The notes under the pieces are model-generated. The model ran no database searches. It saw nothing but the letters and a program-made list of their open reading frames with translations, and was not told the DNA's origin. 64,000 nt of DNA from Parvularcula marina (lineage in GTDB: Bacteria; Pseudomonadota; Alphaproteobacteria; Caulobacterales; Parvularculaceae), in the NCBI RefSeq assembly GCF_003399445.1, contig NZ_QUQO01000001.1, forward strand, positions 1,733,001-1,797,000. Direction: 5' to 3'. Positions 1-64,000 of this stretch are shown piece by piece; positions within the stretch are counted from its first letter, which is position 1, and each line of letters begins with the position of its first letter. The position numbers and the translations under genes are program-made.

Positions 1-598
1 CGCCCGCAAAGACGAAAAGGATGTTGCGGAGCCAGTCGAGCGACTTGCGCTCGATATTCGCAAACTGCTCCATCATCTGTCGCCGGTGGCGCATCTGTAG
101 ATGCAGGGCAGCGGCAAGATAGACGGCTGTCGTTGCAAGAAAAATGACGAGAGATCCGGTGCAGGTGAACAGCGCGATCCGGTAATGCGCAGGATTTCGC
201 GTCGCCGGATCAGCGAGCGCGAGCTTTTCCTCCGCACTCAGCGTCGCGAAGGGCAGGCTGATGAGAATGACGAGCAGAGGACCGAGCAGCGCGATCCAGT
301 CGAGCCCGCCAAAGGACCGCTTTTCAGATGAGATTAGGGCCCGCGTATAGAAGAAGACGGCCGGGCCCAAGGCTGCCTTGACCGACAGATCAGCCCCCAC
401 AAGATGCGGCGCGATGCGGTAAGCGCCGGACAGCACAAGCAACTGGCCAAGCACATGCGCAAGCAGCGCAATCAGCACGACACGGAAATATAAGACCCGA
501 TCGCCGCGCTGGCCCCGATTGGCCATCGCCATAGCGAACGCAAAGCCGATTGATCCGGATGCGACGGCGTAGGCGATTGTCGAGAACGTGTCGGACAT
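1..598 (-). CDS. Membrane-anchored AraC-type regulator (3' part outside window)
   Basis: Reverse-strand frame that runs off the left edge; 199 N-terminal codons are visible from an ATG at 598. They show at least five hydrophobic helices (about residues 6-26, 34-58, 76-88, 98-120, 142-168). A basic, amphipathic linker follows, with RHRRQMME and ERKSLDWLR, leading into another hydrophobic segment. Known AraC-family regulators with a multi-helix membrane domain have this linker before the C-terminal HTH. The HTH itself is outside the window, so the regulator call is inference. It is the last gene after the molybdoenzyme operon, 78 bases beyond it, and might regulate it. It could instead be another polytopic sensor. 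Confidence 0.55.
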   Translation of the reverse strand, partial: MSDTFSTIAYAVASGSIGFAFAMAMANRGQRGDRVLYFRVVLIALLAHVLGQLLVLSGAYRIAPHLVGADLSVKAALGPAVFFYTRALISSEKRSFGGLDWIALLGPLLVILISLPFATLSAEEKLALADPATRNPAHYRIALFTCTGSLVIFLATTAVYLAAALHLQMRHRRQMMEQFANIERKSLDWLRNILFVFAG

Positions 599-676
599 GG
601 GCCCGTTCTCGGAAAAATTGCCGCCGAGGGCAATCGCTATCCATGCAGGAATTGCGCAAGCCGAAGACCGGCTTCA

Positions 677-1258
677 TCACGCCTGATCATATCGATGCAG
701 ACTTTCTTCCGTATCAATATCTATTGCGGCTTCATCGCGCAGGGGAACGCGGCGAATGTCTTTGTGTTGCCGAAGATAGTCTCGACCGCCCACCTCGCCT
801 CTCAGCCTAGAGAGAGCTTCGAAATGCGCGCGGCTGAACAGAACCGGCGGCATCAAGCGGCCTTCCCGTTCGCTCGCGACGACATCTGCGGCACCTACGG
901 CGGCACACACGGCCTTAAGATCACGTGGTATAATGAATGGCATATCGGCAAGGACGATAAGCGCGGCTTTTGCATCCCCTCGCTTAATCTCGGAGATGCC
1001 TAGCGCCAAGGACGCCCCCTGTCCCTCTTCAGGGTTCGGGTTGGGCACAATCTGAACGCCTGCTTCCGTATAAAGATCGATGAGCGGGGACTCCGCGGTC
1101 GGCACGACAGCATAGCGGCTTGGGAAGCCCTTCGTTGCCGCCAGCACATGCGCGCCAAGCGGTTGCCCCCGGAAAGGCGCGAGCAGCTTGTTCCCTTCTC
1201 CAAACCGGCGGCTTTGCCCACTGGCAAGGATCAGGACCGCGATCACCGCCGGGTTCAT
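677..1258 (-). CDS. MocA-like molybdenum cofactor nucleotidyltransferase
   Basis: 193 aa. The N-terminus carries the nucleotide-binding loop of MobA/MocA transferases: LILASGQSRRFG then NKLLAPF, with Ser where most members have Ala. An ADMPF motif near residue 104 supplies the metal-binding Asp. MocA-type enzymes make molybdopterin cytosine dinucleotide, the cofactor form used by xanthine-dehydrogenase-family enzymes. The start overlaps the end of xdhC by four bases (ATGA), so translation is probably coupled. Being the last gene of the Ior operon supports a role in maturing that enzyme. Nucleotide specificity (CTP or GTP) is inferred from context. Confidence 0.85.
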   Translation of the reverse strand: MNPAVIAVLILASGQSRRFGEGNKLLAPFRGQPLGAHVLAATKGFPSRYAVVPTAESPLIDLYTEAGVQIVPNPNPEEGQGASLALGISEIKRGDAKAALIVLADMPFIIPRDLKAVCAAVGAADVVASEREGRLMPPVLFSRAHFEALSRLRGEVGGRDYLRQHKDIRRVPLRDEAAIDIDTEESLHRYDQA

Positions 1259-2205
1259 TCGTCCACGGCCTGCCAGGCTGCCGTTACTTCGGCGAGCGCC
1301 GAGATCGCGAGCGCCTGAGCGTCCCGCGCCTTGGCGACAAGCCCGATCGGCGCATGGATTCGCGCAATATGCTCCTCCATCACGCCTGTCTCGCGCAGAG
1401 CAGCGCAGCGTCGTTCATGCGTCCGACGGCTGCCCAGCGCGCCGATGTAAAAGGCCGGCCCCGCCATCGCCTCGAGCAGCAAGGCCCGCTCCCACTCATG
1501 CTCATGGAACATAAGCACAAAGGCTGTCCACGGATCATCGCGGCCCTGCGGCGGAGTATCCGGCGCCATCAGATGATCCGTCGCAAGGCCCATCCCTTTT
1601 GCCAGTCCAAGGCTCTCCTCATCCGGCGATTGCAGATGCACATCATACCCGCACACAGAGGCGAGCCTCGCGAACGCGAGAGGCTCCGTGCCCCGCCCGG
1701 CAATGCGCAGTCTGAGGCGCGGCTTCAGCTTCACGGCCAGTCGTGTCCCATCCCAATCCGCAGCGCGAGCACCCGCTTCAGCGATCGCCAATCCATCAAT
1801 ACCCGCTTCAAGCGTGACCGCAGATCGCTTTATAAGCCGGGTACAAATCGCCTGGATTACTTGCAAATCTGGATTGGGCAAGACCAATAGCTCAAGCCGT
1901 CCACCGCAGGGCAGGCTCACGTCGCGGAAGGTCGACCCCTCGCCATAAATCAGGGTACGTGGCTTATCCTCGGCAATAGCTTCACGGGCCTGAAAGACAA
2001 CATCTGCATCAACGCAGCCATTCGAGACATAGCCCGAGACCCGGCCATCGCCTGCAATCGCCATCATCGCGCCAGGTGGCCGGATGCCGCCGCCGGTGAT
2101 GTTGGTGATCAAAACAAGGGCCGTCCCTTCACCCCGTGCCGCTGCCGCAAGGAGAAAGCCGAGAATATCGGCCGAGTCGGTGTAATGCCGGGGTGAAAAC
2201 CGCAA
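1255..2205 (-). CDS. xdhC: XdhC/CoxI family molybdenum cofactor insertion protein
   Basis: 316 aa. An N-terminal XdhC/CoxI domain contains NGCVDADV near residue 62. A C-terminal Rossmann-like half has FYIGALGSRRTHERR and IHAPIGL. XdhC proteins hold and sulfurate the molybdenum cofactor and load it into xanthine-dehydrogenase-type subunits. The best start is TTG at 2205, with GAGGG eight bases upstream; no ATG fits. It lies between the oxidoreductase genes and the MocA-like gene on the same strand. After IHAPIGL the usual DIGA stretch is replaced by VAKARD, a small departure from the family pattern. Confidence 0.9.
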   Translation of the reverse strand: MRFSPRHYTDSADILGFLLAAAARGEGTALVLITNITGGGIRPPGAMMAIAGDGRVSGYVSNGCVDADVVFQAREAIAEDKPRTLIYGEGSTFRDVSLPCGGRLELLVLPNPDLQVIQAICTRLIKRSAVTLEAGIDGLAIAEAGARAADWDGTRLAVKLKPRLRLRIAGRGTEPLAFARLASVCGYDVHLQSPDEESLGLAKGMGLATDHLMAPDTPPQGRDDPWTAFVLMFHEHEWERALLLEAMAGPAFYIGALGSRRTHERRCAALRETGVMEEHIARIHAPIGLVAKARDAQALAISALAEVTAAWQAVDE

Positions 2206-2218
2206 TGGATTGCCCTCG

Positions 2219-2524
2219 TCAGGCTGCGCGATGCATGATACGGCTCGTCACTCTACTGATGAAATGCCCGATCATGAAAATAACTGGCGCAATCATCAAG
2301 AAACGATGCAGGCCGAGCCCCAGCATGTTGACGACAATGAAAAGAACGAGCGTACCAAGGCCGTACCAGTAAACCCGCTCACTGCGGGCCGGCATCAGGT
2401 CGGCCAGCACATGACCAAGCCCTGCGAAGCAGACAAACAGGAACACCCCTATAGGGCTGGCGCTGAAAAGCAGCGCGAGGATCAGGCCCGAGAGCGTTGC
2501 AAGATATAATGGCAAAGCACCCAT
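2219..2524 (-). CDS. Small membrane protein in the molybdoenzyme operon
   Basis: 101 aa, not recognised. It has three hydrophobic stretches (about residues 5-22, 26-42 and 52-85) and a basic C-terminus ending SRIMHRAA. The start ATG at 2524 has GGGGAG upstream and lies three bases after the cytochrome stop codon, so it is almost certainly cotranscribed. It has no cysteine motif or haem site. It may anchor the exported oxidoreductase or cytochrome, but that rests on position alone. Confidence 0.7.
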   Translation of the reverse strand: MGALPLYLATLSGLILALLFSASPIGVFLFVCFAGLGHVLADLMPARSERVYWYGLGTLVLFIVVNMLGLGLHRFLMIAPVIFMIGHFISRVTSRIMHRAA

Positions 2525-2527
2525 GAT

Positions 2528-3136
2528 CTACTCCCCTTCCTCTGCAGGCGTCATATCCCCGGGACAAGGCGCACCCGTCTCTTCCCACGCCAGAACCGCT
2601 GCTGCCGTCAGGTCCGCAGAGCCCGGCGCCGGTTCACGGCCCGGCCCCGGCGCCCATCCCCAAAGGACAAGCTCGTCATGCGAAATGTGATCGGCCACTT
2701 CGGCAAGCGTTCGGCCGCCATTACGGTCGGGATCCTTGATCTGTTCACAGATCGCTGCGCTGTCTTTGCCGAACCATTCCATCTCGACCGGCGCGAGCGC
2801 CCAGACATGCGCGCCCGGCGGGCCGTGCGGGAGGTCTGAATTCTCCGTCTGGTGACAGGTCATGCAGGGCAGGGTCATCAGACCGATCCGGTCATCTCCG
2901 CCAGTGATGTTCATGCCGTGATACTGCCACTCGCCCGGCGCCAAACCATAGCTCGGCCCGGACCAGCGCGGCCGATTATCCGCCCCGACATGGCAATTGG
3001 CACAACGCGGATGGGACAGGACTTCATAGACCTTGTTCCATTCGGCAAGCCCTGCCTCACGGGACGGCGACGCCTCTTCCTGTGCTATTGCGGGGCTGAC
3101 AAGAAGGAACAAGGCAAGAGCGATCAATCGTTTCAT
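2528..3136 (-). CDS. Periplasmic di-haem cytochrome c of the Ior operon
   Basis: 202 aa. A Sec signal peptide covers about residues 1-19 (cleavage after AIA). Two haem c sites follow: CANCH at 45-49 and CMTCH at 91-95. The rest is rich in Trp and Pro. Similar proteins are found beside IorAB in other alphaproteobacteria and are thought to take electrons from the [2Fe-2S] subunit to the respiratory chain. It lies 11 bases downstream of iorB and three bases upstream of the small membrane gene. Cytochrome identity is clear; its partner is inferred from the operon. Confidence 0.88.
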   Translation of the reverse strand: MKRLIALALFLLVSPAIAQEEASPSREAGLAEWNKVYEVLSHPRCANCHVGADNRPRWSGPSYGLAPGEWQYHGMNITGGDDRIGLMTLPCMTCHQTENSDLPHGPPGAHVWALAPVEMEWFGKDSAAICEQIKDPDRNGGRTLAEVADHISHDELVLWGWAPGPGREPAPGSADLTAAAVLAWEETGAPCPGDMTPAEEGE

Positions 3137-3147
3137 CTCATTCCTCC

Positions 3148-5391
3148 TTATACAAAGCTGATATGCTTGTTGAACGGCATTTCGCGGATCCGTTTGCCGG
3201 TGGCCGCAAAAATCGCGTTGGCCAGCGCCGGGGCGGCAGGCGGCACGGGCGGCTCCCCGATGCCGCGAACATGCTCGCCATTCTCAAGGCCGCGCACGAT
3301 GATCTCTGGACACTGATAAAGTCGCATGCCCTCGTGCTGGTGGAAATTGGTCTGCTGCGCCCGGCCGCCTGAATAGGTGATCTCGCAATTCATCGCATGG
3401 CCCAGCGCCCAGATGACGCCGCCCTGCACGAGATTTTCAAAATTAACCGGATCGACAACGCGGCCGACTTCGGCGGCAACATAGACCTTGTCGATGCGGA
3501 TGCCGTGGCCGGTATCGGTCACCTCGACGACTTCCGCGACGGGCGTGCCGAAGGAAAGACAGAAGGCGACCCCGCGCCCGCGCCCCGCTTCCATCGGACT
3601 GCCCCAGCCTGACATTTCACCGACGGCTTCGAGTGTTTTGCGCGAGGGCTCATGCCACATCAGACGCAGACGTTCCTCCAAGGGATCGGCGCCGGCCTCA
3701 TGGATCAGCTCATCGAGGAAACAGTCATGAAAGAAGCCATTGGTCGAGGCGCCGACTGAACGCCATGAGCTCACCGGCGCCAGCTCAGGTGCTCTGTAGC
3801 CGGACATCCGATAATTCGGGATGCTGTAAGGCTGGTCCCATGCGCCGGACGTGATAACACTATCAGGTCCGGGCACGGAAAAACCCTGCCGCCCCATCTG
3901 GGAGGAAATCACCGAAGGCATGGCAATGCCGAGGTCATAGGCGTCGACATGGCCGTCTTTCACCGCGCCGCGCATCCGGCCCATGGCGATCTGGCGCGGG
4001 AAGTCATGGATCATGTCTTCTTCGCGCGAATAGGTAAGCTTGATCGGCGTGCCTTTCATCTGAACGGCCAGTTCAGCTGCCTGCTTGACGACTTCGTCTT
4101 CCAGACGGTGACCGAAGCTGCCCCCTGCCATCAGGACATGCACACGGACTTTTTTGACATCGACACCGGCGATGCGGGCGACATTCTGCTCAACAAAGCG
4201 GGGGATCTGAGTCGCCGTCCAGACATCGACCCCATCCTCACCGACCAGCACCGTCGCATTGATCGGCTCCATCGGCGCATGCGCAAGATAGGGCGCACGA
4301 TACTCCGCCTCATGAACTGTTTCCGCCGCGTCCAGCGCCTTTTCGACATCGCCATCGTCCCGCGCCAGCTTGTCGAGGTGGTCCTTATTAAAAGAGGCAG
4401 CGAGCATCGCCCAATGTCCGTCCATTTCGGCAGGATAGGCCGCCTCTCCCCATTCGACCTCGATGGCTTCTGCGGCCTTGATCGCCCGCCACGTATTGTC
4501 AGCGATCACGCCGAAACCGCCCGTGACAGGTAGCACCTTCAGTACGCCGCGCATCTTCTCTGCGGCACTCGCATCATGACTTTTCACGCCTGCGCCCTGA
4601 TGCGGATTGATCCGGATCGCCGCATAGAGCATGCCATCGATCTGCTGGTCGATGCCATAATCCTGCGTGCCGGTCGATTTGGCGACAATGTCATGACGGC
4701 GCATCGGCTTGCCCAGAAGGCGCCATTGAGAAGGATCGCGCAGCTTGACATTTGTCACTGGGCGGATCTTTGTCGCCTCTTCAGCCAGCTCGCCATAGCC
4801 GATCGTCGTGCCGTCCGGCAGCTCAACGGCACCCCGTGCGGTTTTCAGTTCACGCACCGGCACCCGCGCCTTTTTGGCAGCCGCAGCTTTGAGCGTCTCA
4901 CGCGCCACAGCCCCGGCGATACGTAATTTGACAAAACCGTCAGGCACGGTGGTTGAACCGCCCGTGATCTGCATGCCGACGAACTTCATGACGGCGTCCA
5001 GCGTGCTGCGGACGGTCTCTGCGGCAAAGCTGTCATCGGTCGCGCGAAAGGGCGCCGCCTCCCGCGCTAGCGCGGTGTTATAATAGATCGCATCGGGCGG
5101 GCCGGGATCGACCCGCACCTGATCCAGCCCGATATCGAGCTCCTCTGCGATCATTGCCGCCTGGATCGAATAGGCGCCTTGCCCCAGATCGGTGCGCGGC
5201 GTGATCAGCGTGACGCCCGCCGCATCAAGCCGGACGTAAGGGGTGAGCGCCGCCTCCCCTTCTCCCAGATCATCCTCAAGCGGATTATTCATCGGGCTTT
5301 TATATTTATAGATGCCGAAAACAACCCCGCCGCTGACAGCAAGGGAGCCGACAAGGAACGTCCGCCGGGCTATATCTACAACTAGCGCCAT
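3148..5391 (-). CDS. iorB: Isoquinoline 1-oxidoreductase-like molybdopterin subunit
   Basis: 747 aa, the usual length for IorB-type large subunits of the xanthine dehydrogenase family. The N-terminus has a Tat-like signal (RRTFLVG followed by a hydrophobic run to about residue 28), so the folded enzyme should be exported. Cofactor-site signatures include AGGSFGHRLEDEV near the middle. GIGEPPVPPAAPALANA near residue 713 carries the catalytic Glu. It starts three bases after iorA and is followed by a di-haem cytochrome, fitting a periplasmic hydroxylase or aldehyde oxidase that feeds electrons to cytochrome c. Substrate is unknown; isoquinoline is only the family name. Confidence 0.88.
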   Translation of the reverse strand: MALVVDIARRTFLVGSLAVSGGVVFGIYKYKSPMNNPLEDDLGEGEAALTPYVRLDAAGVTLITPRTDLGQGAYSIQAAMIAEELDIGLDQVRVDPGPPDAIYYNTALAREAAPFRATDDSFAAETVRSTLDAVMKFVGMQITGGSTTVPDGFVKLRIAGAVARETLKAAAAKKARVPVRELKTARGAVELPDGTTIGYGELAEEATKIRPVTNVKLRDPSQWRLLGKPMRRHDIVAKSTGTQDYGIDQQIDGMLYAAIRINPHQGAGVKSHDASAAEKMRGVLKVLPVTGGFGVIADNTWRAIKAAEAIEVEWGEAAYPAEMDGHWAMLAASFNKDHLDKLARDDGDVEKALDAAETVHEAEYRAPYLAHAPMEPINATVLVGEDGVDVWTATQIPRFVEQNVARIAGVDVKKVRVHVLMAGGSFGHRLEDEVVKQAAELAVQMKGTPIKLTYSREEDMIHDFPRQIAMGRMRGAVKDGHVDAYDLGIAMPSVISSQMGRQGFSVPGPDSVITSGAWDQPYSIPNYRMSGYRAPELAPVSSWRSVGASTNGFFHDCFLDELIHEAGADPLEERLRLMWHEPSRKTLEAVGEMSGWGSPMEAGRGRGVAFCLSFGTPVAEVVEVTDTGHGIRIDKVYVAAEVGRVVDPVNFENLVQGGVIWALGHAMNCEITYSGGRAQQTNFHQHEGMRLYQCPEIIVRGLENGEHVRGIGEPPVPPAAPALANAIFAATGKRIREMPFNKHISFV

Positions 5392-5394
5392 GAC

Positions 5395-5853
5395 TCAGGC
5401 CTCCTTCAGCTTAGCGGCGGCCAGACGAACCGCCTTGCGGATCCTCGGATAGGTGCCGCAGCGGCAAAGATTGGCCGACATGGCGTGGTCGATTTCCTCA
5501 TCTGACGGGTCCGGATTGATCGTCAGGAAGGCGGCGGCCGACATGATCTGCCCCGACTGGCAATATCCGCATTGCGCGACCTGCGTTTCAATCCATGCCT
5601 CCTGCACCGCGTGCAGGGCGTCGGGCGCACCGAGCGCTTCGATTGTGGTCACATCGCCATTCACCTGGCCTGCGCGGATCGAACAGGAACGGACGGCGAG
5701 CCCGTCAATATGCACCGTACACGATCCACATCGCGCCAGTCCGCAGCCATATTTGGGGCCGGTGATGCCCAGCTCGTCCCGCAGGACCCAGAGGAGCGGC
5801 ATGTCCTCTTCGACATCGACCTCATGGGTCTCGCCATTGACGGTGAGTTTCAT
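5395..5853 (-). CDS. iorA: [2Fe-2S] subunit of the Ior-type oxidoreductase
   Basis: 152 aa from ATG 5853, chosen over an in-frame start 42 bases upstream because MKLTVNGE is the standard N-terminus and GAGGGAGAG precedes it. Two [2Fe-2S] clusters are visible: a plant-ferredoxin type (C37, C42, C45, C57; CGLARCGSC) and a helical type (C95, C98, C130, C132; CGYCQSG and LCRCG). It passes electrons from the molybdenum subunit, probably to the cytochrome encoded two genes downstream. There is no signal peptide, so it would be carried out with the Tat-bearing large subunit. First gene of the six-gene operon. Confidence 0.92.
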
Positions 5854-5972
5854 CGCTCGCTCTCCCTCGCGCCGCTGACGCGAACGCGGAACCACAGAGG
5901 TGTCCTAACGCGTGTGTGCAACAGGACAAAACCAGTCTGTCAGATAGGCTGAATCGCGTGTTTACGGGAGGC

Positions 5973-5995
5973 ATGCAGACAGGTTCTGTCTGCAT
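5973..5995. promoter_or_regulatory. Perfect 10-bp inverted repeat upstream of iorA
   Basis: Arms ATGCAGACAG and CTGTCTGCAT are separated by GTT. The site lies 120 bases upstream of the iorA start and 26 bases beyond the 3' end of tRNA-Gly. No T-run follows on either strand, so a terminator is unlikely. A regulator binding site for the molybdoenzyme operon is the simplest reading, but no regulator is identified. Confidence 0.4.
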
Positions 5996-6020
5996 AACGG
6001 ATATGACTATCCCGGAAAAA

Positions 6021-6095
6021 TGGAGCGGGCGATGCGATTCGAACGCACGACCCTCACCTTGGCAAGGTGATGCTCTACCCCTGAGCTACGCCCGC
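6021..6095 (-). tRNA. tRNA-Gly(GCC)
   Basis: Reverse-strand cloverleaf starting GCGGGCG at 6095, with D-arm sequence AGCTCAGGGGTAGAGC, anticodon loop TTGCCAA (anticodon GCC), T-loop GTTCGAATC, closing acceptor strand and an encoded CCA at 6023-6021. Seventy-five bases including CCA. A run of five Ts follows the 3' end on the transcribed strand. A 17-base perfect palindrome (6101-6117, half GCCGCTTT) lies just upstream of the 5' end. Confidence 0.97.
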
Positions 6096-6204
6096 TCATT
6101 GCCGCTTTAAAAGCGGCGGCGAGCTCGCCTTAAAGACTACGGCGAGAACTGATGCAAGCAGAAAAATTGATTCAGTTACCGTTCTGAGGCAGTCCGCCTG
6201 CGTC

Positions 6205-6714
6205 ATGCCCTCAGAAGATGATCTTCACCGCTGGTTTTCGTCCCATGGGTTCGCGATTGAGCAGCGCGAGCACCCTGCGACCCCGACTGTCGCCGACGCA
6301 AAGCGCATCAAGGTCGAGCTTCCGCCCGGCCATTCAAAGAGCCTGCTCGTCGAAGGAAAAGGCGGCGACCTGACCCTGATCTGCGCGCGCGGGGAAATTC
6401 GCGCTGACCTGAAGGCACTCTCAACGACGCTAGGCACAAGGCGGTTCAGCTTTGCCGGGGAAGAGACAATGGTGGAGACGCTTGGCGTGCGCCCGGGCTC
6501 CCTCACCCCGCTCGCCCTGATCAATGACACCGGCCGAAAGATCGCCCGCGTCGTCCTTGATGCGCCGCTGATGAAAGAGGCCGCGATCTGGTGCCATCCC
6601 TTGCGCAATACCGCCTCTGTCGGGGTACCGCCCGAAGCCATAATCGCCTTCATCACAGACCATCACGGTGCGCCGGTCCTGATCGATGTTGCCGCACCAG
6701 AGAACGGCGCCTGA
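6205..6714 (+). CDS. YbaK/ProX-type aminoacyl-tRNA deacylase (ProXp-like)
   Basis: 169 aa covering a single YbaK/EbsC domain of the kind annotated as prolyl-tRNA synthetase-associated domain. Seen: HPATPTVADA near residue 23, then KSLLVE near 49 carrying the conserved Lys, and GVRPGSLTPLALIND near 95. Such free-standing proteins hydrolyse mischarged tRNA, typically Ala-tRNA(Pro), in the cytoplasm. It precedes the thioredoxin-TPR gene by 61 bases on the same strand. Deacylase family is clear; the exact substrate tRNA is not. Confidence 0.88.
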   Translation: MPSEDDLHRWFSSHGFAIEQREHPATPTVADAKRIKVELPPGHSKSLLVEGKGGDLTLICARGEIRADLKALSTTLGTRRFSFAGEETMVETLGVRPGSLTPLALINDTGRKIARVVLDAPLMKEAAIWCHPLRNTASVGVPPEAIIAFITDHHGAPVLIDVAAPENGA

Positions 6715-6775
6715 CCCACTTGCCCGATCCCGCCGGGACGGCCATCTAGACCCCAAGAGAAGAAAGACGATTCCT

Positions 6776-7732
6776 ATGACCGACATTATCGGCGGCACGC
6801 CTGAAGGCGGCACTCAGGCGCAACTCGTAAAAGACGCCACCATCGAGACCTTTCAGGCCGATGTGCTGCAGGCCTCGCTCGAGGTTCCTGTGGTCGTTGA
6901 TTTCTGGGCGTCATGGTGCGGACCCTGCCGGACGCTGGGGCCGATCCTTGAGAAACAGGTGCAGGCCCGCGGCGGCAAGGTGCTGATGGTCAAGGTCGAT
7001 ACCGACAAGAACCAGATGTTGGCCCAGCAGCTGAGGATCCAGTCCCTGCCGACTGTCATGGGCTTTATCGGCGGCCAGCCGGTGGACGGCTTTCAGGGCG
7101 CCCTGCCCGAAAGCCAGGTCAGCCAGTTCCTCGACCGGCTGATCGATGCTGCCGCGCAGGCCGGTCTCGGCGGCGGCAAGTCGCCCGCCCATGACCCTAA
7201 GGCGCTCGCCGAGATGGGCGAGAAGGCGCTCGAAGAGAATGATTTTGCGACCGCGCTGCAGGCTTTTGGTGCATCCGCTGAAGCCTCCGAAACCGGCAGC
7301 GACGGGCAGGTGACTGCCTTTGCCGGCATGGCCCGCGCCGCGCTCCTTGGCGGCAGCCCGGAGCAGGCCGAGCAGTTCCTCGGCATGGTCCCCGAGGCAA
7401 AGCGCGACCTTGCCCCGGTGGCGCAGGTCCGCGCGATGATGGAGCTGTCAGGCGGCAGCGATGTGCCCCCCGAGGCCGTCGAGAATGCGCTAAAAGCCGC
7501 AGAAGCCAGCCCCCAAGACCCTGAAGCCCATTTCGTGCTGGGTGAAGCGCTGGCCGATGCCGGTGACACCGAAGGCGCCATGGCCTCTCTCCTACGCTCT
7601 ATCGAGCTCGACCGGGAATGGCGCGAAGGTGCCGCTCGCGAGAAACTGCTCAAGATTTTTGAGGCTCTTGGGCCGGCGGATGCCGGCGTCAAATCGGCGC
7701 GGCGGAAACTGTCTTCCCTCCTGTTTGCCTGA
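6776..7732 (+). CDS. ybbN: Thioredoxin-TPR co-chaperone (YbbN/CnoX-like)
   Basis: 318 aa from ATG 6776; an open frame extends further upstream but overlaps the previous gene. An N-terminal thioredoxin fold has the active site WASWCGPC (Cys 48 and 51). The C-terminal half is Ala/Glu-rich helical repeats of the TPR type (about 165-310). YbbN/CnoX proteins hold unfolded clients under oxidative stress and pass them to DnaK or GroEL. The CGPC is complete, so redox activity is plausible. It heads a same-strand run with the Lon-domain and Trm112 genes, an arrangement I believe is common in alphaproteobacteria. Confidence 0.92.
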   Translation: MTDIIGGTPEGGTQAQLVKDATIETFQADVLQASLEVPVVVDFWASWCGPCRTLGPILEKQVQARGGKVLMVKVDTDKNQMLAQQLRIQSLPTVMGFIGGQPVDGFQGALPESQVSQFLDRLIDAAAQAGLGGGKSPAHDPKALAEMGEKALEENDFATALQAFGASAEASETGSDGQVTAFAGMARAALLGGSPEQAEQFLGMVPEAKRDLAPVAQVRAMMELSGGSDVPPEAVENALKAAEASPQDPEAHFVLGEALADAGDTEGAMASLLRSIELDREWREGAAREKLLKIFEALGPADAGVKSARRKLSSLLFA

Positions 7733-7774
7733 GCCATAAAAGACTACAAATGCTGCGGGCGAGAAGGAGACAGC

Positions 7775-8437
7775 ATGACAGACACCGGATTGGTTCTGCC
7801 TGACGAAATTGCCCTTTTCCCTTTGCGCGACGCAGCCCTTTTCCCCCGCTCGCACTTGCCGCTCAACATGTTCGAGCCGCGTTATCTCGCGATGACAGAA
7901 TATGCGCTGGGGGCGAACCGGCTTATCGGTATGATCCGTCCGCGTTCCGAGAACGAGGATATGAACCCGCCGCTTTATTCCATCGGCTGTGCAGGACGGG
8001 TGGTCTCATTCTCTGAGACGGACAATGGCCAGTTCCTGGTGGAGCTCCTTGGGGTCAGCCGCTTCCGCCTGATCTCCGATCATCTGACGGATGGGAATTT
8101 CCGCATGGGAGAAGTCGACTGGAGCGCATTTCGGTCAGATCCCTCTTCACCCCAAGAAGACACCGACAGCCTGCGCCCACAATTGCTCAGCTCACTGGAG
8201 ACCTATTTAAAATCAACTGGCCTCGCTGCAGACTGGGAGACGATCGACAATGCCGCAACGGAAACAATCGTTAATTCCGTGGCTGTGAGTTGCCCCTTTG
8301 ATGCCGATGAAAAGCAGGCACTCCTCGAAGCGCCGAGCCTGACCCAGCGCATCAGGGACCTCATGACCCTGATGGAAATTGCCGCTGCCGAAGCGCTCGA
8401 TGACATGGCGCCCGACACCTTCAGCAGGATACAATAG
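7775..8437 (+). CDS. Lon-substrate-binding-domain protein
   Basis: 220 aa. The sequence opens with IALFPLRDAALFPRSHLPL and FEPRYL, the hallmark of the Lon N-terminal (LAN) domain standing alone without the ATPase and protease parts. SIGCAGRVVSF near residue 68 is also typical. These proteins are widespread in alphaproteobacteria; their function is not established, though substrate recognition is suggested. GAAGGAGA precedes the ATG. Only three bases separate its stop from the next ATG, so it is cotranscribed with the Trm112-like gene. Confidence 0.9.
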   Translation: MTDTGLVLPDEIALFPLRDAALFPRSHLPLNMFEPRYLAMTEYALGANRLIGMIRPRSENEDMNPPLYSIGCAGRVVSFSETDNGQFLVELLGVSRFRLISDHLTDGNFRMGEVDWSAFRSDPSSPQEDTDSLRPQLLSSLETYLKSTGLAADWETIDNAATETIVNSVAVSCPFDADEKQALLEAPSLTQRIRDLMTLMEIAAAEALDDMAPDTFSRIQ

Positions 8438-8440
8438 AAA

Positions 8441-8656
8441 ATGAACGACAAGATCGACCCGAAGCTCCTCACCCTGCTCGTCTGCCCGGTCACCCGCAGC
8501 ACGCTGCATTATGATGCAGAAAAACAGGAACTCGTTTCGGACAAGGCAAAGCTTGCCTTCCCCATTCGCAGCGGCATTCCGATCATGCTGGAAGCCGAGG
8601 CAAGGCGGCTTGATGAGGCCCCGAAAGCGGGTTCAGACACTCCCTTAACGGAGTGA
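8441..8656 (+). CDS. Trm112 family protein
   Basis: 71 aa. [14 protein letters not shown] and [12 protein letters not shown] match the small Trm112/YcaR fold. In eukaryotes and archaea Trm112 activates methyltransferases; the bacterial role is less clear. Only one Cys of the possible zinc site is present, as in other bacterial members. Linked by a three-base gap to the Lon-domain gene upstream. Confidence 0.9.
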
Positions 8657-8700
8657 TTTTTTTCCTTTGTTTATCGTCGCTTAACCATGATGAACTATTA

Positions 8701-8730
8701 ACACTCTCGCAAGAGTCATGAAGAGAGTGT
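8701..8730 (+). promoter_or_regulatory. Inverted repeat upstream of the SH3-protein gene
   Basis: ACACTCTC (8701-8708) and GAGAGTGT (8723-8730) can pair around a 14-base loop. The 3' arm ends nine bases before the ATG at 8740, and its GAGAGTGTGAGG supplies the likely ribosome-binding site, so folding could hide it. No T-run follows, so this is not a terminator. Confidence 0.35.
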
Positions 8731-8739
8731 GAGGTTCCC

Positions 8740-9273
8740 ATGGTCCGTATCTGGCCGATTGCCGCTGCCGTATCAGCCATAGCGCTTTCCGTGACCGTCC
8801 TTCCGTCCGCCATTGCAGGGGCTGGCGAAGTGGCAAAACCCCAGCCTATCATTGAGGCTGATAGCCCTTCCGGGCTGCCTGTGCCTCGTTTCGTCGCCCT
8901 ACGGAAAGATGAAGTCCGCGCCCGTTTCGGCCCGAGCTTTGATTATCCGGTGGCGTATGAATTCCGGCAGGAAGGTCTGCCGCTCAAGGTGATTGCCGAG
9001 GATCGTGACAATATCTGGCGCCGGGTCGAAGACCGTGATGGCCGCCGAATGTGGATCCACCGCTCCATGCTGTCAGAGAATGCCCACGGCATCGTCACCT
9101 CGGACAGCACCATTCTTCGCGCTGCGCCGAACACGCATGCGAAAGGCCGTGCCCGTCTTAATAATGGCGTGATGGCAAAGATCGAACGCTGTGAGCAGAA
9201 CTGGTGTCAGGTTCGCGCCGCTGACTATCGCGGCTGGCTACCCAAGGAACAGCTCTGGGGCGCGCCGATCTGA
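8740..9273 (+). CDS. Exported SH3-domain protein
   Basis: 177 aa. The Sec signal peptide covers about residues 1-26 (cleavage near AIAG). Two bacterial SH3 modules follow: about 50-105 (VRARFGPSFDYPVAYEF, then WRRVEDRDG) and 115-170 (TILRAAPNTHAK, then GWLPKEQLWG). It belongs to a family of periplasmic SH3 proteins that end near the WLPKE/LWG motif and are thought to contact cell wall. It stands alone between the Trm112 gene and the TonB receptor. Confidence 0.85.
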   Translation: MVRIWPIAAAVSAIALSVTVLPSAIAGAGEVAKPQPIIEADSPSGLPVPRFVALRKDEVRARFGPSFDYPVAYEFRQEGLPLKVIAEDRDNIWRRVEDRDGRRMWIHRSMLSENAHGIVTSDSTILRAAPNTHAKGRARLNNGVMAKIERCEQNWCQVRAADYRGWLPKEQLWGAPI

Positions 9274-9295
9274 TTTCACTGTTCTCGAAGATATG

Positions 9296-9319
9296 AAGGC
9301 CATCCGCTAGGGTGGCCTT
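9296..9319 (+). terminator. Hairpin after the SH3-protein gene
   Basis: AAGGCCATCC pairs with GGGTGGCCTT (one T-G wobble) around GCTA, 22 bases after the stop codon. The T-run is short (TTTA), so termination may be weak. Confidence 0.55.
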
Positions 9320-9334
9320 TAGCATATCGCAGTT

Positions 9335-9348
9335 GACAGTCATTCGCA
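9335..9348. promoter_or_regulatory. Candidate Fur-type box before the TonB receptor
   Basis: Read on the reverse strand this is TGCGAATGACTGTC, close to the Fur consensus TGAGAATGATTCTCA. It overlaps a TTGACA at 9333-9338 that could be a -35 box, 38 bases before the receptor start. A similar sequence lies before the bfd gene. Iron control of a TonB receptor is common, but the match is imperfect. Confidence 0.4.
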
Positions 9349-9375
9349 TTTGCACGACACAGCCGCCCTCTCTTA

Positions 9376-11637
9376 ATGGGGTTTGCAATCGTGTCTTATT
9401 CTATATTGGCTGGCGCATTGATGGCCGGCGCCTCTCTTATCGCCGCCGCTGCAGCGGAGACCGTTCCCGCGAACGCGGATATTGACCTGATCACCGTCAC
9501 TGGCAGCCGCCCTGCGAGTGAGATCGCAGGCGCTGTGGACCGGATCGATGCCGACGCTCTGCGCCGCTTCGAATTTGCCGACATCAACCGCATTCTGCGC
9601 CAGGTACCTGGGCTTAATATTCAGGAAGAGGACGGCTTCGGTCTTCGTCCCAATATCGGCATCAGGGGTTCAGGCGCCGACCGTTCTTCGAAAATTGTCA
9701 TCATGGAAGATGGCGTCCCTGTCGCACCTGCGCCCTATGCAGCGCCTTCTGCCTATTACTTTCCTACTGCGGGGCGCATGAACGCAATCGAGATCGTGAA
9801 GGGGCCGGGCGCTGTGCGCTATGGCCCGAACACAACTGCAGGCGCCATCCAGTTTTTCTCGACCCCGATCCCTGAAGAAGCGGCGGGGCATATCACGGCA
9901 TTTGTCAGCGACACAGACCGGACGACCGTTCACGCCTATGCCGGCAAGCGTTGGACTGCTGACAGCCTCCCTGTCCATATTGGCGGACTGATTGAGTTCT
10001 ACTCAGATGAAAGTGATGGCTTTAAGAAAATCACTCGTGGCGAGACCGGCTTTGACATCACCGACTTTGTCACAAAGCTGGGCTTTTATTCCAAGCCGGG
10101 CGCAGCCGCAGAGCAAAGTCTGGTCTTTAAATATCAGCATTCGGAGCAGACCTCGGATGAGACCTATCTCGGCTTGACCGAGGCAGATTTCGCTCGTAGC
10201 CCCTACCAGCGATATGCCGCAAGCCAGCTTGATCAGTTTCAGGGCGATCACGACACTTATCAGGCCACCCATAACATCACTTTCGGGAATGGCATCAAAC
10301 TCAACACCATCGCCTATCGAACGGATTTTGCGCGGAACTGGCGCAAGCTTGATGCTTTCGACAATTCAGCATTGTCAGAGTCCGGCGATTGCAACAGCCT
10401 TAATGAAATTCTGATCGATCCGCTGGCATGCGAATTGGAGTTCCGCGTCCTTGCCGGCCCCCAAGGGTATGTCAGCCCTGATGATGTCCTCGGCCTGCGC
10501 CATAATAACCGGGATTATTATGCGGCCGGTATTCAATCCGCTATCGGATTTTCCTTTGAGGGACTGGGCGCCAGCCACGATCTGACCGCGAGCATTCGAT
10601 ATCACGAAGATGAGCAGGATCGCTTTCAGCAACAAGACCAATATCGCATGGATAATGGCACGCTTGTCCTGACGACTGACAATGCGCCGGGCACGCAATC
10701 TAATCGCCTTTCAACCGCTGAAGCCTGGTCAGGATATCTCGAAGACATCATCAGCTTCGGGAAGACTGAGATCACGGCAGGCATTCGCATTGAGAATGTC
10801 GAGACCATGGAAACCCGTTGGTCGGGCGCCGACCGCACCGATGCAACGATCAGCCGGGAGCGCTCTAACAGCTATACGGAGCTTCTTCCGTCACTTGCCG
10901 TTCTCTATCGCGCAACACCGGAACTCTCCGTATTTGCCGGAGTGCATCGCGGATTTGCCGCGGCCGGGGTCGGCTCATCTGAGGACACTGACCCGGAAGA
11001 GAGTTGGATTTATGAGGTTGGCGGACGATATACCAATGGCCCCGCCTCTATCGAGACCATCTATTTTTTCAATGACTATTCAAACCTCATTGGTGCCTGT
11101 ACCAATTCGACCGGTGGATCTGGCTGCGATATCGGCGACAGCTTCAATGCGGGCGAAGTTGACGTCTACGGGCTGGAGGTCACGGCGAGCACTGATTTTG
11201 CGCACTATGCGCAGCTGCCGGATATGTCCCTTCCTGTCGCCGTCACCTATACGTGGACTGAGAGTGAGCTTCAGTCGAGCTTTGACAGCGGGTTCTTCGG
11301 CACCGTCATCGCAGGTGATGAATTGCCCTATGTTCCGGAACATCAGCTAACCGTCAGTGCCGGGATTGAACAAGGCGCATGGCGCCTTGACGCCATCATC
11401 AATCATGTGAGCGAGACTCGCAATGTCGCTGGCGGAGATCCCATCCCCGCGAGCGAAGAAATCGACGCACGCACACTCGTCGATCTGTCAGCCAGCTATG
11501 AAGTGACCGAGCATATCTCCCTTCTCCTCAAGGCGGAAAATCTGTTTGACGAGGAGTATCTCGCAGCACGGCGCCCCTATGGCCTCCGCCCGGGCAAGCC
11601 GCGTGAAGTCTTCGCTGGCCTGCGCATCGATTTCTAA
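9376..11637 (+). CDS. TonB-dependent outer-membrane receptor (FecA/siderophore type)
   Basis: 753 aa. A signal peptide runs to about residue 28 (AAAAA then ETVP). A TonB-box-like segment DLITVTGSR sits near 38-46, and a plug domain runs to about 155 with IRGSGADRSSKIVIMEDGVP and IEIVKGPGAVRYG. The 22-strand barrel ends LFDEEYLAARRPYG and the terminal Phe (LRIDF) expected of outer-membrane proteins. The layout matches FecA-like iron-chelate receptors; the ligand cannot be read from sequence. The start is uncertain: GTG 9391 has a better GGGG spacing than ATG 9376. Convergent with a TonB gene, which may energise it. Confidence 0.9.
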   Translation: MGFAIVSYSILAGALMAGASLIAAAAAETVPANADIDLITVTGSRPASEIAGAVDRIDADALRRFEFADINRILRQVPGLNIQEEDGFGLRPNIGIRGSGADRSSKIVIMEDGVPVAPAPYAAPSAYYFPTAGRMNAIEIVKGPGAVRYGPNTTAGAIQFFSTPIPEEAAGHITAFVSDTDRTTVHAYAGKRWTADSLPVHIGGLIEFYSDESDGFKKITRGETGFDITDFVTKLGFYSKPGAAAEQSLVFKYQHSEQTSDETYLGLTEADFARSPYQRYAASQLDQFQGDHDTYQATHNITFGNGIKLNTIAYRTDFARNWRKLDAFDNSALSESGDCNSLNEILIDPLACELEFRVLAGPQGYVSPDDVLGLRHNNRDYYAAGIQSAIGFSFEGLGASHDLTASIRYHEDEQDRFQQQDQYRMDNGTLVLTTDNAPGTQSNRLSTAEAWSGYLEDIISFGKTEITAGIRIENVETMETRWSGADRTDATISRERSNSYTELLPSLAVLYRATPELSVFAGVHRGFAAAGVGSSEDTDPEESWIYEVGGRYTNGPASIETIYFFNDYSNLIGACTNSTGGSGCDIGDSFNAGEVDVYGLEVTASTDFAHYAQLPDMSLPVAVTYTWTESELQSSFDSGFFGTVIAGDELPYVPEHQLTVSAGIEQGAWRLDAIINHVSETRNVAGGDPIPASEEIDARTLVDLSASYEVTEHISLLLKAENLFDEEYLAARRPYGLRPGKPREVFAGLRIDF

Positions 11638-11670
11638 CCTCGCTCCGTTAGACAGTCAGCACAAAGAAGG

Positions 11671-11696
11671 ACGGGGCCCGAAGGCCCCGTTTTTTA
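11671..11696 (+). terminator. Rho-independent terminator of the TonB receptor gene
   Basis: ACGGGGCC (11671-11678) pairs perfectly with GGCCCCGT (11683-11690) around a CGAA loop and is followed by TTTTTATT. The T-run overlaps the stop codon of the convergent tonB gene. Confidence 0.92.
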
Positions 11697-12302
11697 TTCT
11701 TCGAGTTTGAAGTCGAATGTCTTCTGTAGCCCTCGCTTGCGGATCCCGTCTGGATCGGCATCGGGGAGGGGTGAGTATTTCCACCCCTCAATGGCACGCA
11801 AGGCCGCCTTGTCGAGACAACTGTCATCTGACTCAAGAACACGCGCATTGATGACCTGTCCGCCATTGGTGACGTCATATTCCACCGTGACGTCGCCCTC
11901 GATTTCCCGCGCGGCGCAATTGGCCGGATAGGCCGGTAATTTCTGCAGCACCGGATAGAAACCGGTCGGGGTAATCGTTGGCCCTTCCATCCCACCAGGG
12001 TTCCCTGGAAGACCGGGGATCTTGCCAGGATCAGGCCTCGGATCTTTAATTTTCGGGCCCGGAATAGGATCACCATCACCATTGTTCTCCGGCTTGGGCG
12101 GCGGTGGCAGGTCTGGCGGTGGTGTCGGATTTGGCGGCGGCGGAGGGGGTGTCCGCTTCGGAAGAACAGTCTCCCTGATATCTTCAAGCGCGTCAGGCAC
12201 TGTCGAGCCGTCATCACGGATCAGATGGTACATCAAAAGAAAAAGCAGGCTTGTGACGATAACCGCCACTGGAAAGCCCACCAGATAACGTAAGAATTTC
12301 AT
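11694..12302 (-). CDS. TonB energy transducer
   Basis: 202 aa from ATG 12302 (GGGGCAGG upstream); a TTG five codons earlier is less likely. One N-terminal membrane helix (about 6-25) is followed by a Pro-rich spacer (KRTPPPPPPNPTPPPDLPPPP, about 45-65) and a Gly/Pro/Asp-rich linker. A C-terminal TonB domain follows (EGDVTVEYDVTNGGQV, then AIEGWKYSPLPD). It spans the periplasm to energise outer-membrane receptors. It lies 117 bases downstream of the BlaI-M56/M23 pair on the same strand and faces the receptor gene. Two Cys (near 119 and 153) could form a disulfide. Confidence 0.9.
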   Translation of the reverse strand: MKFLRYLVGFPVAVIVTSLLFLLMYHLIRDDGSTVPDALEDIRETVLPKRTPPPPPPNPTPPPDLPPPPKPENNGDGDPIPGPKIKDPRPDPGKIPGLPGNPGGMEGPTITPTGFYPVLQKLPAYPANCAAREIEGDVTVEYDVTNGGQVINARVLESDDSCLDKAALRAIEGWKYSPLPDADPDGIRKRGLQKTFDFKLEE

Positions 12303-12386
12303 GTTCCTGCCCCACAAGTTACGTGTTTGGGGCGGATGCTACCTCAGGATGAGGCAATCGCAAAGCTCGCGGTAAGCGGCAGCGAA

Positions 12387-12411
12387 CCGGCACCCCGAAA
12401 TGAGGTGCCGG
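12387..12411 (-). terminator. Hairpin after the M56/M23 gene
   Basis: CCGGCACC and GGTGCCGG pair around a 9-base loop, nine bases after the M56/M23 stop on the reverse strand. No real T-run follows, so it may slow rather than end transcription toward tonB. Confidence 0.4.
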
Positions 12412-12419
12412 CAGCAAGT

Positions 12420-13799
12420 TTAGTCCTTATGCGGCTTAACCTTCGGTCCCGGCAGGTCGAGGACGGTCGCCGGATCGACATGCTCGCCATTGACGATCAC
12501 TTCGAGATGAAGATGCGGGCCGGTCGCCTGCCCCGAAGCACCAACCCGCGCAATCAACTCGCCGGCACGGACTGTTGCCTTGCCATCCGCCACGATTGTA
12601 TCGAGCTGAGCGTAGCGGGTGATCACACCGTCCCCATGATCAAGCTCCAGCATATTGCCGTAACCTGCGTCTGACAGAGTGACCCGCAAGACCTTACCCG
12701 ACGCCGGGGCGTAGACCGGCGTGCCCAATGGCGCGGCAATATCTGTCCCTTTATGCATTTTCGGCTTTTTGTTGATGGGATGGACTCGCTCTCCATACGG
12801 ACTGCTCATATGTCCCTCGACAGGCCGAACTGTAAAGTTCACCTCCGCCGCATGGGCGATCTGCCACGCCGAGAGGGGCGCCAGGACGAGGCCGAGCGCA
12901 GCCAGTACGGCAGTGGCCCGCCGGTTGCGGCGGCGCGGCTTTGGTTGCATGATATCTCCTAATCTCACGCGGATATCTCCTTTGGTTCTGGGTGAGAGAA
13001 CCGCCGGGGCGCATGTCGGTGCTGCTCCGGCGGTATGCTTCAGGACCCGGATCAGCGTCGCTGCATAGGCCTTTCGCATCTGGGGCGCCGCGCCAAGAAC
13101 CCGCGCATCACAATCAAGTTCGGCAGCAAGGCGGCAATGGCTGGTCTGCACACGAATGAACGGATTGAACCAGAAAACGGCATCAGCCGCGGCAAGAATG
13201 AGGAACCAGAACGGGTCCCGCCGGGCGATATGCGCCCGCTCATGTGCGATGATCAGCGCTGTCTCTTCCTCGCTCGCAGTCTTTGAATAGGCGCTCGGCA
13301 GAATGACCCGCCCGCAAGGCGTCGCGAAAGGCGAGACCGGCGCGCCGGTCAGGCGCACATCGCCCACAGCATCCCGGCCGATAGAGTGCCGCAAGATCTC
13401 ACGCATACGGACATAGCCACGCGCAAACCGGCCAAGCCCCAAGGCAGCGCCCGCAAGATAGAACAAAATCAGCGTCGCCCAGACCCACGGCATCAGATTA
13501 AAGCCGGGGGCAGCGGCTTCTTCCGCGACAACAACGCCGAGCCCGCCAATATGCTGCGGCTCTCCCATAGGCGGCAGCGGTGATGGAATATGCGGCATCA
13601 GTTCCGGCAGAAAGACGACTGCTAATCCGCAAAGAACCGGCAGGACCATCAGGACAAGGACGGCCCGTTCCTGCTGATCACTCAGTGACGTCTCGCCCGC
13701 ACATATCCGGCGCAACAGCGCCACAAGGCCCGACCACAAAAACGGCACACAGAGAACCATCAGCACAAAGAGGGCAGAAGGAGAAAGGCTCAACGTCAT
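12420..13799 (-). CDS. M56 (BlaR1-like) membrane sensor fused to an M23 endopeptidase
   Basis: 459 aa with two metallopeptidase parts. The N-terminal BlaR1-type M56 half has membrane helices at about 8-30, 46-66, 103-125 and 197-215, with the zinc motif HERAH at 186-190 and a further Glu in AAELDCDARVLG. A fourth-type helix near 298-318 is followed by a periplasmic LytM/M23 domain. That domain has HKGTD (349-353) and HLHLE (429-433), the complete zinc ligands of peptidoglycan DD-endopeptidases. It overlaps blaI by four bases. Normally BlaR1 carries a beta-lactam-binding domain there; here a wall hydrolase takes its place. RefSeq-type M23/M56 proteins of this kind exist, with unknown physiology. 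Confidence 0.9.
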   Translation of the reverse strand: MTLSLSPSALFVLMVLCVPFLWSGLVALLRRICAGETSLSDQQERAVLVLMVLPVLCGLAVVFLPELMPHIPSPLPPMGEPQHIGGLGVVVAEEAAAPGFNLMPWVWATLILFYLAGAALGLGRFARGYVRMREILRHSIGRDAVGDVRLTGAPVSPFATPCGRVILPSAYSKTASEEETALIIAHERAHIARRDPFWFLILAAADAVFWFNPFIRVQTSHCRLAAELDCDARVLGAAPQMRKAYAATLIRVLKHTAGAAPTCAPAVLSPRTKGDIRVRLGDIMQPKPRRRNRRATAVLAALGLVLAPLSAWQIAHAAEVNFTVRPVEGHMSSPYGERVHPINKKPKMHKGTDIAAPLGTPVYAPASGKVLRVTLSDAGYGNMLELDHGDGVITRYAQLDTIVADGKATVRAGELIARVGASGQATGPHLHLEVIVNGEHVDPATVLDLPGPKVKPHKD

Positions 13800-14176
13800 G
13801 CGTCATCCTCCTCATTGAGCCGGGCGAGCATGTCCTCAAGCTCAGCAATTTCATCCGCGTCGATGACCGAGCTGCCGGTGAACATCGACACCGGCAGCGG
13901 CGCATCCGCGCCCAAGACGTTGCGCCCGAAATCGCGGATCAGCCCGGCAAGGGTTTCGACCTTGGGCTGGGCCGCCGTGAAGGTCTTGATGCCGTGGACC
14001 GGCTCGATATCGAGGAGGCCCTTCTCGACCATGCGGTCGAGCGTCTTGCGCGTCGCCGAATAGGACCAGCCGGACTGGACCTCCGTTGCATCATGGATTT
14101 CACGGGCGGAGAGGCGCCCTTCGCGCCAGATCGCCTGAAGAAGCCGAAGCTCAGAGGAAGAAGGGGATGATGACAT
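13796..14176 (-). CDS. BlaI/MecI family repressor
   Basis: 126 aa from ATG 14176, the usual BlaI length. An in-frame start at 14233 would place the operator inside the gene and is rejected. The winged-helix domain shows SSSELRLLQAIW, LSAREIHDA and YSATRKTLDRMVEKGLL. An acidic C-terminus follows, as in dimerising BlaI proteins. BlaI repressors are cut when their M56 partner is triggered; the partner gene overlaps this one by four bases. The overlapping dyads directly upstream contain the BlaI core ACAAATGT, so autoregulation is likely. Confidence 0.9.
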   Translation of the reverse strand: MSSSPSSSELRLLQAIWREGRLSAREIHDATEVQSGWSYSATRKTLDRMVEKGLLDIEPVHGIKTFTAAQPKVETLAGLIRDFGRNVLGADAPLPVSMFTGSSVIDADEIAELEDMLARLNEEDDA

Positions 14177-14187
14177 ATAAGCAATCC

Positions 14188-14213
14188 GTCGCAGGTATGC
14201 GACATTTGTCGCA
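14188..14213. promoter_or_regulatory. Overlapping double BlaI operator
   Basis: Two dyads share six bases. TGCGACATTTGTCGCA (14198-14213) is a perfect 7-bp palindrome with a 2-base centre. GTCGCA-GGTA-TGCGAC (14188-14203) has 6-bp arms. The first contains the ACAnnTGT core of BlaI/MecI operators. They lie 12-37 bases upstream of the blaI start, in promoter position, and 74 bases before the divergent GST gene, so both could be controlled. Confidence 0.7.
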
Positions 14214-14286
14214 TCAGCATCACTGACTGTCAATGCAGGATTTTGCGCCTCGACCTCTCAATGCCCAAAGGACTAAATCGCAGGCC

Positions 14287-14892
14287 ATGAAACTCATCTA
14301 CACCAATGCCTCCCCCTATGCCCGCAAGGCCCGCATCGTGGCCCTCGAAGACGGGATAGATCTTGAGCTGATCTGGCACCATCCGACTGCGGAAGGCTCG
14401 AAGGTTCCTGACTTCAATCCGCTGGGCAAAGTCCCGGCGCTGATCCTAGATGACGGCACGCTGATCATCGACAGCCCCGTGATCTGCGAATTCCTCGACC
14501 AGCATGAGCGGACCCCCAGCCTCGTGCCCGCCGCCGGTCCCGACCGCATGAGGGTGAAGACGCTGGAAGCCATTGCAGACGGCATCATGGACGCAACGGT
14601 CGCGAGTGTTCTTGAGACCCGCCGCGATCCGTCCGAGCGGTCGCCCTATTGGCTCACCCGCTGGGAAGAGGCAATCCGGCGCGCCCTACCGCTGCTTGAG
14701 GGTCAGCTCCTCGCCGATGAGAGTTTCAATCTCGGCACCATCGCCAGCATTTCCGCACTCCATTATCTCGACTTCCGTTTCCCCGAGCAGGCCTATCTCG
14801 AGCCCCATCCGGCCCTCTCCGAATGGCTCAAATCACATGAAAACCGGGACAGCATCGTCCAGACCATGCCGTTTGACGGCCCCTCTCGTTGA
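14287..14892 (+). CDS. Glutathione S-transferase family protein
   Basis: 201 aa. The N-terminal thioredoxin-like domain has TNASPYARKARIVA, GKVPALILDDGTLIIDSPVICEFLD and the conserved cis-Pro of the glutathione site. The C-terminal half is helical, with WLTRWEEAIRRAL. ATG 14287 gives the standard MKLIYTNASPY start; an in-frame ATG at 14233 lies in the operator region. It is divergent from blaI. Substrate unknown; detoxification or thiol exchange are the family roles. Confidence 0.88.
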   Translation: MKLIYTNASPYARKARIVALEDGIDLELIWHHPTAEGSKVPDFNPLGKVPALILDDGTLIIDSPVICEFLDQHERTPSLVPAAGPDRMRVKTLEAIADGIMDATVASVLETRRDPSERSPYWLTRWEEAIRRALPLLEGQLLADESFNLGTIASISALHYLDFRFPEQAYLEPHPALSEWLKSHENRDSIVQTMPFDGPSR

Positions 14893-14902
14893 CGGTGACA
14901 AA

Positions 14903-14972
14903 GGGGCGGCGCTACACCCGCCGGGAAGTTTGAAGGAGCGGCCGTCGAGCGCGCTCCACCGCCCTCTTTTTT
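14903..14972 (+). promoter_or_regulatory. Structured stretch with T-run upstream of fabA
   Basis: GGGCGG (14904-14909) can pair with CCGCCC (14959-14964), enclosing GGAGCG/CGCTCC (14935-14940 and 14952-14957). TCTTTTTT follows directly, 13 bases before the fabA start. This could end the GST transcript or act as an attenuator of fabA. Pairing is by eye only. Confidence 0.35.
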
Positions 14973-14985
14973 CCGCTGGAGTCTC

Positions 14986-15531
14986 ATGTCTGATATTGCC
15001 GTCACGCCCCGCCCCAATTCCTTTGACAAGCAGGCGCTGATCGACTGCGGCATGAACGGCTATGCCGGCCCAGGCACGGCTCAATTGCCTGTGCCGCCGA
15101 TGCTGATGTTCGACCGCATCACCTCGATCACCGATACTGGCGGCAAGCACGGCAAGGGTCAGGTCATTGCCGAGCTCGATATCACCGATGACCTCTGGTT
15201 CTTTGAATGCCACTTCCCGGGCGACCCCGTAATGCCCGGCTGTCTTGGCCTTGATGCCATGTGGCAGCTCGTCGGCTTCTTCATGACATGGGGCGGCAGC
15301 ATGGGCCACGGCCGGGCGCTCGGCGCCGGTCAGATCAAATTTACAGGACAGGTGAAACCTGAGGTTTCCATTGTCCGCTATGAAATAGACATTCGCCGGG
15401 CAATGCGCGGCAAACTCGTCCTCGGCATCGGTGATGGCACCATGTTCGCGGATGATCGGCCGATTTATGAGGCCAATGATCTGCGGGTCGGGCTGTTCAG
15501 CCAGGACCAGCTTAATTCGGGCGCCATGTAA
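14986..15531 (+). CDS. fabA: 3-hydroxydecanoyl-ACP dehydratase/isomerase FabA
   Basis: 181 aa, typical FabA length. The active site is complete: His in [12 protein letters not shown] near residue 77 and Asp in LGLDAMWQL near 91. FabA dehydrates 3-hydroxydecanoyl-ACP and isomerises the double bond to cis-3, opening the anaerobic unsaturated fatty acid route. fabB follows by 84 bases on the same strand, the usual proteobacterial pair, and fabI lies 9 kb downstream. Soluble cytoplasmic dimer by family. Confidence 0.96.
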
Positions 15532-15615
15532 GCCGGGAAATTCCGGCCAAATATGCCTATATAAGCGGCACAACCATAATCGTGCCGGTAGCAAGACTTC
15601 AGGTAAGGAACGCGT

Positions 15616-16836
15616 ATGAGAAGGGTCGTCGTAACTGGAATGGGGATCGTATCTTCGATTGGCAGCAGCCTCTCGGAAGTGCTGGACTCCCTTCGCGAGG
15701 CCAAATCCGGCATCAGCTTCTCCCCCGAAATGGCGGAGCGTGGCTTCAAGAGCCAGATCCACGGCAAGCCCCAGCTCGACGTCACCGAAGTCCTCGACCG
15801 CAAGACCCGCCGTTTCATGGGCGAGGGCGCGGCCTGGAACTATATCGCCATGCGCGATGCGATCGAAGATGCGGGCCTTGAGAAGAAAGACATCTCCGAT
15901 CCGATGACGGGCATCGTCATGGGATCTGGCGGCCCTTCGACCCGGACGATCGTCGAGGCGGCGCAGAAGACAATTGAGACTGGCAGCCCGCGCAAGATCG
16001 GCCCGACCTCGGTGCCGAGCGCGATGAGTTCGACCAATTCGGCCTGCCTTGCCGTCCCTTACGAGATCAAGGGCCTCAACTATTCGATCAGTTCGGCCTG
16101 CGCGACCTCCGTACACTGTATCGGCCATGCCTATGAGCAGGTTGCGATGGGCAAGCAGGACGTCATCTTTGCCGGTGGCGGCGAGGAACTCGACTGGACG
16201 CTCTCGAACATGTTCGATGCGATGGGCGCGATGTCCTCCAAATATAATGACAACCCCTCGATTGCGTCGCGTGCGTATGATGCCGCCCGCGACGGCTTCG
16301 TCATAGCTGGTGGGGCTGCGACCGTTGTCGTTGAGTGCCTCGACCGGGCACTCGCCCGCGGCGCGAAGATCTGGGGCGAGATTACGGGGTACGCAGCCAA
16401 TTCGGATGGCTTCGATATGGTCGCGCCATCAGGCGAAGGCGCCACTCGCTGCATGAAAAAGGCGATGGAAACCGTCAAGCGCGCCATTGGCTATATCAAC
16501 ACCCATGGCACCTCGACCAAGGTCGGCGACATCCGCGAAGCCAATGCGATCCGTGACGTCTTCGGCGAGAAGACCCCGCCCTTTGGCTCGACCAAGTCGC
16601 TGACCGGCCACTCACTCGGCGCGGTCGGCGCGCAGGAGCTGATCTATTCGCTCCTGATGATGAAAAACCGCTTCCTTGCCAAATCCGCCCACATCGATGA
16701 GCTCGACCCTGAGTTCGAAGGCATGAATATCCTCCGTGAGCGGATCGACAATGTCGACCTCGGTGCCTTCATGTCGAACAGCTTCGGCTTTGGCGGCACC
16801 AATGCCTGCCTCGTCATGGAGAAATATGAGGGCTGA
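15616..16836 (+). CDS. fabB: 3-oxoacyl-ACP synthase I FabB
   Basis: 406 aa. The Cys-His-His triad of KAS I is present: Cys in SISSACATSVHC near residue 162, NTHGTSTKVGD near 296 and SLTGHSLGAVGAQE near 330, with the C-terminal GFGGTNACLV. FabB elongates the cis-3-decenoyl-ACP made by FabA. AAGGAACG precedes the ATG. Transcription probably starts at fabA, with a possible internal promoter in the 84-base gap. Confidence 0.96.
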   Translation: MRRVVVTGMGIVSSIGSSLSEVLDSLREAKSGISFSPEMAERGFKSQIHGKPQLDVTEVLDRKTRRFMGEGAAWNYIAMRDAIEDAGLEKKDISDPMTGIVMGSGGPSTRTIVEAAQKTIETGSPRKIGPTSVPSAMSSTNSACLAVPYEIKGLNYSISSACATSVHCIGHAYEQVAMGKQDVIFAGGGEELDWTLSNMFDAMGAMSSKYNDNPSIASRAYDAARDGFVIAGGAATVVVECLDRALARGAKIWGEITGYAANSDGFDMVAPSGEGATRCMKKAMETVKRAIGYINTHGTSTKVGDIREANAIRDVFGEKTPPFGSTKSLTGHSLGAVGAQELIYSLLMMKNRFLAKSAHIDELDPEFEGMNILRERIDNVDLGAFMSNSFGFGGTNACLVMEKYEG

Positions 16837-16865
16837 TCGCACCCTTATATATTACGAGATTTCCG

Positions 16866-16895
16866 AAGGGGCATGTGAAAGCGTGCCCCTTTTTC
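16866..16895 (+). terminator. Rho-independent terminator of fabAB
   Basis: AAGGGGCA (16866-16873) pairs with TGCCCCTT (16884-16891) around a 10-base loop, and the T-run continues to 16894. It lies 30 bases after the fabB stop. Confidence 0.88.
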
Positions 16896-17070
16896 ATGCG
16901 AGCCGCCTTAACACCCTGAAATCTGAAAATTGAGACACCTCACCCCAATATGGCGGGAATGAGGTCTTTCTTACGCATCCCTCATCCGGCCTGATACATT
17001 TCGACAAACTTTTTGCCGTTCCCTCGGCTACAGCGCCCATAGAGCAATCATCTCTACGGGAACGATCCTC

Positions 17071-17247
17071 ATGAATGGAAAGTGTCGCAGGCCTGAACCG
17101 GCTGAAGACCATGGGCGGCAGGCTGGAAAGCTGCGCCGGCGTTCCCCCGAAATCCGGCTGGCACGTCTGCCCCACTGCCTCGCCAGTCCGGAGACCGCCG
17201 ATATCCCTCCCTGGTATCGGCACCCCAAGGAGGCCCGCATCCATTAG
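17071..17247 (+). CDS. Small basic ORF of 58 codons, unknown function
   Basis: ATG 17071 to TAG 17245-17247. The product is rich in Arg, Lys, His and Pro, with two Cys (residues 5 and 36), KLRRRSPEIRLARLPHC in the centre and DIPPWYRHPKEAR near the end. I do not recognise it. In favour: wobble positions look GC-biased as in real genes here, and two hairpins follow the stop. Against: the ribosome-binding site is weak (ACGGGAACG). It could be a stress-linked small protein or a leader of katG. Confidence 0.4.
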   Translation: MNGKCRRPEPAEDHGRQAGKLRRRSPEIRLARLPHCLASPETADIPPWYRHPKEARIH

Positions 17248-17307
17248 CACCCCGGTGCGGGCCGTTCTTCCCTGTCGCCCGGTCTTCACGGACCGGGCGC
17301 ATCTTTT
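17232..17307 (+). terminator. Two hairpins after the small ORF
   Basis: The first pairs GGCCCGCA (17232-17239) with TGCGGGCC (17256-17263). The second pairs CGCCCGGTC (17276-17284) with GACCGGGCG (17291-17299), followed by CATCTTTT. The second resembles a terminator with a short spacer before its T-run. They separate the 58-codon ORF from katG. Confidence 0.5.
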
Positions 17308-17378
17308 CGCACATACACGTGCCGAGGGAAAGCAGGAGATGAGAAACAAGTCTCGATATCCCTTGCACGGATAAATAG

Positions 17379-17401
17379 GTGTATCGATTTTATCGATACA
17401 C
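17379..17401. promoter_or_regulatory. Perfect palindrome upstream of katG
   Basis: GTGTATCGAT and ATCGATACAC flank a TTT centre, 95 bases upstream of the katG ATG in AT-rich sequence. Length and symmetry suit a dimeric repressor or activator. It does not fit the four-element OxyR pattern, and the short T-run after it makes a terminator unlikely. Confidence 0.5.
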
Positions 17402-17495
17402 TTTATGGTGATAATCTATTATTCCGCACCAATGACTCGCCCGTAACCTCTTCGCACAAGAGCGCTCAACGCTCTCAAAAGAAGAGGAACGCGTG

Positions 17496-19850
<2,355 letters not shown>

Positions 19851-19894
19851 ACAAGGCTCCCTCTTTCATCAGAGGGCGTTCTTTAAATCATGAG

Positions 19895-19928
19895 CGCACG
19901 GCAATGCCCCCATTGCCGTGCGTTTTTT
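19895..19928 (+). terminator. Rho-independent terminator of katG
   Basis: CGCACGGCAATG pairs perfectly with CATTGCCGTGCG around CCCC and is followed by six Ts. Confidence 0.95.
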
Positions 19929-19944
19929 GTGTAGGGATTCCCCC

Positions 19945-21072
19945 TCACCCCGGCATTTTGGGTGGGGTGAAGGTGTCGGCGCGGCTCGCCTGTACTTGCG
20001 CTTTCAGCGCCAATTCGGTCGCAAGGAAACAATGCGCCTGGCTCATCGCTGTTTCGGTGCGGTTGAGGACATCATCGACCAGTTGCGGCCCGTAAGGCGG
20101 CACGACATCAGAGCAGTCGATCTGCCGGATCTCTTTCTGGTCAACAAGGAAGAGATGATCCCTACCCGGCGCACCGCCAATGTCGACATATTTGCGCAAG
20201 TCGATATAGCCGTCTGTCCCCAGGACCATCAGGCGTCCATCTCCCCAATAGCCCAGCCCCTCCGGCGTGAACCAGTCGATCCGGACATAGCCTACCCCAC
20301 CATTCCCGCGCAGCATGGCATCGCCGAAATCCTGAAAGTCCGGATGCGCCTCATTATGGAAATTTCCGGTCTGGGAAGCCACGACCTCCGCTTCGGTGGA
20401 GCCGGTGAAATGAAGGAACTGGTCCATCTGGTGCGAACCGATATCGCAGATGATGCCGCCGAACTGCGCCAGATCCCAGAACCAGTCCGGGCGGGTCGCG
20501 GGCCGGATCCGGTGCGGCCCCAGCCCGATTGTCTGGATAACATCACCGATCGCACCTTTTGCGACCAGCTCACTGGCGCGGATCGAGCCGTAATTCTCAA
20601 AACGCTCTGAATAGCTTATCGAATAGATGCGCCCCGTTTCCTTCTGCACCCGGCGCACCTCGGCAAGCTGCTCAAGGCTCGTAATGCCGGGCTTGTCGGC
20701 CATATAGTCTTTACCTGCCTTCATGACCCGGATACCGATGGGCGCGCGCTGGGCCGGTATGGCGGCGGAGACGACCAGCCGGATCGTCTCATGCTCGATG
20801 ATCTCGCGCTCATCGCTGACCCGTTTGACCTCGGGAAAACGGCTCTGGAATTCCGCAGCCAGATCATCCTCAACCGCGTAAAAATGGGTCAGCCTGCCGC
20901 CGCCCCTAATGACGGCCGCGCACTGGCTATAGACATGACCGTGATTGAGGCCGATCACCCCGAAATCGAGCCTGTGAGGCGGGGTGGCGCCGGAAGGCCG
21001 GATGCCGAAGGCTGCCGCTGCGCCGAGGGCCGCGCCTCCTTTGACTGCATCGCGCCGGTTGAAATGGGACAT
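19945..21072 (-). CDS. Exported Gfo/Idh/MocA family oxidoreductase
   Basis: 375 aa. The N-terminus is a Tat-type signal (NRRDAVKGGAALGAAAAFG), then a Rossmann domain starting RLDFGVIGLNHGHV. DKPGITSLEQL near residue 130 holds the conserved Lys-Pro dinucleotide of the family. Exported members of this family usually act on sugars or sugar-like compounds; the substrate here is unknown. The cupin gene lies 21 bases upstream on the same strand, so the two are cotranscribed. Convergent with katG. Confidence 0.85.
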   Translation of the reverse strand: MSHFNRRDAVKGGAALGAAAAFGIRPSGATPPHRLDFGVIGLNHGHVYSQCAAVIRGGGRLTHFYAVEDDLAAEFQSRFPEVKRVSDEREIIEHETIRLVVSAAIPAQRAPIGIRVMKAGKDYMADKPGITSLEQLAEVRRVQKETGRIYSISYSERFENYGSIRASELVAKGAIGDVIQTIGLGPHRIRPATRPDWFWDLAQFGGIICDIGSHQMDQFLHFTGSTEAEVVASQTGNFHNEAHPDFQDFGDAMLRGNGGVGYVRIDWFTPEGLGYWGDGRLMVLGTDGYIDLRKYVDIGGAPGRDHLFLVDQKEIRQIDCSDVVPPYGPQLVDDVLNRTETAMSQAHCFLATELALKAQVQASRADTFTPPKMPG

Positions 21073-21093
21073 GATGCTCCTCCTGCTTGCCGC

Positions 21094-21567
21094 TTACGGA
21101 TGAAAATTGATGACCTGATAGGTCGCGGGGCCGTCACCAACATTTCGCACCCCGTGCCAGTCCATCGACAGGAACACCATGACCGAGCCCGGCCCGATCA
21201 CTTTCGTCTCGCCATTGACGTAGACCTCGAGCGTCCCCTCCTGCAACACGACGACTTCCTCATTCGGATGCCGATGCGGCGCGTGCGAGGTCTCGCCCGC
21301 ATTGAGCGTCGTGATGTGGATCTCCAACGTCTCGAGCGTGCGCGAGGCCTCATCCATCAGCTGCACACGGGCGCCGCTTCCTGTATCGCTGAACGCCATT
21401 TCGTCCCGCGAGAACACGGTCACCGGATCCCCCGGCACGGGCTCGGCGGCAGCTTCGGGCGGCGCGATGCTGACTGCTTCCGACATGCTTTGCGGCGGGC
21501 TCGCCATGGCGATTGTCAGCCCTGCGGGCAGGGCCGTGAGCCCCGCTAATATCCTGATCCCGTTCAT
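21094..21567 (-). CDS. Exported cupin-domain protein
   Basis: 157 aa with an N-terminal signal (about 1-22, hydrophobic, ending AMAS). A single cupin barrel contains HAPHRHPNEEVVVLQEGTLE, giving two His and a Glu, and the later His in DWHGVRNVGDG. These are the usual metal ligands of cupins. Function is open; partnership with the exported Gfo/Idh enzyme 21 bases downstream suggests a carbohydrate-processing pair in the periplasm. Confidence 0.82.
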   Translation of the reverse strand: MNGIRILAGLTALPAGLTIAMASPPQSMSEAVSIAPPEAAAEPVPGDPVTVFSRDEMAFSDTGSGARVQLMDEASRTLETLEIHITTLNAGETSHAPHRHPNEEVVVLQEGTLEVYVNGETKVIGPGSVMVFLSMDWHGVRNVGDGPATYQVINFHP

Positions 21568-21697
21568 CTCGCGTCTCCCTGTCCTGAGGCGCAGGCTAGC
21601 AGCAGAGCGAGGGCCGAGCCATGATGCGTGGCCGTTCGGCGCAGCGCGGGGCTTCCGGGCGCATTCTTGACCCGCTATCAGGCCCTTACACGTCGTT

Positions 21698-21711
21698 AAG
21701 AATGACTCGCA
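21698..21711. promoter_or_regulatory. Candidate Fur-type box before bfd
   Basis: AAGAATGACTCGCA resembles the Fur consensus and matches the site before the TonB receptor at 9335-9348 (shared core GAATGACT). An 8-bp inverted repeat, GTTAAGAA (21695-21702) and TTCTTAAC (21728-21735), also frames the region and flanks a TTGACA at 21718-21723. Confidence 0.4.
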
Positions 21712-21743
21712 CCCTACTTGACAATCGTTCTTAACCGCCGCAA

Positions 21744-21953
21744 ATGACTCTCATGATCGTTTGCGTCTGCCGCCGTCTGAACTGCACCGCCGTCAAGGAG
21801 GCCATCTCCTCTGGCGCGCGCTCGCCTGAATGCGTGCAGGCCCATCACGGCCATCAATTCAATTGCGGCCGCTGCCGGACGACGATCGGTGAAATGATCG
21901 CCTCCGAGATGGATGACCGGGCCACGCCCGAAACACTCCTCGCAGCAGAATAA
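21744..21953 (+). CDS. bfd: Bacterioferritin-associated ferredoxin Bfd
   Basis: 69 aa. CVC near residues 7-9 and CGRC near 41-44 are the four Cys ligands of the Bfd [2Fe-2S] cluster, and the HTH-like Bfd fold fits the length. Bfd reduces ferric iron stored in bacterioferritin and frees it. ATG 21753 (MIVCVCRRLN) is an alternative start. bfr follows by 82 bases. The upstream Fur-type box would allow induction when iron is short. Confidence 0.9.
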   Translation: MTLMIVCVCRRLNCTAVKEAISSGARSPECVQAHHGHQFNCGRCRTTIGEMIASEMDDRATPETLLAAE

Positions 21954-22035
21954 GATGAGGGCGCGCATTTACGCCCCCGTCCGAAGCGCATAGGCCCTTC
22001 TTCAACTCATTCATCCGGTAAGAGGCAAGGCACCC

Positions 22036-22530
22036 ATGAAGGGCGACGCAAAGGTAATCGAATTTCTCAATCTGGCGCTCAAAAACGAGCTGACGGCAAT
22101 CAACCAGTATTTCCTGCATGCGCGGATGCTCGACAATTGGGGCATCACGGTTCTGGGCAAGAAGGAATACAAGGAATCCATCGAGGAGATGGAGCATGCC
22201 GATAAGCTGATCGAGCGTATCCTGTTCCTTGAGGGGCTGCCGAACCTGCAGGATCTCGGCAAGCTGCGCATCGGTGAGGATGTGAAAGAGCTGCTCGAAT
22301 GCGACCTGGCACTTGAGCTTGATGCCATTCCGCTCCTCAAAGACGCGATGGAGCATTGCGAAAAAGTCCGCGACTATGTCAGCCGCGATCTCTTCGATTA
22401 CATTCTGCGTAATGAGGAAGAGCATGTCGACTGGCTCGAAACCCAGCTTGAACTGGCGGATCGTCTCGGGATGCAGAACTTCCTGCAACTCCAGTCTGAG
22501 CCGAATGCGTCGGGCGGCAGCCTCGATTAA
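22036..22530 (+). CDS. bfr: Bacterioferritin
   Basis: 164 aa. Di-iron ligands are visible: Glu in [12 protein letters not shown] (residue 18), the [11 protein letters not shown] segment with Glu 51 and the haem-binding Met 52, and [12 protein letters not shown] near 127. Twenty-four subunits store iron as ferric mineral in the cytoplasm, with haem at subunit interfaces. Directly downstream of bfd, and its stop overlaps the convergent kinase gene by four bases. Confidence 0.95.
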
Positions 22531-24320
22531 GCGGTCATCCGTGGGGTGACGGTCTCGCCGGCCTTTTTGCCTGCAAACTCGGCCATCACCTTGCGCAGAG
22601 CATCCATCGAGATCGGCTTTGCAAGATAGCCGTCAAAGCCGGCCTCAAGAAAACCGCTGATCTCATGCGCCAATGCGTGGGCCGTCACCGCGATGATCGG
22701 TGTGCCCTTACCCACGACGCCCCGAGCCGCCTGCTCTCGGCGGATTGCTGACATGGCATCGGTGCCCTCCATATCGGGCATGGAGATATCCATGAGGATG
22801 AGGTCGAATTCCATTTCACTAGCAGACTGGATGGCCGTCCTGCCGTCCTCGGCCATGACGACCCGCGCCTGCATCGAACCGAGATAGGACTCGAGCACCA
22901 TCCGGTTCACCTGATTGTCATCAGTGACCAGAACATTGACACCGGGGAAGACACTCAACTCTTCGCTTTCATCTGTAAACTGAGAAACCAGCGACTGTTT
23001 TTCGGCGCAGAGCTCAAGCGGCAAGCGGACAGTGAAACTTGTCCCCTCCCCCAGCTTTGAGGTTACATTCACATCACCGCCCATCCCATGGGCAAGACCG
23101 TTGACGATCGCCAATCCCAGCCCCGTGCCCCCATAACGGCGGGAGATTGTCTTATCTGCCTGGGTGAAGGGCTCCATGATGACGTTGAGCTGCTCATCCG
23201 ACATGCCGATCCCTGTATCACGGACACTGATCATGACATGGCCTGTCGGCTCATCTTCTTTGATATGGATGCGGATGCCCCCCTCGCTGGTGAATTTCAG
23301 CGCATTGGAGACAAGATTATTGAGGATCTGCATTAGGCGTAATTCATCACCCATGCGCAAGCAGGCATACCCCTCCTGCACCGTCACACCGAGTTTGATG
23401 CCCTTGGCCTCGGCAGTCATTGCATGGGTACGGACGACCTTGTCGGCAATCAGCGCAAGATCGATGGGCTGTTCTTCAAGCTCGATACGGCCAGCCTCAA
23501 TCTTCGAGAGATCGAGAATATCGTTGAGGAGCCGCAACAGGAGAAGACCTGAATCCTGAAGGATTTCCACCTTTTCCATGGCGGCCGGGGTCAGGTCATC
23601 CTGCTTGAGGGCCTCCGCCATGCCGAGCACTCCATTGAGCGGCGTACGGATTTCATGGCTCGTGCTGGAGAGGAAATCGGATTTCGCCTTGTTTGCCCGC
23701 TCGGCTTCTCTTTGACCGTGCTCAGCGTTCTTCCGCGCATCCAGAAGCTCAAGCGAAAGCTGGCGCGTCGTCCGAAACGCGACAACGAGGTGAGCGAGGT
23801 AAAGAAGCACGGCTATCAGCATGATTACCCCGCTCGCCCGGCTGGCTGGCCCGTATCCCACGACAGCCAATATCGGAATCCCGATGAAATAGAGCGCGTG
23901 CGGAATAGCTGCGGCAACGAATGTGCGCCGCTCATTCCGCATGTGAAGCGTCACATGAAGCAGCGATCCCGCAAACCAGACGAAAGAGAACACACCATCC
24001 GCCGGGTTCCCTAGGAACCACAATAGCGCCGCAACGGCGGAATATATCAGGGAAGCCTGAAAGGCAGAGGCTGCAATGAGATTAAGCCGGGCCTCACTGA
24101 TCGGTACCGGCTCTGCTCGGAAAGCGGGACGCCAGATCAGAAAATCGACCAACTGGCTGAACAGCACGATCGCCAGCCAGGCCAGCCCGATTACAGGCTC
24201 GACCTCGACGGCGAGAACCGTGGCCCCAAAAAACGCGATAATTATCCGCGTTTTCAGCTCCTTACGGCGCCCCCTCGCCGTGAGGCGGAGATCATCCAGC
24301 TGTCGCTCGGATAGACCCAA
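22527..24320 (-). CDS. Hybrid histidine kinase with membrane sensor domain
   Basis: 597 aa. The N-terminus has about six membrane helices (25-65, 77-103, 108-125, 132-155, 163-183) with no large periplasmic loop. A coiled linker (about 185-215) follows, then HisKA with [10 protein letters not shown] (His 222) and HATPase with [16 protein letters not shown] and [12 protein letters not shown]-terminal receiver shows [11 protein letters not shown], the phospho-Asp in [10 protein letters not shown] and VTAHA. The signal probably acts on or within the membrane. No Hpt domain or partner regulator is adjacent, so the output is unknown. Convergent with bfr. Confidence 0.92.
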
Positions 24321-24473
24321 AGCACGTTACTCCCACATATTTTGGGCCCAGAATACGATGTCTTCGTGAAGGGAGAGATAATTCAGAAGTTAAGCCTGTA
24401 GTTAATCATAACAGACTTGGCCTAGGCGCAAGCGCCGCCTAAAGCCTGCGATCAAAAGATTAAGGAGCCCCCC

Positions 24474-25295
24474 ATGTCCGATGCCCCCATTTACCCTGAA
24501 GGCGATCTGTTGAAGGGCAAGCGCGGCCTCATCATGGGCGTGGCGAACAAGAACTCCATCGCCTGGGCGATCGCCCAGCAGCTCAAGGCCCAAGGCGCCG
24601 AGCTCTGCTTTTCCTATATCGAAGCGATGGAAAAGCGCGTCCGCCCACTGGCTGAGGAACTTGGGGTCGATTTCCTCGTCCCTTGCGATGTCACCGATGA
24701 TGCCTCGATGGATGCCTCTTTCGGCGCGATCAAGGAGCGCTGGGGCGAGATGGATTTCCTCGTCCACTCAATCGCCTTCTCGGACAAGGATGAGCTGAAA
24801 GGCTCCTTTGTTGAGAACACAACGCGCGAGAATTTCCGCAATTCGCTCGACATCTCGGCCTTCAGCTTTGTCGATTCCGCCCGCCGCTCCGCTGAGATGA
24901 TGAAGCCCGGCGGCTCGATGATCACCCTGACCTATCTGGGGTCAGAGCGGGTCATCCCGTCCTATAACGTCATGGGTGTCGCCAAGGCCGCACTGGAAGC
25001 CTCAACGCGCTATATTGCGCGGGATCTTGGCCCCAAGGGCATCCGCGTGAATGCGATCTCCGCTGGCGCAATCAAGACGCTGTCGCTGGGCGGTATTCAG
25101 GGCGGCCGGTCGCTTCTGTCGGAGGGGCGCAACTGGTCACCTCTGCGTGAGGATACGGACCCCGTCGGCGTCGCCGGTGCCGCGCTCTATCTGCTCTCCG
25201 ATCTGGGCAAAAGCTGCACGGGCGAAGTCCTTCACGTCGATGCCGGCTTCCACATTGTCGGCATGCCCGACCCTGAGGCGCTCGGCGGGGAATAG
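24474..25295 (+). CDS. fabI: Enoyl-ACP reductase FabI (NADH)
   Basis: 273 aa. An SDR fold with the FabI form of the cofactor loop (GVANKNSIAWAIA). The catalytic Tyr-Tyr-Lys arrangement is present in LTYLGSERVIPSYNVMGVAK, and the substrate loop is SAGAIKTLSLGGI. It reduces trans-2-enoyl-ACP in the last step of each elongation cycle. AAGGAG precedes the ATG. fabA and fabB lie 8-9 kb upstream on the same strand, so it is not in their operon. Confidence 0.95.
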   Translation: MSDAPIYPEGDLLKGKRGLIMGVANKNSIAWAIAQQLKAQGAELCFSYIEAMEKRVRPLAEELGVDFLVPCDVTDDASMDASFGAIKERWGEMDFLVHSIAFSDKDELKGSFVENTTRENFRNSLDISAFSFVDSARRSAEMMKPGGSMITLTYLGSERVIPSYNVMGVAKAALEASTRYIARDLGPKGIRVNAISAGAIKTLSLGGIQGGRSLLSEGRNWSPLREDTDPVGVAGAALYLLSDLGKSCTGEVLHVDAGFHIVGMPDPEALGGE

Positions 25296-25324
25296 TTCCG
25301 TTATCGAATCGTAATTCCAGCGGA

Positions 25325-25366
25325 CTACGTCACAATATGGCCAGATAGTGGCAAATCGTGACGTAG
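25325..25366. promoter_or_regulatory. Long nested inverted repeat between fabI and the OMP gene
   Basis: CTACGTCAC (25325-25333) and GTGACGTAG (25358-25366) are perfect arms. Inside them GCCA and TGGC (25340-25343, 25349-25352) pair almost on the same axis. No T-run follows, so a plain terminator is unlikely. It could be an operator for the outer-membrane gene starting at 25483 or a transcript-end structure of fabI. Confidence 0.45.
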
Positions 25367-25482
25367 ACGTTGAATTGTAACAACATGAATATCTTCGTGA
25401 AATCAGATTTCCGTCTCTGAGGGAACGCTCCCTTACCCCCGCGTGTTGAAGGCCCCGTAACCTGAAAAGGAAAGGGATTACG

Positions 25483-26115
25483 ATGACCTTCACGAAACTT
25501 CTCGCCGGCAGTGCTGCGCTGGCTCTCATCACCGGAACCGCCGCCGCCCAGGACCAAATGGGTCAGGGCACGGAAGATACTGGCCTTTATGTCGGGGGTG
25601 GCTACACCTTTATCGACATCGAATCCGAAGAAGATATTGGCGATAACACCAACGCCCTGACCGGCCGCCTTGGCTGGCAGATCATTCCGAATTTCGCCCT
25701 TGAGGGTGAAGCCACCTTCGGCATCGATGATGGTGAGTTCGACTATGATGGCGACGAAGACGATTTCGACTTCGACGACAATAATGACGGCGATCTCGAC
25801 GATGTTCTGAATGCGGATGGTGAGCTAGGCCTCGACTATCTCGTCGGCCTTTACGGCAAATATACCCTGCCGGTCACCGATGCCGTCGATCTTTATGCCC
25901 GTGCCGGTTACGCCTTTGCCGAGATCGATGCGACCTTCGAGACCGCAGGCGGCAATGAGTTCTCCATCGGCGGCTCGGAAAGCGGCTTTGCCTTTGGTGG
26001 CGGCGCCGGCCTCGACATGACGGAAAGCTCAACCGTCCGCCTCGACTACACCCGGTATGAATTCGAGGATGCGAATGCCGACGGCGTGAACGTCACCTAT
26101 GAGCATAAGTTCTAA
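25483..26115 (+). CDS. Outer-membrane beta-barrel protein with an Asp-rich loop
   Basis: 210 aa. The signal peptide ends near residue 22 (TAAAQ). GLYVGGGYTFIDIE opens an OmpA/OmpW-like eight-stranded barrel of the porin-family type, closed by RLDYTRYEFED and the terminal VTYEHKF with C-terminal Phe. Between about 82 and 113 lies a loop dominated by Asp, with DYDGDEDD and DNNDGDLDD patterns like calcium-binding repeats. This is an unusual insertion that may bind Ca2+ or other cations at the surface. AAAGGAAAGGG precedes the ATG. Confidence 0.85.
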   Translation: MTFTKLLAGSAALALITGTAAAQDQMGQGTEDTGLYVGGGYTFIDIESEEDIGDNTNALTGRLGWQIIPNFALEGEATFGIDDGEFDYDGDEDDFDFDDNNDGDLDDVLNADGELGLDYLVGLYGKYTLPVTDAVDLYARAGYAFAEIDATFETAGGNEFSIGGSESGFAFGGGAGLDMTESSTVRLDYTRYEFEDANADGVNVTYEHKF

Positions 26116-26147
26116 GCGCCCTTTGCTTACCTCAGCTTGGAACTTGT

Positions 26148-26178
26148 CCCCCGGAAGGTCTGTCCTTTCGGGGGTTTT
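26148..26178 (+). terminator. Terminator after the outer-membrane gene
   Basis: CCCCCGGAAGG pairs with CCTTTCGGGGG (one wobble) around a five-base loop, followed by TTTT. Confidence 0.9.
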
Positions 26179-26257
26179 CCTGTCAGCGCCCGCATCTTGC
26201 TCCGATGCGCGGGATTGGGCAGGGTCCGGCCCGTATGGTTAACAAGGATCACGCCCC

Positions 26258-27466
26258 ATGAGCCGTCTTCTCAGCGCTTCGCTCGCCGTAATCGCCGCCC
26301 TCACCGCCCCGGCGCTGGCCGATCCCGCAAACCCAAGCGAAAAAGCTATTCGTCTCGCCAAGGAAACGATCATCCTTGATGGCCATGTGGACATTCCCTA
26401 CCGCCTGCAGAACCAACCGGAGAGCATTGCGGTGCGCACCGAGGCAGGTGATTTCGATTATGTCCGCGCGATGGAAGGCGGGCTGAACGCGCCCTTCATG
26501 TCGATCTATGTCGCCTCCAGCTTCCAGTCGACGCCGGGCGCCGCGCCAGAGCAGGCCGACGCGCTGATCGACCTGGTCGAGGGGATTGCCGAGGCTGATC
26601 CCGACAAATTCGAGGTCGCATATTCCGTAAGCGATGTAAAACGCATCACCAGCGCAGGGAAAATCGCTCTGCCCATGGGGATGGAGAATGGCGCCCCGAT
26701 TGAAACGGACCTCGCAAAGCTCGATCACTTCTATGAACGCGGCATCCGCTATATCACTCTGACGCATGGCCAGCCCAATGCGATTGCGGATTCAAGCTAT
26801 GACATCAACCGGCCCAATGAGGGCCTGAGCGACTTTGGCGTGGAAGTCGTCCGTAAGATGAATGATCTGGGGATCATGGTCGATATAAGCCACGTTTCCG
26901 ATGATGCCTTCTGGGACGTCATGGCACTGACCGATGTGCCGGTGATCGCCAGCCATTCCTCCGCCCGTCGCTTCACCGAAGGGTTTGAGCGCAACATGTC
27001 CGACGACATGATCAAGCGCCTTGGCGAAGAGAACGGCGTCATCATGATCAATTACGGCTCCAGCTTCCTGACCAATGATTATCAGGAATGGACGAGCCGC
27101 CTGCGCGCCGCCAGCGCCAGCTGGCTCAAGGCCGAAGGCATTGATGAGCCTACGGATGAACAGCGCGAGGCCTTCCAGGCCGGCTATATGGCCGCCAGCC
27201 CCAAACCCTATGCCACAGTCGAGCATGTCCTCGACCATATCGACCATGTCGTTGATATTGCCGGGATCGATTCGGTGGGCCTGGGGTCGGATTTCGACGG
27301 GGTCGGCGACAGCCTGCCGGTCAATCTCAAAGATGCCTCGATGATGCCGCGCCTCGTTCAGGGCCTGATCGACCGCGGCTATTCGGATGAGGACATCAAG
27401 AAGATCCTGTCCGGGAATGCCTTACGCGTCTGGAACGCGGTCGAGGCAGCGGCGAAGAAGGGGTGA
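26258..27466 (+). CDS. Exported membrane-dipeptidase family (M19) enzyme
   Basis: 402 aa. A Sec signal covers about residues 1-21 (ALA-DPAN). The amidohydrolase barrel carries the M19 zinc ligands: HVDIPYR near residue 47, the bridging Glu near the middle, and His in VDISHVSD and ASHSSAR. GLGSDFDGVG near 343 supplies the catalytic Asp. Renal-dipeptidase homologues cut dipeptides and some beta-lactams. Located in the periplasm by the signal. Its stop abuts that of the convergent aldehyde dehydrogenase. Confidence 0.92.
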   Translation: MSRLLSASLAVIAALTAPALADPANPSEKAIRLAKETIILDGHVDIPYRLQNQPESIAVRTEAGDFDYVRAMEGGLNAPFMSIYVASSFQSTPGAAPEQADALIDLVEGIAEADPDKFEVAYSVSDVKRITSAGKIALPMGMENGAPIETDLAKLDHFYERGIRYITLTHGQPNAIADSSYDINRPNEGLSDFGVEVVRKMNDLGIMVDISHVSDDAFWDVMALTDVPVIASHSSARRFTEGFERNMSDDMIKRLGEENGVIMINYGSSFLTNDYQEWTSRLRAASASWLKAEGIDEPTDEQREAFQAGYMAASPKPYATVEHVLDHIDHVVDIAGIDSVGLGSDFDGVGDSLPVNLKDASMMPRLVQGLIDRGYSDEDIKKILSGNALRVWNAVEAAAKKG

Positions 27467-28906
27467 TCACACCTTCCCCAGCTTGATGACGCGCATCTTG
27501 TCCTGAGTCATCTCGTGCATGGTGTGGCCAATGCCGCCGACGCCGTGCCCGGACTGTTTCCGGCCTGCAAAGGGCATCCAGTCAACCCGGAAGGCGGTGT
27601 GGTCATTGATCATCACCGCCGTCGCATCAAGCCGCCGCGAGGCGTCCATCGCGATATCGAGGTTTTTCGTGAAGACCGCCGCCTGGAACGCGAAAGGCAG
27701 GTCGTTTGACTTCGCAATCGCCTCATCAAGGCTGTCTACGGAGTAAATGCAGATGACCGGCCCGAAAATTTCCAAGGTCGAGACCCGCGCATCGGCGGGC
27801 GGATCAAGCAGGATGGTCGGCGCATAGGTCGTCTCGCCCAAACGCTCCCCGCCGGTCACGACCTTGGCGCCGCCTGCCTTTGCCTCATTGACCCATTCCT
27901 CAACCCGGTCGACTTCACGTGGACGGATCAGGGGCCCACATTCGGTCTTGGCCGAGACCGCATCGCCGACCACCAGCCGGGCCGCGCCATGCGCCAATTG
28001 CTCGGCAATCGCCGGGGCCATTTTGCGCGGCGCATAGACCCGCTGGACCGACACGCAGACCTGCCCTGAATGATACATCCCGCCTTTCAGGAGGGAGGGG
28101 ATCATCTCGGAGAAATCGGCATCCTCCGCCACAATCACGGGGGCCAGCCCGCCATGCTCCAGCGCGCAGCGCGTGCCGGGCGCCAGTTTCGATCGCAGCA
28201 TCCAGCCGACCTTGGCCGAGCCGATAAAGGAGAAGAAATGCGTACGCGGATCAGTTGCCATCTGCTCCGCCCCGACCCGGTCATTGAGGACAAAGCGGCA
28301 CCATTCTTCGGGCAGCCCTGCCTGATGGAAAATGTTCACCAGCGTCTGGCAGGAGAGAGGCGTGTCCGCAGATGGTTTGACGAGGACCGGACAGCCCGCC
28401 GCCACCGCCGGGCCGACCTGATGCACGATCAGATTGAGCGGATGGTTGAAGGCCGAGAGCGCAACGACCGGCCCGATGGGCTCGCGCTGGGAAAAGGCGA
28501 TGCGCCCCGCCCCCGCTGCGGTGAGATCCATCGGGATCTCCTCGCCCTTGATCTCCGCGATGCCGTGAGCGCAGAGGCCGATGCCGTCGATGGCGCGCGT
28601 GACCTCCACGATCGCGTCCTGCAGCGGTTTGCCGCCTTCATTGGCGATCTGATGCGCCAGCGCGTCGGCATTGTCCTCCATGATCCCGGCGGCCCGAGCG
28701 AGGATGTCGATACGCTTATGCGCCGGCAGCCACGCATTGCGGTTCCGGTGCAGTGCCTGCGCCTGATCGAGATAACCGTCGACCACATCCCACGGGTTCA
28801 TGGCGACTTCGCCGATTTTCTTGAGGGAATAGGGATTGACGACGTCGACCTTGCCGCCACCGCCGGATGCGCCGCGCGATTTGCCGCTGAACCGTGATCT
28901 TAGCAT
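27467..28906 (-). CDS. Aldehyde dehydrogenase family protein
   Basis: 479 aa. The NAD(P)-binding and catalytic elements are complete: SAFNHPLNLIVHQV, FIGSAKVGW, the Glu in LEHGGLAPV and the nucleophile Cys in HSGQVCVSVQRV. EIFGPVICIY lies near residue 383. It resembles the phosphorylating/succinate-semialdehyde-like branch (LEHGG instead of LELGG), but the substrate cannot be named. GAGGGGG precedes the ATG. It stands alone, convergent with the dipeptidase gene. Confidence 0.9.
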   Translation of the reverse strand: MLRSRFSGKSRGASGGGGKVDVVNPYSLKKIGEVAMNPWDVVDGYLDQAQALHRNRNAWLPAHKRIDILARAAGIMEDNADALAHQIANEGGKPLQDAIVEVTRAIDGIGLCAHGIAEIKGEEIPMDLTAAGAGRIAFSQREPIGPVVALSAFNHPLNLIVHQVGPAVAAGCPVLVKPSADTPLSCQTLVNIFHQAGLPEEWCRFVLNDRVGAEQMATDPRTHFFSFIGSAKVGWMLRSKLAPGTRCALEHGGLAPVIVAEDADFSEMIPSLLKGGMYHSGQVCVSVQRVYAPRKMAPAIAEQLAHGAARLVVGDAVSAKTECGPLIRPREVDRVEEWVNEAKAGGAKVVTGGERLGETTYAPTILLDPPADARVSTLEIFGPVICIYSVDSLDEAIAKSNDLPFAFQAAVFTKNLDIAMDASRRLDATAVMINDHTAFRVDWMPFAGRKQSGHGVGGIGHTMHEMTQDKMRVIKLGKV

Positions 28907-29010
28907 GCCTCATACCCCCTCAAGGCGCTTCTGTGCGAAGCCTAACCCGAAGAGGGCGCGGGGACCAGAGCGCGGCGTAGTCGTCCACCAGACGGGCCAG
29001 TCAGCCCCTC

Positions 29011-29733
29011 TCAGTTGCCTATCTGGAATTCGATAGTCGTCCGCACCCCTTCCCGAGCGACTGGCTGGCGGTCCACGATTTTGGGCGCGTAGACCCATTG
29101 CACGACAGACTTCTCCGCCGCCCTTTTGTAGCAGGAGCGCGTTGCGTCAACCGTCTTCACATTGATCGGCGCGCCTTCTGCCGTCACATCAAATTCGAGC
29201 ACCACCCTCGCATTCCAGACACCTGGACCATTCACACAACGCCTGAAATCGGCATATTCAGGCGGAACCCGCAACAGAGGCTGCGCATCACGATCAAGCC
29301 CGCCTTCCTCTTCCATGAGGGTACGGATTTTATGGATCGTCTCTTCTGTGATCCGGTACTCAAGCGTTGCGGTGAGCTTCCTGTCCTCCGCCGACCCTTT
29401 CCGTGCAGATTTATAATCATAGAGCCAGACTTTCGTTATCGTGACTGCCGAAAGATCAAGGCACGGATTGGTCGAAGACTGGACGGCGATATTCTCCGTC
29501 CTGCCATTCCAATCAACGTCATAGCCGACCGTCACGGTGCCGATGAATCCATCTTCCGGGTAGTTGTCCGGATCGATACAGTAATAATAAAGCCCCAGCG
29601 GCGGAGCCTGCCGTGAGATCGGGACGGGCTTTTTATCATCAACAGCCCCGGCCAGAGCCGGCGCCGAGCCTAACAACAGCACAAGGAGGAAAGACAGAAC
29701 GCCCCCCGCACGCGTCTTGAACTTACTGCTCAT
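29011..29733 (-). CDS. Exported protein with two TonB C-terminal-like modules
   Basis: 240 aa from ATG 29733 (AAGGGG eight bases upstream); the open frame begins further upstream but without signal-peptide logic. The signal peptide runs to about residue 28 (ALAGAV). Two similar halves follow. The first has GFIGTVTVGYDVDWNGRTENI, and the second VWNARVVLEFDVTAEGAPINV, each then a conserved Cys and a basic helix with VQWVY or VWLYD. These match TonB-C folds. There is no membrane anchor other than the signal and no Pro-rich spacer, so it is not a normal TonB. Role unknown. Confidence 0.72.
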   Translation of the reverse strand: MSSKFKTRAGGVLSFLLVLLLGSAPALAGAVDDKKPVPISRQAPPLGLYYYCIDPDNYPEDGFIGTVTVGYDVDWNGRTENIAVQSSTNPCLDLSAVTITKVWLYDYKSARKGSAEDRKLTATLEYRITEETIHKIRTLMEEEGGLDRDAQPLLRVPPEYADFRRCVNGPGVWNARVVLEFDVTAEGAPINVKTVDATRSCYKRAAEKSVVQWVYAPKIVDRQPVAREGVRTTIEFQIGN

Positions 29734-29921
29734 CAGCATCCCCTTCTTCTTGCCGGCCAGATTTACTTCACCCGGAATAGAGGAAAGCACCTGCCAGCTT
29801 GCACGGCGACATGACGGCCCTCTACTGACAGCCATCGGCCCTATCGGAGGCTAGATCAGGAAATTCTCGCACACGCCCTGCCCCCAAGAGGAAAGAGCCT
29901 CGCACAAAAGTTGTACCGGAG

Positions 29922-30689
29922 CTAGCCCTCGCGGTGTACGGCAAACGGCCCAAAGGCCTGATCGACCGGCATCAACTCGATACGGTTGACGTTGATATGG
30001 GCAGGCAGCGCCAGAACATCCGTGATCACCCGGGCGATATCATCCCCGGTCATGCTGTCCGCGCCCTCATAGACCTTGTCCGCTTTTCCTTTGTCGCCTT
30101 CGAATCTGACAAGCGAGAACTCCGTATCCGTCATACCCGGCTCGACCGAGGTGACACGGACCTTCGCGCCCAGAAGATCGGCTCGCAGATTGAGTGAGAA
30201 TTGCGTCACGAAGGCCTTGGTCGCGCCATAGGCATTACCGCCCGGATAGGGATATGATCCGGCAACAGAGGAAATATTGATGACATCGGCACGCGGCAGC
30301 GATTTCAGTCTCGGCAGGAAGCCCCGCGTCAGATGCACAAGGCCCGTCACATTGGTCGCAATCATCTGATCCCAGTGAGAAAGCTCCGCCTCCGCCGCGC
30401 CTGAGAGCCCGAGCGCCAACCCCGCATTGTTGATGAGGATATCGGGTTGCCAGTCCTCCGAAAGCGTTGCGGGGAACCCATCGACCGCGTCCAGATCCAT
30501 CATGTCGAGCTGGGCGGTCTTGAGCCGGTCCGTCCCCGCCTCTTTCTCAAGCGCGTCGAGCCGGTCCGTCCGGCGCCCCGTTGCGACAACTTTCGCGCCG
30601 CCCGCCAGCAGCCGCAGCACGGTGGCGCGACCGATCCCTGACGTGGCCCCGGTGACAAGGGCAGTCCGGTTTTCAAATTGATCCGTCAT
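29922..30689 (-). CDS. SDR family NADP-dependent oxidoreductase (YdfG-like)
   Basis: 255 aa. The cofactor motif TGATSGIGRA and the Arg-rich ATGRRTDRL favour NADP. NNAG lies near residue 88, catalytic Ser in INISSVAGSYPYPG and YGATK near 154. YdfG-like enzymes oxidise 3-hydroxy acids such as serine, allo-threonine or 3-hydroxyisobutyrate. That would suit the valine-degradation genes nearby, but this is only a possibility. It lies 18 bases downstream of lpd on the same strand. Confidence 0.88.
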   Translation of the reverse strand: MTDQFENRTALVTGATSGIGRATVLRLLAGGAKVVATGRRTDRLDALEKEAGTDRLKTAQLDMMDLDAVDGFPATLSEDWQPDILINNAGLALGLSGAAEAELSHWDQMIATNVTGLVHLTRGFLPRLKSLPRADVINISSVAGSYPYPGGNAYGATKAFVTQFSLNLRADLLGAKVRVTSVEPGMTDTEFSLVRFEGDKGKADKVYEGADSMTGDDIARVITDVLALPAHINVNRIELMPVDQAFGPFAVHREG

Positions 30690-30707
30690 CGGCTTTCCTG
30701 TCTCAGC

Positions 30708-32096
30708 TTAGATATGAAGGGCGTGCCCGAGTGCCTTGAGGGCCGCTTCCTGCACGCCTTCTGATTTCGTCGGATGCGCATGGATCGTGCCCGCCACATC
30801 TTCGAGCCGCGCGCCCATCTCGATCGCCGTCGAGAACTGCGCGGAAAGTTCGGACACATCCGCGCCCACGGCCTGAAAGCCGAGAATGACGTGATTGTCC
30901 GCACGCGCAGTGGCTTTTACGAAGCCGGTCTCGTTCTCCATCGTCATTGCACGGCCATTTGCAAGGAAGGGGAACACACCGACCCTGACGTCGATGCCCA
31001 GTTCTTTTGCCCGCGCCTCGCCAATGCCGACCTGCACCACCTCCGGATCGGTAAAGCAGATTTCCGGAATGGCCCGCTTGTCCCAGGCCCGGTTCTCGCC
31101 CGAGATGATCTCCGCAACCATCTCGCCCTGCGCCATGGCGCGGTGCGCGAGCATCGGATTACCCGTCACATCGCCGATGGCCCAGACGCCAGTCATCGAG
31201 GTGCGGCACCGCTCATCAATCTTCAGGAACGGGCCATCCATCGCAAGGTCGAGTTCTTCGAGCCCCCAGCCGTCTGTGCGCGGACGGCGCCCGACCGTAA
31301 CGAGCACCTTTGCCGCCTCGATGTGAGAGGCCTTTCCATCCACCTCGACAGCAAGGCGGCCATTTTCATAACCCTTGGCCAGCGTGCCGAGATGCAACTC
31401 GATCCCCAGCTCTTTCATCCGTCCAAGGACGGGCTTCACGAGATCACGATCATAGCTCGGCATGATGCCGTCCGTCGCCTCAACCACGGTGACCTTCGCA
31501 CCGAGCTTGGCCATAGCCATGCCCAGCTCCATGCCGATATAGCCGCCGCCGACAACCGCGAGGGTTTCGGGCACCGCCTGAAGATCAAGCGCCGTTGTGG
31601 AGGACAGGATATCTCCGCCAAACGGCATGAAGGGCAGCTCCACCGAGGAAGACCCCGTCGCGATGATGATGTTCTTTGCCCGGATGTCCTGATGACCGTC
31701 TTCCGTCTTCACCCGCACGGTTTTGCCGTCGATGAATGTGGCCCAGCCGCGCATTGTTTCAACACCGGCTTTTTTTAGAAGGCCAGCAACACCTTTGTTC
31801 AGCCGTCCGACGATCCCGTCTTTCCATTTGACGGTCTGGGCAAGATCAAGCGCTGGCGCCACCGTCGTGATGCCGATCTGGCTGCCCTCCTGCATATGAG
31901 ATATCTTATGGAATTCCTCGGCTGCATGGATCATCGCCTTTGACGGGATACAGCCGACATTCAGGCAGCAGCCGCCAAGCGGGCCGTCATCAACCAGCAT
32001 CGTATCGAGCCCCAACTGCCCGGCCCGGATCCCCGCGACATAGCCACCCGGCCCGCCACCGATAACAAGAACATTCGTAGTGATAGGATTTGGCAT
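30708..32096 (-). CDS. lpdA: Dihydrolipoamide dehydrogenase (E3)
   Basis: 462 aa. FAD-binding [17 protein letters not shown] at the N-terminus, redox disulfide in [13 protein letters not shown]-binding [12 protein letters not shown] near residue 180 and the FAD site [13 protein letters not shown] near 313. The catalytic His-Glu is in the C-terminal HAHPTKSE. It reoxidises the lipoyl arm of 2-oxo acid dehydrogenases. The bkd genes 2 kb upstream on the same strand are the likely client, separated by EVE, GIY-YIG and repeat genes. Confidence 0.93.
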
Positions 32097-32107
32097 AGAG
32101 TTCCCTC

Positions 32108-32455
32108 CTATTGAGGACGCCCTTCAGGGAACTGGTCCTCATATCTCTCAAATTCTTTGGCTGTCAGTCCAAATAGCGAAGGATAGAGGTCGTTCCAATC
32201 GCGATTATGCTCTTCGATCAGCCTGATCTTCCATGCGCGGCGCCATTTTTTGAGCCGTTTCTCGCGTGCAATCGCCTCGTCGACATCTTCAAAAGCTTCA
32301 TGCCAGACAAGACGGGTAACCCCATATTTCGCCGTGAACCCCTTTATCCGTTTCGTACGGTGCTCCCACACCCTTTTCGCCAGATCACTCGTCACACCGA
32401 TATAGAGCGTGCCATGCTTCCCCGATGCGAGGAGGTAGACGGAATAAGTTTTCAC
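32108..32455 (-). CDS. GIY-YIG nuclease superfamily protein
   Basis: 115 aa single-domain protein. [19 protein letters not shown] carries the GIY-YIG core in its usual small-protein variant, followed by LAKRVWEH and the Glu-bearing [19 protein letters not shown]. Such UPF0213-like proteins are widespread; nuclease activity is inferred from fold only. It is separated from lpdA by 11 bases and has a repeat element on its upstream side. Confidence 0.88.
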
Positions 32456-32464
32456 CCTCCCCTC

Positions 32465-32594
32465 CTGTCATCCCGGACGGCGCATAGCGGCGATCCGGGA
32501 TCCATAATTGATGATAAGCCTCCCCAGCCACCGGCCCGGCATCCCGATTATGGTTTCCGGGCTCGCAAGCTCTGCTTGCGCCCCGGAATGACAG
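32465..32594. repeat. Pair of inverted REP-like elements
   Basis: CTGTCATCCCGG at the left end matches CCGGAATGACAG at the right end in inverse orientation. Each half is itself a hairpin (TCCCGGA with TCCGGGA; TTCCGGG with CCCCGGAA). The form matches the short GTCATCCCGG-type intergenic repeats common in alphaproteobacteria. It fills the gap between the EVE and GIY-YIG genes, with no coding signal. Confidence 0.75.
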
Positions 32595-32595
32595 C

Positions 32596-33021
32596 TCATG
32601 GCTTCACGCCGCCCAAATTGCAGATCTCTTTCCACTCCGCCGCCGTCACCGGCTGCACCGAGAGGCGGGAATTCTTCACAAGGACCATCTCGGCAAGGCT
32701 GTCTTTTGCCTTGATCTCCTGCAGCGTGACCGGCGTTTTGAGCGGCTCTATCGCCTTGATGGTCACGCATTCCCATGGGGAGCCAGGCTCCGCCGTCGGA
32801 TCGGGTTTTGCTTCCTCGATCACCTCGACGATACCGACAATCTCCCGTGTTTTCTGGGAGTGATAGAAGAACGCCTTATCCCCGGCCTTCATCTCCTGCA
32901 TATAATTCTTGGCCTGATGATTGCGCACGCCATCCCACGGCTCCCCCGCATCGCCTTTGGCGACTTGCTGGTCCCACGACCAGGTGGAAGGTTCCGATTT
33001 CATCAGCCAGTAACTGGGCAT
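32596..33021 (-). CDS. EVE-domain protein
   Basis: 141 aa from ATG 33021 (AAGGGAG upstream); an open frame extends 57 codons further but lacks family features. The EVE signature is clear: YWLMKSEPSTWSWD at the start, WDGVRNHQAKNYM, GDKAFFYHSQ near residue 55 and SRLSVQPV near the end. PUA-like EVE domains bind modified bases in RNA or DNA (thymocyte nuclear protein 1 family). Partner and target are unknown. No methyltransferase or restriction gene is adjacent. Confidence 0.92.
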   Translation of the reverse strand: MPSYWLMKSEPSTWSWDQQVAKGDAGEPWDGVRNHQAKNYMQEMKAGDKAFFYHSQKTREIVGIVEVIEEAKPDPTAEPGSPWECVTIKAIEPLKTPVTLQEIKAKDSLAEMVLVKNSRLSVQPVTAAEWKEICNLGGVKP

Positions 33022-33245
33022 GTGCGCTCCCTTGAATTGAACCAGCCCACTCGATGTGCATTTCCCGATGCGGCGGGCAGACATTTCATGACCGCATAAC
33101 AGCAGGCTTCCTGTTATAAAACCATGCTCTGCCGGGCTGCATCCGATACAATTTGAGACAAGATTGCCGCAATCCGGCCCGCCGCCCGCCATCGCGCAGC
33201 GGAACGCTCATTCCGGCCCGGAAGGGCCAATGAAAGGAGCATGTT

Positions 33246-33959
33246 ATGCGAAAACGACAGATGGTCGCCGCCCTCGCGGCGGCCGGCGCGCTGCTGGGTA
33301 TCGGCAGTGCGGCGCAGGCCGGTGAATGGCGGCTCGATCCATGGCGATGCCCCGATTTAAGGGAGGATATCCTCGACGCCCGGGTTAATTACGGGCGGGC
33401 GGATCGGCGCGAAGACCGGATCGACAGGCGGTACACGAACTGCCCGCGCAGCGCGTGGGTATATGTCGGCGACCGTTATGACCGATACGGCCGATATTAC
33501 AGTGATTACCGTGCTGGGCCGCCCCGATACCGGGACTATGCCTATCGGAACGGTTATCTGATCGGATCGATCGGGGACGCCTATTTCCGGATTGTCCTGA
33601 CCGATAATGACCGCTTCCAGCGTTATTATCGGTACTCGCCTCATTATTATCGGCGTGACGTCAGATATGACCACCGGAATGATCATCGCGATCAGCGTTA
33701 TGCACGGCGCGAAAACCACCGGGACGACCGCTATGATCGCCGCAATGACCGACGCGATGATCGTGGAGACCGACGCAATGACAGGCGTGATGATCACAGC
33801 GACAGGCGCAATGATCGGCGGGACGATCGCGGAGATCGTCGCGACGACAGAAGGGATGACCGGGGCGACCGGCGAGATGATCGCAGGGATGACAGGCGTC
33901 AGGGGCGCGGCAACGAAAGCGGCAGAGCCCCGTCTGCCGTGAAGGGCCGGGCCGGTTAA
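33246..33959 (+). CDS. Exported Arg/Asp repeat protein
   Basis: 237 aa. Signal peptide about 1-25 (AAQA-GEW). A middle part of about 120 residues is rich in Tyr, Arg and Asp (DRYDRYGRYYSDYR). Residues 164-218 are five tandem copies of an 11-residue unit of the type DRRNDRRDDRG; the last two copies have Asp in place of Asn. The DNA unit is 33 bases. I do not recognise a family beyond generic exported RcnB-like, low-complexity proteins. AAAGGAGC precedes the ATG, and a perfect terminator follows. Confidence 0.72.
   Translation: MRKRQMVAALAAAGALLGIGSAAQAGEWRLDPWRCPDLREDILDARVNYGRADRREDRIDRRYTNCPRSAWVYVGDRYDRYGRYYSDYRAGPPRYRDYAYRNGYLIGSIGDAYFRIVLTDNDRFQRYYRYSPHYYRRDVRYDHRNDHRDQRYARRENHRDDRYDRRNDRRDDRGDRRNDRRDDHSDRRNDRRDDRGDRRDDRRDDRGDRRDDRRDDRRQGRGNESGRAPSAVKGRAG
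33735..33899 (+). repeat. Five tandem 33-base coding repeats
   Basis: Encodes five 11-residue units within the exported Arg/Asp protein, each differing at one or two residues (DRG, DHS, DRG, DRG, DRR endings). The copy number may vary between strains. Confidence 0.8.
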
Positions 33960-33962
33960 ACG

Positions 33963-33991
33963 AAAGGCAGAAGGTAAGCCCTTCTGCCTTT
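33963..33991. terminator. Bidirectional-type terminator hairpin
   Basis: AAAGGCAGAAGG pairs perfectly with CCTTCTGCCTTT around TAAGC. It lies three bases after the stop of the Arg/Asp repeat gene and 30 bases beyond the convergent E2 stop, with T-rich sequence on the plus side. Confidence 0.9.
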
Positions 33992-34021
33992 TATCCCTTA
34001 CGCTGAATGACCGGGCGATCC

Positions 34022-35338
34022 TCAGATGAAGAGGGTCGCCGGGTTTTCAAGATAGGCTTTGATCGACTGCACGAACTCCGCCGCATCCCAACCATCGACA
34101 ATACGATGATCGAAACCGGAGGAGAGGTTCATCAGCTTGCGCGGCACGACATGACCATTCGCGTCATAGCGCGGCAGGGTCTGGATCTTATTAACCCCGA
34201 CAATGGCGACCTCCGGATGGTTGATCACCGGCGTTGTCACGAGCCCGCCCATCGGCCCCAGCGAGGTGATGGTGATGGTCGAGCCTGAAAGCTCTTCGCG
34301 TTTGGCCGACCCATCGCGCGCGGCAGAAGAAAGCCGCAGCACTTCCGCTGCGTTCTGCCAGACATCATTCGCCTCGGCATGGCGGATCACGGGGACGATC
34401 AGGCCATTATCCGTCTGCGTTGCAATACCGATATGCGCCCCGCCAAAACGATGAACGACACCTGCATCATCGTCAAACCGTGCATTGATATGCGGGAATT
34501 TCCGCAAGGTGAGCACCATGGCCCGCATCAGATAAGGCAGGACGGTCAGCTTTGGCCGGTCACCGCGGCCCGCATTCATATGCGCGCGCAGATCTTCGAG
34601 GGCAGTGACATCCACCTCTTCCACATAAGTGATGTGCGGAATACGGCGTTTGGACTCCTGCATTTTCTCGGCGATCTTCCGGCGCAGGCCGATGACCTTC
34701 ACTTCCTCGACAGACGTGTCGGGAGCGAAGGTCGCACCTGATCCGCCGGGCACCTTTGCCGGAGACTGGCCTGAAATATAGCTGTCGAGATCCTCATGGG
34801 TGATCCGGCCAGCAGGGCCTGTTCCGTAGACGAATTGCAGATCGACCCCTTGTGCGCGAGCCCGCGCCCGCACTGCCGGGGAGGCCAGCGGCTTGTCATT
34901 GACATCGCGCGCACGCGGAAGATCGACGAGCCGTGAAGCTGCCGGTTGCGCTTGTACAGGGGCAGGCTCAGTTTTCGGCGCTGGAGCAGGCGCGGCTTTG
35001 GGTTCGGGTGCAGGGCTTTCCTCTGCAACCGGCGCCTTTTCTTCCGCAGGGGCCGTGGCGGCAGCGGACGCAGAATCTTCCTTCGTGTTGCCCGCACCTT
35101 CGACTTCGAGCTTGATGATCTCGGAGCCGACCGCGACGACTTCGCCGACAGCCGGGCCGATCCACAACACCTTGCCTTTGCGGGGGCTCGGGATTTCGAC
35201 GGTCGCCTTGTCAGTCATGACATCAGCGAGATTCTGATCCGGTTCGACCTCGTCTCCGGGCTTGATGTGAAGCTCGACAAATTCGGCTTCCGCAACACCC
35301 TCGCCGACATCTGGCAATTTAATAACGTGTACGCCCAT
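34022..35338 (-). CDS. bkdB: Branched-chain 2-oxo acid dehydrogenase E2
   Basis: 438 aa. Lipoyl domain (about 1-80) with the lipoylated Lys in MTDKATVEIPS, an Ala/Pro linker (90-140), and an E3/E1-binding domain with ASPAVRARARAQGVD and GPAGRITHEDL. The catalytic acyltransferase domain ends DHRIVDGWDAAEF (His near 412). It transfers branched acyl groups from E1 to CoA. Its start follows the stop of the 62-residue membrane gene with no gap, so translation is coupled within the bkd operon. Confidence 0.92.
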   Translation of the reverse strand: MGVHVIKLPDVGEGVAEAEFVELHIKPGDEVEPDQNLADVMTDKATVEIPSPRKGKVLWIGPAVGEVVAVGSEIIKLEVEGAGNTKEDSASAAATAPAEEKAPVAEESPAPEPKAAPAPAPKTEPAPVQAQPAASRLVDLPRARDVNDKPLASPAVRARARAQGVDLQFVYGTGPAGRITHEDLDSYISGQSPAKVPGGSGATFAPDTSVEEVKVIGLRRKIAEKMQESKRRIPHITYVEEVDVTALEDLRAHMNAGRGDRPKLTVLPYLMRAMVLTLRKFPHINARFDDDAGVVHRFGGAHIGIATQTDNGLIVPVIRHAEANDVWQNAAEVLRLSSAARDGSAKREELSGSTITITSLGPMGGLVTTPVINHPEVAIVGVNKIQTLPRYDANGHVVPRKLMNLSSGFDHRIVDGWDAAEFVQSIKAYLENPATLFI

Positions 35339-35527
35339 TTAGCCCCCCATCCGGCGGCCGGTGACGATACGCAGGACCGTCGCAAGAATAATGATCGCCG
35401 GGGCGATGATGCGAAGGGCGCCGACCCGGCCGGACGCGACCTCTTCAACCGCCGGATAGTCAACGACGAGGATCATGCCGATCATGGCCGCTGCGATGAT
35501 CACCAGAATTTCGGTTACCAGTCTCAT
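35339..35527 (-). CDS. Small membrane protein inside the bkd operon
   Basis: 62 aa, not recognised. Two hydrophobic helices (about 4-24 and 38-56) are joined by a short acidic turn (DYPAVEEVASGR), and the C-terminus is basic (RIVTGRRMGG). Its ATG directly abuts the stop codon of E1-beta and its stop directly abuts the E2 start. That tight packing argues that it is real and made in step with the complex. It might tether the complex to the membrane or help uptake of branched-chain substrates. Confidence 0.7.
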   Translation of the reverse strand: MRLVTEILVIIAAAMIGMILVVDYPAVEEVASGRVGALRIIAPAIIILATVLRIVTGRRMGG

Positions 35528-36562
35528 TTACCCCTCCATGACTTCGCGCAATGCCGCGCCAACACGCTCCGGACCCGGCAGATAAGCCCATTCCTGCGCA
35601 TGCGGATAAGGTGTGTCCCAACCGCAGACCCGCAGGATCGGCGCTTCGAGATGATAGAAACAGCGCTCCTCGACAAGCGCGAGCAGCTCACCCGCAAAGC
35701 CGCCCGTCTGGGTCGCTTCATGTATGATGACGCAGCGGCCCGTCTTCTGGACGCTTTCATTGATCGTATCGAGATCAAGCGGAATGAGGGAGCGAAGGTC
35801 GATCACTTCAGCATCAATGCCGGTCTCTTCGGCTGCCGCTTTGGCAACATAGACCATGGTGCCATAAGCGAGCACGGTCACATCACTGCCGGAGCGTTTA
35901 ATATCCGCCTTACCCAGAGGAATATTGTAATAACCCTCCGGCACCTTGCCATCTTCGTGCTTGGACCACGGCGTCAGCGGCTTTTCATGATGGCCATCAA
36001 AGGGGCCATTATAAAGGCGTTTCGGCTCGAGGAAGATGACCGGGTCAGGATCCTCAATCGCGGAGATCAGGAGGCCCTTGGCGTCATAGGGCGTGCAGGG
36101 CTGGACGACCTTGATGCCTGAAACGTGCGTAAAACAGGCTTCCGGGCTCTGTGAGTGCGTCTGACCGCCGAAAATACCGCCGCCCGTTGGGGTACGGATG
36201 GTGATCGGGCAGGTAAACTCCCCCGCCGAGCGATAGCGGATACGCGAGGCTTCCTGCGTGATCTGGTCGTAAGCCGGGAAGATATAGTCGGCGAACTGAA
36301 TTTCAACGCAGGGCTTCAAGCCATAGGCCGCCATGCCGATTGCCGTACCGACAATACCGCCTTCTGAAATCGGCGCATCGAAAACGCGGTTCTGGCCGTA
36401 TTTCTTCTGAAGGCCAGCGGTGACGCGGAAGACGCCGCCGAAATAGCCAACATCCTCGCCATAAACGACGACATCGGGATCGCGCTCAAGCATGACGTCA
36501 TGCGCATCGCGTAGCGCCTCGATCATGTTCATGGAGCGGGTGTTCGTGACAGTATCAGACAT
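35528..36562 (-). CDS. bkdA2: Branched-chain 2-oxo acid dehydrogenase E1 beta
   Basis: 344 aa. A transketolase pyrimidine domain (DVVVYGEDVGYFGGVFRVT, with the Glu that activates ThDP) is followed by a transketolase C-terminal domain (VTVLAYGTMVYVA, then VIDLRSLIPLD and HEATQTGGF). It pairs with the alpha subunit to decarboxylate keto acids of valine, leucine and isoleucine. Three bases separate it from the alpha gene upstream. Confidence 0.94.
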   Translation of the reverse strand: MSDTVTNTRSMNMIEALRDAHDVMLERDPDVVVYGEDVGYFGGVFRVTAGLQKKYGQNRVFDAPISEGGIVGTAIGMAAYGLKPCVEIQFADYIFPAYDQITQEASRIRYRSAGEFTCPITIRTPTGGGIFGGQTHSQSPEACFTHVSGIKVVQPCTPYDAKGLLISAIEDPDPVIFLEPKRLYNGPFDGHHEKPLTPWSKHEDGKVPEGYYNIPLGKADIKRSGSDVTVLAYGTMVYVAKAAAEETGIDAEVIDLRSLIPLDLDTINESVQKTGRCVIIHEATQTGGFAGELLALVEERCFYHLEAPILRVCGWDTPYPHAQEWAYLPGPERVGAALREVMEG

Positions 36563-36565
36563 TGA

Positions 36566-37819
36566 TCAGAACCCTGCTTTCTGACGCTGTTCTTTCAGGC
36601 GCCCCGGCATTTCGGCATAAACGTCCGTGAACATGTGCTTTGTGCTGGCGCCATTGCCTTCACTGACAAGACCGATGGCCTCTGCCTCCTGCTCGGCTTC
36701 TCGCATCTCGGTCTCCGCATTACCGGAGAGGTCATCGAACTCCGCTTCGGTCAGCTCGCCCGCAACAATCATATGCTGCTTGAGCCGATCAATTGGATCG
36801 CCCAGCGGCCATTTCTCCGCCTCATCTTTTGGGCGGTAGGCGGACGGATCATCAGAGGTCGAGTGCGCGCCCTTCCGGTAGCTGAGATATTCAATCAGAA
36901 CCGGACCCAGATTGCGCCGGGCGCGTTCCGCTGCCCATTGAGCTGCCGCGTGAACGGCGAGGAAGTCATTGCCGTCAACCCGCAGGCCCGGAATGCCGTA
37001 GCCGAGACCGCGGCTGGCGAAAGTTGCGCCCAAACCCCCGGCGATGCCCTGGAAGGAGCTGATCGCCCACTGATTATTGACGATGTTGAGAATGACCGGC
37101 GGCTTGTAGACGCCCGCAAAGACCATGCCCGTATGCCAGTCGCCTTCGGCGGTTGCGCCATCGCCGATCCAGGCCGCACAGATCTTCGTGTCGCCCTTGA
37201 TCGCCGAAGCCATGGCCCAGCCCACTGCCTGCGGCCATTGCGTCGCAAGATTGCCGGAGATCGTGAAAAAGCCATGCTCTTTCGAGGAATACATGATTGG
37301 CAGTTGGCGGCCTTTCAGGGGATCGCCCTCATTCGAATAAATCTGGTTCATCAGGAGACGGACCGGATAATCCTGACTGAGGAGGATGCCCACCTGACGG
37401 TAGCTCGGGAAGTTCATATCACCCTTGCGCAGGGCCAACTGGTGCCCCGCCGCGATGGCCTCTTCACCGAGACACTGGATGTAGAAGCTTGTCTTGCCCT
37501 GACGCTGCGCTTTCATCATGCGGGCATCGAATGCCCGCGCACGGATCATCGTCTCCAGCCCCTTGCGCTTTGCTTCGGGTGTGACGGTTTCCGCCCACGC
37601 ACCATGCGCCTTGCCATCCATGTCGAGGACACGGATCAGGCCGGTCGTGAAGGGACGGCTTTCCTCTGCCCCAAGATCAATTGACGGGCGGGGCATCTTG
37701 CCCGCCTCGCCGATATCTACATGCGAGAAATCGGCATCTTCTCCCGGGCGTCCGGATGGTTCCGGTACGGTGAGGCTGAGCGGCGCGTAATCATCCACGA
37801 TACGACTATGTCCATCCAT
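36566..37819 (-). CDS. bkdA1: Branched-chain 2-oxo acid dehydrogenase E1 alpha
   Basis: 417 aa. The ThDP motif GDGATAEGDWHTGMVFAGVY ends in NNQWAIS, and YRKGAHSTSDDPSAYR is the loop holding the regulatory Ser in animal homologues. The N-terminal 90 residues before the core are longer than in pyruvate dehydrogenase and typical of the branched-chain type. First gene of the bkd operon (E1a, E1b, membrane protein, E2), with GGGAGGG upstream. Divergent from the acyl-CoA dehydrogenase gene across 274 bases, which probably hold both promoters; no clear operator is seen there. Confidence 0.94.
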   Translation of the reverse strand: MDGHSRIVDDYAPLSLTVPEPSGRPGEDADFSHVDIGEAGKMPRPSIDLGAEESRPFTTGLIRVLDMDGKAHGAWAETVTPEAKRKGLETMIRARAFDARMMKAQRQGKTSFYIQCLGEEAIAAGHQLALRKGDMNFPSYRQVGILLSQDYPVRLLMNQIYSNEGDPLKGRQLPIMYSSKEHGFFTISGNLATQWPQAVGWAMASAIKGDTKICAAWIGDGATAEGDWHTGMVFAGVYKPPVILNIVNNQWAISSFQGIAGGLGATFASRGLGYGIPGLRVDGNDFLAVHAAAQWAAERARRNLGPVLIEYLSYRKGAHSTSDDPSAYRPKDEAEKWPLGDPIDRLKQHMIVAGELTEAEFDDLSGNAETEMREAEQEAEAIGLVSEGNGASTKHMFTDVYAEMPGRLKEQRQKAGF

Positions 37820-38093
37820 GTCTCTGCGAACCCTCCCTTATGGGTTTTCGACCCGCGACATACCCGCAAGGGACAGTCCCGGTCATCAGATGGGTGCAGC
37901 GAATATCACACTCAAATTGGACTTTTCTTCCACCAACCCAGCTCGCGAAAGCGGGATATATGTGCCGCAGCGCAACATCCTCCCAATCTGTACCGTTTCA
38001 GGACGTATGCGCTGAAATCCGGGGGCCTCCCCGCAGCTCGGCGAGCGTGATATGCGGCCCAAAACAACGACCGATACAGCCGAGGACTCGCTC

Positions 38094-39245
38094 ATGGACT
38101 TTGCGCTCAATGACGAACAGCAGGCCATTCAGGACATGGCCCGCCGCTTTGCCGCAGATGAACTCGCCCCGAATGCCGCCCGCTGGGATGAGGAAAAGCA
38201 CTTCCCCGTCGATGTTATCAAGAAGACGGGCGAGCTTGGCCTGGCCGCGATCTATGCGCCCGAAGAGATCGGCGGCTCAGCCCTGTCGCGGCTCGATGCC
38301 GTCCTCGTCTTCGAAGCCCTGTCGGCTGGCTGCACGGCGACGGCCGCCTATGTCTCGATCCACAATATGGTGACCTGGATGGTCGGGGCGTTCGGTAATG
38401 ACGCCCTCAAATCAAAATATGGCGAAAAGCTCGCAACCGCCGAAATGCTGGGCAGCTATTGCCTGACCGAGCCGGGCTCGGGCTCGGATGCCGCAGCTCT
38501 GCGGACCAAAGCCGTGCGCGACGGAGACGATTATATCCTCAATGGCTCAAAGGCGTTCATTTCAGGCGCTGGCTCCACCGACCTCTATCTCGTCATGGTA
38601 CGAACGGGCGAGCCCGGCCCGCGCGGCATCTCCGCGATCCTCGTCGAGGACGGCACGCCCGGCCTCACCTATGGCGCCAATGAGAAGAAGATGGGCTGGA
38701 ACGCCCAGCCGACCCGCGTCATCACTTTCGAGAATGCCCGTGTGCCGGCCGAAAACCTGCTGGGGCAAGAGGGCGAAGGGTTCCGCTTTGCCATGAAGGG
38801 GCTTGATGGCGGCCGTCTCAATATCGCGGCCTGTTCTCTCGGGACGGCGGATGCCGCCATCCGTCAGGCACTCGATTACACCAATGAGCGGACGGCCTTC
38901 GGCAAGCGGCTCAATGAGAACCAGGCGCTGCAATTCAAGCTGGCCGACATGCAGATCGCGCAGGAAGCCTCACGCTCTCTCCTCTATCGGGCCGCATGGT
39001 CGCTCGACCAGAAACTGCCCGAGGCGACGCAGCTTTGCGCTATGGCGAAGAAATTCGTGACCGATCAGGGCTTTGATATCGTCAATACCGCACTCCAGAC
39101 GCATGGCGGCTATGGCTATCTGGGAGATTATCCCCTTGAGCGGATGCTCCGCGATGTCCGCGTCCACCAGATCCTCGAAGGCGCCAATGAAATCATGCAG
39201 ATGATCATCGCACGCGGGATGCTCAAAGACTATCAGGCCGGCTGA
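38094..39245 (+). CDS. Acyl-CoA dehydrogenase, isobutyryl-CoA type
   Basis: 383 aa from ATG 38094 (GAGG upstream); the frame opens 14 codons earlier. FAD/substrate signatures CLTEPGSGSDAAALRTKA and QTHGGYGYLGDYPLERMLRD are present, with the catalytic Glu in LEGANEIMQM. The overall pattern (YVSIHNMV, NEKKMGWNAQPT) fits the ACAD8/isobutyryl-CoA or short branched-chain group. It would oxidise isobutyryl-CoA made by the divergent bkd operon to methacrylyl-CoA. The hydroxyisobutyrate dehydrogenase 4 kb on supports this. Confidence 0.9.
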   Translation: MDFALNDEQQAIQDMARRFAADELAPNAARWDEEKHFPVDVIKKTGELGLAAIYAPEEIGGSALSRLDAVLVFEALSAGCTATAAYVSIHNMVTWMVGAFGNDALKSKYGEKLATAEMLGSYCLTEPGSGSDAAALRTKAVRDGDDYILNGSKAFISGAGSTDLYLVMVRTGEPGPRGISAILVEDGTPGLTYGANEKKMGWNAQPTRVITFENARVPAENLLGQEGEGFRFAMKGLDGGRLNIAACSLGTADAAIRQALDYTNERTAFGKRLNENQALQFKLADMQIAQEASRSLLYRAAWSLDQKLPEATQLCAMAKKFVTDQGFDIVNTALQTHGGYGYLGDYPLERMLRDVRVHQILEGANEIMQMIIARGMLKDYQAG

Positions 39246-39321
39246 TCGAGCAGCATTGGACGCAACGCCAATGAACGCCTAAACTCCTTCCCAGTGTATT
39301 ATGGGAAGGAGAGACATCCAT

Positions 39322-39873
39322 ATGTTGCACCGTTTTGTTGCCGTCCTGTCGGCATTTGCCGTCCTGATCACGGCTCAGGCATCCGCCAAAAATTTCACCA
39401 CCGCGGACGTCGAGAATTTCATCAAGGTCAGCGAAGAGCTTAAGGGCCTTGAAGACCGCTATCCCGATGCGGATCTCGGGGTCGACACGAGTGACATGAA
39501 ATCTTTCACGCAGATGATCGACGAAAATGGCAATCTGAAAGTTTACCGCCGCGTCCTTTCAGACATGCCTGAGGGACCGGCGCGCAAAGAAGTCGTGAGC
39601 GCAATCAAGAGCAATGGATTTTCGTCTACGGATGAATTTGCGCCCAAAGCCGATGCGATCATCATGACCTATCTCGCCATTGAACTTGGCAAGCAGGACA
39701 TGTCGGGCATGGACCAGATGACCCCGGAAATGATGGCAGCCATGCCGCCGTCCGTGCAGGCTCAGATGGGCCCGGTCATTAAGATGATCAATGCCGCGAA
39801 GAATGTTCCGGCTGCAGACAAGGCGACGCTGACGCCACTCCTGCCAAAGCTGGAAGCTGTCTTCCAAGACTAA
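39322..39873 (+). CDS. Exported protein of unknown function
   Basis: 183 aa from ATG 39322, chosen for the GGAAGGAGAG upstream and the clean signal peptide (about 1-21, ASA-KNF). The mature part is helical and acidic, with KSFTQMIDENGNLK near residue 61 and Met-rich MSGMDQMTPEMMAAMPP near 133. It has no Cys. I do not recognise the family. It stands alone between the acyl-CoA dehydrogenase and a strong terminator. Confidence 0.7.
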   Translation: MLHRFVAVLSAFAVLITAQASAKNFTTADVENFIKVSEELKGLEDRYPDADLGVDTSDMKSFTQMIDENGNLKVYRRVLSDMPEGPARKEVVSAIKSNGFSSTDEFAPKADAIIMTYLAIELGKQDMSGMDQMTPEMMAAMPPSVQAQMGPVIKMINAAKNVPAADKATLTPLLPKLEAVFQD

Positions 39874-39893
39874 TCTATCAGACCACTATACTG

Positions 39894-39926
39894 AAAAGCC
39901 CCGCCACATCCGGCGGGGCTTTTTTT
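39894..39926. terminator. Strong terminator shared with proA
   Basis: AAAAGCCCCGCC pairs perfectly with GGCGGGGCTTTT around a six-base loop, followed by three more Ts. The A-run on the other side also suits the convergent proA, whose stop is 17 bases away. Confidence 0.94.
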
Positions 39927-39942
39927 GTGTCTGCTATTCAAG

Positions 39943-41226
39943 TCAGGCTCGGGTCTGGCCGGACCCGCGCACCTGATATTTGAACGTCGTGAGCTGTTCG
40001 CAGCCGACCGGCCCGCGCGCATGGATGCGGCCTGTCGAAATACCGATCTCCGCGCCCATGCCGAATTCTCCGCCATCGGCGAACTGGGTTGAGGCGTTAT
40101 GCATGACAATGGCGCTGTCGATTTCGGTGAGGAATTTCTCCGCCACCTTTTCGTCCTCGGCAATGATGCTTTCGGTGTGTCCGGAAGAATAGGTGCTGAT
40201 ATGTTCGAGCGCGCCATCGACACCATCGACCACTTTCATGGCGATGCGGGGGGCGAGATACTCTGTCACCCAGTCCTCGTTGGTCGCCGGGATAAGCCCG
40301 TCAGCGCGCGACAGGGAGGCATCATCGCCGCGCACTTCGCAGCCCGCTTCGATCAGGGCCTTTGCAATTTCCGGCACGAATCTGTCGGCAGCCGCGCGAT
40401 CGATCAGGACCTTCTCCGCAGCGCCGCAAATCCCTGTACGGCGCATCTTGGCATTGACGACGACGGCCTTTGCCATCTCGATATCCGCTGAGGCATCGAC
40501 ATAGACATGACAGATGCCTTCCAGATGCCCAATCACCGGGACGCGTGCTTCCTTGGACACACGCTCGACTAGGGAGCGTCCGCCGCGCGGCACGATGACA
40601 TCGACATTCCCGTCGAGGCCGGAAAGCATGTGCCCGACCGCCGCACGATCTGTCTCCGGCACCATATAGACCGCATCGCGCGGCATATCTGCCTCAGCGA
40701 GAGCCTCTCGCACGAGCGCGACCAGCTTGCCGGATGTGTTGAAACTATCCGAGCCCGGACGAAGGATGACGGCATTGCCCGATTTGAGTGTCAGTGCGCT
40801 GGCATCGACCGTCACATTGGGGCGGCTCTCATAGATCACACCAATCACGCCGAGGGGCACGCGCACGCGGGAAATCTGCAGCCCGTTCGGCCGCTCCCAA
40901 CTTGCCAGCACATCACCGACAGGATCGGGGAGCGCCGCGACATCGCGCACGCCCTGAACGATCCCGGCAATGCGCTCCTCATCGAGCCGCAGCCGGTCAA
41001 TCATCGGTGCATCAAGGCCGTTCTCCTCGGCCCGCGCCAGATCTTTTGCGTTCGCCTCAAGGATTTCCGGCACGGCGCCTTCGAGTTTCGCGGCGATGGC
41101 TTCGAGCGCTTTGACGCGGGCCTCTGCCGGCATAGTGCCAAGCTGGCGGCTGGCATAACGCGCAGCTGATGCTGCATTCAAAAGAGTCTGGTGGAGCGGT
41201 GTCACACTTTCATCAGTGGTCATCAT
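39943..41226 (-). CDS. proA: Glutamate-5-semialdehyde dehydrogenase ProA
   Basis: 427 aa. The nucleophile Cys is in [11 protein letters not shown] near residue 262, with [16 protein letters not shown] near 127 and [13 protein letters not shown] near the C-terminus. It reduces glutamyl-5-phosphate to the semialdehyde, the second step of proline synthesis. Its start overlaps proB by 14 bases, so translation is coupled. Two ATGs in tandem (41226, 41223) follow GGGAGAAG. Confidence 0.95.
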
Positions 41227-42307
41227 CTTCTCCCAAAGTTAGAATGAGATTATCCCGGTGCAGAACGATATCTCTCGTCTTTCCCTTTGCGGTCGTGAAA
41301 TCGCAGGCCGCAAGGCCAAATCCGACCACCTCATCATTATGTCTAATTTCAATAACGTCGCCGCGCAGGAATGGATCCGAAACGCTTGTCACGCCGACAG
41401 CCAGAAGACTTGCGTCGTTCTGGAGAGCTTTCACTGCGCCCTCGTCGATTTCCACGGCCCCGGCCCGCTCATGCACGCCTGAGAGCCATCTCTTCCGGGC
41501 AGAGAGTTTCTCGCCCGCTTCAAAAACTGTGCAGCGCGCCTCACCAGTGATCAGGTCCCGGATCGGATGCTGGCGGCGGCCTGACGCAATGATCGTCGTC
41601 ACACCCCAGTCAATGGCGATCCGTGCAGCCGCAAGCTTTGCCCGCATCCCGCCTGTACCAACACTACTCAGGGATTCCTGGGCGGCATCGAAATATTTTC
41701 CTGCCTCACCATAGGGAATGAAAGGAACGTGCTCGGCGCTCGGGTCCGCAGCCGGATTGCCCGTATAAAGACCATCAATATCAGACAAGATGATCAGAAT
41801 GTCGGCATCGACAAGACCCGCCGTCTTTGCTGCCAGCCGGTCATTATCGCCATAGCGGAACTCGCGCGTCGTCACGGCGTCGTTCTCGTTCACGACCGGA
41901 ATGACCTCATGATAAAGCAGCGCCCGCAGCGCTGCCCTTGCGTTCAGATACCGTGTCCGGTCATCGGTAACGTCCGGGGTCAGAAGAACCTGCGCTGCGA
42001 CGCGGTTATGCGCCTCGAAGGCCGATTGCCATCTGGTGATCAGCGCCGCCTGTCCGATCGCGGAAAGCGCATGACGGTCCTCCGTTGCTTCTGGGTCCAG
42101 CGATGGCACGAGCTCATGCCCCACCGCGACCGCGCCTGAGGACACAAGGACAGCATGCCATGGCCGCTCACGGATATCGGCGGCGACCCCGCCCATGGAA
42201 AATTCTTCAACTTCGGTAATAAGCGCAGAGCCAACTTTCACGACGGCAAGCTTGGCGCGCTCCAGAAGGTCTCTAACAAAATGAAGTGACTGATGATCGT
42301 CTGCCAC
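41213..42307 (-). CDS. proB: Glutamate 5-kinase ProB
   Basis: 364 aa starting at GTG 42307. The amino acid kinase domain has [31 protein letters not shown] and [14 protein letters not shown]-terminal PUA domain (about 275-355) has [18 protein letters not shown]. It phosphorylates glutamate and is normally inhibited by proline through the kinase domain. First gene of proBA; AGGAG lies rather far (13 bases) upstream of the GTG. Confidence 0.95.
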
Positions 42308-42460
42308 GAAAAAAGGAATCTCCTCTACTCCTATCGGCTACGTGGTTCGCAGCCGCACAAATGTCCACCCTCCGCAGGGGAAAGATGCTGCAAACTGGGG
42401 TCGCGAAACCCGTGCGTCTCAGGCTAACCGGCACCACGTGAGTCAGCAGGAGTAAGCCTT

Positions 42461-43141
42461 ATGTCATCCGTTCTGATTACCGGTGCGAACAGGGGTATCG
42501 GTCTCGAATTTGCGCGTCAGTATGCTGCTTCCGGCTGGACGGTCCATGCGGCGTGCCGTCAACCGCACAGTGCCGGTGAGTTAAACGCACTGGGCGGGAT
42601 TCGGTTGCATGAAATTGACGTCACGGATCACAATTCCATCGACGCGCTAGCCGCAAAGATAGATGAGCCGATCGATGTGGTCATCGCCAATGCCGGCGTG
42701 ATGGGCCCGAGAAGCGATCAGCAAAGCTTCGGCAGCTTTGATTACGAGGCCTGGCGTGCTGTCATGGAGGTCAATCTCTATGGCACCGTTCACACCTGCG
42801 AAGCCTTCACGCCGCACCTTGAGAAAGGCGATCAGAAAAAACTCGCGGTCCTCTCCTCCAAGATGGGATCGATTGCCGATACGAGTGGCGGGCTTGCCCA
42901 TTACCGCACATCGAAGACCGCGCTGAACATGGCGATCATGGCGTCGGCGGCGGGTCTTGCCCAGAAGGGGATCGCCGCCGGGATCTTCCACCCCGGCTGG
43001 GTCCAGACCGATATGGGCGGGCCGAGCGCGCTTATCACCACCGAGGAATGCGTGACCGGCCTGCGCCAGCAGATCGCGGGCCTGCCTGTGACGGCCAAGC
43101 CTGACTTTTTGACGTTCGATGGCGAGGTGCTGTCGTGGTGA
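42461..43141 (+). CDS. SDR family oxidoreductase (C-factor type)
   Basis: 226 aa. ITGANRGIGLEFARQYA starts the Rossmann fold, then ANAGVMGP near residue 78, SSKMGSI and the active site YRTSK near 146. The short length and missing C-terminal loop match the CsgA/sniffer-like branch. Substrate unknown. GCAGGAG precedes the ATG. It overlaps the GFA gene by seven bases and so leads a three-gene operon with GFA and hydroxyisobutyrate dehydrogenase. Confidence 0.88.
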   Translation: MSSVLITGANRGIGLEFARQYAASGWTVHAACRQPHSAGELNALGGIRLHEIDVTDHNSIDALAAKIDEPIDVVIANAGVMGPRSDQQSFGSFDYEAWRAVMEVNLYGTVHTCEAFTPHLEKGDQKKLAVLSSKMGSIADTSGGLAHYRTSKTALNMAIMASAAGLAQKGIAAGIFHPGWVQTDMGGPSALITTEECVTGLRQQIAGLPVTAKPDFLTFDGEVLSW

Positions 43142-43536
43142 TGCTCCAAGGACAATGCCTCTGCGGCGATGTGAAGTTCCGCATCACCGCGCCACTGACC
43201 CATGCCTCTGCCTGTCATTGCGACCAGTGCCGCCAATGGTCCGGCCATTACTGGGCGACGGGCCGGACAAAGCAGAATGATCTCGTCATCGAGAATGGCA
43301 GCGAAAGCATCGCGTGGTATCCCGAGCGACACGCCGAGCGGGGGTTCTGCGTGATCTGCGGCTCTTCGCTCTTCTACCGCCAGATTGATGCGGCATCGGA
43401 GCATGTTGCAGTTTCGCTCGGCGCCATCAAAGGCGATACCGGCATTGAGCTTTCCCGGCACATCTTTGTGCGGGAAAAGGGTGACTATTACCAACTGCCC
43501 GCAGAGGCAGAAACATATGAGGGAGATGACGAATGA
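43135..43536 (+). CDS. GFA-family zinc protein
   Basis: 133 aa from GTG 43135, favoured over ATG 43141 because GAGG lies seven bases upstream. The Gfa-like zinc fold has CLCGDV near residue 8, CHCDQCRQWSG near 27 and CVICGSSLFYR near 70, the expected seven Cys ligands. Named after the formaldehyde-glutathione adduct enzyme, but most members lack proven activity. Overlaps its neighbours on both sides. Confidence 0.88.
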   Translation: MVMLQGQCLCGDVKFRITAPLTHASACHCDQCRQWSGHYWATGRTKQNDLVIENGSESIAWYPERHAERGFCVICGSSLFYRQIDAASEHVAVSLGAIKGDTGIELSRHIFVREKGDYYQLPAEAETYEGDDE

Positions 43537-44432
43537 GCAGCATTCTTTTTATCGGGCTCGGCAATATGGGCTCAGGCATGGCGGTCAATCTGGTGAAGGC
43601 CGGGCATGACGTTCATGCCTTCGACTTGTCTGCCGATGCGGTTGCAAAGCTCGCCGATGAAGGCGCAACGCCGGTCCCCTCGCTGAAGGATTTCAAAGGT
43701 GCCGTTGACGTGGTGATCACCATGCTGCCCGCTGGCCCGCATGTCGCGAGCGTTTATACGAGCCCTGACGGCCTGCCCTCCTCGATTGAAAAGGGCACGC
43801 TCTTTATCGACTGCTCGACCATTGATGTGCAGACGGCCCGCGCCGTGGGGACAGGCGCCAAGGAGCGCGGCTTTCCTTTCGTCGATGCGCCGGTTTCCGG
43901 CGGTGTTGCCGCCGCGCAAGGGGGTACACTGACCTTCATGGTCGGCGGAGAGGCGTCAGATTTCGAGAAGGCCAAACCCTATCTCGACTCCATGGGCAAG
44001 AATGTCTTTCACGCAGGGCCTCTGGGGAACGGGCAGGTCGCCAAGATCTGCAACAACATGCTGCTCGGCATTTCAATGATCGGCACCTGTGAGGCGTTCC
44101 ACCTTGCCGAAAAACTCGGCCTCGATGCGCAGACCTTTTTCGATATTTCCTCGACCGCGTCGGGCCAGTGCTGGTCGATGACGAGCTATTGCCCGGCGCC
44201 GGGACCCGTCCCCAATGCGCCGTCGAACCGCGATTACCAGCCGGGCTTTGCCGCCGCGATGATGCTCAAAGACCTGCGCCTTGCGCAGGATGCGGCAAAG
44301 ACCGCGAAAGCCCCGACCCCGCTCGGCGCCCATGCAGAGCAGCTCTATGCGCTGATGGAATCGGCCGGGGCGGACGGGTTTGATTTCTCCGGCGTGATGA
44401 AGCTGCTTGATGGATCGCTGCCGAAAAACTGA
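43533..44432 (+). CDS. mmsB: 3-hydroxyisobutyrate dehydrogenase
   Basis: 299 aa. [22 protein letters not shown] holds the NAD site and the family signature. [22 protein letters not shown] is the substrate loop, and the catalytic Lys is in [11 protein letters not shown] near residue 171. [17 protein letters not shown] near 211 is characteristic of true HIBADH. It oxidises 3-hydroxyisobutyrate to methylmalonate semialdehyde in valine breakdown, matching the bkd and acyl-CoA dehydrogenase genes 6-9 kb away. Four-base overlap with the GFA gene. Confidence 0.94.
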
Positions 44433-44470
44433 CCTCGCGACAGAGGGGCCGGACAGGCTATAGTGGCGGC

Positions 44471-45076
44471 ATGGTCTCTTCTCCTGCCGGTCCCGAACTC
44501 GATCATCTGATGAAACTGCTCGCAAGGCTGCCGGGGCTCGGCCCCCGCTCGGCCAAGCGCGTGGCCCTGCACCTTTTGCGCAAGCGCGAGGCGCTGATGG
44601 AGCCGCTGGCCGAAGCGATCTCGGCCGCCGCCCAGCATGTGCAGGCCTGTGATATCTGCGGGAACTGGGACAGCCGGAACCCTTGCGGTATCTGTGAGGA
44701 TGAGGCGCGCGACACCGGCGTCATCTGCGTCGTACAGGATGTTGCCGATGTCTGGGCGCTGGAACGCTCAGGCGCCCATCATGGCCGCTATCATGTGCTT
44801 GGCGGGGTCATCTCTCCGCTCGATGGGGTGGGGCCGGATGATCTGAACATCGCCTCCCTTGCCCAGCGGGCAAGTGCCGGCGGGGTCACGGAAATCATCC
44901 TTGCCACCGCCGCGACCGTCGATGGTCAGACCACAGCAGGTTACATCGCCGAGCGGCTCGAGGGGATCGATGTGAAGGTCACCCGCCTGTCCCATGGCGT
45001 GCCCATGGGCGGCGAGCTTGACTATCTCGATGAGGGCACGCTCGCCGCGGCCCTCAGGTCGAGACAGATTTTCTAG
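44471..45076 (+). CDS. recR: Recombination protein RecR
   Basis: 201 aa. The N-terminal HhH ([20 protein letters not shown]) is followed by an intact four-Cys zinc site (CDICGNW, CGIC). The Toprim domain ([15 protein letters not shown], then [15 protein letters not shown]) and the Walker-like C-terminus are present. RecR works with RecO/RecF to load RecA at gaps. It is usually next to dnaX and ybaB; here these lie 12 kb away on the other strand. Confidence 0.95.
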
Positions 45077-45121
45077 GCATCACACGACCAGAACTGTTTA
45101 CCACCAGTCCGTATACATCCC

Positions 45122-45552
45122 TTAATCGGTAAACTTTAGTTGGACCTGCGCGCCATCAGGCAGATCGCGGATCTGCTTTCCTAAGTACCCAGAAAATTTT
45201 ATCAGCTCCACAAGCGGAGCTGACTTTACATTAGACATCTCATAGGCACCGCTGAGAGCACCCGGAATAACTAGGCAGTACGACCAGTCCTCCGGCAGCA
45301 CACCCAGACTTTCCCTCGCAGCTTCAACAAGTACCGCCATTTCCCAATCCGCGACAAAATCAAGATCACGCCAAAGGCTATCAAAGTGCTCTTTGCTGTC
45401 TGCCACAACTTCGCAGTAGACGTCTTCAGGGCAAAGACGCCAGTATCTTCCATCATGATCGCGGATGATGAGATTGCCAAATTCGTTTCGAGCAACAATC
45501 TCAAGAGGCTCGATACCTACCCAGCCTCAAGTATCTCAGAAACCAAATCCAT
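45122..45552 (-). pseudogene. Frameshifted DUF1851/Tdi1-like (immunity-type) gene
   Basis: The long 3' frame (from the stop at 45122 back to about 45526) encodes VARNEFGNLIIRDHDGRYWR, followed by a helical middle and the ending IRDLPDGAQVQLKFTD. This is a pattern of T6SS-immunity Tdi1/DUF1851 proteins. It has no normal start: GTG 45406 would cut off the conserved N-terminal part. An ATG at 45552 opens the missing start (MDLVSEILEAG) in another frame and hits TAG at 45517. The two frames join between 45517 and 45529, so a one-base change or sequencing error split the gene. No toxin gene is adjacent. Confidence 0.65.
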
Positions 45553-45650
45553 CGCACACCACCACTTCTCCAGAAGCGCCAGCAAAGGACTGATAAAGCG
45601 CGTCGCGTCCCTACACCTTGAGCTCAGAAAGCTTACCTTCTTACCATATT

Positions 45651-47717
45651 CTACCAGATTTTCACGCGCTCTTCAGGCGGAAGATAAAGCTCATCGCCGG
45701 GCTGAACGTCGAAGGCGTCATACCATTCGTCGATATTCCGTACCATGCCGTTCACCCGCAGATACATCGGGCTGTGCGGCGCGGAGAGGAGCCGCTGGCG
45801 AAGGGACTCTTCGGTCCGCTTGAACCGGCGCGCCTGCGCCCGACCAAGGAACACCCGCTGCTCACCGGTAAAGCCGTCAAGCACCGGCGATTCCTCACCG
45901 TTCAGATGCTCCTTATAGGCATGATAGGCGACCAGCACCCCGGCAAGATCACCGATATTCTCACCCAGCGTCTGCCGGCCATTCACATGCAGGCCGGGCA
46001 GCGGCTCATATTCATCGAACTGCGCGGCGAATTTGTCACCCAGCGCATCAAAGGCCGCGCGGTCCTCTTCCGTCCACCAGCTTTGCAGGAAACCCTGCGC
46101 ATCATATTTCGAGCCCTGATCATCGAACCCGTGCCCGATCTCGTGCCCGACGATGGAGCCGATGGCGCCGTAATTGATCGCGGCATCCGCCTTCGGATCA
46201 AACAGCGGGGACTGGATATAGCCCGCCGGGATGAAGGCTTCGTTCCGGTTCGGGCTGTAGAAGGCATTGACCGTCTGCGGCGCGGTGAACCATTCGCGCT
46301 TGTCCACCTTGGTGCCGAGCCGGTTATTGCTTTCGGCTTGTGACCAGACGCGGTGACGTTTGATATTGCCAAAGAGATCGCCAGAGACGATGTCGAGCTC
46401 GGAGTAATCCTGCCACTTCTCAGGGTAGGCGATCTTGGCGGTCATGGCGGCAAGCTTCTCCTGCGCCTTGACCTTGGTTGCGTCCGTCATCCATGTCAGA
46501 TTATCGATCCGCACAGAGAGGGCCGAACGGATATCCTCGAACATCTCGGTCATCAGGACTTTTGATTCTTCGGGGAAGTATCGGTCGATATATTCCTTGC
46601 CCACCGCCTGATCGAGGCGGCCATTCACGAGAGCAATCCCCCGCTTCTCCCGGTCGCGCGGCTCTTCCTGTCCGTTGAGTGCCTTGCCGAAGAATTCGAA
46701 ATTCGCCTGATAGACATAATCAGGAAGGAAGGCGGCGTTCGACGAAATATAGTTCGCCAGCAGATAATCCCGCCAGACAGCCACCGGCGTTTCCGCGTAA
46801 AGCGCTGCCAGCGATGGGAAGGCAGATTTCTCGCGCACGACGATATCACCTTCGGATGGCAGGCCCAGCGTATCAAGAGCCGCTTCCCACGGCATACCCG
46901 GCGCCATCGCCTCAAGCTCCGCAATCGTCATCCGATTATAGGTGAGATCCGCATTGCGCCGCTCGGCCCGTGTCCAGTGCCGCTCCGCAATCGCGGTTTC
47001 AAGATCAAAGACCGCCGCTGCGCGCTTTGCACTATTGTCTTCGCCGAGCAGCTCCAGCATCCGCGCCAGATGCTCCTTATACGCTGCACGGGTTTCATCG
47101 AGTCGCTCTGACTCTCTCAAATAGTAGGAGCGATCCGGCATACCGATGCCCGAATGGGTCGCGCCCATCACATAATCGGACGGGCTTTTTGAATCGATGG
47201 TGACATAGATGGCAATCGGGCTCGGCAGGCCGAGCGAGGGATCAGCCATCAGCCGGGCGATATCCTCATGCGTCTTTGCCGCACGGATACGGGCAACATC
47301 TTCCGCAATCGGATCGAGACCCTTCGCCTCAATCGCGGCAACATCCATGAAGTCATTATAGAAATCGCGGATCTTCTGGCCTTCGGAGCCGGCCGCGACA
47401 TCCGAGGTCGAAAGGTCCGCGATGATCTCGGCAATGCGCGCCTCGTTGCGCTCCTGCATGATCACCGAAAATCCGGTCCCGGAGCGGTCGGACGGGATCT
47501 CCGTCGCTGCGAGCCAGCCGCCATTGGCATATTGGAAGAAATCATCCCCCGGGCGTGTCGTGGGATCAAAAGCATCGAGCGGGTAGCCCCAGGGCTCGAT
47601 CATCGGCCCCTCTTCTTCGGCCATCATTTTAGGGCCGGCATCGCCGGTGGTCGTGGCACAGGCCGCCAGAGAGATCAGCGCAACCCCGCCAAGCAGGGAC
47701 TTCAGCAGTCGGGACAT
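45651..47717 (-). CDS. M13 family (neprilysin-like) lipoprotein metallopeptidase
   Basis: 688 aa. A lipoprotein signal with LAAC (Cys 20) anchors it. The M13 zinc site is complete: HEIGH at 525-529 and ENIGD at 586-590, with the NAFY substrate motif near 484. The C-terminus ends with the family CxxW reduced to EERVKIW. These large-cavity peptidases trim peptides in the periplasm. GGGGAGA precedes the ATG. It stands alone. Confidence 0.93.
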   Translation of the reverse strand: MSRLLKSLLGGVALISLAACATTTGDAGPKMMAEEEGPMIEPWGYPLDAFDPTTRPGDDFFQYANGGWLAATEIPSDRSGTGFSVIMQERNEARIAEIIADLSTSDVAAGSEGQKIRDFYNDFMDVAAIEAKGLDPIAEDVARIRAAKTHEDIARLMADPSLGLPSPIAIYVTIDSKSPSDYVMGATHSGIGMPDRSYYLRESERLDETRAAYKEHLARMLELLGEDNSAKRAAAVFDLETAIAERHWTRAERRNADLTYNRMTIAELEAMAPGMPWEAALDTLGLPSEGDIVVREKSAFPSLAALYAETPVAVWRDYLLANYISSNAAFLPDYVYQANFEFFGKALNGQEEPRDREKRGIALVNGRLDQAVGKEYIDRYFPEESKVLMTEMFEDIRSALSVRIDNLTWMTDATKVKAQEKLAAMTAKIAYPEKWQDYSELDIVSGDLFGNIKRHRVWSQAESNNRLGTKVDKREWFTAPQTVNAFYSPNRNEAFIPAGYIQSPLFDPKADAAINYGAIGSIVGHEIGHGFDDQGSKYDAQGFLQSWWTEEDRAAFDALGDKFAAQFDEYEPLPGLHVNGRQTLGENIGDLAGVLVAYHAYKEHLNGEESPVLDGFTGEQRVFLGRAQARRFKRTEESLRQRLLSAPHSPMYLRVNGMVRNIDEWYDAFDVQPGDELYLPPEERVKIW

Positions 47718-47750
47718 GGGTCTCCCCCTTCTCGTTTATCGATATAGAAA

Positions 47751-47781
47751 GCCCGCCCTCAACGTTAGGTCAAGGGCGGGC
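47751..47781. other. GC-rich inverted repeat upstream of the M13 gene
   Basis: GCCCGCCCT and AGGGCGGGC pair perfectly around a 13-base loop. On the reverse strand TTTCTAT follows, so it may back up the ahcY terminator. It lies 34 bases upstream of the M13 gene start. Confidence 0.5.
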
Positions 47782-47910
47782 GATCATCATTCTCAGTATC
47801 TAGGTGCATTTTGCGCAAACAAGCTTTCGAATTGTGCAAGCCATGCCGGACGAAAAACAGACCGCATAACGGTCAATGCGCGACCACAGTTGAAGGTCAC
47901 CTGCGGGCAC

Positions 47911-47935
47911 AAAAAAGGGGCGCCGTCGGCGCCCC
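47911..47935 (-). terminator. Rho-independent terminator of ahcY
   Basis: On the reverse strand GGGGCGCC pairs with GGCGCCCC around GAC and is followed by six Ts; 25 bases after the ahcY stop. Confidence 0.94.
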
Positions 47936-47959
47936 ATTTCCATTCTATCCGATCCCGGA

Positions 47960-49360
47960 TCAGTAACGGTAGCCTTCGGGCTTGAACGGGCCGCTCTTTG
48001 ACACGCCGATATAGTCGGCCTGCTCGCCCGTCAGTTCGGAAAGCTGCGCGCCGACATGCGAAAGGTGCAAGGCCGCCACTTTCTCATCGAGACGCTTGGG
48101 CAGGACATAGACCTTGTTCTCATATTTCCCGTCCTGATTATTCGCATAAAGCTCGATCTGGGCGAGGGTCTGGTTGGTGAAGCTGGCCGACATCACGAAT
48201 GACGGGTGGCCCGTGGCGTTGCCGAGGTTCACAAGGCGGCCTTCGGAAAGAAGGATCATCCGCCGGCCGTCCGGCTTGGTCAGCATGTCGACCTGCGGCT
48301 TGATATTGTCCCATTCCCAGTTGCGAACGCCATCAACTTGAATCTCATTGTCGAAGTGACCGATATTGCAGACGATCGCCATGTCTTTCAGGTCGCGCAT
48401 ATTGTCGACGGTCAGGATATCCTTGTTGCCCGTGGCGGTGACGACAATGTCCGTACGCTTCACACCATCATCCATGGTCACGACCTCAAAGCCGTCCATG
48501 GCTGCCTGAAGCGCGCAGATCGGGTCGATCTCCGTCACCATCACCCGGCAGCCTGCACCGCGAAGCGACTGGGCCGAGCCCTTGCCGACATCGCCATAAC
48601 CAGCCACCAGCGCCACCTTGCCCGCCATCATGACATCCGTACCGCGACGAATGGCATCGACGAGCGACTCTTTGCAGCCATACTTGTTGTCAAATTTCGA
48701 CTTGGTGACCGAGTCGTTCACATTGATCGCCGGGAAAGGCAGCGTGCCATTCTTCTCGCGCTGATAGAGACGAAGGACACCGGTCGTCGTTTCTTCCGTC
48801 ACGCCTTTAATCGAGGCTTTGACGCGCGAATAGAAACCGGGGTCACGGGCAAGACGGGCCTTGATCGTGTTGAAGAGGCAATTCTCTTCTTCATTACCCG
48901 GATTGTCGAGGATCGACGGATCGCTTTCGGCTTCCGAGCCCAGCAGGATCAGCATGGTCGCATCGCCGCCATCATCAAGGATCATGTTGGCAAGACTGCC
49001 ATCGGACCATTCCCAGATGCGGTCGGCATAGTCCCAGTATTCCTGCAGCGTCTCGCCCTTTTTGGCGAAGACCGGCGTGCCATTGGCGGCAATCGCGGCC
49101 GCGGCGTGGTCTTGGGTCGAATAGATGTTGCAGCTCACCCAGCGGACCTCGGCGCCGAGCGCCTCGAGGGTCTGGATCAGCACGGCGGTCTGGATCGTCA
49201 TGTGCAGCGAGCCAGCGATCCGCGCGCCTTTCAGCGGCTGAGCCGCGCCAAATTCTTCGCGCGTCTGCATAAGGCCGGGCATTTCATGCTCGGCGATCCT
49301 GATTTCCTTGTTGCCGTAATCGGCTAGCGAAATATCGGCGACATCATAGTCCTGGGTCAT
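47960..49360 (-). CDS. ahcY: Adenosylhomocysteinase AhcY
   Basis: 466 aa. The NAD site [13 protein letters not shown] lies near residue 259. Catalytic Lys/Asp segment [14 protein letters not shown] lies near 217, and the ending KPEGYRY is the family signature that reaches into the neighbouring subunit. It splits S-adenosylhomocysteine into adenosine and homocysteine, keeping methylation going. AGGATCC precedes the ATG. Only 70 bases lie upstream, and no SAH riboswitch motif is visible there. Confidence 0.96.
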
Positions 49361-49430
49361 GAGGGATCCTCTGGAGATTCTTCTATGTGAGGGGCGCCTA
49401 GCAGGGGCGGCAAAGGATATAAAGCTTTCT

Positions 49431-50297
49431 TTATATGCCTGCCAGCAGGTCCTGCAGCCCCTCTCGATAGCTAGGATATTTCAAGGAAAATCCTGACAAG
49501 GCCTTAAGCCCGTCATTCTTCAGCCGCTTGTTGTCCTCATAAAATGAGCGCGCCATGTCGGACATCTCCGCCTGTTCGAAGGGGACTTTCGGTGGCGGCT
49601 CGATGCCGAGGAGCTCAGCGGCATAAGTAATGACATCCTGCGGCGGAGCGGGTTCGTCATCGGCAAAATTGATAACCGTAGGCGCGGTCTCAGCCTCGAT
49701 GAGGGCATAAAGCCCCGCGGCGATATCGTCCCGGTGGATGCGGTTGAAGACCTGACCCGGCTTGATGATGCGCTGGGCGAGGCCCGCTTTCGAACCGCGC
49801 GTGCCACCTTTCAGACTGAGAAGCGCATTCCGGCCCGGTCCATAGATCCCGGCGAGCCGGCAGATATGGTGACGCACACCGAAATAACGCCCCACATACC
49901 GCCATTGTGATTCCGCCAGCAGGCGGCGTCGCGCCCGCGCGGTCAACGGCAAGCAGGGTGTCTCCTCATCAACCCATTCTCCCTGATGGTCGCCATAAAC
50001 GCCCGAAGAGGAGAGATAGATAAGCACCGTATCCGGAGAAATATTCTCGATCGATGTGACGGCTGGACATCCCATCTCTCCTGGCGGCACGGAGATGACT
50101 ATGGCATCCGCTTGTCCCGCCAACTCTGGCAAGGCTCCCTTGCCATTCCAGAGATGCCCCCTGATCCCGTTTGCCTCGAGCTTTTCAGCTTTGGATGGAT
50201 CCCGCGTCGTTGCGTGGATCTCCCAGCCCTCCGCTTTTAATTGTTGAGCAAGAGGCTCGACTGAATAGCCGAAGCCGACGGCAAACAGCACCGGCAT
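49431..50297 (-). CDS. NAD-dependent epimerase-like (YeeZ/SDR) protein
   Basis: 288 aa from ATG 50297, one base past the stop of the phosphatase gene. The N-terminus [18 protein letters not shown] is an atypical extended-SDR Rossmann loop. [18 protein letters not shown] near residue 96 and [13 protein letters not shown] near 150 fit the YeeZ-like epimerase family, and the Tyr-Lys pair is degenerate. Function unknown. Cotranscribed with the low-molecular-weight phosphatase. Confidence 0.82.
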
Positions 50298-50298
50298 C

Positions 50299-50763
50299 TT
50301 AGCGCCCCGCCTCGATATCATCGAGAATGGCGTCGACGGCTTCCTCGACAAGATCGATCACATGATCGAACCCCTCCGGCCCGCCATAATAGGGGTCGGG
50401 CACATCGCCGCCGCCCGTCCGAGCAAGGAACATCTGAAGATTGGCCGTCGCATCGGGCGGACGAATATCGAGAAGATCAGCATGGTTTGAGCTGTCCATC
50501 GCGAAGATCATATCATGGATGTAGAAGTCGCCACTATCTGCCTGTTGCGCACGGTGGGCCGAAAGATCGTAACCGCGCAAGGCTGCCGCCGCCGTCATTC
50601 TTTTGTCTGCCGCCCCGCCGACATGCCAGCCGCCGGTTCCCGCGCTCGCCACCTCGACTTGTATACCGCGCGCCTTTGCTCGCGCCCGCATCACGCCCTC
50701 GGCGACGGGGGAGCGGCAGATATTCCCAAGGCAGACGAAAAAGAGACGCGGAGCTTTACTCAT
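50299..50763 (-). CDS. Low molecular weight protein-tyrosine phosphatase
   Basis: 154 aa. The P-loop is CLGNICRS (Cys near residue 11) and the general-acid Asp is in VPDPYYGGPEGF near 121, so the active site is complete. Such enzymes dephosphorylate tyrosine kinases of exopolysaccharide systems or act as arsenate reductases; no kinase gene is nearby. Divergent from priA. Confidence 0.92.
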   Translation of the reverse strand: MSKAPRLFFVCLGNICRSPVAEGVMRARAKARGIQVEVASAGTGGWHVGGAADKRMTAAAALRGYDLSAHRAQQADSGDFYIHDMIFAMDSSNHADLLDIRPPDATANLQMFLARTGGGDVPDPYYGGPEGFDHVIDLVEEAVDAILDDIEAGR

Positions 50764-50885
50764 GCGCCTGAGATAGCAGATATGGAGGCCATGCCCAATT
50801 GGGCAGAATGTCTGGCCATCACGAGTGCCCTTATGCGAGACTCGGCTAGACTTGCACTCCCCGAAGCCGAAACCTGAAGGAGCTT

Positions 50886-53111
50886 ATGGCCGAGCGCGGC
50901 GCACAACCTGACCCCCAGCTTTTCGCGACCGAGGAGGTGCCGAAAGAGCGGGTTCATGTCCTGCTGCCGATGCCGGTTGGCGACGGCTATGACTATGTCC
51001 TGACTGCCGGAATGACGGCACCGCCCGGGAGTTTCGTAATTGTGCCGCTGGGACCGCGCGAAATGGTCGGCGTCGTTTGGCCCGAGCCGACCGATCCTGA
51101 CCTGCCCGAGCGCAAGCTCAAACCCGTTTCGGAAGTGATCGACGCGCCGCCCCTCTCGGCGGATGTCATGGCCTTTGTCGACTGGGTGGCAAATTACACG
51201 ATCAGCCCGCGCGGGACCGTCTTGCGGCTGGTCATGCGGTCGGGCCAGCAATTGAGCCCGCCCAAACCCCAAACAGGATATATCCGCGCGGAAGTCCCGG
51301 ACAGCCTGCGCATGACCAGCGCCCGCGAGAAGGTGCTCGATATGACCAGCGAGACCCCGCTGACCGCCGCTGAGCTGGCCCGCGAGGCCGGGGTGAGCGA
51401 CGGGGTCGTCCGGGGGCTGGCCGAAGCGGGCGGGCTGCAAGCCATTGAGATTGATCCGGACCCGCCCTTTGGAGCGCCGGACCCTGACCGTAAGGGGCGC
51501 GCGCTTTCCCCCCTTCAGGCCGAAGCGGCAGAGCACCTCACCGCCGCCGTGCGCGAGGAACGCTATAGCGCCTGGGTGATCGACGGGGTCACGGGGTCGG
51601 GCAAGACGGAAGTCTATCTCGAAGCCATCGCCGAGACACTCCGTCTGCGGCCGAGCACGCAAATCTGTATCCTGCTCCCGGAGATCGCCCTGACCCTGCC
51701 CTTCCTCAAGCGGATAGAAGAGCGCTTTGGCGCAGCGGCCGCGCATTGGCATTCAGATGTCTCCTCCGCCGAGCGCCGCCGAGTCTGGCGCCGGGTCGCA
51801 GAAGGTCAGGCTCGGCTAGTCGTCGGGGCGCGCTCGGCGCTCTTCCTGCCTTATACGGATCTTGCTCTGATCGTCGTCGATGAGGAACATGAGGCAGCCT
51901 ATAAGCAGCATGACGGTGTTCTCTATCAGGGAAGGGACATGGCGGTCGCACGCGGAGCGCTGGGAAACTTCCCTGTCCTTCTCGTCTCTGCCACGCCCTC
52001 GCTTGAAACCCTCGCCAATGTCGAGGAGGGCCGGTACGGACTTGTCTCCCTGCCTTCCCGCTTTGGCCCCGCCACTCTGCCGGACACAGACATTGTCGAC
52101 ATGCGTGCCCATCCCCCGGAGAAAGGCCGCTGGCTTTCGCCGAAGGTGATCGAGGCGGTCAATGAGACGCTGGGGCGGCAGGAGCAGGTACTCCTTTATC
52201 TCAATCGTCGCGGCTATGCGCCCGTCACGCTCTGCCGGAAATGCGGAGAACGGATGACCGCGCCGCATTCGGATACATGGCTGGTCGAGCACCGGTATTC
52301 GAACCGGCTGGTCTGTCACCATACGGGCTATTCGATCCCCAAGCCCGATCATTGCCCGCATTGCGGGGCGGCGGACAGTCTGACGCCCTGCGGTCCCGGC
52401 GTTGAGCGGATCGCCGAAGAAGCGAAAGAAACATGGCCGGACGCGAAGATCGAAATTCTTTCCTCTGACATGCTGATGGGGCCGGGCGCTGCCAAGTCGC
52501 TCCTTAAACGGATGACTGAAGGCGAGATCGATATTCTTGTCGCAACGCAGGCCGCCGCCAAGGGGCACAATTTCCCGAACCTCACCCTCGTTGCGGCGGT
52601 CGATGCCGATCTTGGCCTTGCGGGCGGTGATCTGCGCGCCGCCGAGCGGACTTTCCAGACCCTGTCACAGGTTTCTGGCCGAGCTGGCCGTGCCGCCAAG
52701 AAAGGCCGTGTGCTGCTGCAAAGCTATCAGCCCGAGAACCCGGTCATTGCGGCGCTTGCTCGCGGCGACCGCGACGGCTTTGCCGAGGCCGAGCTTGAAG
52801 GCCGTGCCGCACTCGGCTTTCCGCCCTATGGACGGCTCGCCGCCGTCATCCTGAGCGGTGAGAATGAGCAGAAGCTGAATGAAGTTGCCCGCGCGCTGGC
52901 CGGGGTCGTGCCGCATGCGGAAGGTGTCGAAGTCTGGGGCCCGGCTCCTGCTCCGCTCTATCGCCTTCGCGGTACTTACCGGCTGCGCTTTCTCGTCAAG
53001 ACCACAAGGCGGGTCAGCATTCAGTCCGTGCTTGATGAATGGCTGTCACGGATCAAGATCCCCGCCTCGATCCGTAAGACGGTGGATGTCGACCCCTATA
53101 CCTTCACCTGA
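50886..53111 (+). CDS. priA: Replication restart helicase PriA
   Basis: 741 aa. N-terminal 3'-DNA-binding domain, helicase Walker A GVTGSGKTEVYLE, DEEH box (VVDEEHEAAYK), ATPSLET and C-terminal QVSGRAGRAAKKG. The zinc region is odd. One site is intact (CRKC and CPHC), but the second keeps only one Cys: the usual pair after CRKC is replaced by Ala and Ser (MTAPHSD), and the later CHHC reads CHHT. PriA reloads the replisome at stalled forks. AAGGAG precedes the ATG. Divergent from the phosphatase. Confidence 0.95.
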   Translation: MAERGAQPDPQLFATEEVPKERVHVLLPMPVGDGYDYVLTAGMTAPPGSFVIVPLGPREMVGVVWPEPTDPDLPERKLKPVSEVIDAPPLSADVMAFVDWVANYTISPRGTVLRLVMRSGQQLSPPKPQTGYIRAEVPDSLRMTSAREKVLDMTSETPLTAAELAREAGVSDGVVRGLAEAGGLQAIEIDPDPPFGAPDPDRKGRALSPLQAEAAEHLTAAVREERYSAWVIDGVTGSGKTEVYLEAIAETLRLRPSTQICILLPEIALTLPFLKRIEERFGAAAAHWHSDVSSAERRRVWRRVAEGQARLVVGARSALFLPYTDLALIVVDEEHEAAYKQHDGVLYQGRDMAVARGALGNFPVLLVSATPSLETLANVEEGRYGLVSLPSRFGPATLPDTDIVDMRAHPPEKGRWLSPKVIEAVNETLGRQEQVLLYLNRRGYAPVTLCRKCGERMTAPHSDTWLVEHRYSNRLVCHHTGYSIPKPDHCPHCGAADSLTPCGPGVERIAEEAKETWPDAKIEILSSDMLMGPGAAKSLLKRMTEGEIDILVATQAAAKGHNFPNLTLVAAVDADLGLAGGDLRAAERTFQTLSQVSGRAGRAAKKGRVLLQSYQPENPVIAALARGDRDGFAEAELEGRAALGFPPYGRLAAVILSGENEQKLNEVARALAGVVPHAEGVEVWGPAPAPLYRLRGTYRLRFLVKTTRRVSIQSVLDEWLSRIKIPASIRKTVDVDPYTFT

Positions 53112-53114
53112 ACC

Positions 53115-53774
53115 CTACCGCCCCGGCTCGCCCGGCCCGACCATCAGATTGATCGCAATCGAGATCCGCTCTCGCGAGCCCTGATAGGGACGCACACTGT
53201 GTTTGAGCCATGAAGGGAAGGCGACAATCATCCCGTTTCGCGGCCGGATGCCCTTCACATTCTCCTCCGGCTTTCCGTCCGTCCGTTTAGCCACGATATC
53301 GGGTGTGTACATCCGGTTCATTGGAAAGCGGGGGTCGTGGAGAACCAGCTCGCCACCCTGATCCGCGCCATCGCCTTCATAGCCGGTATCGACATAATAG
53401 ACGACGGACCACAGCGCGCCGGGATGGGCATGCATCTGGTTCGAGGCGCCGGGCGGCGAGACATTCGCCCACATCTCCGCCACCCATCCAAAGCGGCGTT
53501 CATCCGGGCTCGACAGCTCAACCGTATGCGGATCACACAGGATACAAGCCCGGCGCCCGAGCGCCTGCGCCGCCTCCCCGCCCCAGGCCATCATGTCGGT
53601 CGTTGAATGCCAGCCGAGTGTGTTCGATCGCTCGATCCCCCCGCTTTGCGCGCGGTTCTGCTCGATCACATCTTTCAGCGCCTGATTGAGGGGCTCGCAA
53701 TCGGGCATATCCCCGATCAGGACAATGGTCGGAAACAGCTCATTGACGCGGGTGTTGAAGCGATCCTCCATCAC
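53115..53774 (-). CDS. Putative 2-oxoglutarate/Fe(II) oxygenase (TIGR02466 type)
   Basis: 219 aa. A double-stranded beta-helix core has the metal site SNQMHAHPGALWSVVYYVD near residue 115 and the distal FPSWLKHSVRPY with His and Arg near 192. SIAINLMV closes the core, matching the uncharacterised TIGR02466 oxygenase family. Likely an iron and 2-oxoglutarate dependent hydroxylase; substrate unknown. Overlaps the Dabb-like gene by four bases. Confidence 0.83.
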   Translation of the reverse strand: MMEDRFNTRVNELFPTIVLIGDMPDCEPLNQALKDVIEQNRAQSGGIERSNTLGWHSTTDMMAWGGEAAQALGRRACILCDPHTVELSSPDERRFGWVAEMWANVSPPGASNQMHAHPGALWSVVYYVDTGYEGDGADQGGELVLHDPRFPMNRMYTPDIVAKRTDGKPEENVKGIRPRNGMIVAFPSWLKHSVRPYQGSRERISIAINLMVGPGEPGR

Positions 53775-54112
53775 GCGCCTTCGGGATCATAAAAGGAATC
53801 AAAGACGCGCACGGATTTCCAGTTATCCTTCAGCGTCTCGATGAATTTCTGGTGCCGGTCCGTCACCTGATAGGCGTCATGCGCTTCCCTGCTCTCGAAG
53901 GCGACCAGCAGCGAGACGTCGAAGACCTGATCATTCACCTCCCGCGCATAGTCCCCGGCCCGCGCACCGACGGAGAAGAAGAGAACCCCTTCGTGCCCGG
54001 AGAGATATTCCCGCGCGCCCTCGATCAACGCATTGACCGCCTCGGGGCTTTTGTCCTCCAGCTCGAAGAACACCGCATGTGACATCGCCGTCCGCGTTTC
54101 TGCCGGCATCAT
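53771..54112 (-). CDS. Dabb-like (stress-responsive alpha/beta barrel) protein
   Basis: 113 aa. The Dabb pattern is clear: AVFFELEDKSPEAVNALIEGARE near the N-terminus, DVSLLVAFESREAHDAYQ near residue 65 and HQKFIETLKDNW near 87. Dimeric ferredoxin-like folds of this type have varied enzymatic roles. GGGAGG precedes tandem ATGs at 54112 and 54109. Overlaps the oxygenase gene by four bases, so the two are coexpressed. Confidence 0.87.
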   Translation of the reverse strand: MMPAETRTAMSHAVFFELEDKSPEAVNALIEGAREYLSGHEGVLFFSVGARAGDYAREVNDQVFDVSLLVAFESREAHDAYQVTDRHQKFIETLKDNWKSVRVFDSFYDPEGA

Positions 54113-54141
54113 GACCTCCCTTTTTTGACCTCCTTAGGCGG

Positions 54142-54498
54142 TCAGACCTGTCCCATCAAATGACGGACGATCACCGTCATGGAGAGGAAGATCCACAGCG
54201 TATTGAAGGCAACGAGAGTGGGGAGAAGCTTCTTCATCGACGCCCAGATCAGCGCCACGGACGTGCCGAGCGTCAGCACATGCAGCCACCAGATCTCCAC
54301 ACCGAAGACGAGGCCCGGCACGATCACCGCCGCCTTGGTCGCCCAGGCGAGAAACTCGACCGTGTTATAGCTGGTCCAGTAATCGCGGCGCCCCCACATC
54401 TTCATGCAGCCGATGATCGGCCGCCAGCCGACATGGGTGTAGACAATAAGGGTCAGTGTCGCCGCCAACAGCGCGGCAATCAGATACGGGTTGGTCAT
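54142..54498 (-). CDS. Small polytopic membrane protein, unknown
   Basis: 118 aa with about four hydrophobic segments (4-22, 49-68, 69-88, 92-113). A conserved-looking KMWGRRDYWTSYNTVEF loop lies between helices one and two. I do not recognise a family. Same strand as the phosphodiesterase upstream and the Dabb pair downstream, with gaps of about 30 bases, so it may share their transcript. Confidence 0.7.
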   Translation of the reverse strand: MTNPYLIAALLAATLTLIVYTHVGWRPIIGCMKMWGRRDYWTSYNTVEFLAWATKAAVIVPGLVFGVEIWWLHVLTLGTSVALIWASMKKLLPTLVAFNTLWIFLSMTVIVRHLMGQV

Positions 54499-54534
54499 GA
54501 AATGGCCCCGGCAAGAAACGGACCGCTCCTTAGC

Positions 54535-55536
54535 CTATTGGCGCCCGCCCGCCCAGACAGCGTCCTCGCCTTTGAGGGCCGGGCCGATGATCTCCACCCG
54601 GTTGGTCCAGATATAGCCGCCGAAACTATCCGGCACACGGGCGAGCGTTTCGGGGTCATCGATGCCGGGCGTGCCCGGATCGCCGCTGCCATATTCGCCC
54701 ATCAGGATGATGTCAGATCCCGCAGCCGTCATTCGCGCCTCAAAAGCCCGCGGCCAGCCCCAGGCCAGCCGCGCATGGCTGATCGGCAAAGCGAGCGTCC
54801 GGTTGCGGCAATCCGCAGGGACATTCGCAGTCCAACCGGTGAGAAGATAGGATTTGGCGCAGGCCTTCAGCGCGGGCTTGTGAAAATAGCGCAAGCCCGG
54901 GAGGGCTTTGAGCGTCTCTTCAATTGGTCCGGGGGCACCGTAAACACCCCAGAGCCGCTCGCGCCATTCGGGATGGGCGACCATGAGAGCTGCAAAGGCC
55001 GCGCCTTCCTCGAGGTCATTGCTCTTGAAATTGATCAGAAACTGCCCGTCCGGGAAAGCCTCGAACACTTCTGTCAGGGAGGGGATCATCCCCACCCCCT
55101 TGCCGCGAAGAGGGAAGGTCTCCCCGCCATCGGCGGTATAGCCATAGCCCGCATCAAGCGTCTTGATGTAATCAAGGCTTGCGCGGCGGGTCACGCCCTC
55201 CCCATCCGTGCGGCAATCAAGCGTCCAGTCATGAAAGACTACGAAATGTCCATCCGTTGTCGGATGGATATCAAGCTCAATGACATCCGCCCCCGCCGCA
55301 AAGGAGGCCTCGAATGAGGGAATCGTGTTCTCGATAAAGTCATGCTCGGGCGGGAAGATGCGGGTCGCAGTGCAGGTCTGGTTCGTCAGCCCTTCGCGTG
55401 AATAGGTGTGATGGATACCCCGATGGGCGATGATCTTGACGTCTTCGCCGATCGGCTTCGCCAATAGCGAAGCATTCCGTGTCCAGAGGGCCGCGATAAT
55501 CATCAGCAGCCCGATACCAATGCGGCTCCACATCAT
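54535..55536 (-). CDS. Glycerophosphodiester phosphodiesterase family protein
   Basis: 333 aa. One N-terminal helix (about 5-20) is either a signal or anchor. The GDPD barrel holds IIAHRGIHH near residue 36, ENTIPSFEASFAAGADVIELD near 70 and FVVFHDW near 100, the metal and catalytic residues. It splits glycerophosphodiesters from phospholipids to glycerol-3-phosphate, probably in the periplasm. No glp transport gene is near. Confidence 0.92.
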   Translation of the reverse strand: MMWSRIGIGLLMIIAALWTRNASLLAKPIGEDVKIIAHRGIHHTYSREGLTNQTCTATRIFPPEHDFIENTIPSFEASFAAGADVIELDIHPTTDGHFVVFHDWTLDCRTDGEGVTRRASLDYIKTLDAGYGYTADGGETFPLRGKGVGMIPSLTEVFEAFPDGQFLINFKSNDLEEGAAFAALMVAHPEWRERLWGVYGAPGPIEETLKALPGLRYFHKPALKACAKSYLLTGWTANVPADCRNRTLALPISHARLAWGWPRAFEARMTAAGSDIILMGEYGSGDPGTPGIDDPETLARVPDSFGGYIWTNRVEIIGPALKGEDAVWAGGRQ

Positions 55537-55661
55537 CCGCCCTCTTTTTTGTTCCCGAACGGAGGAGAGCAGATCAATGGGGCGGTTTCAGGGCATCTCC
55601 GGCTAGCTGATGCCTCTACCGGAGACTTGCTCGCAAGGCGCGCCAGCTGTATCGATAGGCC

Positions 55662-56054
55662 ATGAAGCCCGAAACCATCGATCAATATCATGACGCGCAG
55701 GCCAGCGAGGATCAGCAGATCTGCGCGCTCCTCCGTCAGGAGATCGACCGGGCGTTCCCCGATGCCGAAAGCAAGATCTGGCATGGTCATCCGGTATGGT
55801 TTCTCGATGGAAATCCCATCACCGGTTACAGCAAGCTGAAAGACAGCGTCCGCCTACTCTTCTGGAGCGGCCAGTCCTTTGAAACGGGCGGTCTGTCCGT
55901 GGAAGGAAAATTCAAGGCCGCCGAGAAGCGCTACACTTCTTCAAGTGAGATCGATACAGTGGAACTGCGAGGGTGGCTTGGTGAGGCTCGTGATATTCAG
56001 TCGGACTACAAGAACCTCGTGAAGCGCAAAGGCCGCCTCGAGCGCCTGAAGTAA
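55662..56054 (+). CDS. DUF1801 family protein
   Basis: 130 aa. KIWHGHPVWFLDGNPITGYSKLKDSVRLLFWSG in the centre, with the preceding helix DQQICALLRQEIDRAFP, matches the YdhG/YjhX-like DUF1801 fold; the C-terminus is basic (KNLVKRKGRLERLK). Function is unknown; frataxin-like and stress links have been suggested for the family. It stands alone. Confidence 0.85.
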   Translation: MKPETIDQYHDAQASEDQQICALLRQEIDRAFPDAESKIWHGHPVWFLDGNPITGYSKLKDSVRLLFWSGQSFETGGLSVEGKFKAAEKRYTSSSEIDTVELRGWLGEARDIQSDYKNLVKRKGRLERLK

Positions 56055-56093
56055 GCGCTGTGCGAGGATAGGTTACTCTCGATTTCTCCGCTC

Positions 56094-56206
56094 ATGCCCG
56101 CGAAGGCGGGCATCTGCCTCTGATGCGCCTCTCACTCATATTCGGCACGCACAAAGATGAACTCAACCTTCGTCACTCAAGACCAGATCCCCGCCTTCGC
56201 GGGGAT
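56094..56206. repeat. Pair of inverted short palindromic repeats
   Basis: ATGCCCGC-GAAG-GCGGGCAT (56094-56113) and ATCCCCGC-CTTC-GCGGGGAT (56187-56206) are perfect hairpins in opposite orientation, with matching flanks (CTC before the first, GAG after the second). They belong to the widespread intergenic family with CCCGCGAAGGCGGG at its centre. Nothing coding is seen between them. Confidence 0.85.
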
Positions 56207-56234
56207 GAGCAGGCGAAGAGATAGAGATAAGAAA

Positions 56235-56606
56235 CTAAGGAACATAAATCAGACCCGCTTCAAACTCATATCCTCCGGATACTTCATACACACGGACATG
56301 AAGAACCAGGTCACTCGTATTACCCTGAACAGTTATCAGATCGACCAGCACTTGCCAGTAATCTCGTTCCCATACGTATATTGAAGTTTCCCATGCACGG
56401 TCGGAAAGTGGGCCAATCAGCTCAGGATAGGCCTGCAGATTGCCACTATTATATGTGAGTGTCTCGGCATCGATTGGTCTTATGCCATCTCCGGCCGCCG
56501 CCTTACCTTTCGCGTATAAATCGGCGATTTTCTTGAGAGTAGATCGCCAAAGGCTTGGGACCGCTTGTTCTTTTTCCGGTAATTTTTCGACGGCGACGTC
56601 AGACAT
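56235..56606 (-). CDS. Hypothetical protein downstream of ybaB
   Basis: 123 aa. The helical N-terminus (SLWRSTLKKIADLYAKGK) is followed by a strand-rich part with DYWQVLVDLITVQGNTSDLVLHVRVYEVSGGYEF and the ending GLIYVP. It is weakly reminiscent of small immunity-like or DUF7668-type proteins, but I am not certain of any family. It starts nine bases after the ybaB stop and would be cotranscribed with dnaX-dinB-ybaB. Confidence 0.65.
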   Translation of the reverse strand: MSDVAVEKLPEKEQAVPSLWRSTLKKIADLYAKGKAAAGDGIRPIDAETLTYNSGNLQAYPELIGPLSDRAWETSIYVWERDYWQVLVDLITVQGNTSDLVLHVRVYEVSGGYEFEAGLIYVP

Positions 56607-56615
56607 AAGGAGCCA

Positions 56616-56942
56616 TCAAAACGGCAGTTTCATGCCCGGGGGAAGCGGCAGGCCGTCGGTCATCGATTTCATCTGCTCCGCAGACGCTGTTTCGAGTTTT
56701 GACTTCGCGTCATTGATCGCGGCGGTGACGAGGTCTTCGAGGACTTCCTTATCCTCTTCCTTGAACATCTCCGGCGATATTTCGACCCTCGAGGCATAAC
56801 CCTTGCCGTTAAGCACCACACGAACGAGACCGGCGCCAGCCGTGCCCTCGGCCTCCATCGATGCAATCTTCTGCTGCATCTCTTCCATTTTCTGCTGCAG
56901 GCCTTGCGCCTGTTTCATCATGTCGCCGAAATTCTTCATCAT
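56616..56942 (-). CDS. ybaB: YbaB/EbfC nucleoid-associated protein
   Basis: 108 aa. The helical N-terminus MKQAQGLQQKMEEMQQKI is followed by the conserved VVLNGKGYASRVEISPEM, and it ends PLPPGMKLPF; all are family marks. It binds DNA as a dimer. It sits downstream of dnaX as usual, but a DinB gene is inserted between them. Confidence 0.94.
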   Translation of the reverse strand: MMKNFGDMMKQAQGLQQKMEEMQQKIASMEAEGTAGAGLVRVVLNGKGYASRVEISPEMFKEEDKEVLEDLVTAAINDAKSKLETASAEQMKSMTDGLPLPPGMKLPF

Positions 56943-56944
56943 GA

Positions 56945-57457
56945 TCAGTACTCCTTATATTCCTGCGGCATGATCGGAATATCCGTATCATCGGGTTTCG
57001 CCCCCGCCGCGGTCAGCATCATGTGGATCTGCCCCCGGTGATGGGTGGCATGGTTAAAGACATGAACGATCAGGGGCGCTTTCGGGTTCGAAAGCTCTCC
57101 ATAAGAGATCGATTTATAGGTCAGCACACCGTCAATATCGCCTTGCGTCATGCCATCGGCCCAGTCACGGATGACGCCATCAAGCTCGCGCCGCTGACCC
57201 ACAAACTCGTCCCAGTCGATATGCGCCTGCGCATCCGCGAAGCTCGTGATCTTCGGTGCCTCAACGACCCCGAAGCGGGCAAGCCAGAGGAAATCCGCCC
57301 AGTAGATATGCCGGAAGGTCGCGCCGATCGACCCCCAGAAGGCACCTCGCTCCGCCCACCGATCTTCATCCGTGAGAGTTGAGGCGGCTTTGACGAGGCT
57401 GTCATTTTGCCAGTGATTATAGCGCGCCATCATCTGCGCATATTCAGGGGTGATCAT
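56945..57457 (-). CDS. DinB family metal-binding protein
   Basis: 170 aa four-helix-bundle protein. MARYNHWQNDSLVKAA near the start, FRHIYWADFLWLARF near residue 48 (first His ligand) and HVFNHATHHRGQIHMML near 132 give the DinB/YfiT triad. The family includes damage-induced proteins and thiol-dependent transferases. It overlaps dnaX by four bases and ends two bases before ybaB, so it is embedded in the replication-repair operon. Confidence 0.92.
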   Translation of the reverse strand: MITPEYAQMMARYNHWQNDSLVKAASTLTDEDRWAERGAFWGSIGATFRHIYWADFLWLARFGVVEAPKITSFADAQAHIDWDEFVGQRRELDGVIRDWADGMTQGDIDGVLTYKSISYGELSNPKAPLIVHVFNHATHHRGQIHMMLTAAGAKPDDTDIPIMPQEYKEY

Positions 57458-59124
57458 TCATCACTATCCTTGGGGGCCCCTTTCAACGGGCGGACGGCCG
57501 AAATCTTCGCGCCGGGGAAAGCCTCGAACGCGGCTTTGACCAGCGGGTGGGCGTGAAGCTGTTCATCGCGTTCCATACGGAGGGTTTTGACGCCGCCCGG
57601 ATCCTTGACGATGGAAATCATCCAGGGGCGGTCCGTCCAGTCCTTCAGCGCCGTCGTCAGCCGCCCGGTCAGGGATTGGGGCGCGTCTTTCGTCACCGCG
57701 ACATCAAGCCGGCCGTCCTCGATATGGACGGGGATCAGGCAGGTCTCGATCAGGGTCCTCAGCTCCGCATCGCGGTGCTGTTCAGCAAGCCGCGCGATCT
57801 CAAGCAGGCTGGTGATGCCGGGATCAGCAGATTGTTGCGCAACCGGAACAGCCCTTGCTTCGACTGAGGCTTGGGGCGCGAGCGCGGCCTGCGCACCGCC
57901 CCCGCCACGCGGGGCCGCAGGGGCCGGGCTTTGCGTGCCGCCTCCGGTGCCTGAGCCTTCACCAAGCGCCTTCAGCGCTTCTTCGGGCGTCGGCTGGGCC
58001 GCTGCATAGGCCACGCGGATAAGACCAATCTCGGCTGCCGCTGCCGCATCGGGCGCCGCCAGCGTCTCCTCCAGCGCCTTCATCAGGAGCGACCAGCAGC
58101 GGGTCAGCGCCGGGAGCGGCACGGATTTAGAGAGCGCAATGGCGCGGTCCGCATCCGCCTCTCCTGCCTGGCCATGACGCGCGGCGGCCTCCCCCGCCGC
58201 CGTCGTGCGGGTCAGAAGATGCGTCATGTCGAGCAGATCGCGCAGGACCGCCGAAGGGTCCGCGCCTGCATCATATTGCTCCCGGAACAATCCAAGCGCG
58301 GTCGCGGTTTCGCCCTTCATTGCGGCCTCGAGCAGGGCCCAGGTCTGGGTCCGGTCAACGAGCCCCAGCATGTCGCGGACATCCGACGCACTGATCGCCT
58401 CGCCCGCTTTCTGGACCAGCGCCTGATCAAGCAAAGAGAGCGCATCACGCACCGAGCCTTCAGCGGCCTGCGCGATCATGAACAGCGCCTCACGCGCAAT
58501 CGCGGCGCCTTCCTTCTCGGCGATCCCGGCGAGGTGTCCCGTCAATGTCTCGGCATCGAAACGGCGAAGATCAAACCTCTGGCATCGCGAGAGGACCGTC
58601 ACCGGCACCTTGCGGATCTCCGTCGTTGCAAAGATGAATTTCACATGCGGCGGCGGCTCTTCGAGGGTCTTGAGCAGCGCGTTGAAAGCGCTGTTCGAGA
58701 GCATGTGCACCTCGTCGATGATATAGACCTTGGTCCGCGCCTCGATCGGGGCATAGCGCACCCCTTCGATCAGCTCACGGATGTCCCCGACGCCTGTGCG
58801 CGAGGCAGCGTCCATCTCGATGACGTCCGGGTGGCGGCTTTCGGCGATGGCGCGGCAGTGTTTCCCCTCAACCGCCATATCGACGGTCGGGCGGTCAATC
58901 TCATCGGTCTCGTAATTTAGGGCGCGCGCCATGATCCGTGCGGTGGTCGTTTTGCCCACCCCGCGCACGCCAGTCAGGATGAAGGCATGGGCGATGCGGT
59001 TCGCATCGAACGCATTGCGCAGGGTTCTGACCATGGCGTCATGGCCAAGAAGGTCATCGAAGCTCTGCGGCCGGTATTTCCGGGCGAGCACACGGTATTC
59101 GGGAGAGGATGCGGCGTCTGACAC
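57454..59124 (-). CDS. dnaX: DNA polymerase III subunit gamma/tau DnaX
   Basis: 556 aa from GTG 59124. Walker A GVRGVGKTTTAR, DEVHMLSNSAFNALLKTLEEPP and SRCQRFDLRRF are the clamp-loader core, followed by an Ala/Gly-rich linker (about 375-430) and a tau-like C-terminal domain. It loads the sliding clamp and holds the polymerase. Of the four Cys of the enterobacterial zinc module only the last remains (HCRAI near residue 88). No slippery sequence for a shorter gamma form was noticed. Head of the operon dnaX-dinB-ybaB. Confidence 0.95.
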   Translation of the reverse strand: MSDAASSPEYRVLARKYRPQSFDDLLGHDAMVRTLRNAFDANRIAHAFILTGVRGVGKTTTARIMARALNYETDEIDRPTVDMAVEGKHCRAIAESRHPDVIEMDAASRTGVGDIRELIEGVRYAPIEARTKVYIIDEVHMLSNSAFNALLKTLEEPPPHVKFIFATTEIRKVPVTVLSRCQRFDLRRFDAETLTGHLAGIAEKEGAAIAREALFMIAQAAEGSVRDALSLLDQALVQKAGEAISASDVRDMLGLVDRTQTWALLEAAMKGETATALGLFREQYDAGADPSAVLRDLLDMTHLLTRTTAAGEAAARHGQAGEADADRAIALSKSVPLPALTRCWSLLMKALEETLAAPDAAAAAEIGLIRVAYAAAQPTPEEALKALGEGSGTGGGTQSPAPAAPRGGGGAQAALAPQASVEARAVPVAQQSADPGITSLLEIARLAEQHRDAELRTLIETCLIPVHIEDGRLDVAVTKDAPQSLTGRLTTALKDWTDRPWMISIVKDPGGVKTLRMERDEQLHAHPLVKAAFEAFPGAKISAVRPLKGAPKDSDE

Positions 59125-59185
59125 GCCTCACATCTAGGGCAGAAGCGGGACGGAGGAAACCGTCCCGCTCTCCACAAGCCATACT

Positions 59186-59854
59186 TTAGTAGCGGCGATA
59201 CCGGTCGCGGCTGACATAGGAGAAGACCGCGCGGCAGCCATTATTCACCCAGACCCCTTCGCGGGTCTCGCCCCAGTCGGTACCCCGACGGCAGGGCGCA
59301 TCCGAACGGCGGTCATAGAGCCGAAGTTCAGTGAAGTTCTCATTGATCCGGCACAGCCGGTAACGACGATTGTCGCTCTCGCATTTGATATATTGGAGCT
59401 CGCCATAACCGCCGCGACCATAGTCGTCGTCGCGTCCGCCGCCATAGCCGCCTTCACCAAGCTGGACCTGAAAGGTCGCGCGGCAGCCATTATCGACCCA
59501 GACTGCGTAGCGCTCGACGCCCCAGTCACGGCCGATCTGGCAACTGCCCGACGAACGTGAGGCGACATAGCGCAAAGACCAGATCCGGCCGCCGACCTCG
59601 CAACGGTCATACCCGCCGCGCGAGCGGCATTCGATGGTGCGTTCGCGGCCATACCGGTCGCGGTCGCCATAGCGATCATTGTCGCGGTAGGGCCGCGCTT
59701 GCGCCACTGGCGGCGCACCTGCCGCCCGGCCTTTCACGCCTTGCGATGAGGCGCCGGCCAGTTCGACATTAAGATCGACACCCGCCTGCTGGGCAGCGGC
59801 AATCCCGAAGGAAGCAGCAATGGCGCCCGCGGCGGTGAGAATGGTTTTCAGCAT
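59186..59854 (-). CDS. Exported DUF3011 protein
   Basis: 222 aa from ATG 59854 (GGGAGGA upstream). The signal peptide ends near residue 21 (IAAAQQ). Two DUF3011 repeats follow: about 70-125 (ECRSRGGYDRCEVGG, then CQIGRDWG) and 155-215 (KCESDNRRYRLCR, then CRRGTDWG). Each has four Cys that may form two disulfides, and each ends WVNNGCRA or WVDNGCRA. A Tyr/Gly/Asp linker joins them. Found in periplasmic or surface proteins, function unknown. It lies 101 bases downstream of the XRE gene. Confidence 0.87.
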   Translation of the reverse strand: MLKTILTAAGAIAASFGIAAAQQAGVDLNVELAGASSQGVKGRAAGAPPVAQARPYRDNDRYGDRDRYGRERTIECRSRGGYDRCEVGGRIWSLRYVASRSSGSCQIGRDWGVERYAVWVDNGCRATFQVQLGEGGYGGGRDDDYGRGGYGELQYIKCESDNRRYRLCRINENFTELRLYDRRSDAPCRRGTDWGETREGVWVNNGCRAVFSYVSRDRYRRY

Positions 59855-59954
59855 GTTGGTCCTCCCTGAAGGGCCTTTTCGATGTCTCGATAGGGCCAGC
59901 GGAATGTGTCCGAAAGGGGGCACCGGTTTCCCAAAGAGTCAACCAAAGGGGGCA

Positions 59955-60179
59955 CTACTTTCCATCTTGCTCCGGATGATACTGAAACACCTCATCGAGC
60001 GGCACGCCGAAGACATGCGCGATGCGATAGGCCGCCTCGAGGCTGGGGGCGTATTTGCCCTTTTCAATCGCGGCGATGGTCTGGCGCGTCATGCCAATCC
60101 TGTCGGCCAGCTCACTCTGCGTCATTTCATCGGCATCAAAGCGTAAGCGACGGATATTATTACTGATGGGAAGGGCCAA
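59955..60179 (-). CDS. XRE-type HTH regulator
   Basis: 74 aa, starting at TTG 60179 with GGAGGG upstream. A single lambda-repressor-like [40 protein letters not shown], with the YozG-like ending [11 protein letters not shown]. Follows two related membrane-protein genes on the same strand (gap seven bases). It is the likely regulator of that operon, through paired palindromes at 61069-61098. Confidence 0.88.
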
Positions 60180-60186
60180 ATCCGGT

Positions 60187-60585
60187 TCAGCCCTCCACCC
60201 GGTAGAGAATGATCTGCCAGAACGCCTTCACACCCTCGGCGAGCAACAGCCCGAGGAAAGCGATATTCGCGACCATCCAGTTCTCCTCCTTCAGCGACAG
60301 CGCGATGATGAGCAGCAGGGTGGCATTCAGAACGGCAGCCCCGACAATATCCGCCCGCCGCGCAATGCGCCGGTCACGCTCATCGCTCTTATCGCTATCT
60401 CGATAGAAGAGAATGCTGACCGCAATATGGATGACGATTGCCAGCACAATGAAAATGATGATGGCGGTGAGGATCCAGCTCTCCGCGCCAATCCCGCCCG
60501 CCTCGATCAGGCTTTGGCCGTAAAGCCCCCCGACGATGAGACAGACCAGCAGCAGGATCCACGCGCTTTTTTCCTGAAAAGACAT
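60187..60585 (-). CDS. DUF2178-like membrane protein, second copy
   Basis: 132 aa. Four membrane helices (about 8-25, 37-60, 82-100, 105-125), with the cytoplasmic loop [15 protein letters not shown] between helices two and three. It resembles the gene upstream in length, loop (DERD) and ending (YRV/YRG), so the two are diverged paralogues. Function unknown; membrane proteins of this type often travel with a small XRE regulator. Confidence 0.8.
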
Positions 60586-60604
60586 GATTTCACTCCCGAT
60601 ATGA

Positions 60605-61015
60605 TCAAGCGGACGCGCCGCGGTAGAGGGTGATCTGATAGAGCACTTTGGCGAACTCCCCTGCGACCATCCAGAAGAACAGGAAATGCGCGATCAGCCG
60701 ATCGCCGGTCATCAGCGCATAAATAAAAACCAGAAACGCACCGATGGTGATGATCGTGCCCTGCGCCCGTTCGGCCCGCAGCGTGATCTTCTCATCCCGT
60801 TCGTCACGAGCCTCGCGGTCCGCTTTTGATGTGAAGACCGACACCCCGATCGAGCCGACGGCGGTGACGATACCGAAAGCGATCATGGCGATGATCAGCT
60901 CTGTATTGGTGCCGACCACGATATTGCCGCCCTCGATCAGCGAGACCAAGTGCCCGCCATAAACGAGGATAATCCCCACCAGAGTGACCCAGGCCAGTTT
61001 TTCCCTGAATGTCAT
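60605..61015 (-). CDS. DUF2178-like membrane protein, first copy
   Basis: 136 aa from ATG 61015 (AGGAGGG upstream). Four helices (about 7-25, 38-62, 83-100, 106-125) and the charged loop SKADREARDERDEKITLRAE. First gene of the membrane-membrane-XRE operon, behind a promoter with two ACATnATGT palindromes. Role unknown; the loop could contact the regulator. Confidence 0.8.
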   Translation of the reverse strand: MTFREKLAWVTLVGIILVYGGHLVSLIEGGNIVVGTNTELIIAMIAFGIVTAVGSIGVSVFTSKADREARDERDEKITLRAERAQGTIITIGAFLVFIYALMTGDRLIAHFLFFWMVAGEFAKVLYQITLYRGASA

Positions 61016-61068
61016 GCTGCCCTCCTGTTCCTGCCGCTTGAAGCGAACGAGCATGTTCGCCTGACGCT

Positions 61069-61114
61069 ACATAATGTTAGATTTATTATACATCATGTCA
61101 AGAATATAGACCAA
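61069..61114 (-). promoter_or_regulatory. Promoter with two palindromic operators for the XRE operon
   Basis: On the reverse strand TTGGTC (61114-61109) and TATAAT (61090-61085) are 18 bases apart, a good sigma-70 promoter. ACATGATGT (61098-61090) sits just before the -10 and ACATTATGT (61077-61069) just after it. Their centres are 21 bases, two helix turns, apart. That spacing suits a cooperative repressor, presumably the XRE protein encoded in the operon. Confidence 0.6.
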
Positions 61115-61264
61115 TGATCGCATAGAGAGCTGATAAATATGGATTTTTTTGGTCGTCCATTCTGCATATTGGGCAGAAAGCCGACCAAGCTCCCGGCGCA
61201 GAATCGGCGACGCGGCTGCTTATAAGGGAGCAGAATGTAAGGGAGGAATAAGTGGAAGACCGAC

Positions 61265-61358
61265 ACGACCCGGGACGGAAACTCGTTACGGCTGCTTCCT
61301 TCCGGACCTGACCGGGTTGGCGAGGCGCCCGTCCGCGCGGCCTTCCGGCGGGTTACGT
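61265..61358 (-). ncRNA. ffs: Signal recognition particle RNA, small bacterial type
   Basis: The reverse strand carries the universally conserved core GGTCAGGTCCGGAAGGAAGC followed by AGCC (4.5S domain IV, GGAA tetraloop). Outer pairings include GGACGG with CCGTCC and CTCG with CGAG. Ends are approximate, judged from pairing. The RNA binds Ffh to target membrane proteins. Confidence 0.93.
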
Positions 61359-61469
61359 GGCGAATGAACCGGATGATTGCAACATCGCAGTGACGGATTC
61401 TGTATCTCGGTTGAAAAATCAGGCCTGCCTCGGCAGCCTCTCATCCATTTGCCCTTTCCAATCATTAGT

Positions 61470-61497
61470 TTGATTTGCAAACGAGCTTGTTTATATT
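61470..61497 (+). promoter_or_regulatory. Promoter before the membrane protein/wHTH pair
   Basis: TTGATT and TATATT are 16 bases apart. The -35 overlaps an inverted repeat GTTTG-ATTTG-CAAAC (61468-61482) that could bind the winged-helix regulator of the same operon. Confidence 0.5.
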
Positions 61498-61527
61498 ACC
61501 CCACCAGAGGAGATTTCCGCGCTAATC

Positions 61528-62157
61528 ATGACGCCCGACCCCACCAGAGATGATATTTCGTTTCTCAAACGAGTGAGCGAAGAAGGACGATACGCCCCGC
61601 TACTGGGCGGGCGCTATCTGCTCATGTGGGGCACGGTTATCACCATCGCCTATACCTTCCAGTACCTGATCCTGTCGCAGACGTTGGCCTGGCCCGGCTG
61701 GTCCATCGCCGCGATGTGGTTGATCGTCATGGCGATCGCCGGCGGATTCATGGCCACATTTCCCAAAGCCATCCGGAACAAACCCGGCCTTCATGCCGTC
61801 TCCAACCAGGTCGAGCGCTGGGTTTGGACCGCAGGCGGCATGAGCATTTTCGCCTTTGCAAGCGGCACGATACTGGCGATCAGCCTGACCGGCGCATCTG
61901 TGGTTCTTTTCGACATGATCGTCGCCATCGCCCTTGCGGGATACGGGACGGCGTTCCTCGTCGTCTCCTATATCGCCGGACAGGGATGGATGCGCCTGCC
62001 CGCGATCGGCAGTTTCATCGGCACAGGGATCATCCCGTTTTTTGCGGGCACACCGCTCACCTATCTGGTTGGGGCGGTCATCGTGTTTTTCGTTGCGGTC
62101 ATTCCGGGCATCATCCTGCTTCGTGCAGAGCCTGCGGCGCTCAAGGAGGCAATGTGA
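61528..62157 (+). CDS. Polytopic membrane protein paired with a wHTH regulator
   Basis: 209 aa. An acidic and charged N-terminus (TRDDISFLKRVSEEGRYAPLLGGRYL) precedes about six helices (31-51, 55-75, 99-120, 125-147, 152-172, 176-197). GAGGAGA lies upstream. I do not recognise a named family. The next gene starts three bases after its stop, so the pair acts together; membrane-protein plus winged-helix pairs like this are common but little studied. Confidence 0.75.
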   Translation: MTPDPTRDDISFLKRVSEEGRYAPLLGGRYLLMWGTVITIAYTFQYLILSQTLAWPGWSIAAMWLIVMAIAGGFMATFPKAIRNKPGLHAVSNQVERWVWTAGGMSIFAFASGTILAISLTGASVVLFDMIVAIALAGYGTAFLVVSYIAGQGWMRLPAIGSFIGTGIIPFFAGTPLTYLVGAVIVFFVAVIPGIILLRAEPAALKEAM

Positions 62158-62159
62158 TC

Positions 62160-62453
62160 ATGGCCGGTTTCGATGCGGGCAATATTGATGAGACGATTCA
62201 TGGCCGGATCCGTCTGGGGATCATGGCCTATCTCGGCTCGGTCTCACCGGCAGGGTTTACGGAGCTTGCGAATGTGCTGGAGGCAACCAATGGGAACCTC
62301 TCCGTACACCTCAGAAAACTCGAGGAAGCGGGCTATGTCAGCATCGAAAAAGGGTTCGAGCATCGCCGTCCGGTGACCCATGTGCACCTGACCGAAAAGG
62401 GCCGTGAGGCGTGGTCGGTTTACCTTGACGCGATCAAGCCGCTATTCGGCTGA
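62160..62453 (+). CDS. Winged-helix transcriptional regulator (HTH_34 type)
   Basis: 97 aa from ATG 62160 with AAGGAGG ten bases upstream, inside the end of the membrane gene. HGRIRLGIMAYLGS and TNGNLSVHLRKLEEAGYVSIEKGF form the winged helix, then THVHLTEKGREAW, as in small PF13601-like regulators. DNA-binding single-domain protein without an effector domain, so its signal may come from the membrane partner. Likely autoregulates from 61468-61482. Confidence 0.85.
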   Translation: MAGFDAGNIDETIHGRIRLGIMAYLGSVSPAGFTELANVLEATNGNLSVHLRKLEEAGYVSIEKGFEHRRPVTHVHLTEKGREAWSVYLDAIKPLFG

Positions 62454-62497
62454 AAATTCCCCTATCCAGAACGCCGCTCTTATGGCATCGGCGAAAA

Positions 62498-63505
62498 ATG
62501 ACAGACATTTCCTTCTCTCTGGTGCCTGAATGGGCGCCGCAATCAGCATTGTGGATCGGCTGGCCGCGCCTCGCCCATGACTGGCCCGAGGGGCTCGTCA
62601 CGGCGCGCGAGGAAGCGGCTAACCTTATCCGTAACGCCAGTCGTTTCGTTCCCGTAAAGGTTTCCATCGGCGGCCCTCGGTCAATGGCCGATGCGCTTAA
62701 ACGCGAGCTGGATGAGGTCGCCGACCTCTATCCCGTCTCCGCGACCGATGTGTGGCTGCGCGACACCGGCCCGATTGTCGGTTTCGATGAGGGAACGCTC
62801 TCGGCGCAGGCCTTCCGGTTCAATGGCTGGGGCGGCCGGTTCGGCGCTGCTGACGACCGCTATACCGCAGGCGCGATTGCCGCGATCGAAGGCGCCTATG
62901 TAACCTCGCATGACTTTATTCTTGAGGGCGGCTCGATCGAGATCGACGGTGAAGGACGCCTGCTGACGACCAAGGATTGCCTTCTGAACCCCAACCGCAA
63001 TGGCGGATGGGAAAAGCGCGAGGCGGAGCGCACCTTGCGCGATACATTCGGGGTCGATGAGATCCTGTGGCTCGACCGTGGCCTCGTGAACGACCACACG
63101 GACGGTCATATCGATAATATCGCGCGGTTCATCGGGCCGGGCCATGTCGTCTGCCAGCGCGCCTCCGACGAGGATGATCCGCACCGGGAACGCCTTGAAG
63201 AGATCGAGCGGGCCTTGCGTACCTTCAGCCTTGAAGTCTCAACCATCCCCTCACCGGGACGGGTGACCAACAAGGAGGGCGATGTCGTGCCGGCGAGCCA
63301 TTGCAATTTCATCATCACCAATGGCGCGGTCCTGCTCCCGACCTATGATGAGGCGAATGGCGCCGCTGCAGCTGAAGAGCTGGATGCACTTTTCCCGGAT
63401 CGTGAGATCGTGCCCCTGCGCGCGGACCATATCCTGAAAGGCGGCGGCGGCTCCTTCCACTGCATGAGCTGTCAGATCCCCGCATTCGAGGAGGACGTAG
63501 CATGA
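62498..63505 (+). CDS. aguA: Agmatine deiminase AguA
   Basis: 335 aa. Guanidino-group hydrolase fold with VWLRDTGP near residue 85, ILEGGSIEIDG near 144, NDHTDGHIDN near 192 and the catalytic Cys in GGGSFHCMSCQIP at the C-terminus. It converts agmatine to N-carbamoylputrescine. Overlaps aguB by four bases, giving the two-step route from agmatine to putrescine. Confidence 0.95.
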   Translation: MTDISFSLVPEWAPQSALWIGWPRLAHDWPEGLVTAREEAANLIRNASRFVPVKVSIGGPRSMADALKRELDEVADLYPVSATDVWLRDTGPIVGFDEGTLSAQAFRFNGWGGRFGAADDRYTAGAIAAIEGAYVTSHDFILEGGSIEIDGEGRLLTTKDCLLNPNRNGGWEKREAERTLRDTFGVDEILWLDRGLVNDHTDGHIDNIARFIGPGHVVCQRASDEDDPHRERLEEIERALRTFSLEVSTIPSPGRVTNKEGDVVPASHCNFIITNGAVLLPTYDEANGAAAAEELDALFPDREIVPLRADHILKGGGGSFHCMSCQIPAFEEDVA

Positions 63506-64000
63506 GCCGGAAAGTCACTGTTGCCGCTATTCAGTATGCGCCGGGTCTAGCAAAGGACTCCTTTGCCGAAGCCGAAGCGCTGGTCCGCGAGGCAGCGAGC
63601 CAAGGCGCGCAGGTGATCCTGCTGCCCGAACTCTTTGAAGGCCCCTATTTCTGCAAGACGCAGGAAGAAGAGCATTTTGCCATGGCGCAACCCTGGCAGA
63701 CGCATCCGGTGGTCACGCGCTTTGCGCCGCTCGCCAAGGAACTGGGCGTTGTCCTGCCGCTATCGATTTTCGAGCGGGAAGGTCCGCACACCTATAACTC
63801 GCTGGTCTGTGTTGATGCGGATGGCGAGCTCTTGGGCGTTTATCGCAAAAGCCATATCCCCGACGGACCGGGCTATCAGGAAAAATATTATTTCCGGCCG
63901 GGCAATACGGGTTTCAAAGTCTGGGCGACCAAATTCGGCAAGATCGGCGTCGGTATCTGCTGGGATCAGTGGTTCCCCGAGGCCGCCCGCGCCATGGCCC
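63502..64000 (+). CDS. aguB: N-carbamoylputrescine amidase AguB (3' part outside window)
   Basis: 166 codons are visible before the right edge. The nitrilase triad is complete within them: Glu in LLPELFEGPYF, Lys in YRKSHIPDGPGY and Cys in GICWDQWFPEA. QEKYYFRPG is typical of AguB. It hydrolyses N-carbamoylputrescine to putrescine, CO2 and ammonia. GAGGAGGACG precedes the ATG, which overlaps the aguA stop. Confidence 0.94.
   Translation, partial: MSRKVTVAAIQYAPGLAKDSFAEAEALVREAASQGAQVILLPELFEGPYFCKTQEEEHFAMAQPWQTHPVVTRFAPLAKELGVVLPLSIFEREGPHTYNSLVCVDADGELLGVYRKSHIPDGPGYQEKYYFRPGNTGFKVWATKFGKIGVGICWDQWFPEAARAMA

Follow-up and report, generated by a model that had tools for sequence, protein, structure and literature searches.

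A BlaI-linked M56 receptor with an impaired M23 domain in the sensor position in Parvularcula marina

BlaR1-type signalling has been studied mostly as a detector of beta-lactams, and BlaR1 senses them with a penicillin-binding domain, in which the ligand is trapped and not cleared. What such a receptor might read when a cell-wall hydrolase domain stands in the sensor position, and which genes it might control, is the question raised by a locus of Parvularcula marina. We analyzed a 64,000-nucleotide stretch of this 3.4-Mb draft genome (the window), in which the order of genes on the minus strand is blaI, an M56/M23 fusion gene and tonB. A preliminary description of the locus had suggested that a signal of wall state controls a hydrolase carried by the receptor itself and possibly, through TonB, energy transfer to the outer membrane. 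In the open-access literature searched we found no functional study of M56/M23 proteins, nor any account of their operon, operator or active-site decay; the combination of M23 with M56 is recorded in a survey of M23 proteins, among the architectures making up <1% of M23 hits, in a passage that does not mention its gene context, operator, active-site state or function (PMC9662197).

The blaI gene (13796-14176, minus strand, with its ATG at 14176) encodes a 126-aa BlaI/MecI-type winged-helix repressor (Pfam Penicillinase_R, E 5.6e-16), and the fusion gene (12420-13799, minus strand) encodes a BlaR1-like receptor of 459 aa (Pfam M56, E 2.7e-24; M23, E 1.8e-29). The junction between them is a 4-bp overlap, ATGA, as had been described. 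Divergent from blaI is a glutathione S-transferase (GST) gene (14287-14892, plus strand; GST_N_2, E 1e-15). Downstream of the fusion gene, after a gap of 117 bp, is a tonB paralogue (11694-12302, minus strand; 202 aa; TonB_C, E 1.6e-14), a neighbor that is probably outside the blaI-M56/M23 system. It faces a TonB-dependent receptor gene with a siderophore-type profile (9376-11637, plus strand), an arrangement already recognized in the preliminary description; this convergent gene also lies outside the system, and a terminator-like hairpin is found where the two 3′ ends meet tail to tail. A search of Rfam gave no match for the locus. Elsewhere in the window, a catalase-peroxidase-like ORF (17493-19850, plus strand) has a lipoprotein-like N-terminal signal, LTALSACS, recognized by eye; such enzymes are usually cytoplasmic.

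A BlaR1 core joined to an M23 domain

Using a profile of the fusion protein and its relatives, we were able to align residues 6-309 with residues 6-343 of Staphylococcus aureus BlaR1 (8EXP; E 2.6e-19). The aligned part is the membrane/protease core of BlaR1, and the M23 (LytM) domain (12459-12827, minus strand; residues ~325-447) takes the place of the beta-lactam sensor, in agreement with the preliminary description. A penicillin-binding sensor is absent from the C-terminus, where Pfam gave no transpeptidase-domain match; the NCBIfam BlaR1 models cover the M56 part only. The AlphaFold model has a mean pLDDT of 70.6, mostly >80 in the M23 part and of modest confidence in the M56 and linker parts, and structural comparison with VIA-align matched it to BlaR1 over residues 7-276 (Z 17.6, 242 aligned, rmsd 4.9) and to M23 hydrolases over residues 311-447 (Z 19.2, 129 residues, rmsd 2.0). 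Hydropathy places transmembrane helices at residues ~10-28, 46-64, 102-120 and 297-315, with a weaker segment within the M56 domain (197-215). The 63-103 loop contains 0 Lys/Arg residues versus 12 in 124-200 and 17 in 215-296, the distribution of the positive-inside rule. Homology, fold and predicted topology together place the fusion protein in the inner membrane with the topology of BlaR1, its M56 protease cytoplasmic and its M23 domain periplasmic. The M56 gluzincin site consists of HERAH at residues 186-190, which had been noticed before, and the downstream E227; this HExxH...E site is intact in 46/46 fused proteins.

Those proteins come from the window, 38 loci in other genomes of the same order, two named Parvularculaceae records, three Pseudoalteromonas loci, a Flammeovirgaceae MAG and a Lachnospiraceae MAG, and a few of the loci are near-copies of each other. 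The BlaI-M56/M23 pair is present in all 46, spanning Caulobacterales, Pseudoalteromonas, Bacteroidota and Bacillota: BlaI was detected directly upstream by phmmer in 44 loci, and in the remaining two a BlaI-like ORF occupies that place. A 4-bp overlap is the commonest junction of the pair, at 24/45 in a count that takes in one non-M23 pair. Among plasmid records we found only M23-domain matches and no fused M56/M23 relative.

The locus has in common with the BlaR1/MecR1-BlaI/MecI systems of Staphylococcus and Bacillus licheniformis a BlaI-family repressor, a translationally linked M56 receptor, the transmembrane/protease core, the HExxH...E site and an upstream operator with an ACAnnTGT core. 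It differs in having an M23 domain and not a penicillin-binding sensor, in lacking an adjacent beta-lactamase or mecA gene, in being Gram-negative, and in having a strict operator that is directed only at the system itself.

The BlaI operator and the genes behind the pair

Directly upstream of blaI we observed a BlaI-type operator, TGCGACAnnTGTCGCA. The candidate site (14197-14214), which the preliminary description does not mention, is a perfect 18-bp palindrome, ATGCGACA-TT-TGTCGCAT, ~20 bp upstream of the blaI ATG. ACAnnTGT is the core of BlaI/MecI operators, and the Penicillinase_R winged helix and a dyad with this core, both features of BlaI/MecI repressors, are present here; the repressor also matches MecI (1sd6) with E 7.6e-4. 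The operator is conserved in relatives: ≥12/14 positions of TGCKACANNTGTMGCA are matched near the blaI start in 33/44 loci, a threshold reached by 0.17% of mononucleotide shuffles, although the consensus was drawn from the same loci as were scored and the excess over shuffles is somewhat inflated. A relaxed pattern, GCKACANNTGTMGC, has exactly one site in the 3.4-Mb genome, upstream of this blaI, and a second BlaI target was not found with it genome-wide. The clearest target is therefore the system's own operon, and autoregulation of the blaI-M56/M23 operon is well supported at the sequence level. Looser matches (≤3 mismatches) number 168 versus 131 for a reversed-pattern control, a slight excess only, and there may be weaker BlaI operators elsewhere in the genome. 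Because the operator lies between the blaI and GST start codons, GST may be co-regulated. A sigma-70 consensus scan found no promoter, and this consensus is uninformative for this bacterial group.

BlaR1 cuts BlaI at Asn101-Phe102 (PMC9834060). The P1′ Phe position is conserved in 43/48 BlaI sequences, and its presence would be weak evidence for cleavage by the fusion, being conserved in BlaI proteins generally.

The genes that follow the pair in relatives support envelope functions as outputs, namely an RND pump and M23 genes. One clade consists of long fusions (~730-880 aa). Behind several of its pairs (L082, L084, L086, L097 and L098) comes a gene for an AcrB-type RND pump (ACR_tran E 5e-192 in L084) and also, in the loci with enough downstream sequence, a likely RND adaptor gene; these loci have the appearance of an efflux operon controlled by a wall sensor. 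The C-terminal extension of the long fusions gave no Pfam match in the one that was scanned. In Pseudoalteromonas the next gene encodes an M23 endopeptidase that resembles Csd3/MepM, has its catalytic motifs intact and lacks M56 (L095, 5059-6378; L096, 4955-6274; L099, 6943-8229), and a small separate M23 protein follows the pair in two Caulobacterales genomes (L168 and L172). It is plausible from these arrangements that a hydrolase is under the control of the pair in relatives.

Two further BlaI-M56 pairs are encoded in the P. marina genome. The receptor of one ends in ankyrin repeats (L163; G000:C1:714000-727000), and that of the other ends in a long charged coiled-coil-like region (L162; G000:C2:391000-405000). 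Since unrelated C-termini are joined to M56 within one genome, sensor exchange looks general in the class of BlaI-linked M56 receptors.

The M23 active site and the function of the fusion

The preliminary description took the M23 domain for a complete LytM/M23 peptidase. We found H349, D353 and H431 in place as zinc ligands and H429 as the second catalytic histidine, but the catalytic histidine of the YxHL motif is replaced by Gln398 (YAQL), and by its sequence the domain is impaired and not complete. Of the 46 fused proteins, 28 have H at the YxHL position, 16 have Q, one has S and one has P. Non-His residues thus occur in 18/46 fused proteins versus 0/39 unfused M23 controls (Fisher p 4e-6, with relatedness ignored), and the Gln residues, which no control has, lie on separate branches. 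The controls were drawn from five of these genomes and a class-wide sample by a search pattern that itself required the zinc-ligand motifs; one protein matched as unfused but actually fused (L222 in G310) was removed by hand to leave 39. On a maximum-likelihood tree built without the YxHL column, which also included three unfused Pseudoalteromonas rows, all H, the distribution of Q requires at least 5 changes, and well-supported branches force 4 of these. All but one of the 46 fused proteins keep the zinc ligands. The exception is a same-family relative with P at YxHL (L081, 3973-5340), in which all M23 zinc and catalytic residues are lost and the M56 domain is intact.

Both catalytic histidines are described as strictly conserved in M23 (PMC6978369), and Ala at either of them abolishes activity in LytM and its homologues (PMC4594094). 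In crystals, the Pgp3 mutant H247A, which lacks the other catalytic His, retains binding of peptidoglycan peptides (PMC6978369). A LytM fold that binds rather than cuts is described, in the survey cited above, for the degenerate M23/LytM proteins EnvC, NlpD and DipM (PMC9662197), and the M23 domain of the fusion matches the fold of EnvC and DipM. In contrast to these proteins, the fusion keeps its zinc ligands with the YxHL His alone replaced, and it is joined to an M56 receptor instead of activating an amidase. M23 endopeptidases of the MepM/ShyA/Csd3 type are ~30-43% identical to the fusion M23 over the aligned part; they are complete enzymes with regulatory domains of their own, whereas the fusion M23 has a membrane protease as its partner and a broken catalytic pair.

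The function that we favor, though we consider the case for it evenly balanced, is a self-regulated antirepressor switch, in which a BlaR1-like receptor carries an impaired M23 domain that binds peptidoglycan and gates the cleavage of BlaI. BlaI dimers would bind the conserved palindrome at 14197-14214 and repress blaI-M56/M23. The M23 domain would probably bind stem peptides or cross-links of peptidoglycan and turn them over little or not at all, in the manner of the ligand-trapping BlaR1 sensor, because the zinc ligands are kept and one catalytic histidine is lost. By analogy with BlaR1, binding or loss of this ligand would trigger cleavage of BlaI by the M56 domain, derepressing the operon. 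Since the only strict operator is the system's own, the evident output in this genome would be more receptor. The sensor site of BlaR1 is occupied by an extracellular loop, which ligand displaces (PMC9834060); the 63-103 loop of the fusion, a part in which the AlphaFold model is without confidence, could act in a similar way. A complication for a receptor is that in Bacillus licheniformis a peptidoglycan dipeptide acts directly on BlaI (PMC3305447). Additionally, a sensor with itself as the sole strict regulon has no obvious purpose unless weaker operators, read-through into tonB or the divergent GST gene provide outputs. A more specific version, which we offer tentatively and with rather more doubt than confidence, is a Gram-negative wall-state receptor in which a zinc-bound M23 pseudo-endopeptidase directly reads cross-links or stem peptides and signals across the membrane via BlaI proteolysis, the catalytic His having been lost several times independently because turnover interfered with sensing.

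If a switch of this kind is at work, the BlaR1 receptor core is also able to read the wall itself, by means of a cell-wall hydrolase domain used as a sensor, and this version of it is widespread. With it, Gram-negative bacteria would have a one-protein route linking peptidoglycan in the periplasm to transcription, and the efflux pumps or endopeptidases placed behind the pair in relatives would be accounted for. The repeated His-to-Gln change predicts an M23 domain that binds without cutting. The wall-state signal of the preliminary description is in this respect a sensible proposal for a BlaR1-like receptor/repressor pair whose sensor position has been taken by a cell-wall domain.

Two other roles for the M23 domain have to be weighed against binding. 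In the first it would be an active endopeptidase for peptidoglycan, attached to a regulatory protease, and would sense its own substrate or product; induction would raise hydrolase activity. The zinc ligands and one catalytic His are kept here, the majority of fused homologues have the YxHL His, and the separate M23 genes found after the pair (L095, L096, L099, L168 and L172) fit a hydrolase output; many of the relatives that keep the His may depend in part on turnover for their function. However, the Gln found here and repeatedly elsewhere, the inactivity of His-to-Ala enzymes at this motif and the persistence of a fully degenerate M23 beside an intact M56 in L081 make an active enzyme unlikely, and the earlier suggestion that the system controls its own hydrolase is not supported for this protein. 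Residual activity through H429 is possible. We also think it improbable that the domain is a mere peptidoglycan anchor or dimerisation module, with the signal read by the periplasmic TM2-TM3 loop or by the membrane segments. The retention of the M23 fold without active-site residues in L081 would fit such a module, as would the exchangeable C-terminus seen in the ankyrin and coiled-coil receptors of this genome, but the near-universal zinc ligands and the replacement of His by Gln almost every time argue for selection on binding at the metal site.

We consider it very unlikely that blaI, M56/M23 and tonB are a single operon through which sensing of the wall governs energy transfer to the outer membrane. 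The three genes are on the same strand, as the preliminary description noted, with the 117-bp gap given above, and neither a strict operator nor a consensus promoter was found before tonB. The gap, however, contains a strong GC-rich hairpin (12387-12411; CCGGCACC-n9-GGTGCCGG, without a U-tract), and in the search for a conserved BlaI-M56/M23-TonB neighborhood the pair was always recovered but tonB followed it in 1/46 loci, this genome only; in the other loci, the 400 bp that follow the pair contain no TonB-like gene. TonB homologues are encoded in three genomes of the same genus, G330, G394 and G436 (a fragmented assembly), in which blaI was not detected. The closest tonB orthologue, 57% identical, is directly beside fabA in G436 (L203), and in the window the pair and the GST gene stand between tonB and fabA. 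This non-conservation, one of the observations that the preliminary description had named as refuting it, speaks against tonB as part of the unit and leaves that half of the claim, the proposed link to outer-membrane energy transfer, unsupported; most likely, tonB is next to the pair by accident. Because the hairpin is strong but not a canonical terminator, read-through into tonB is possible. An ExbB-ExbD-TonB cluster, named by eye from its sequence, is found elsewhere in the genome (L210). A second TonB_C protein of 274 aa is encoded within the window at 29011-29835 on the minus strand.
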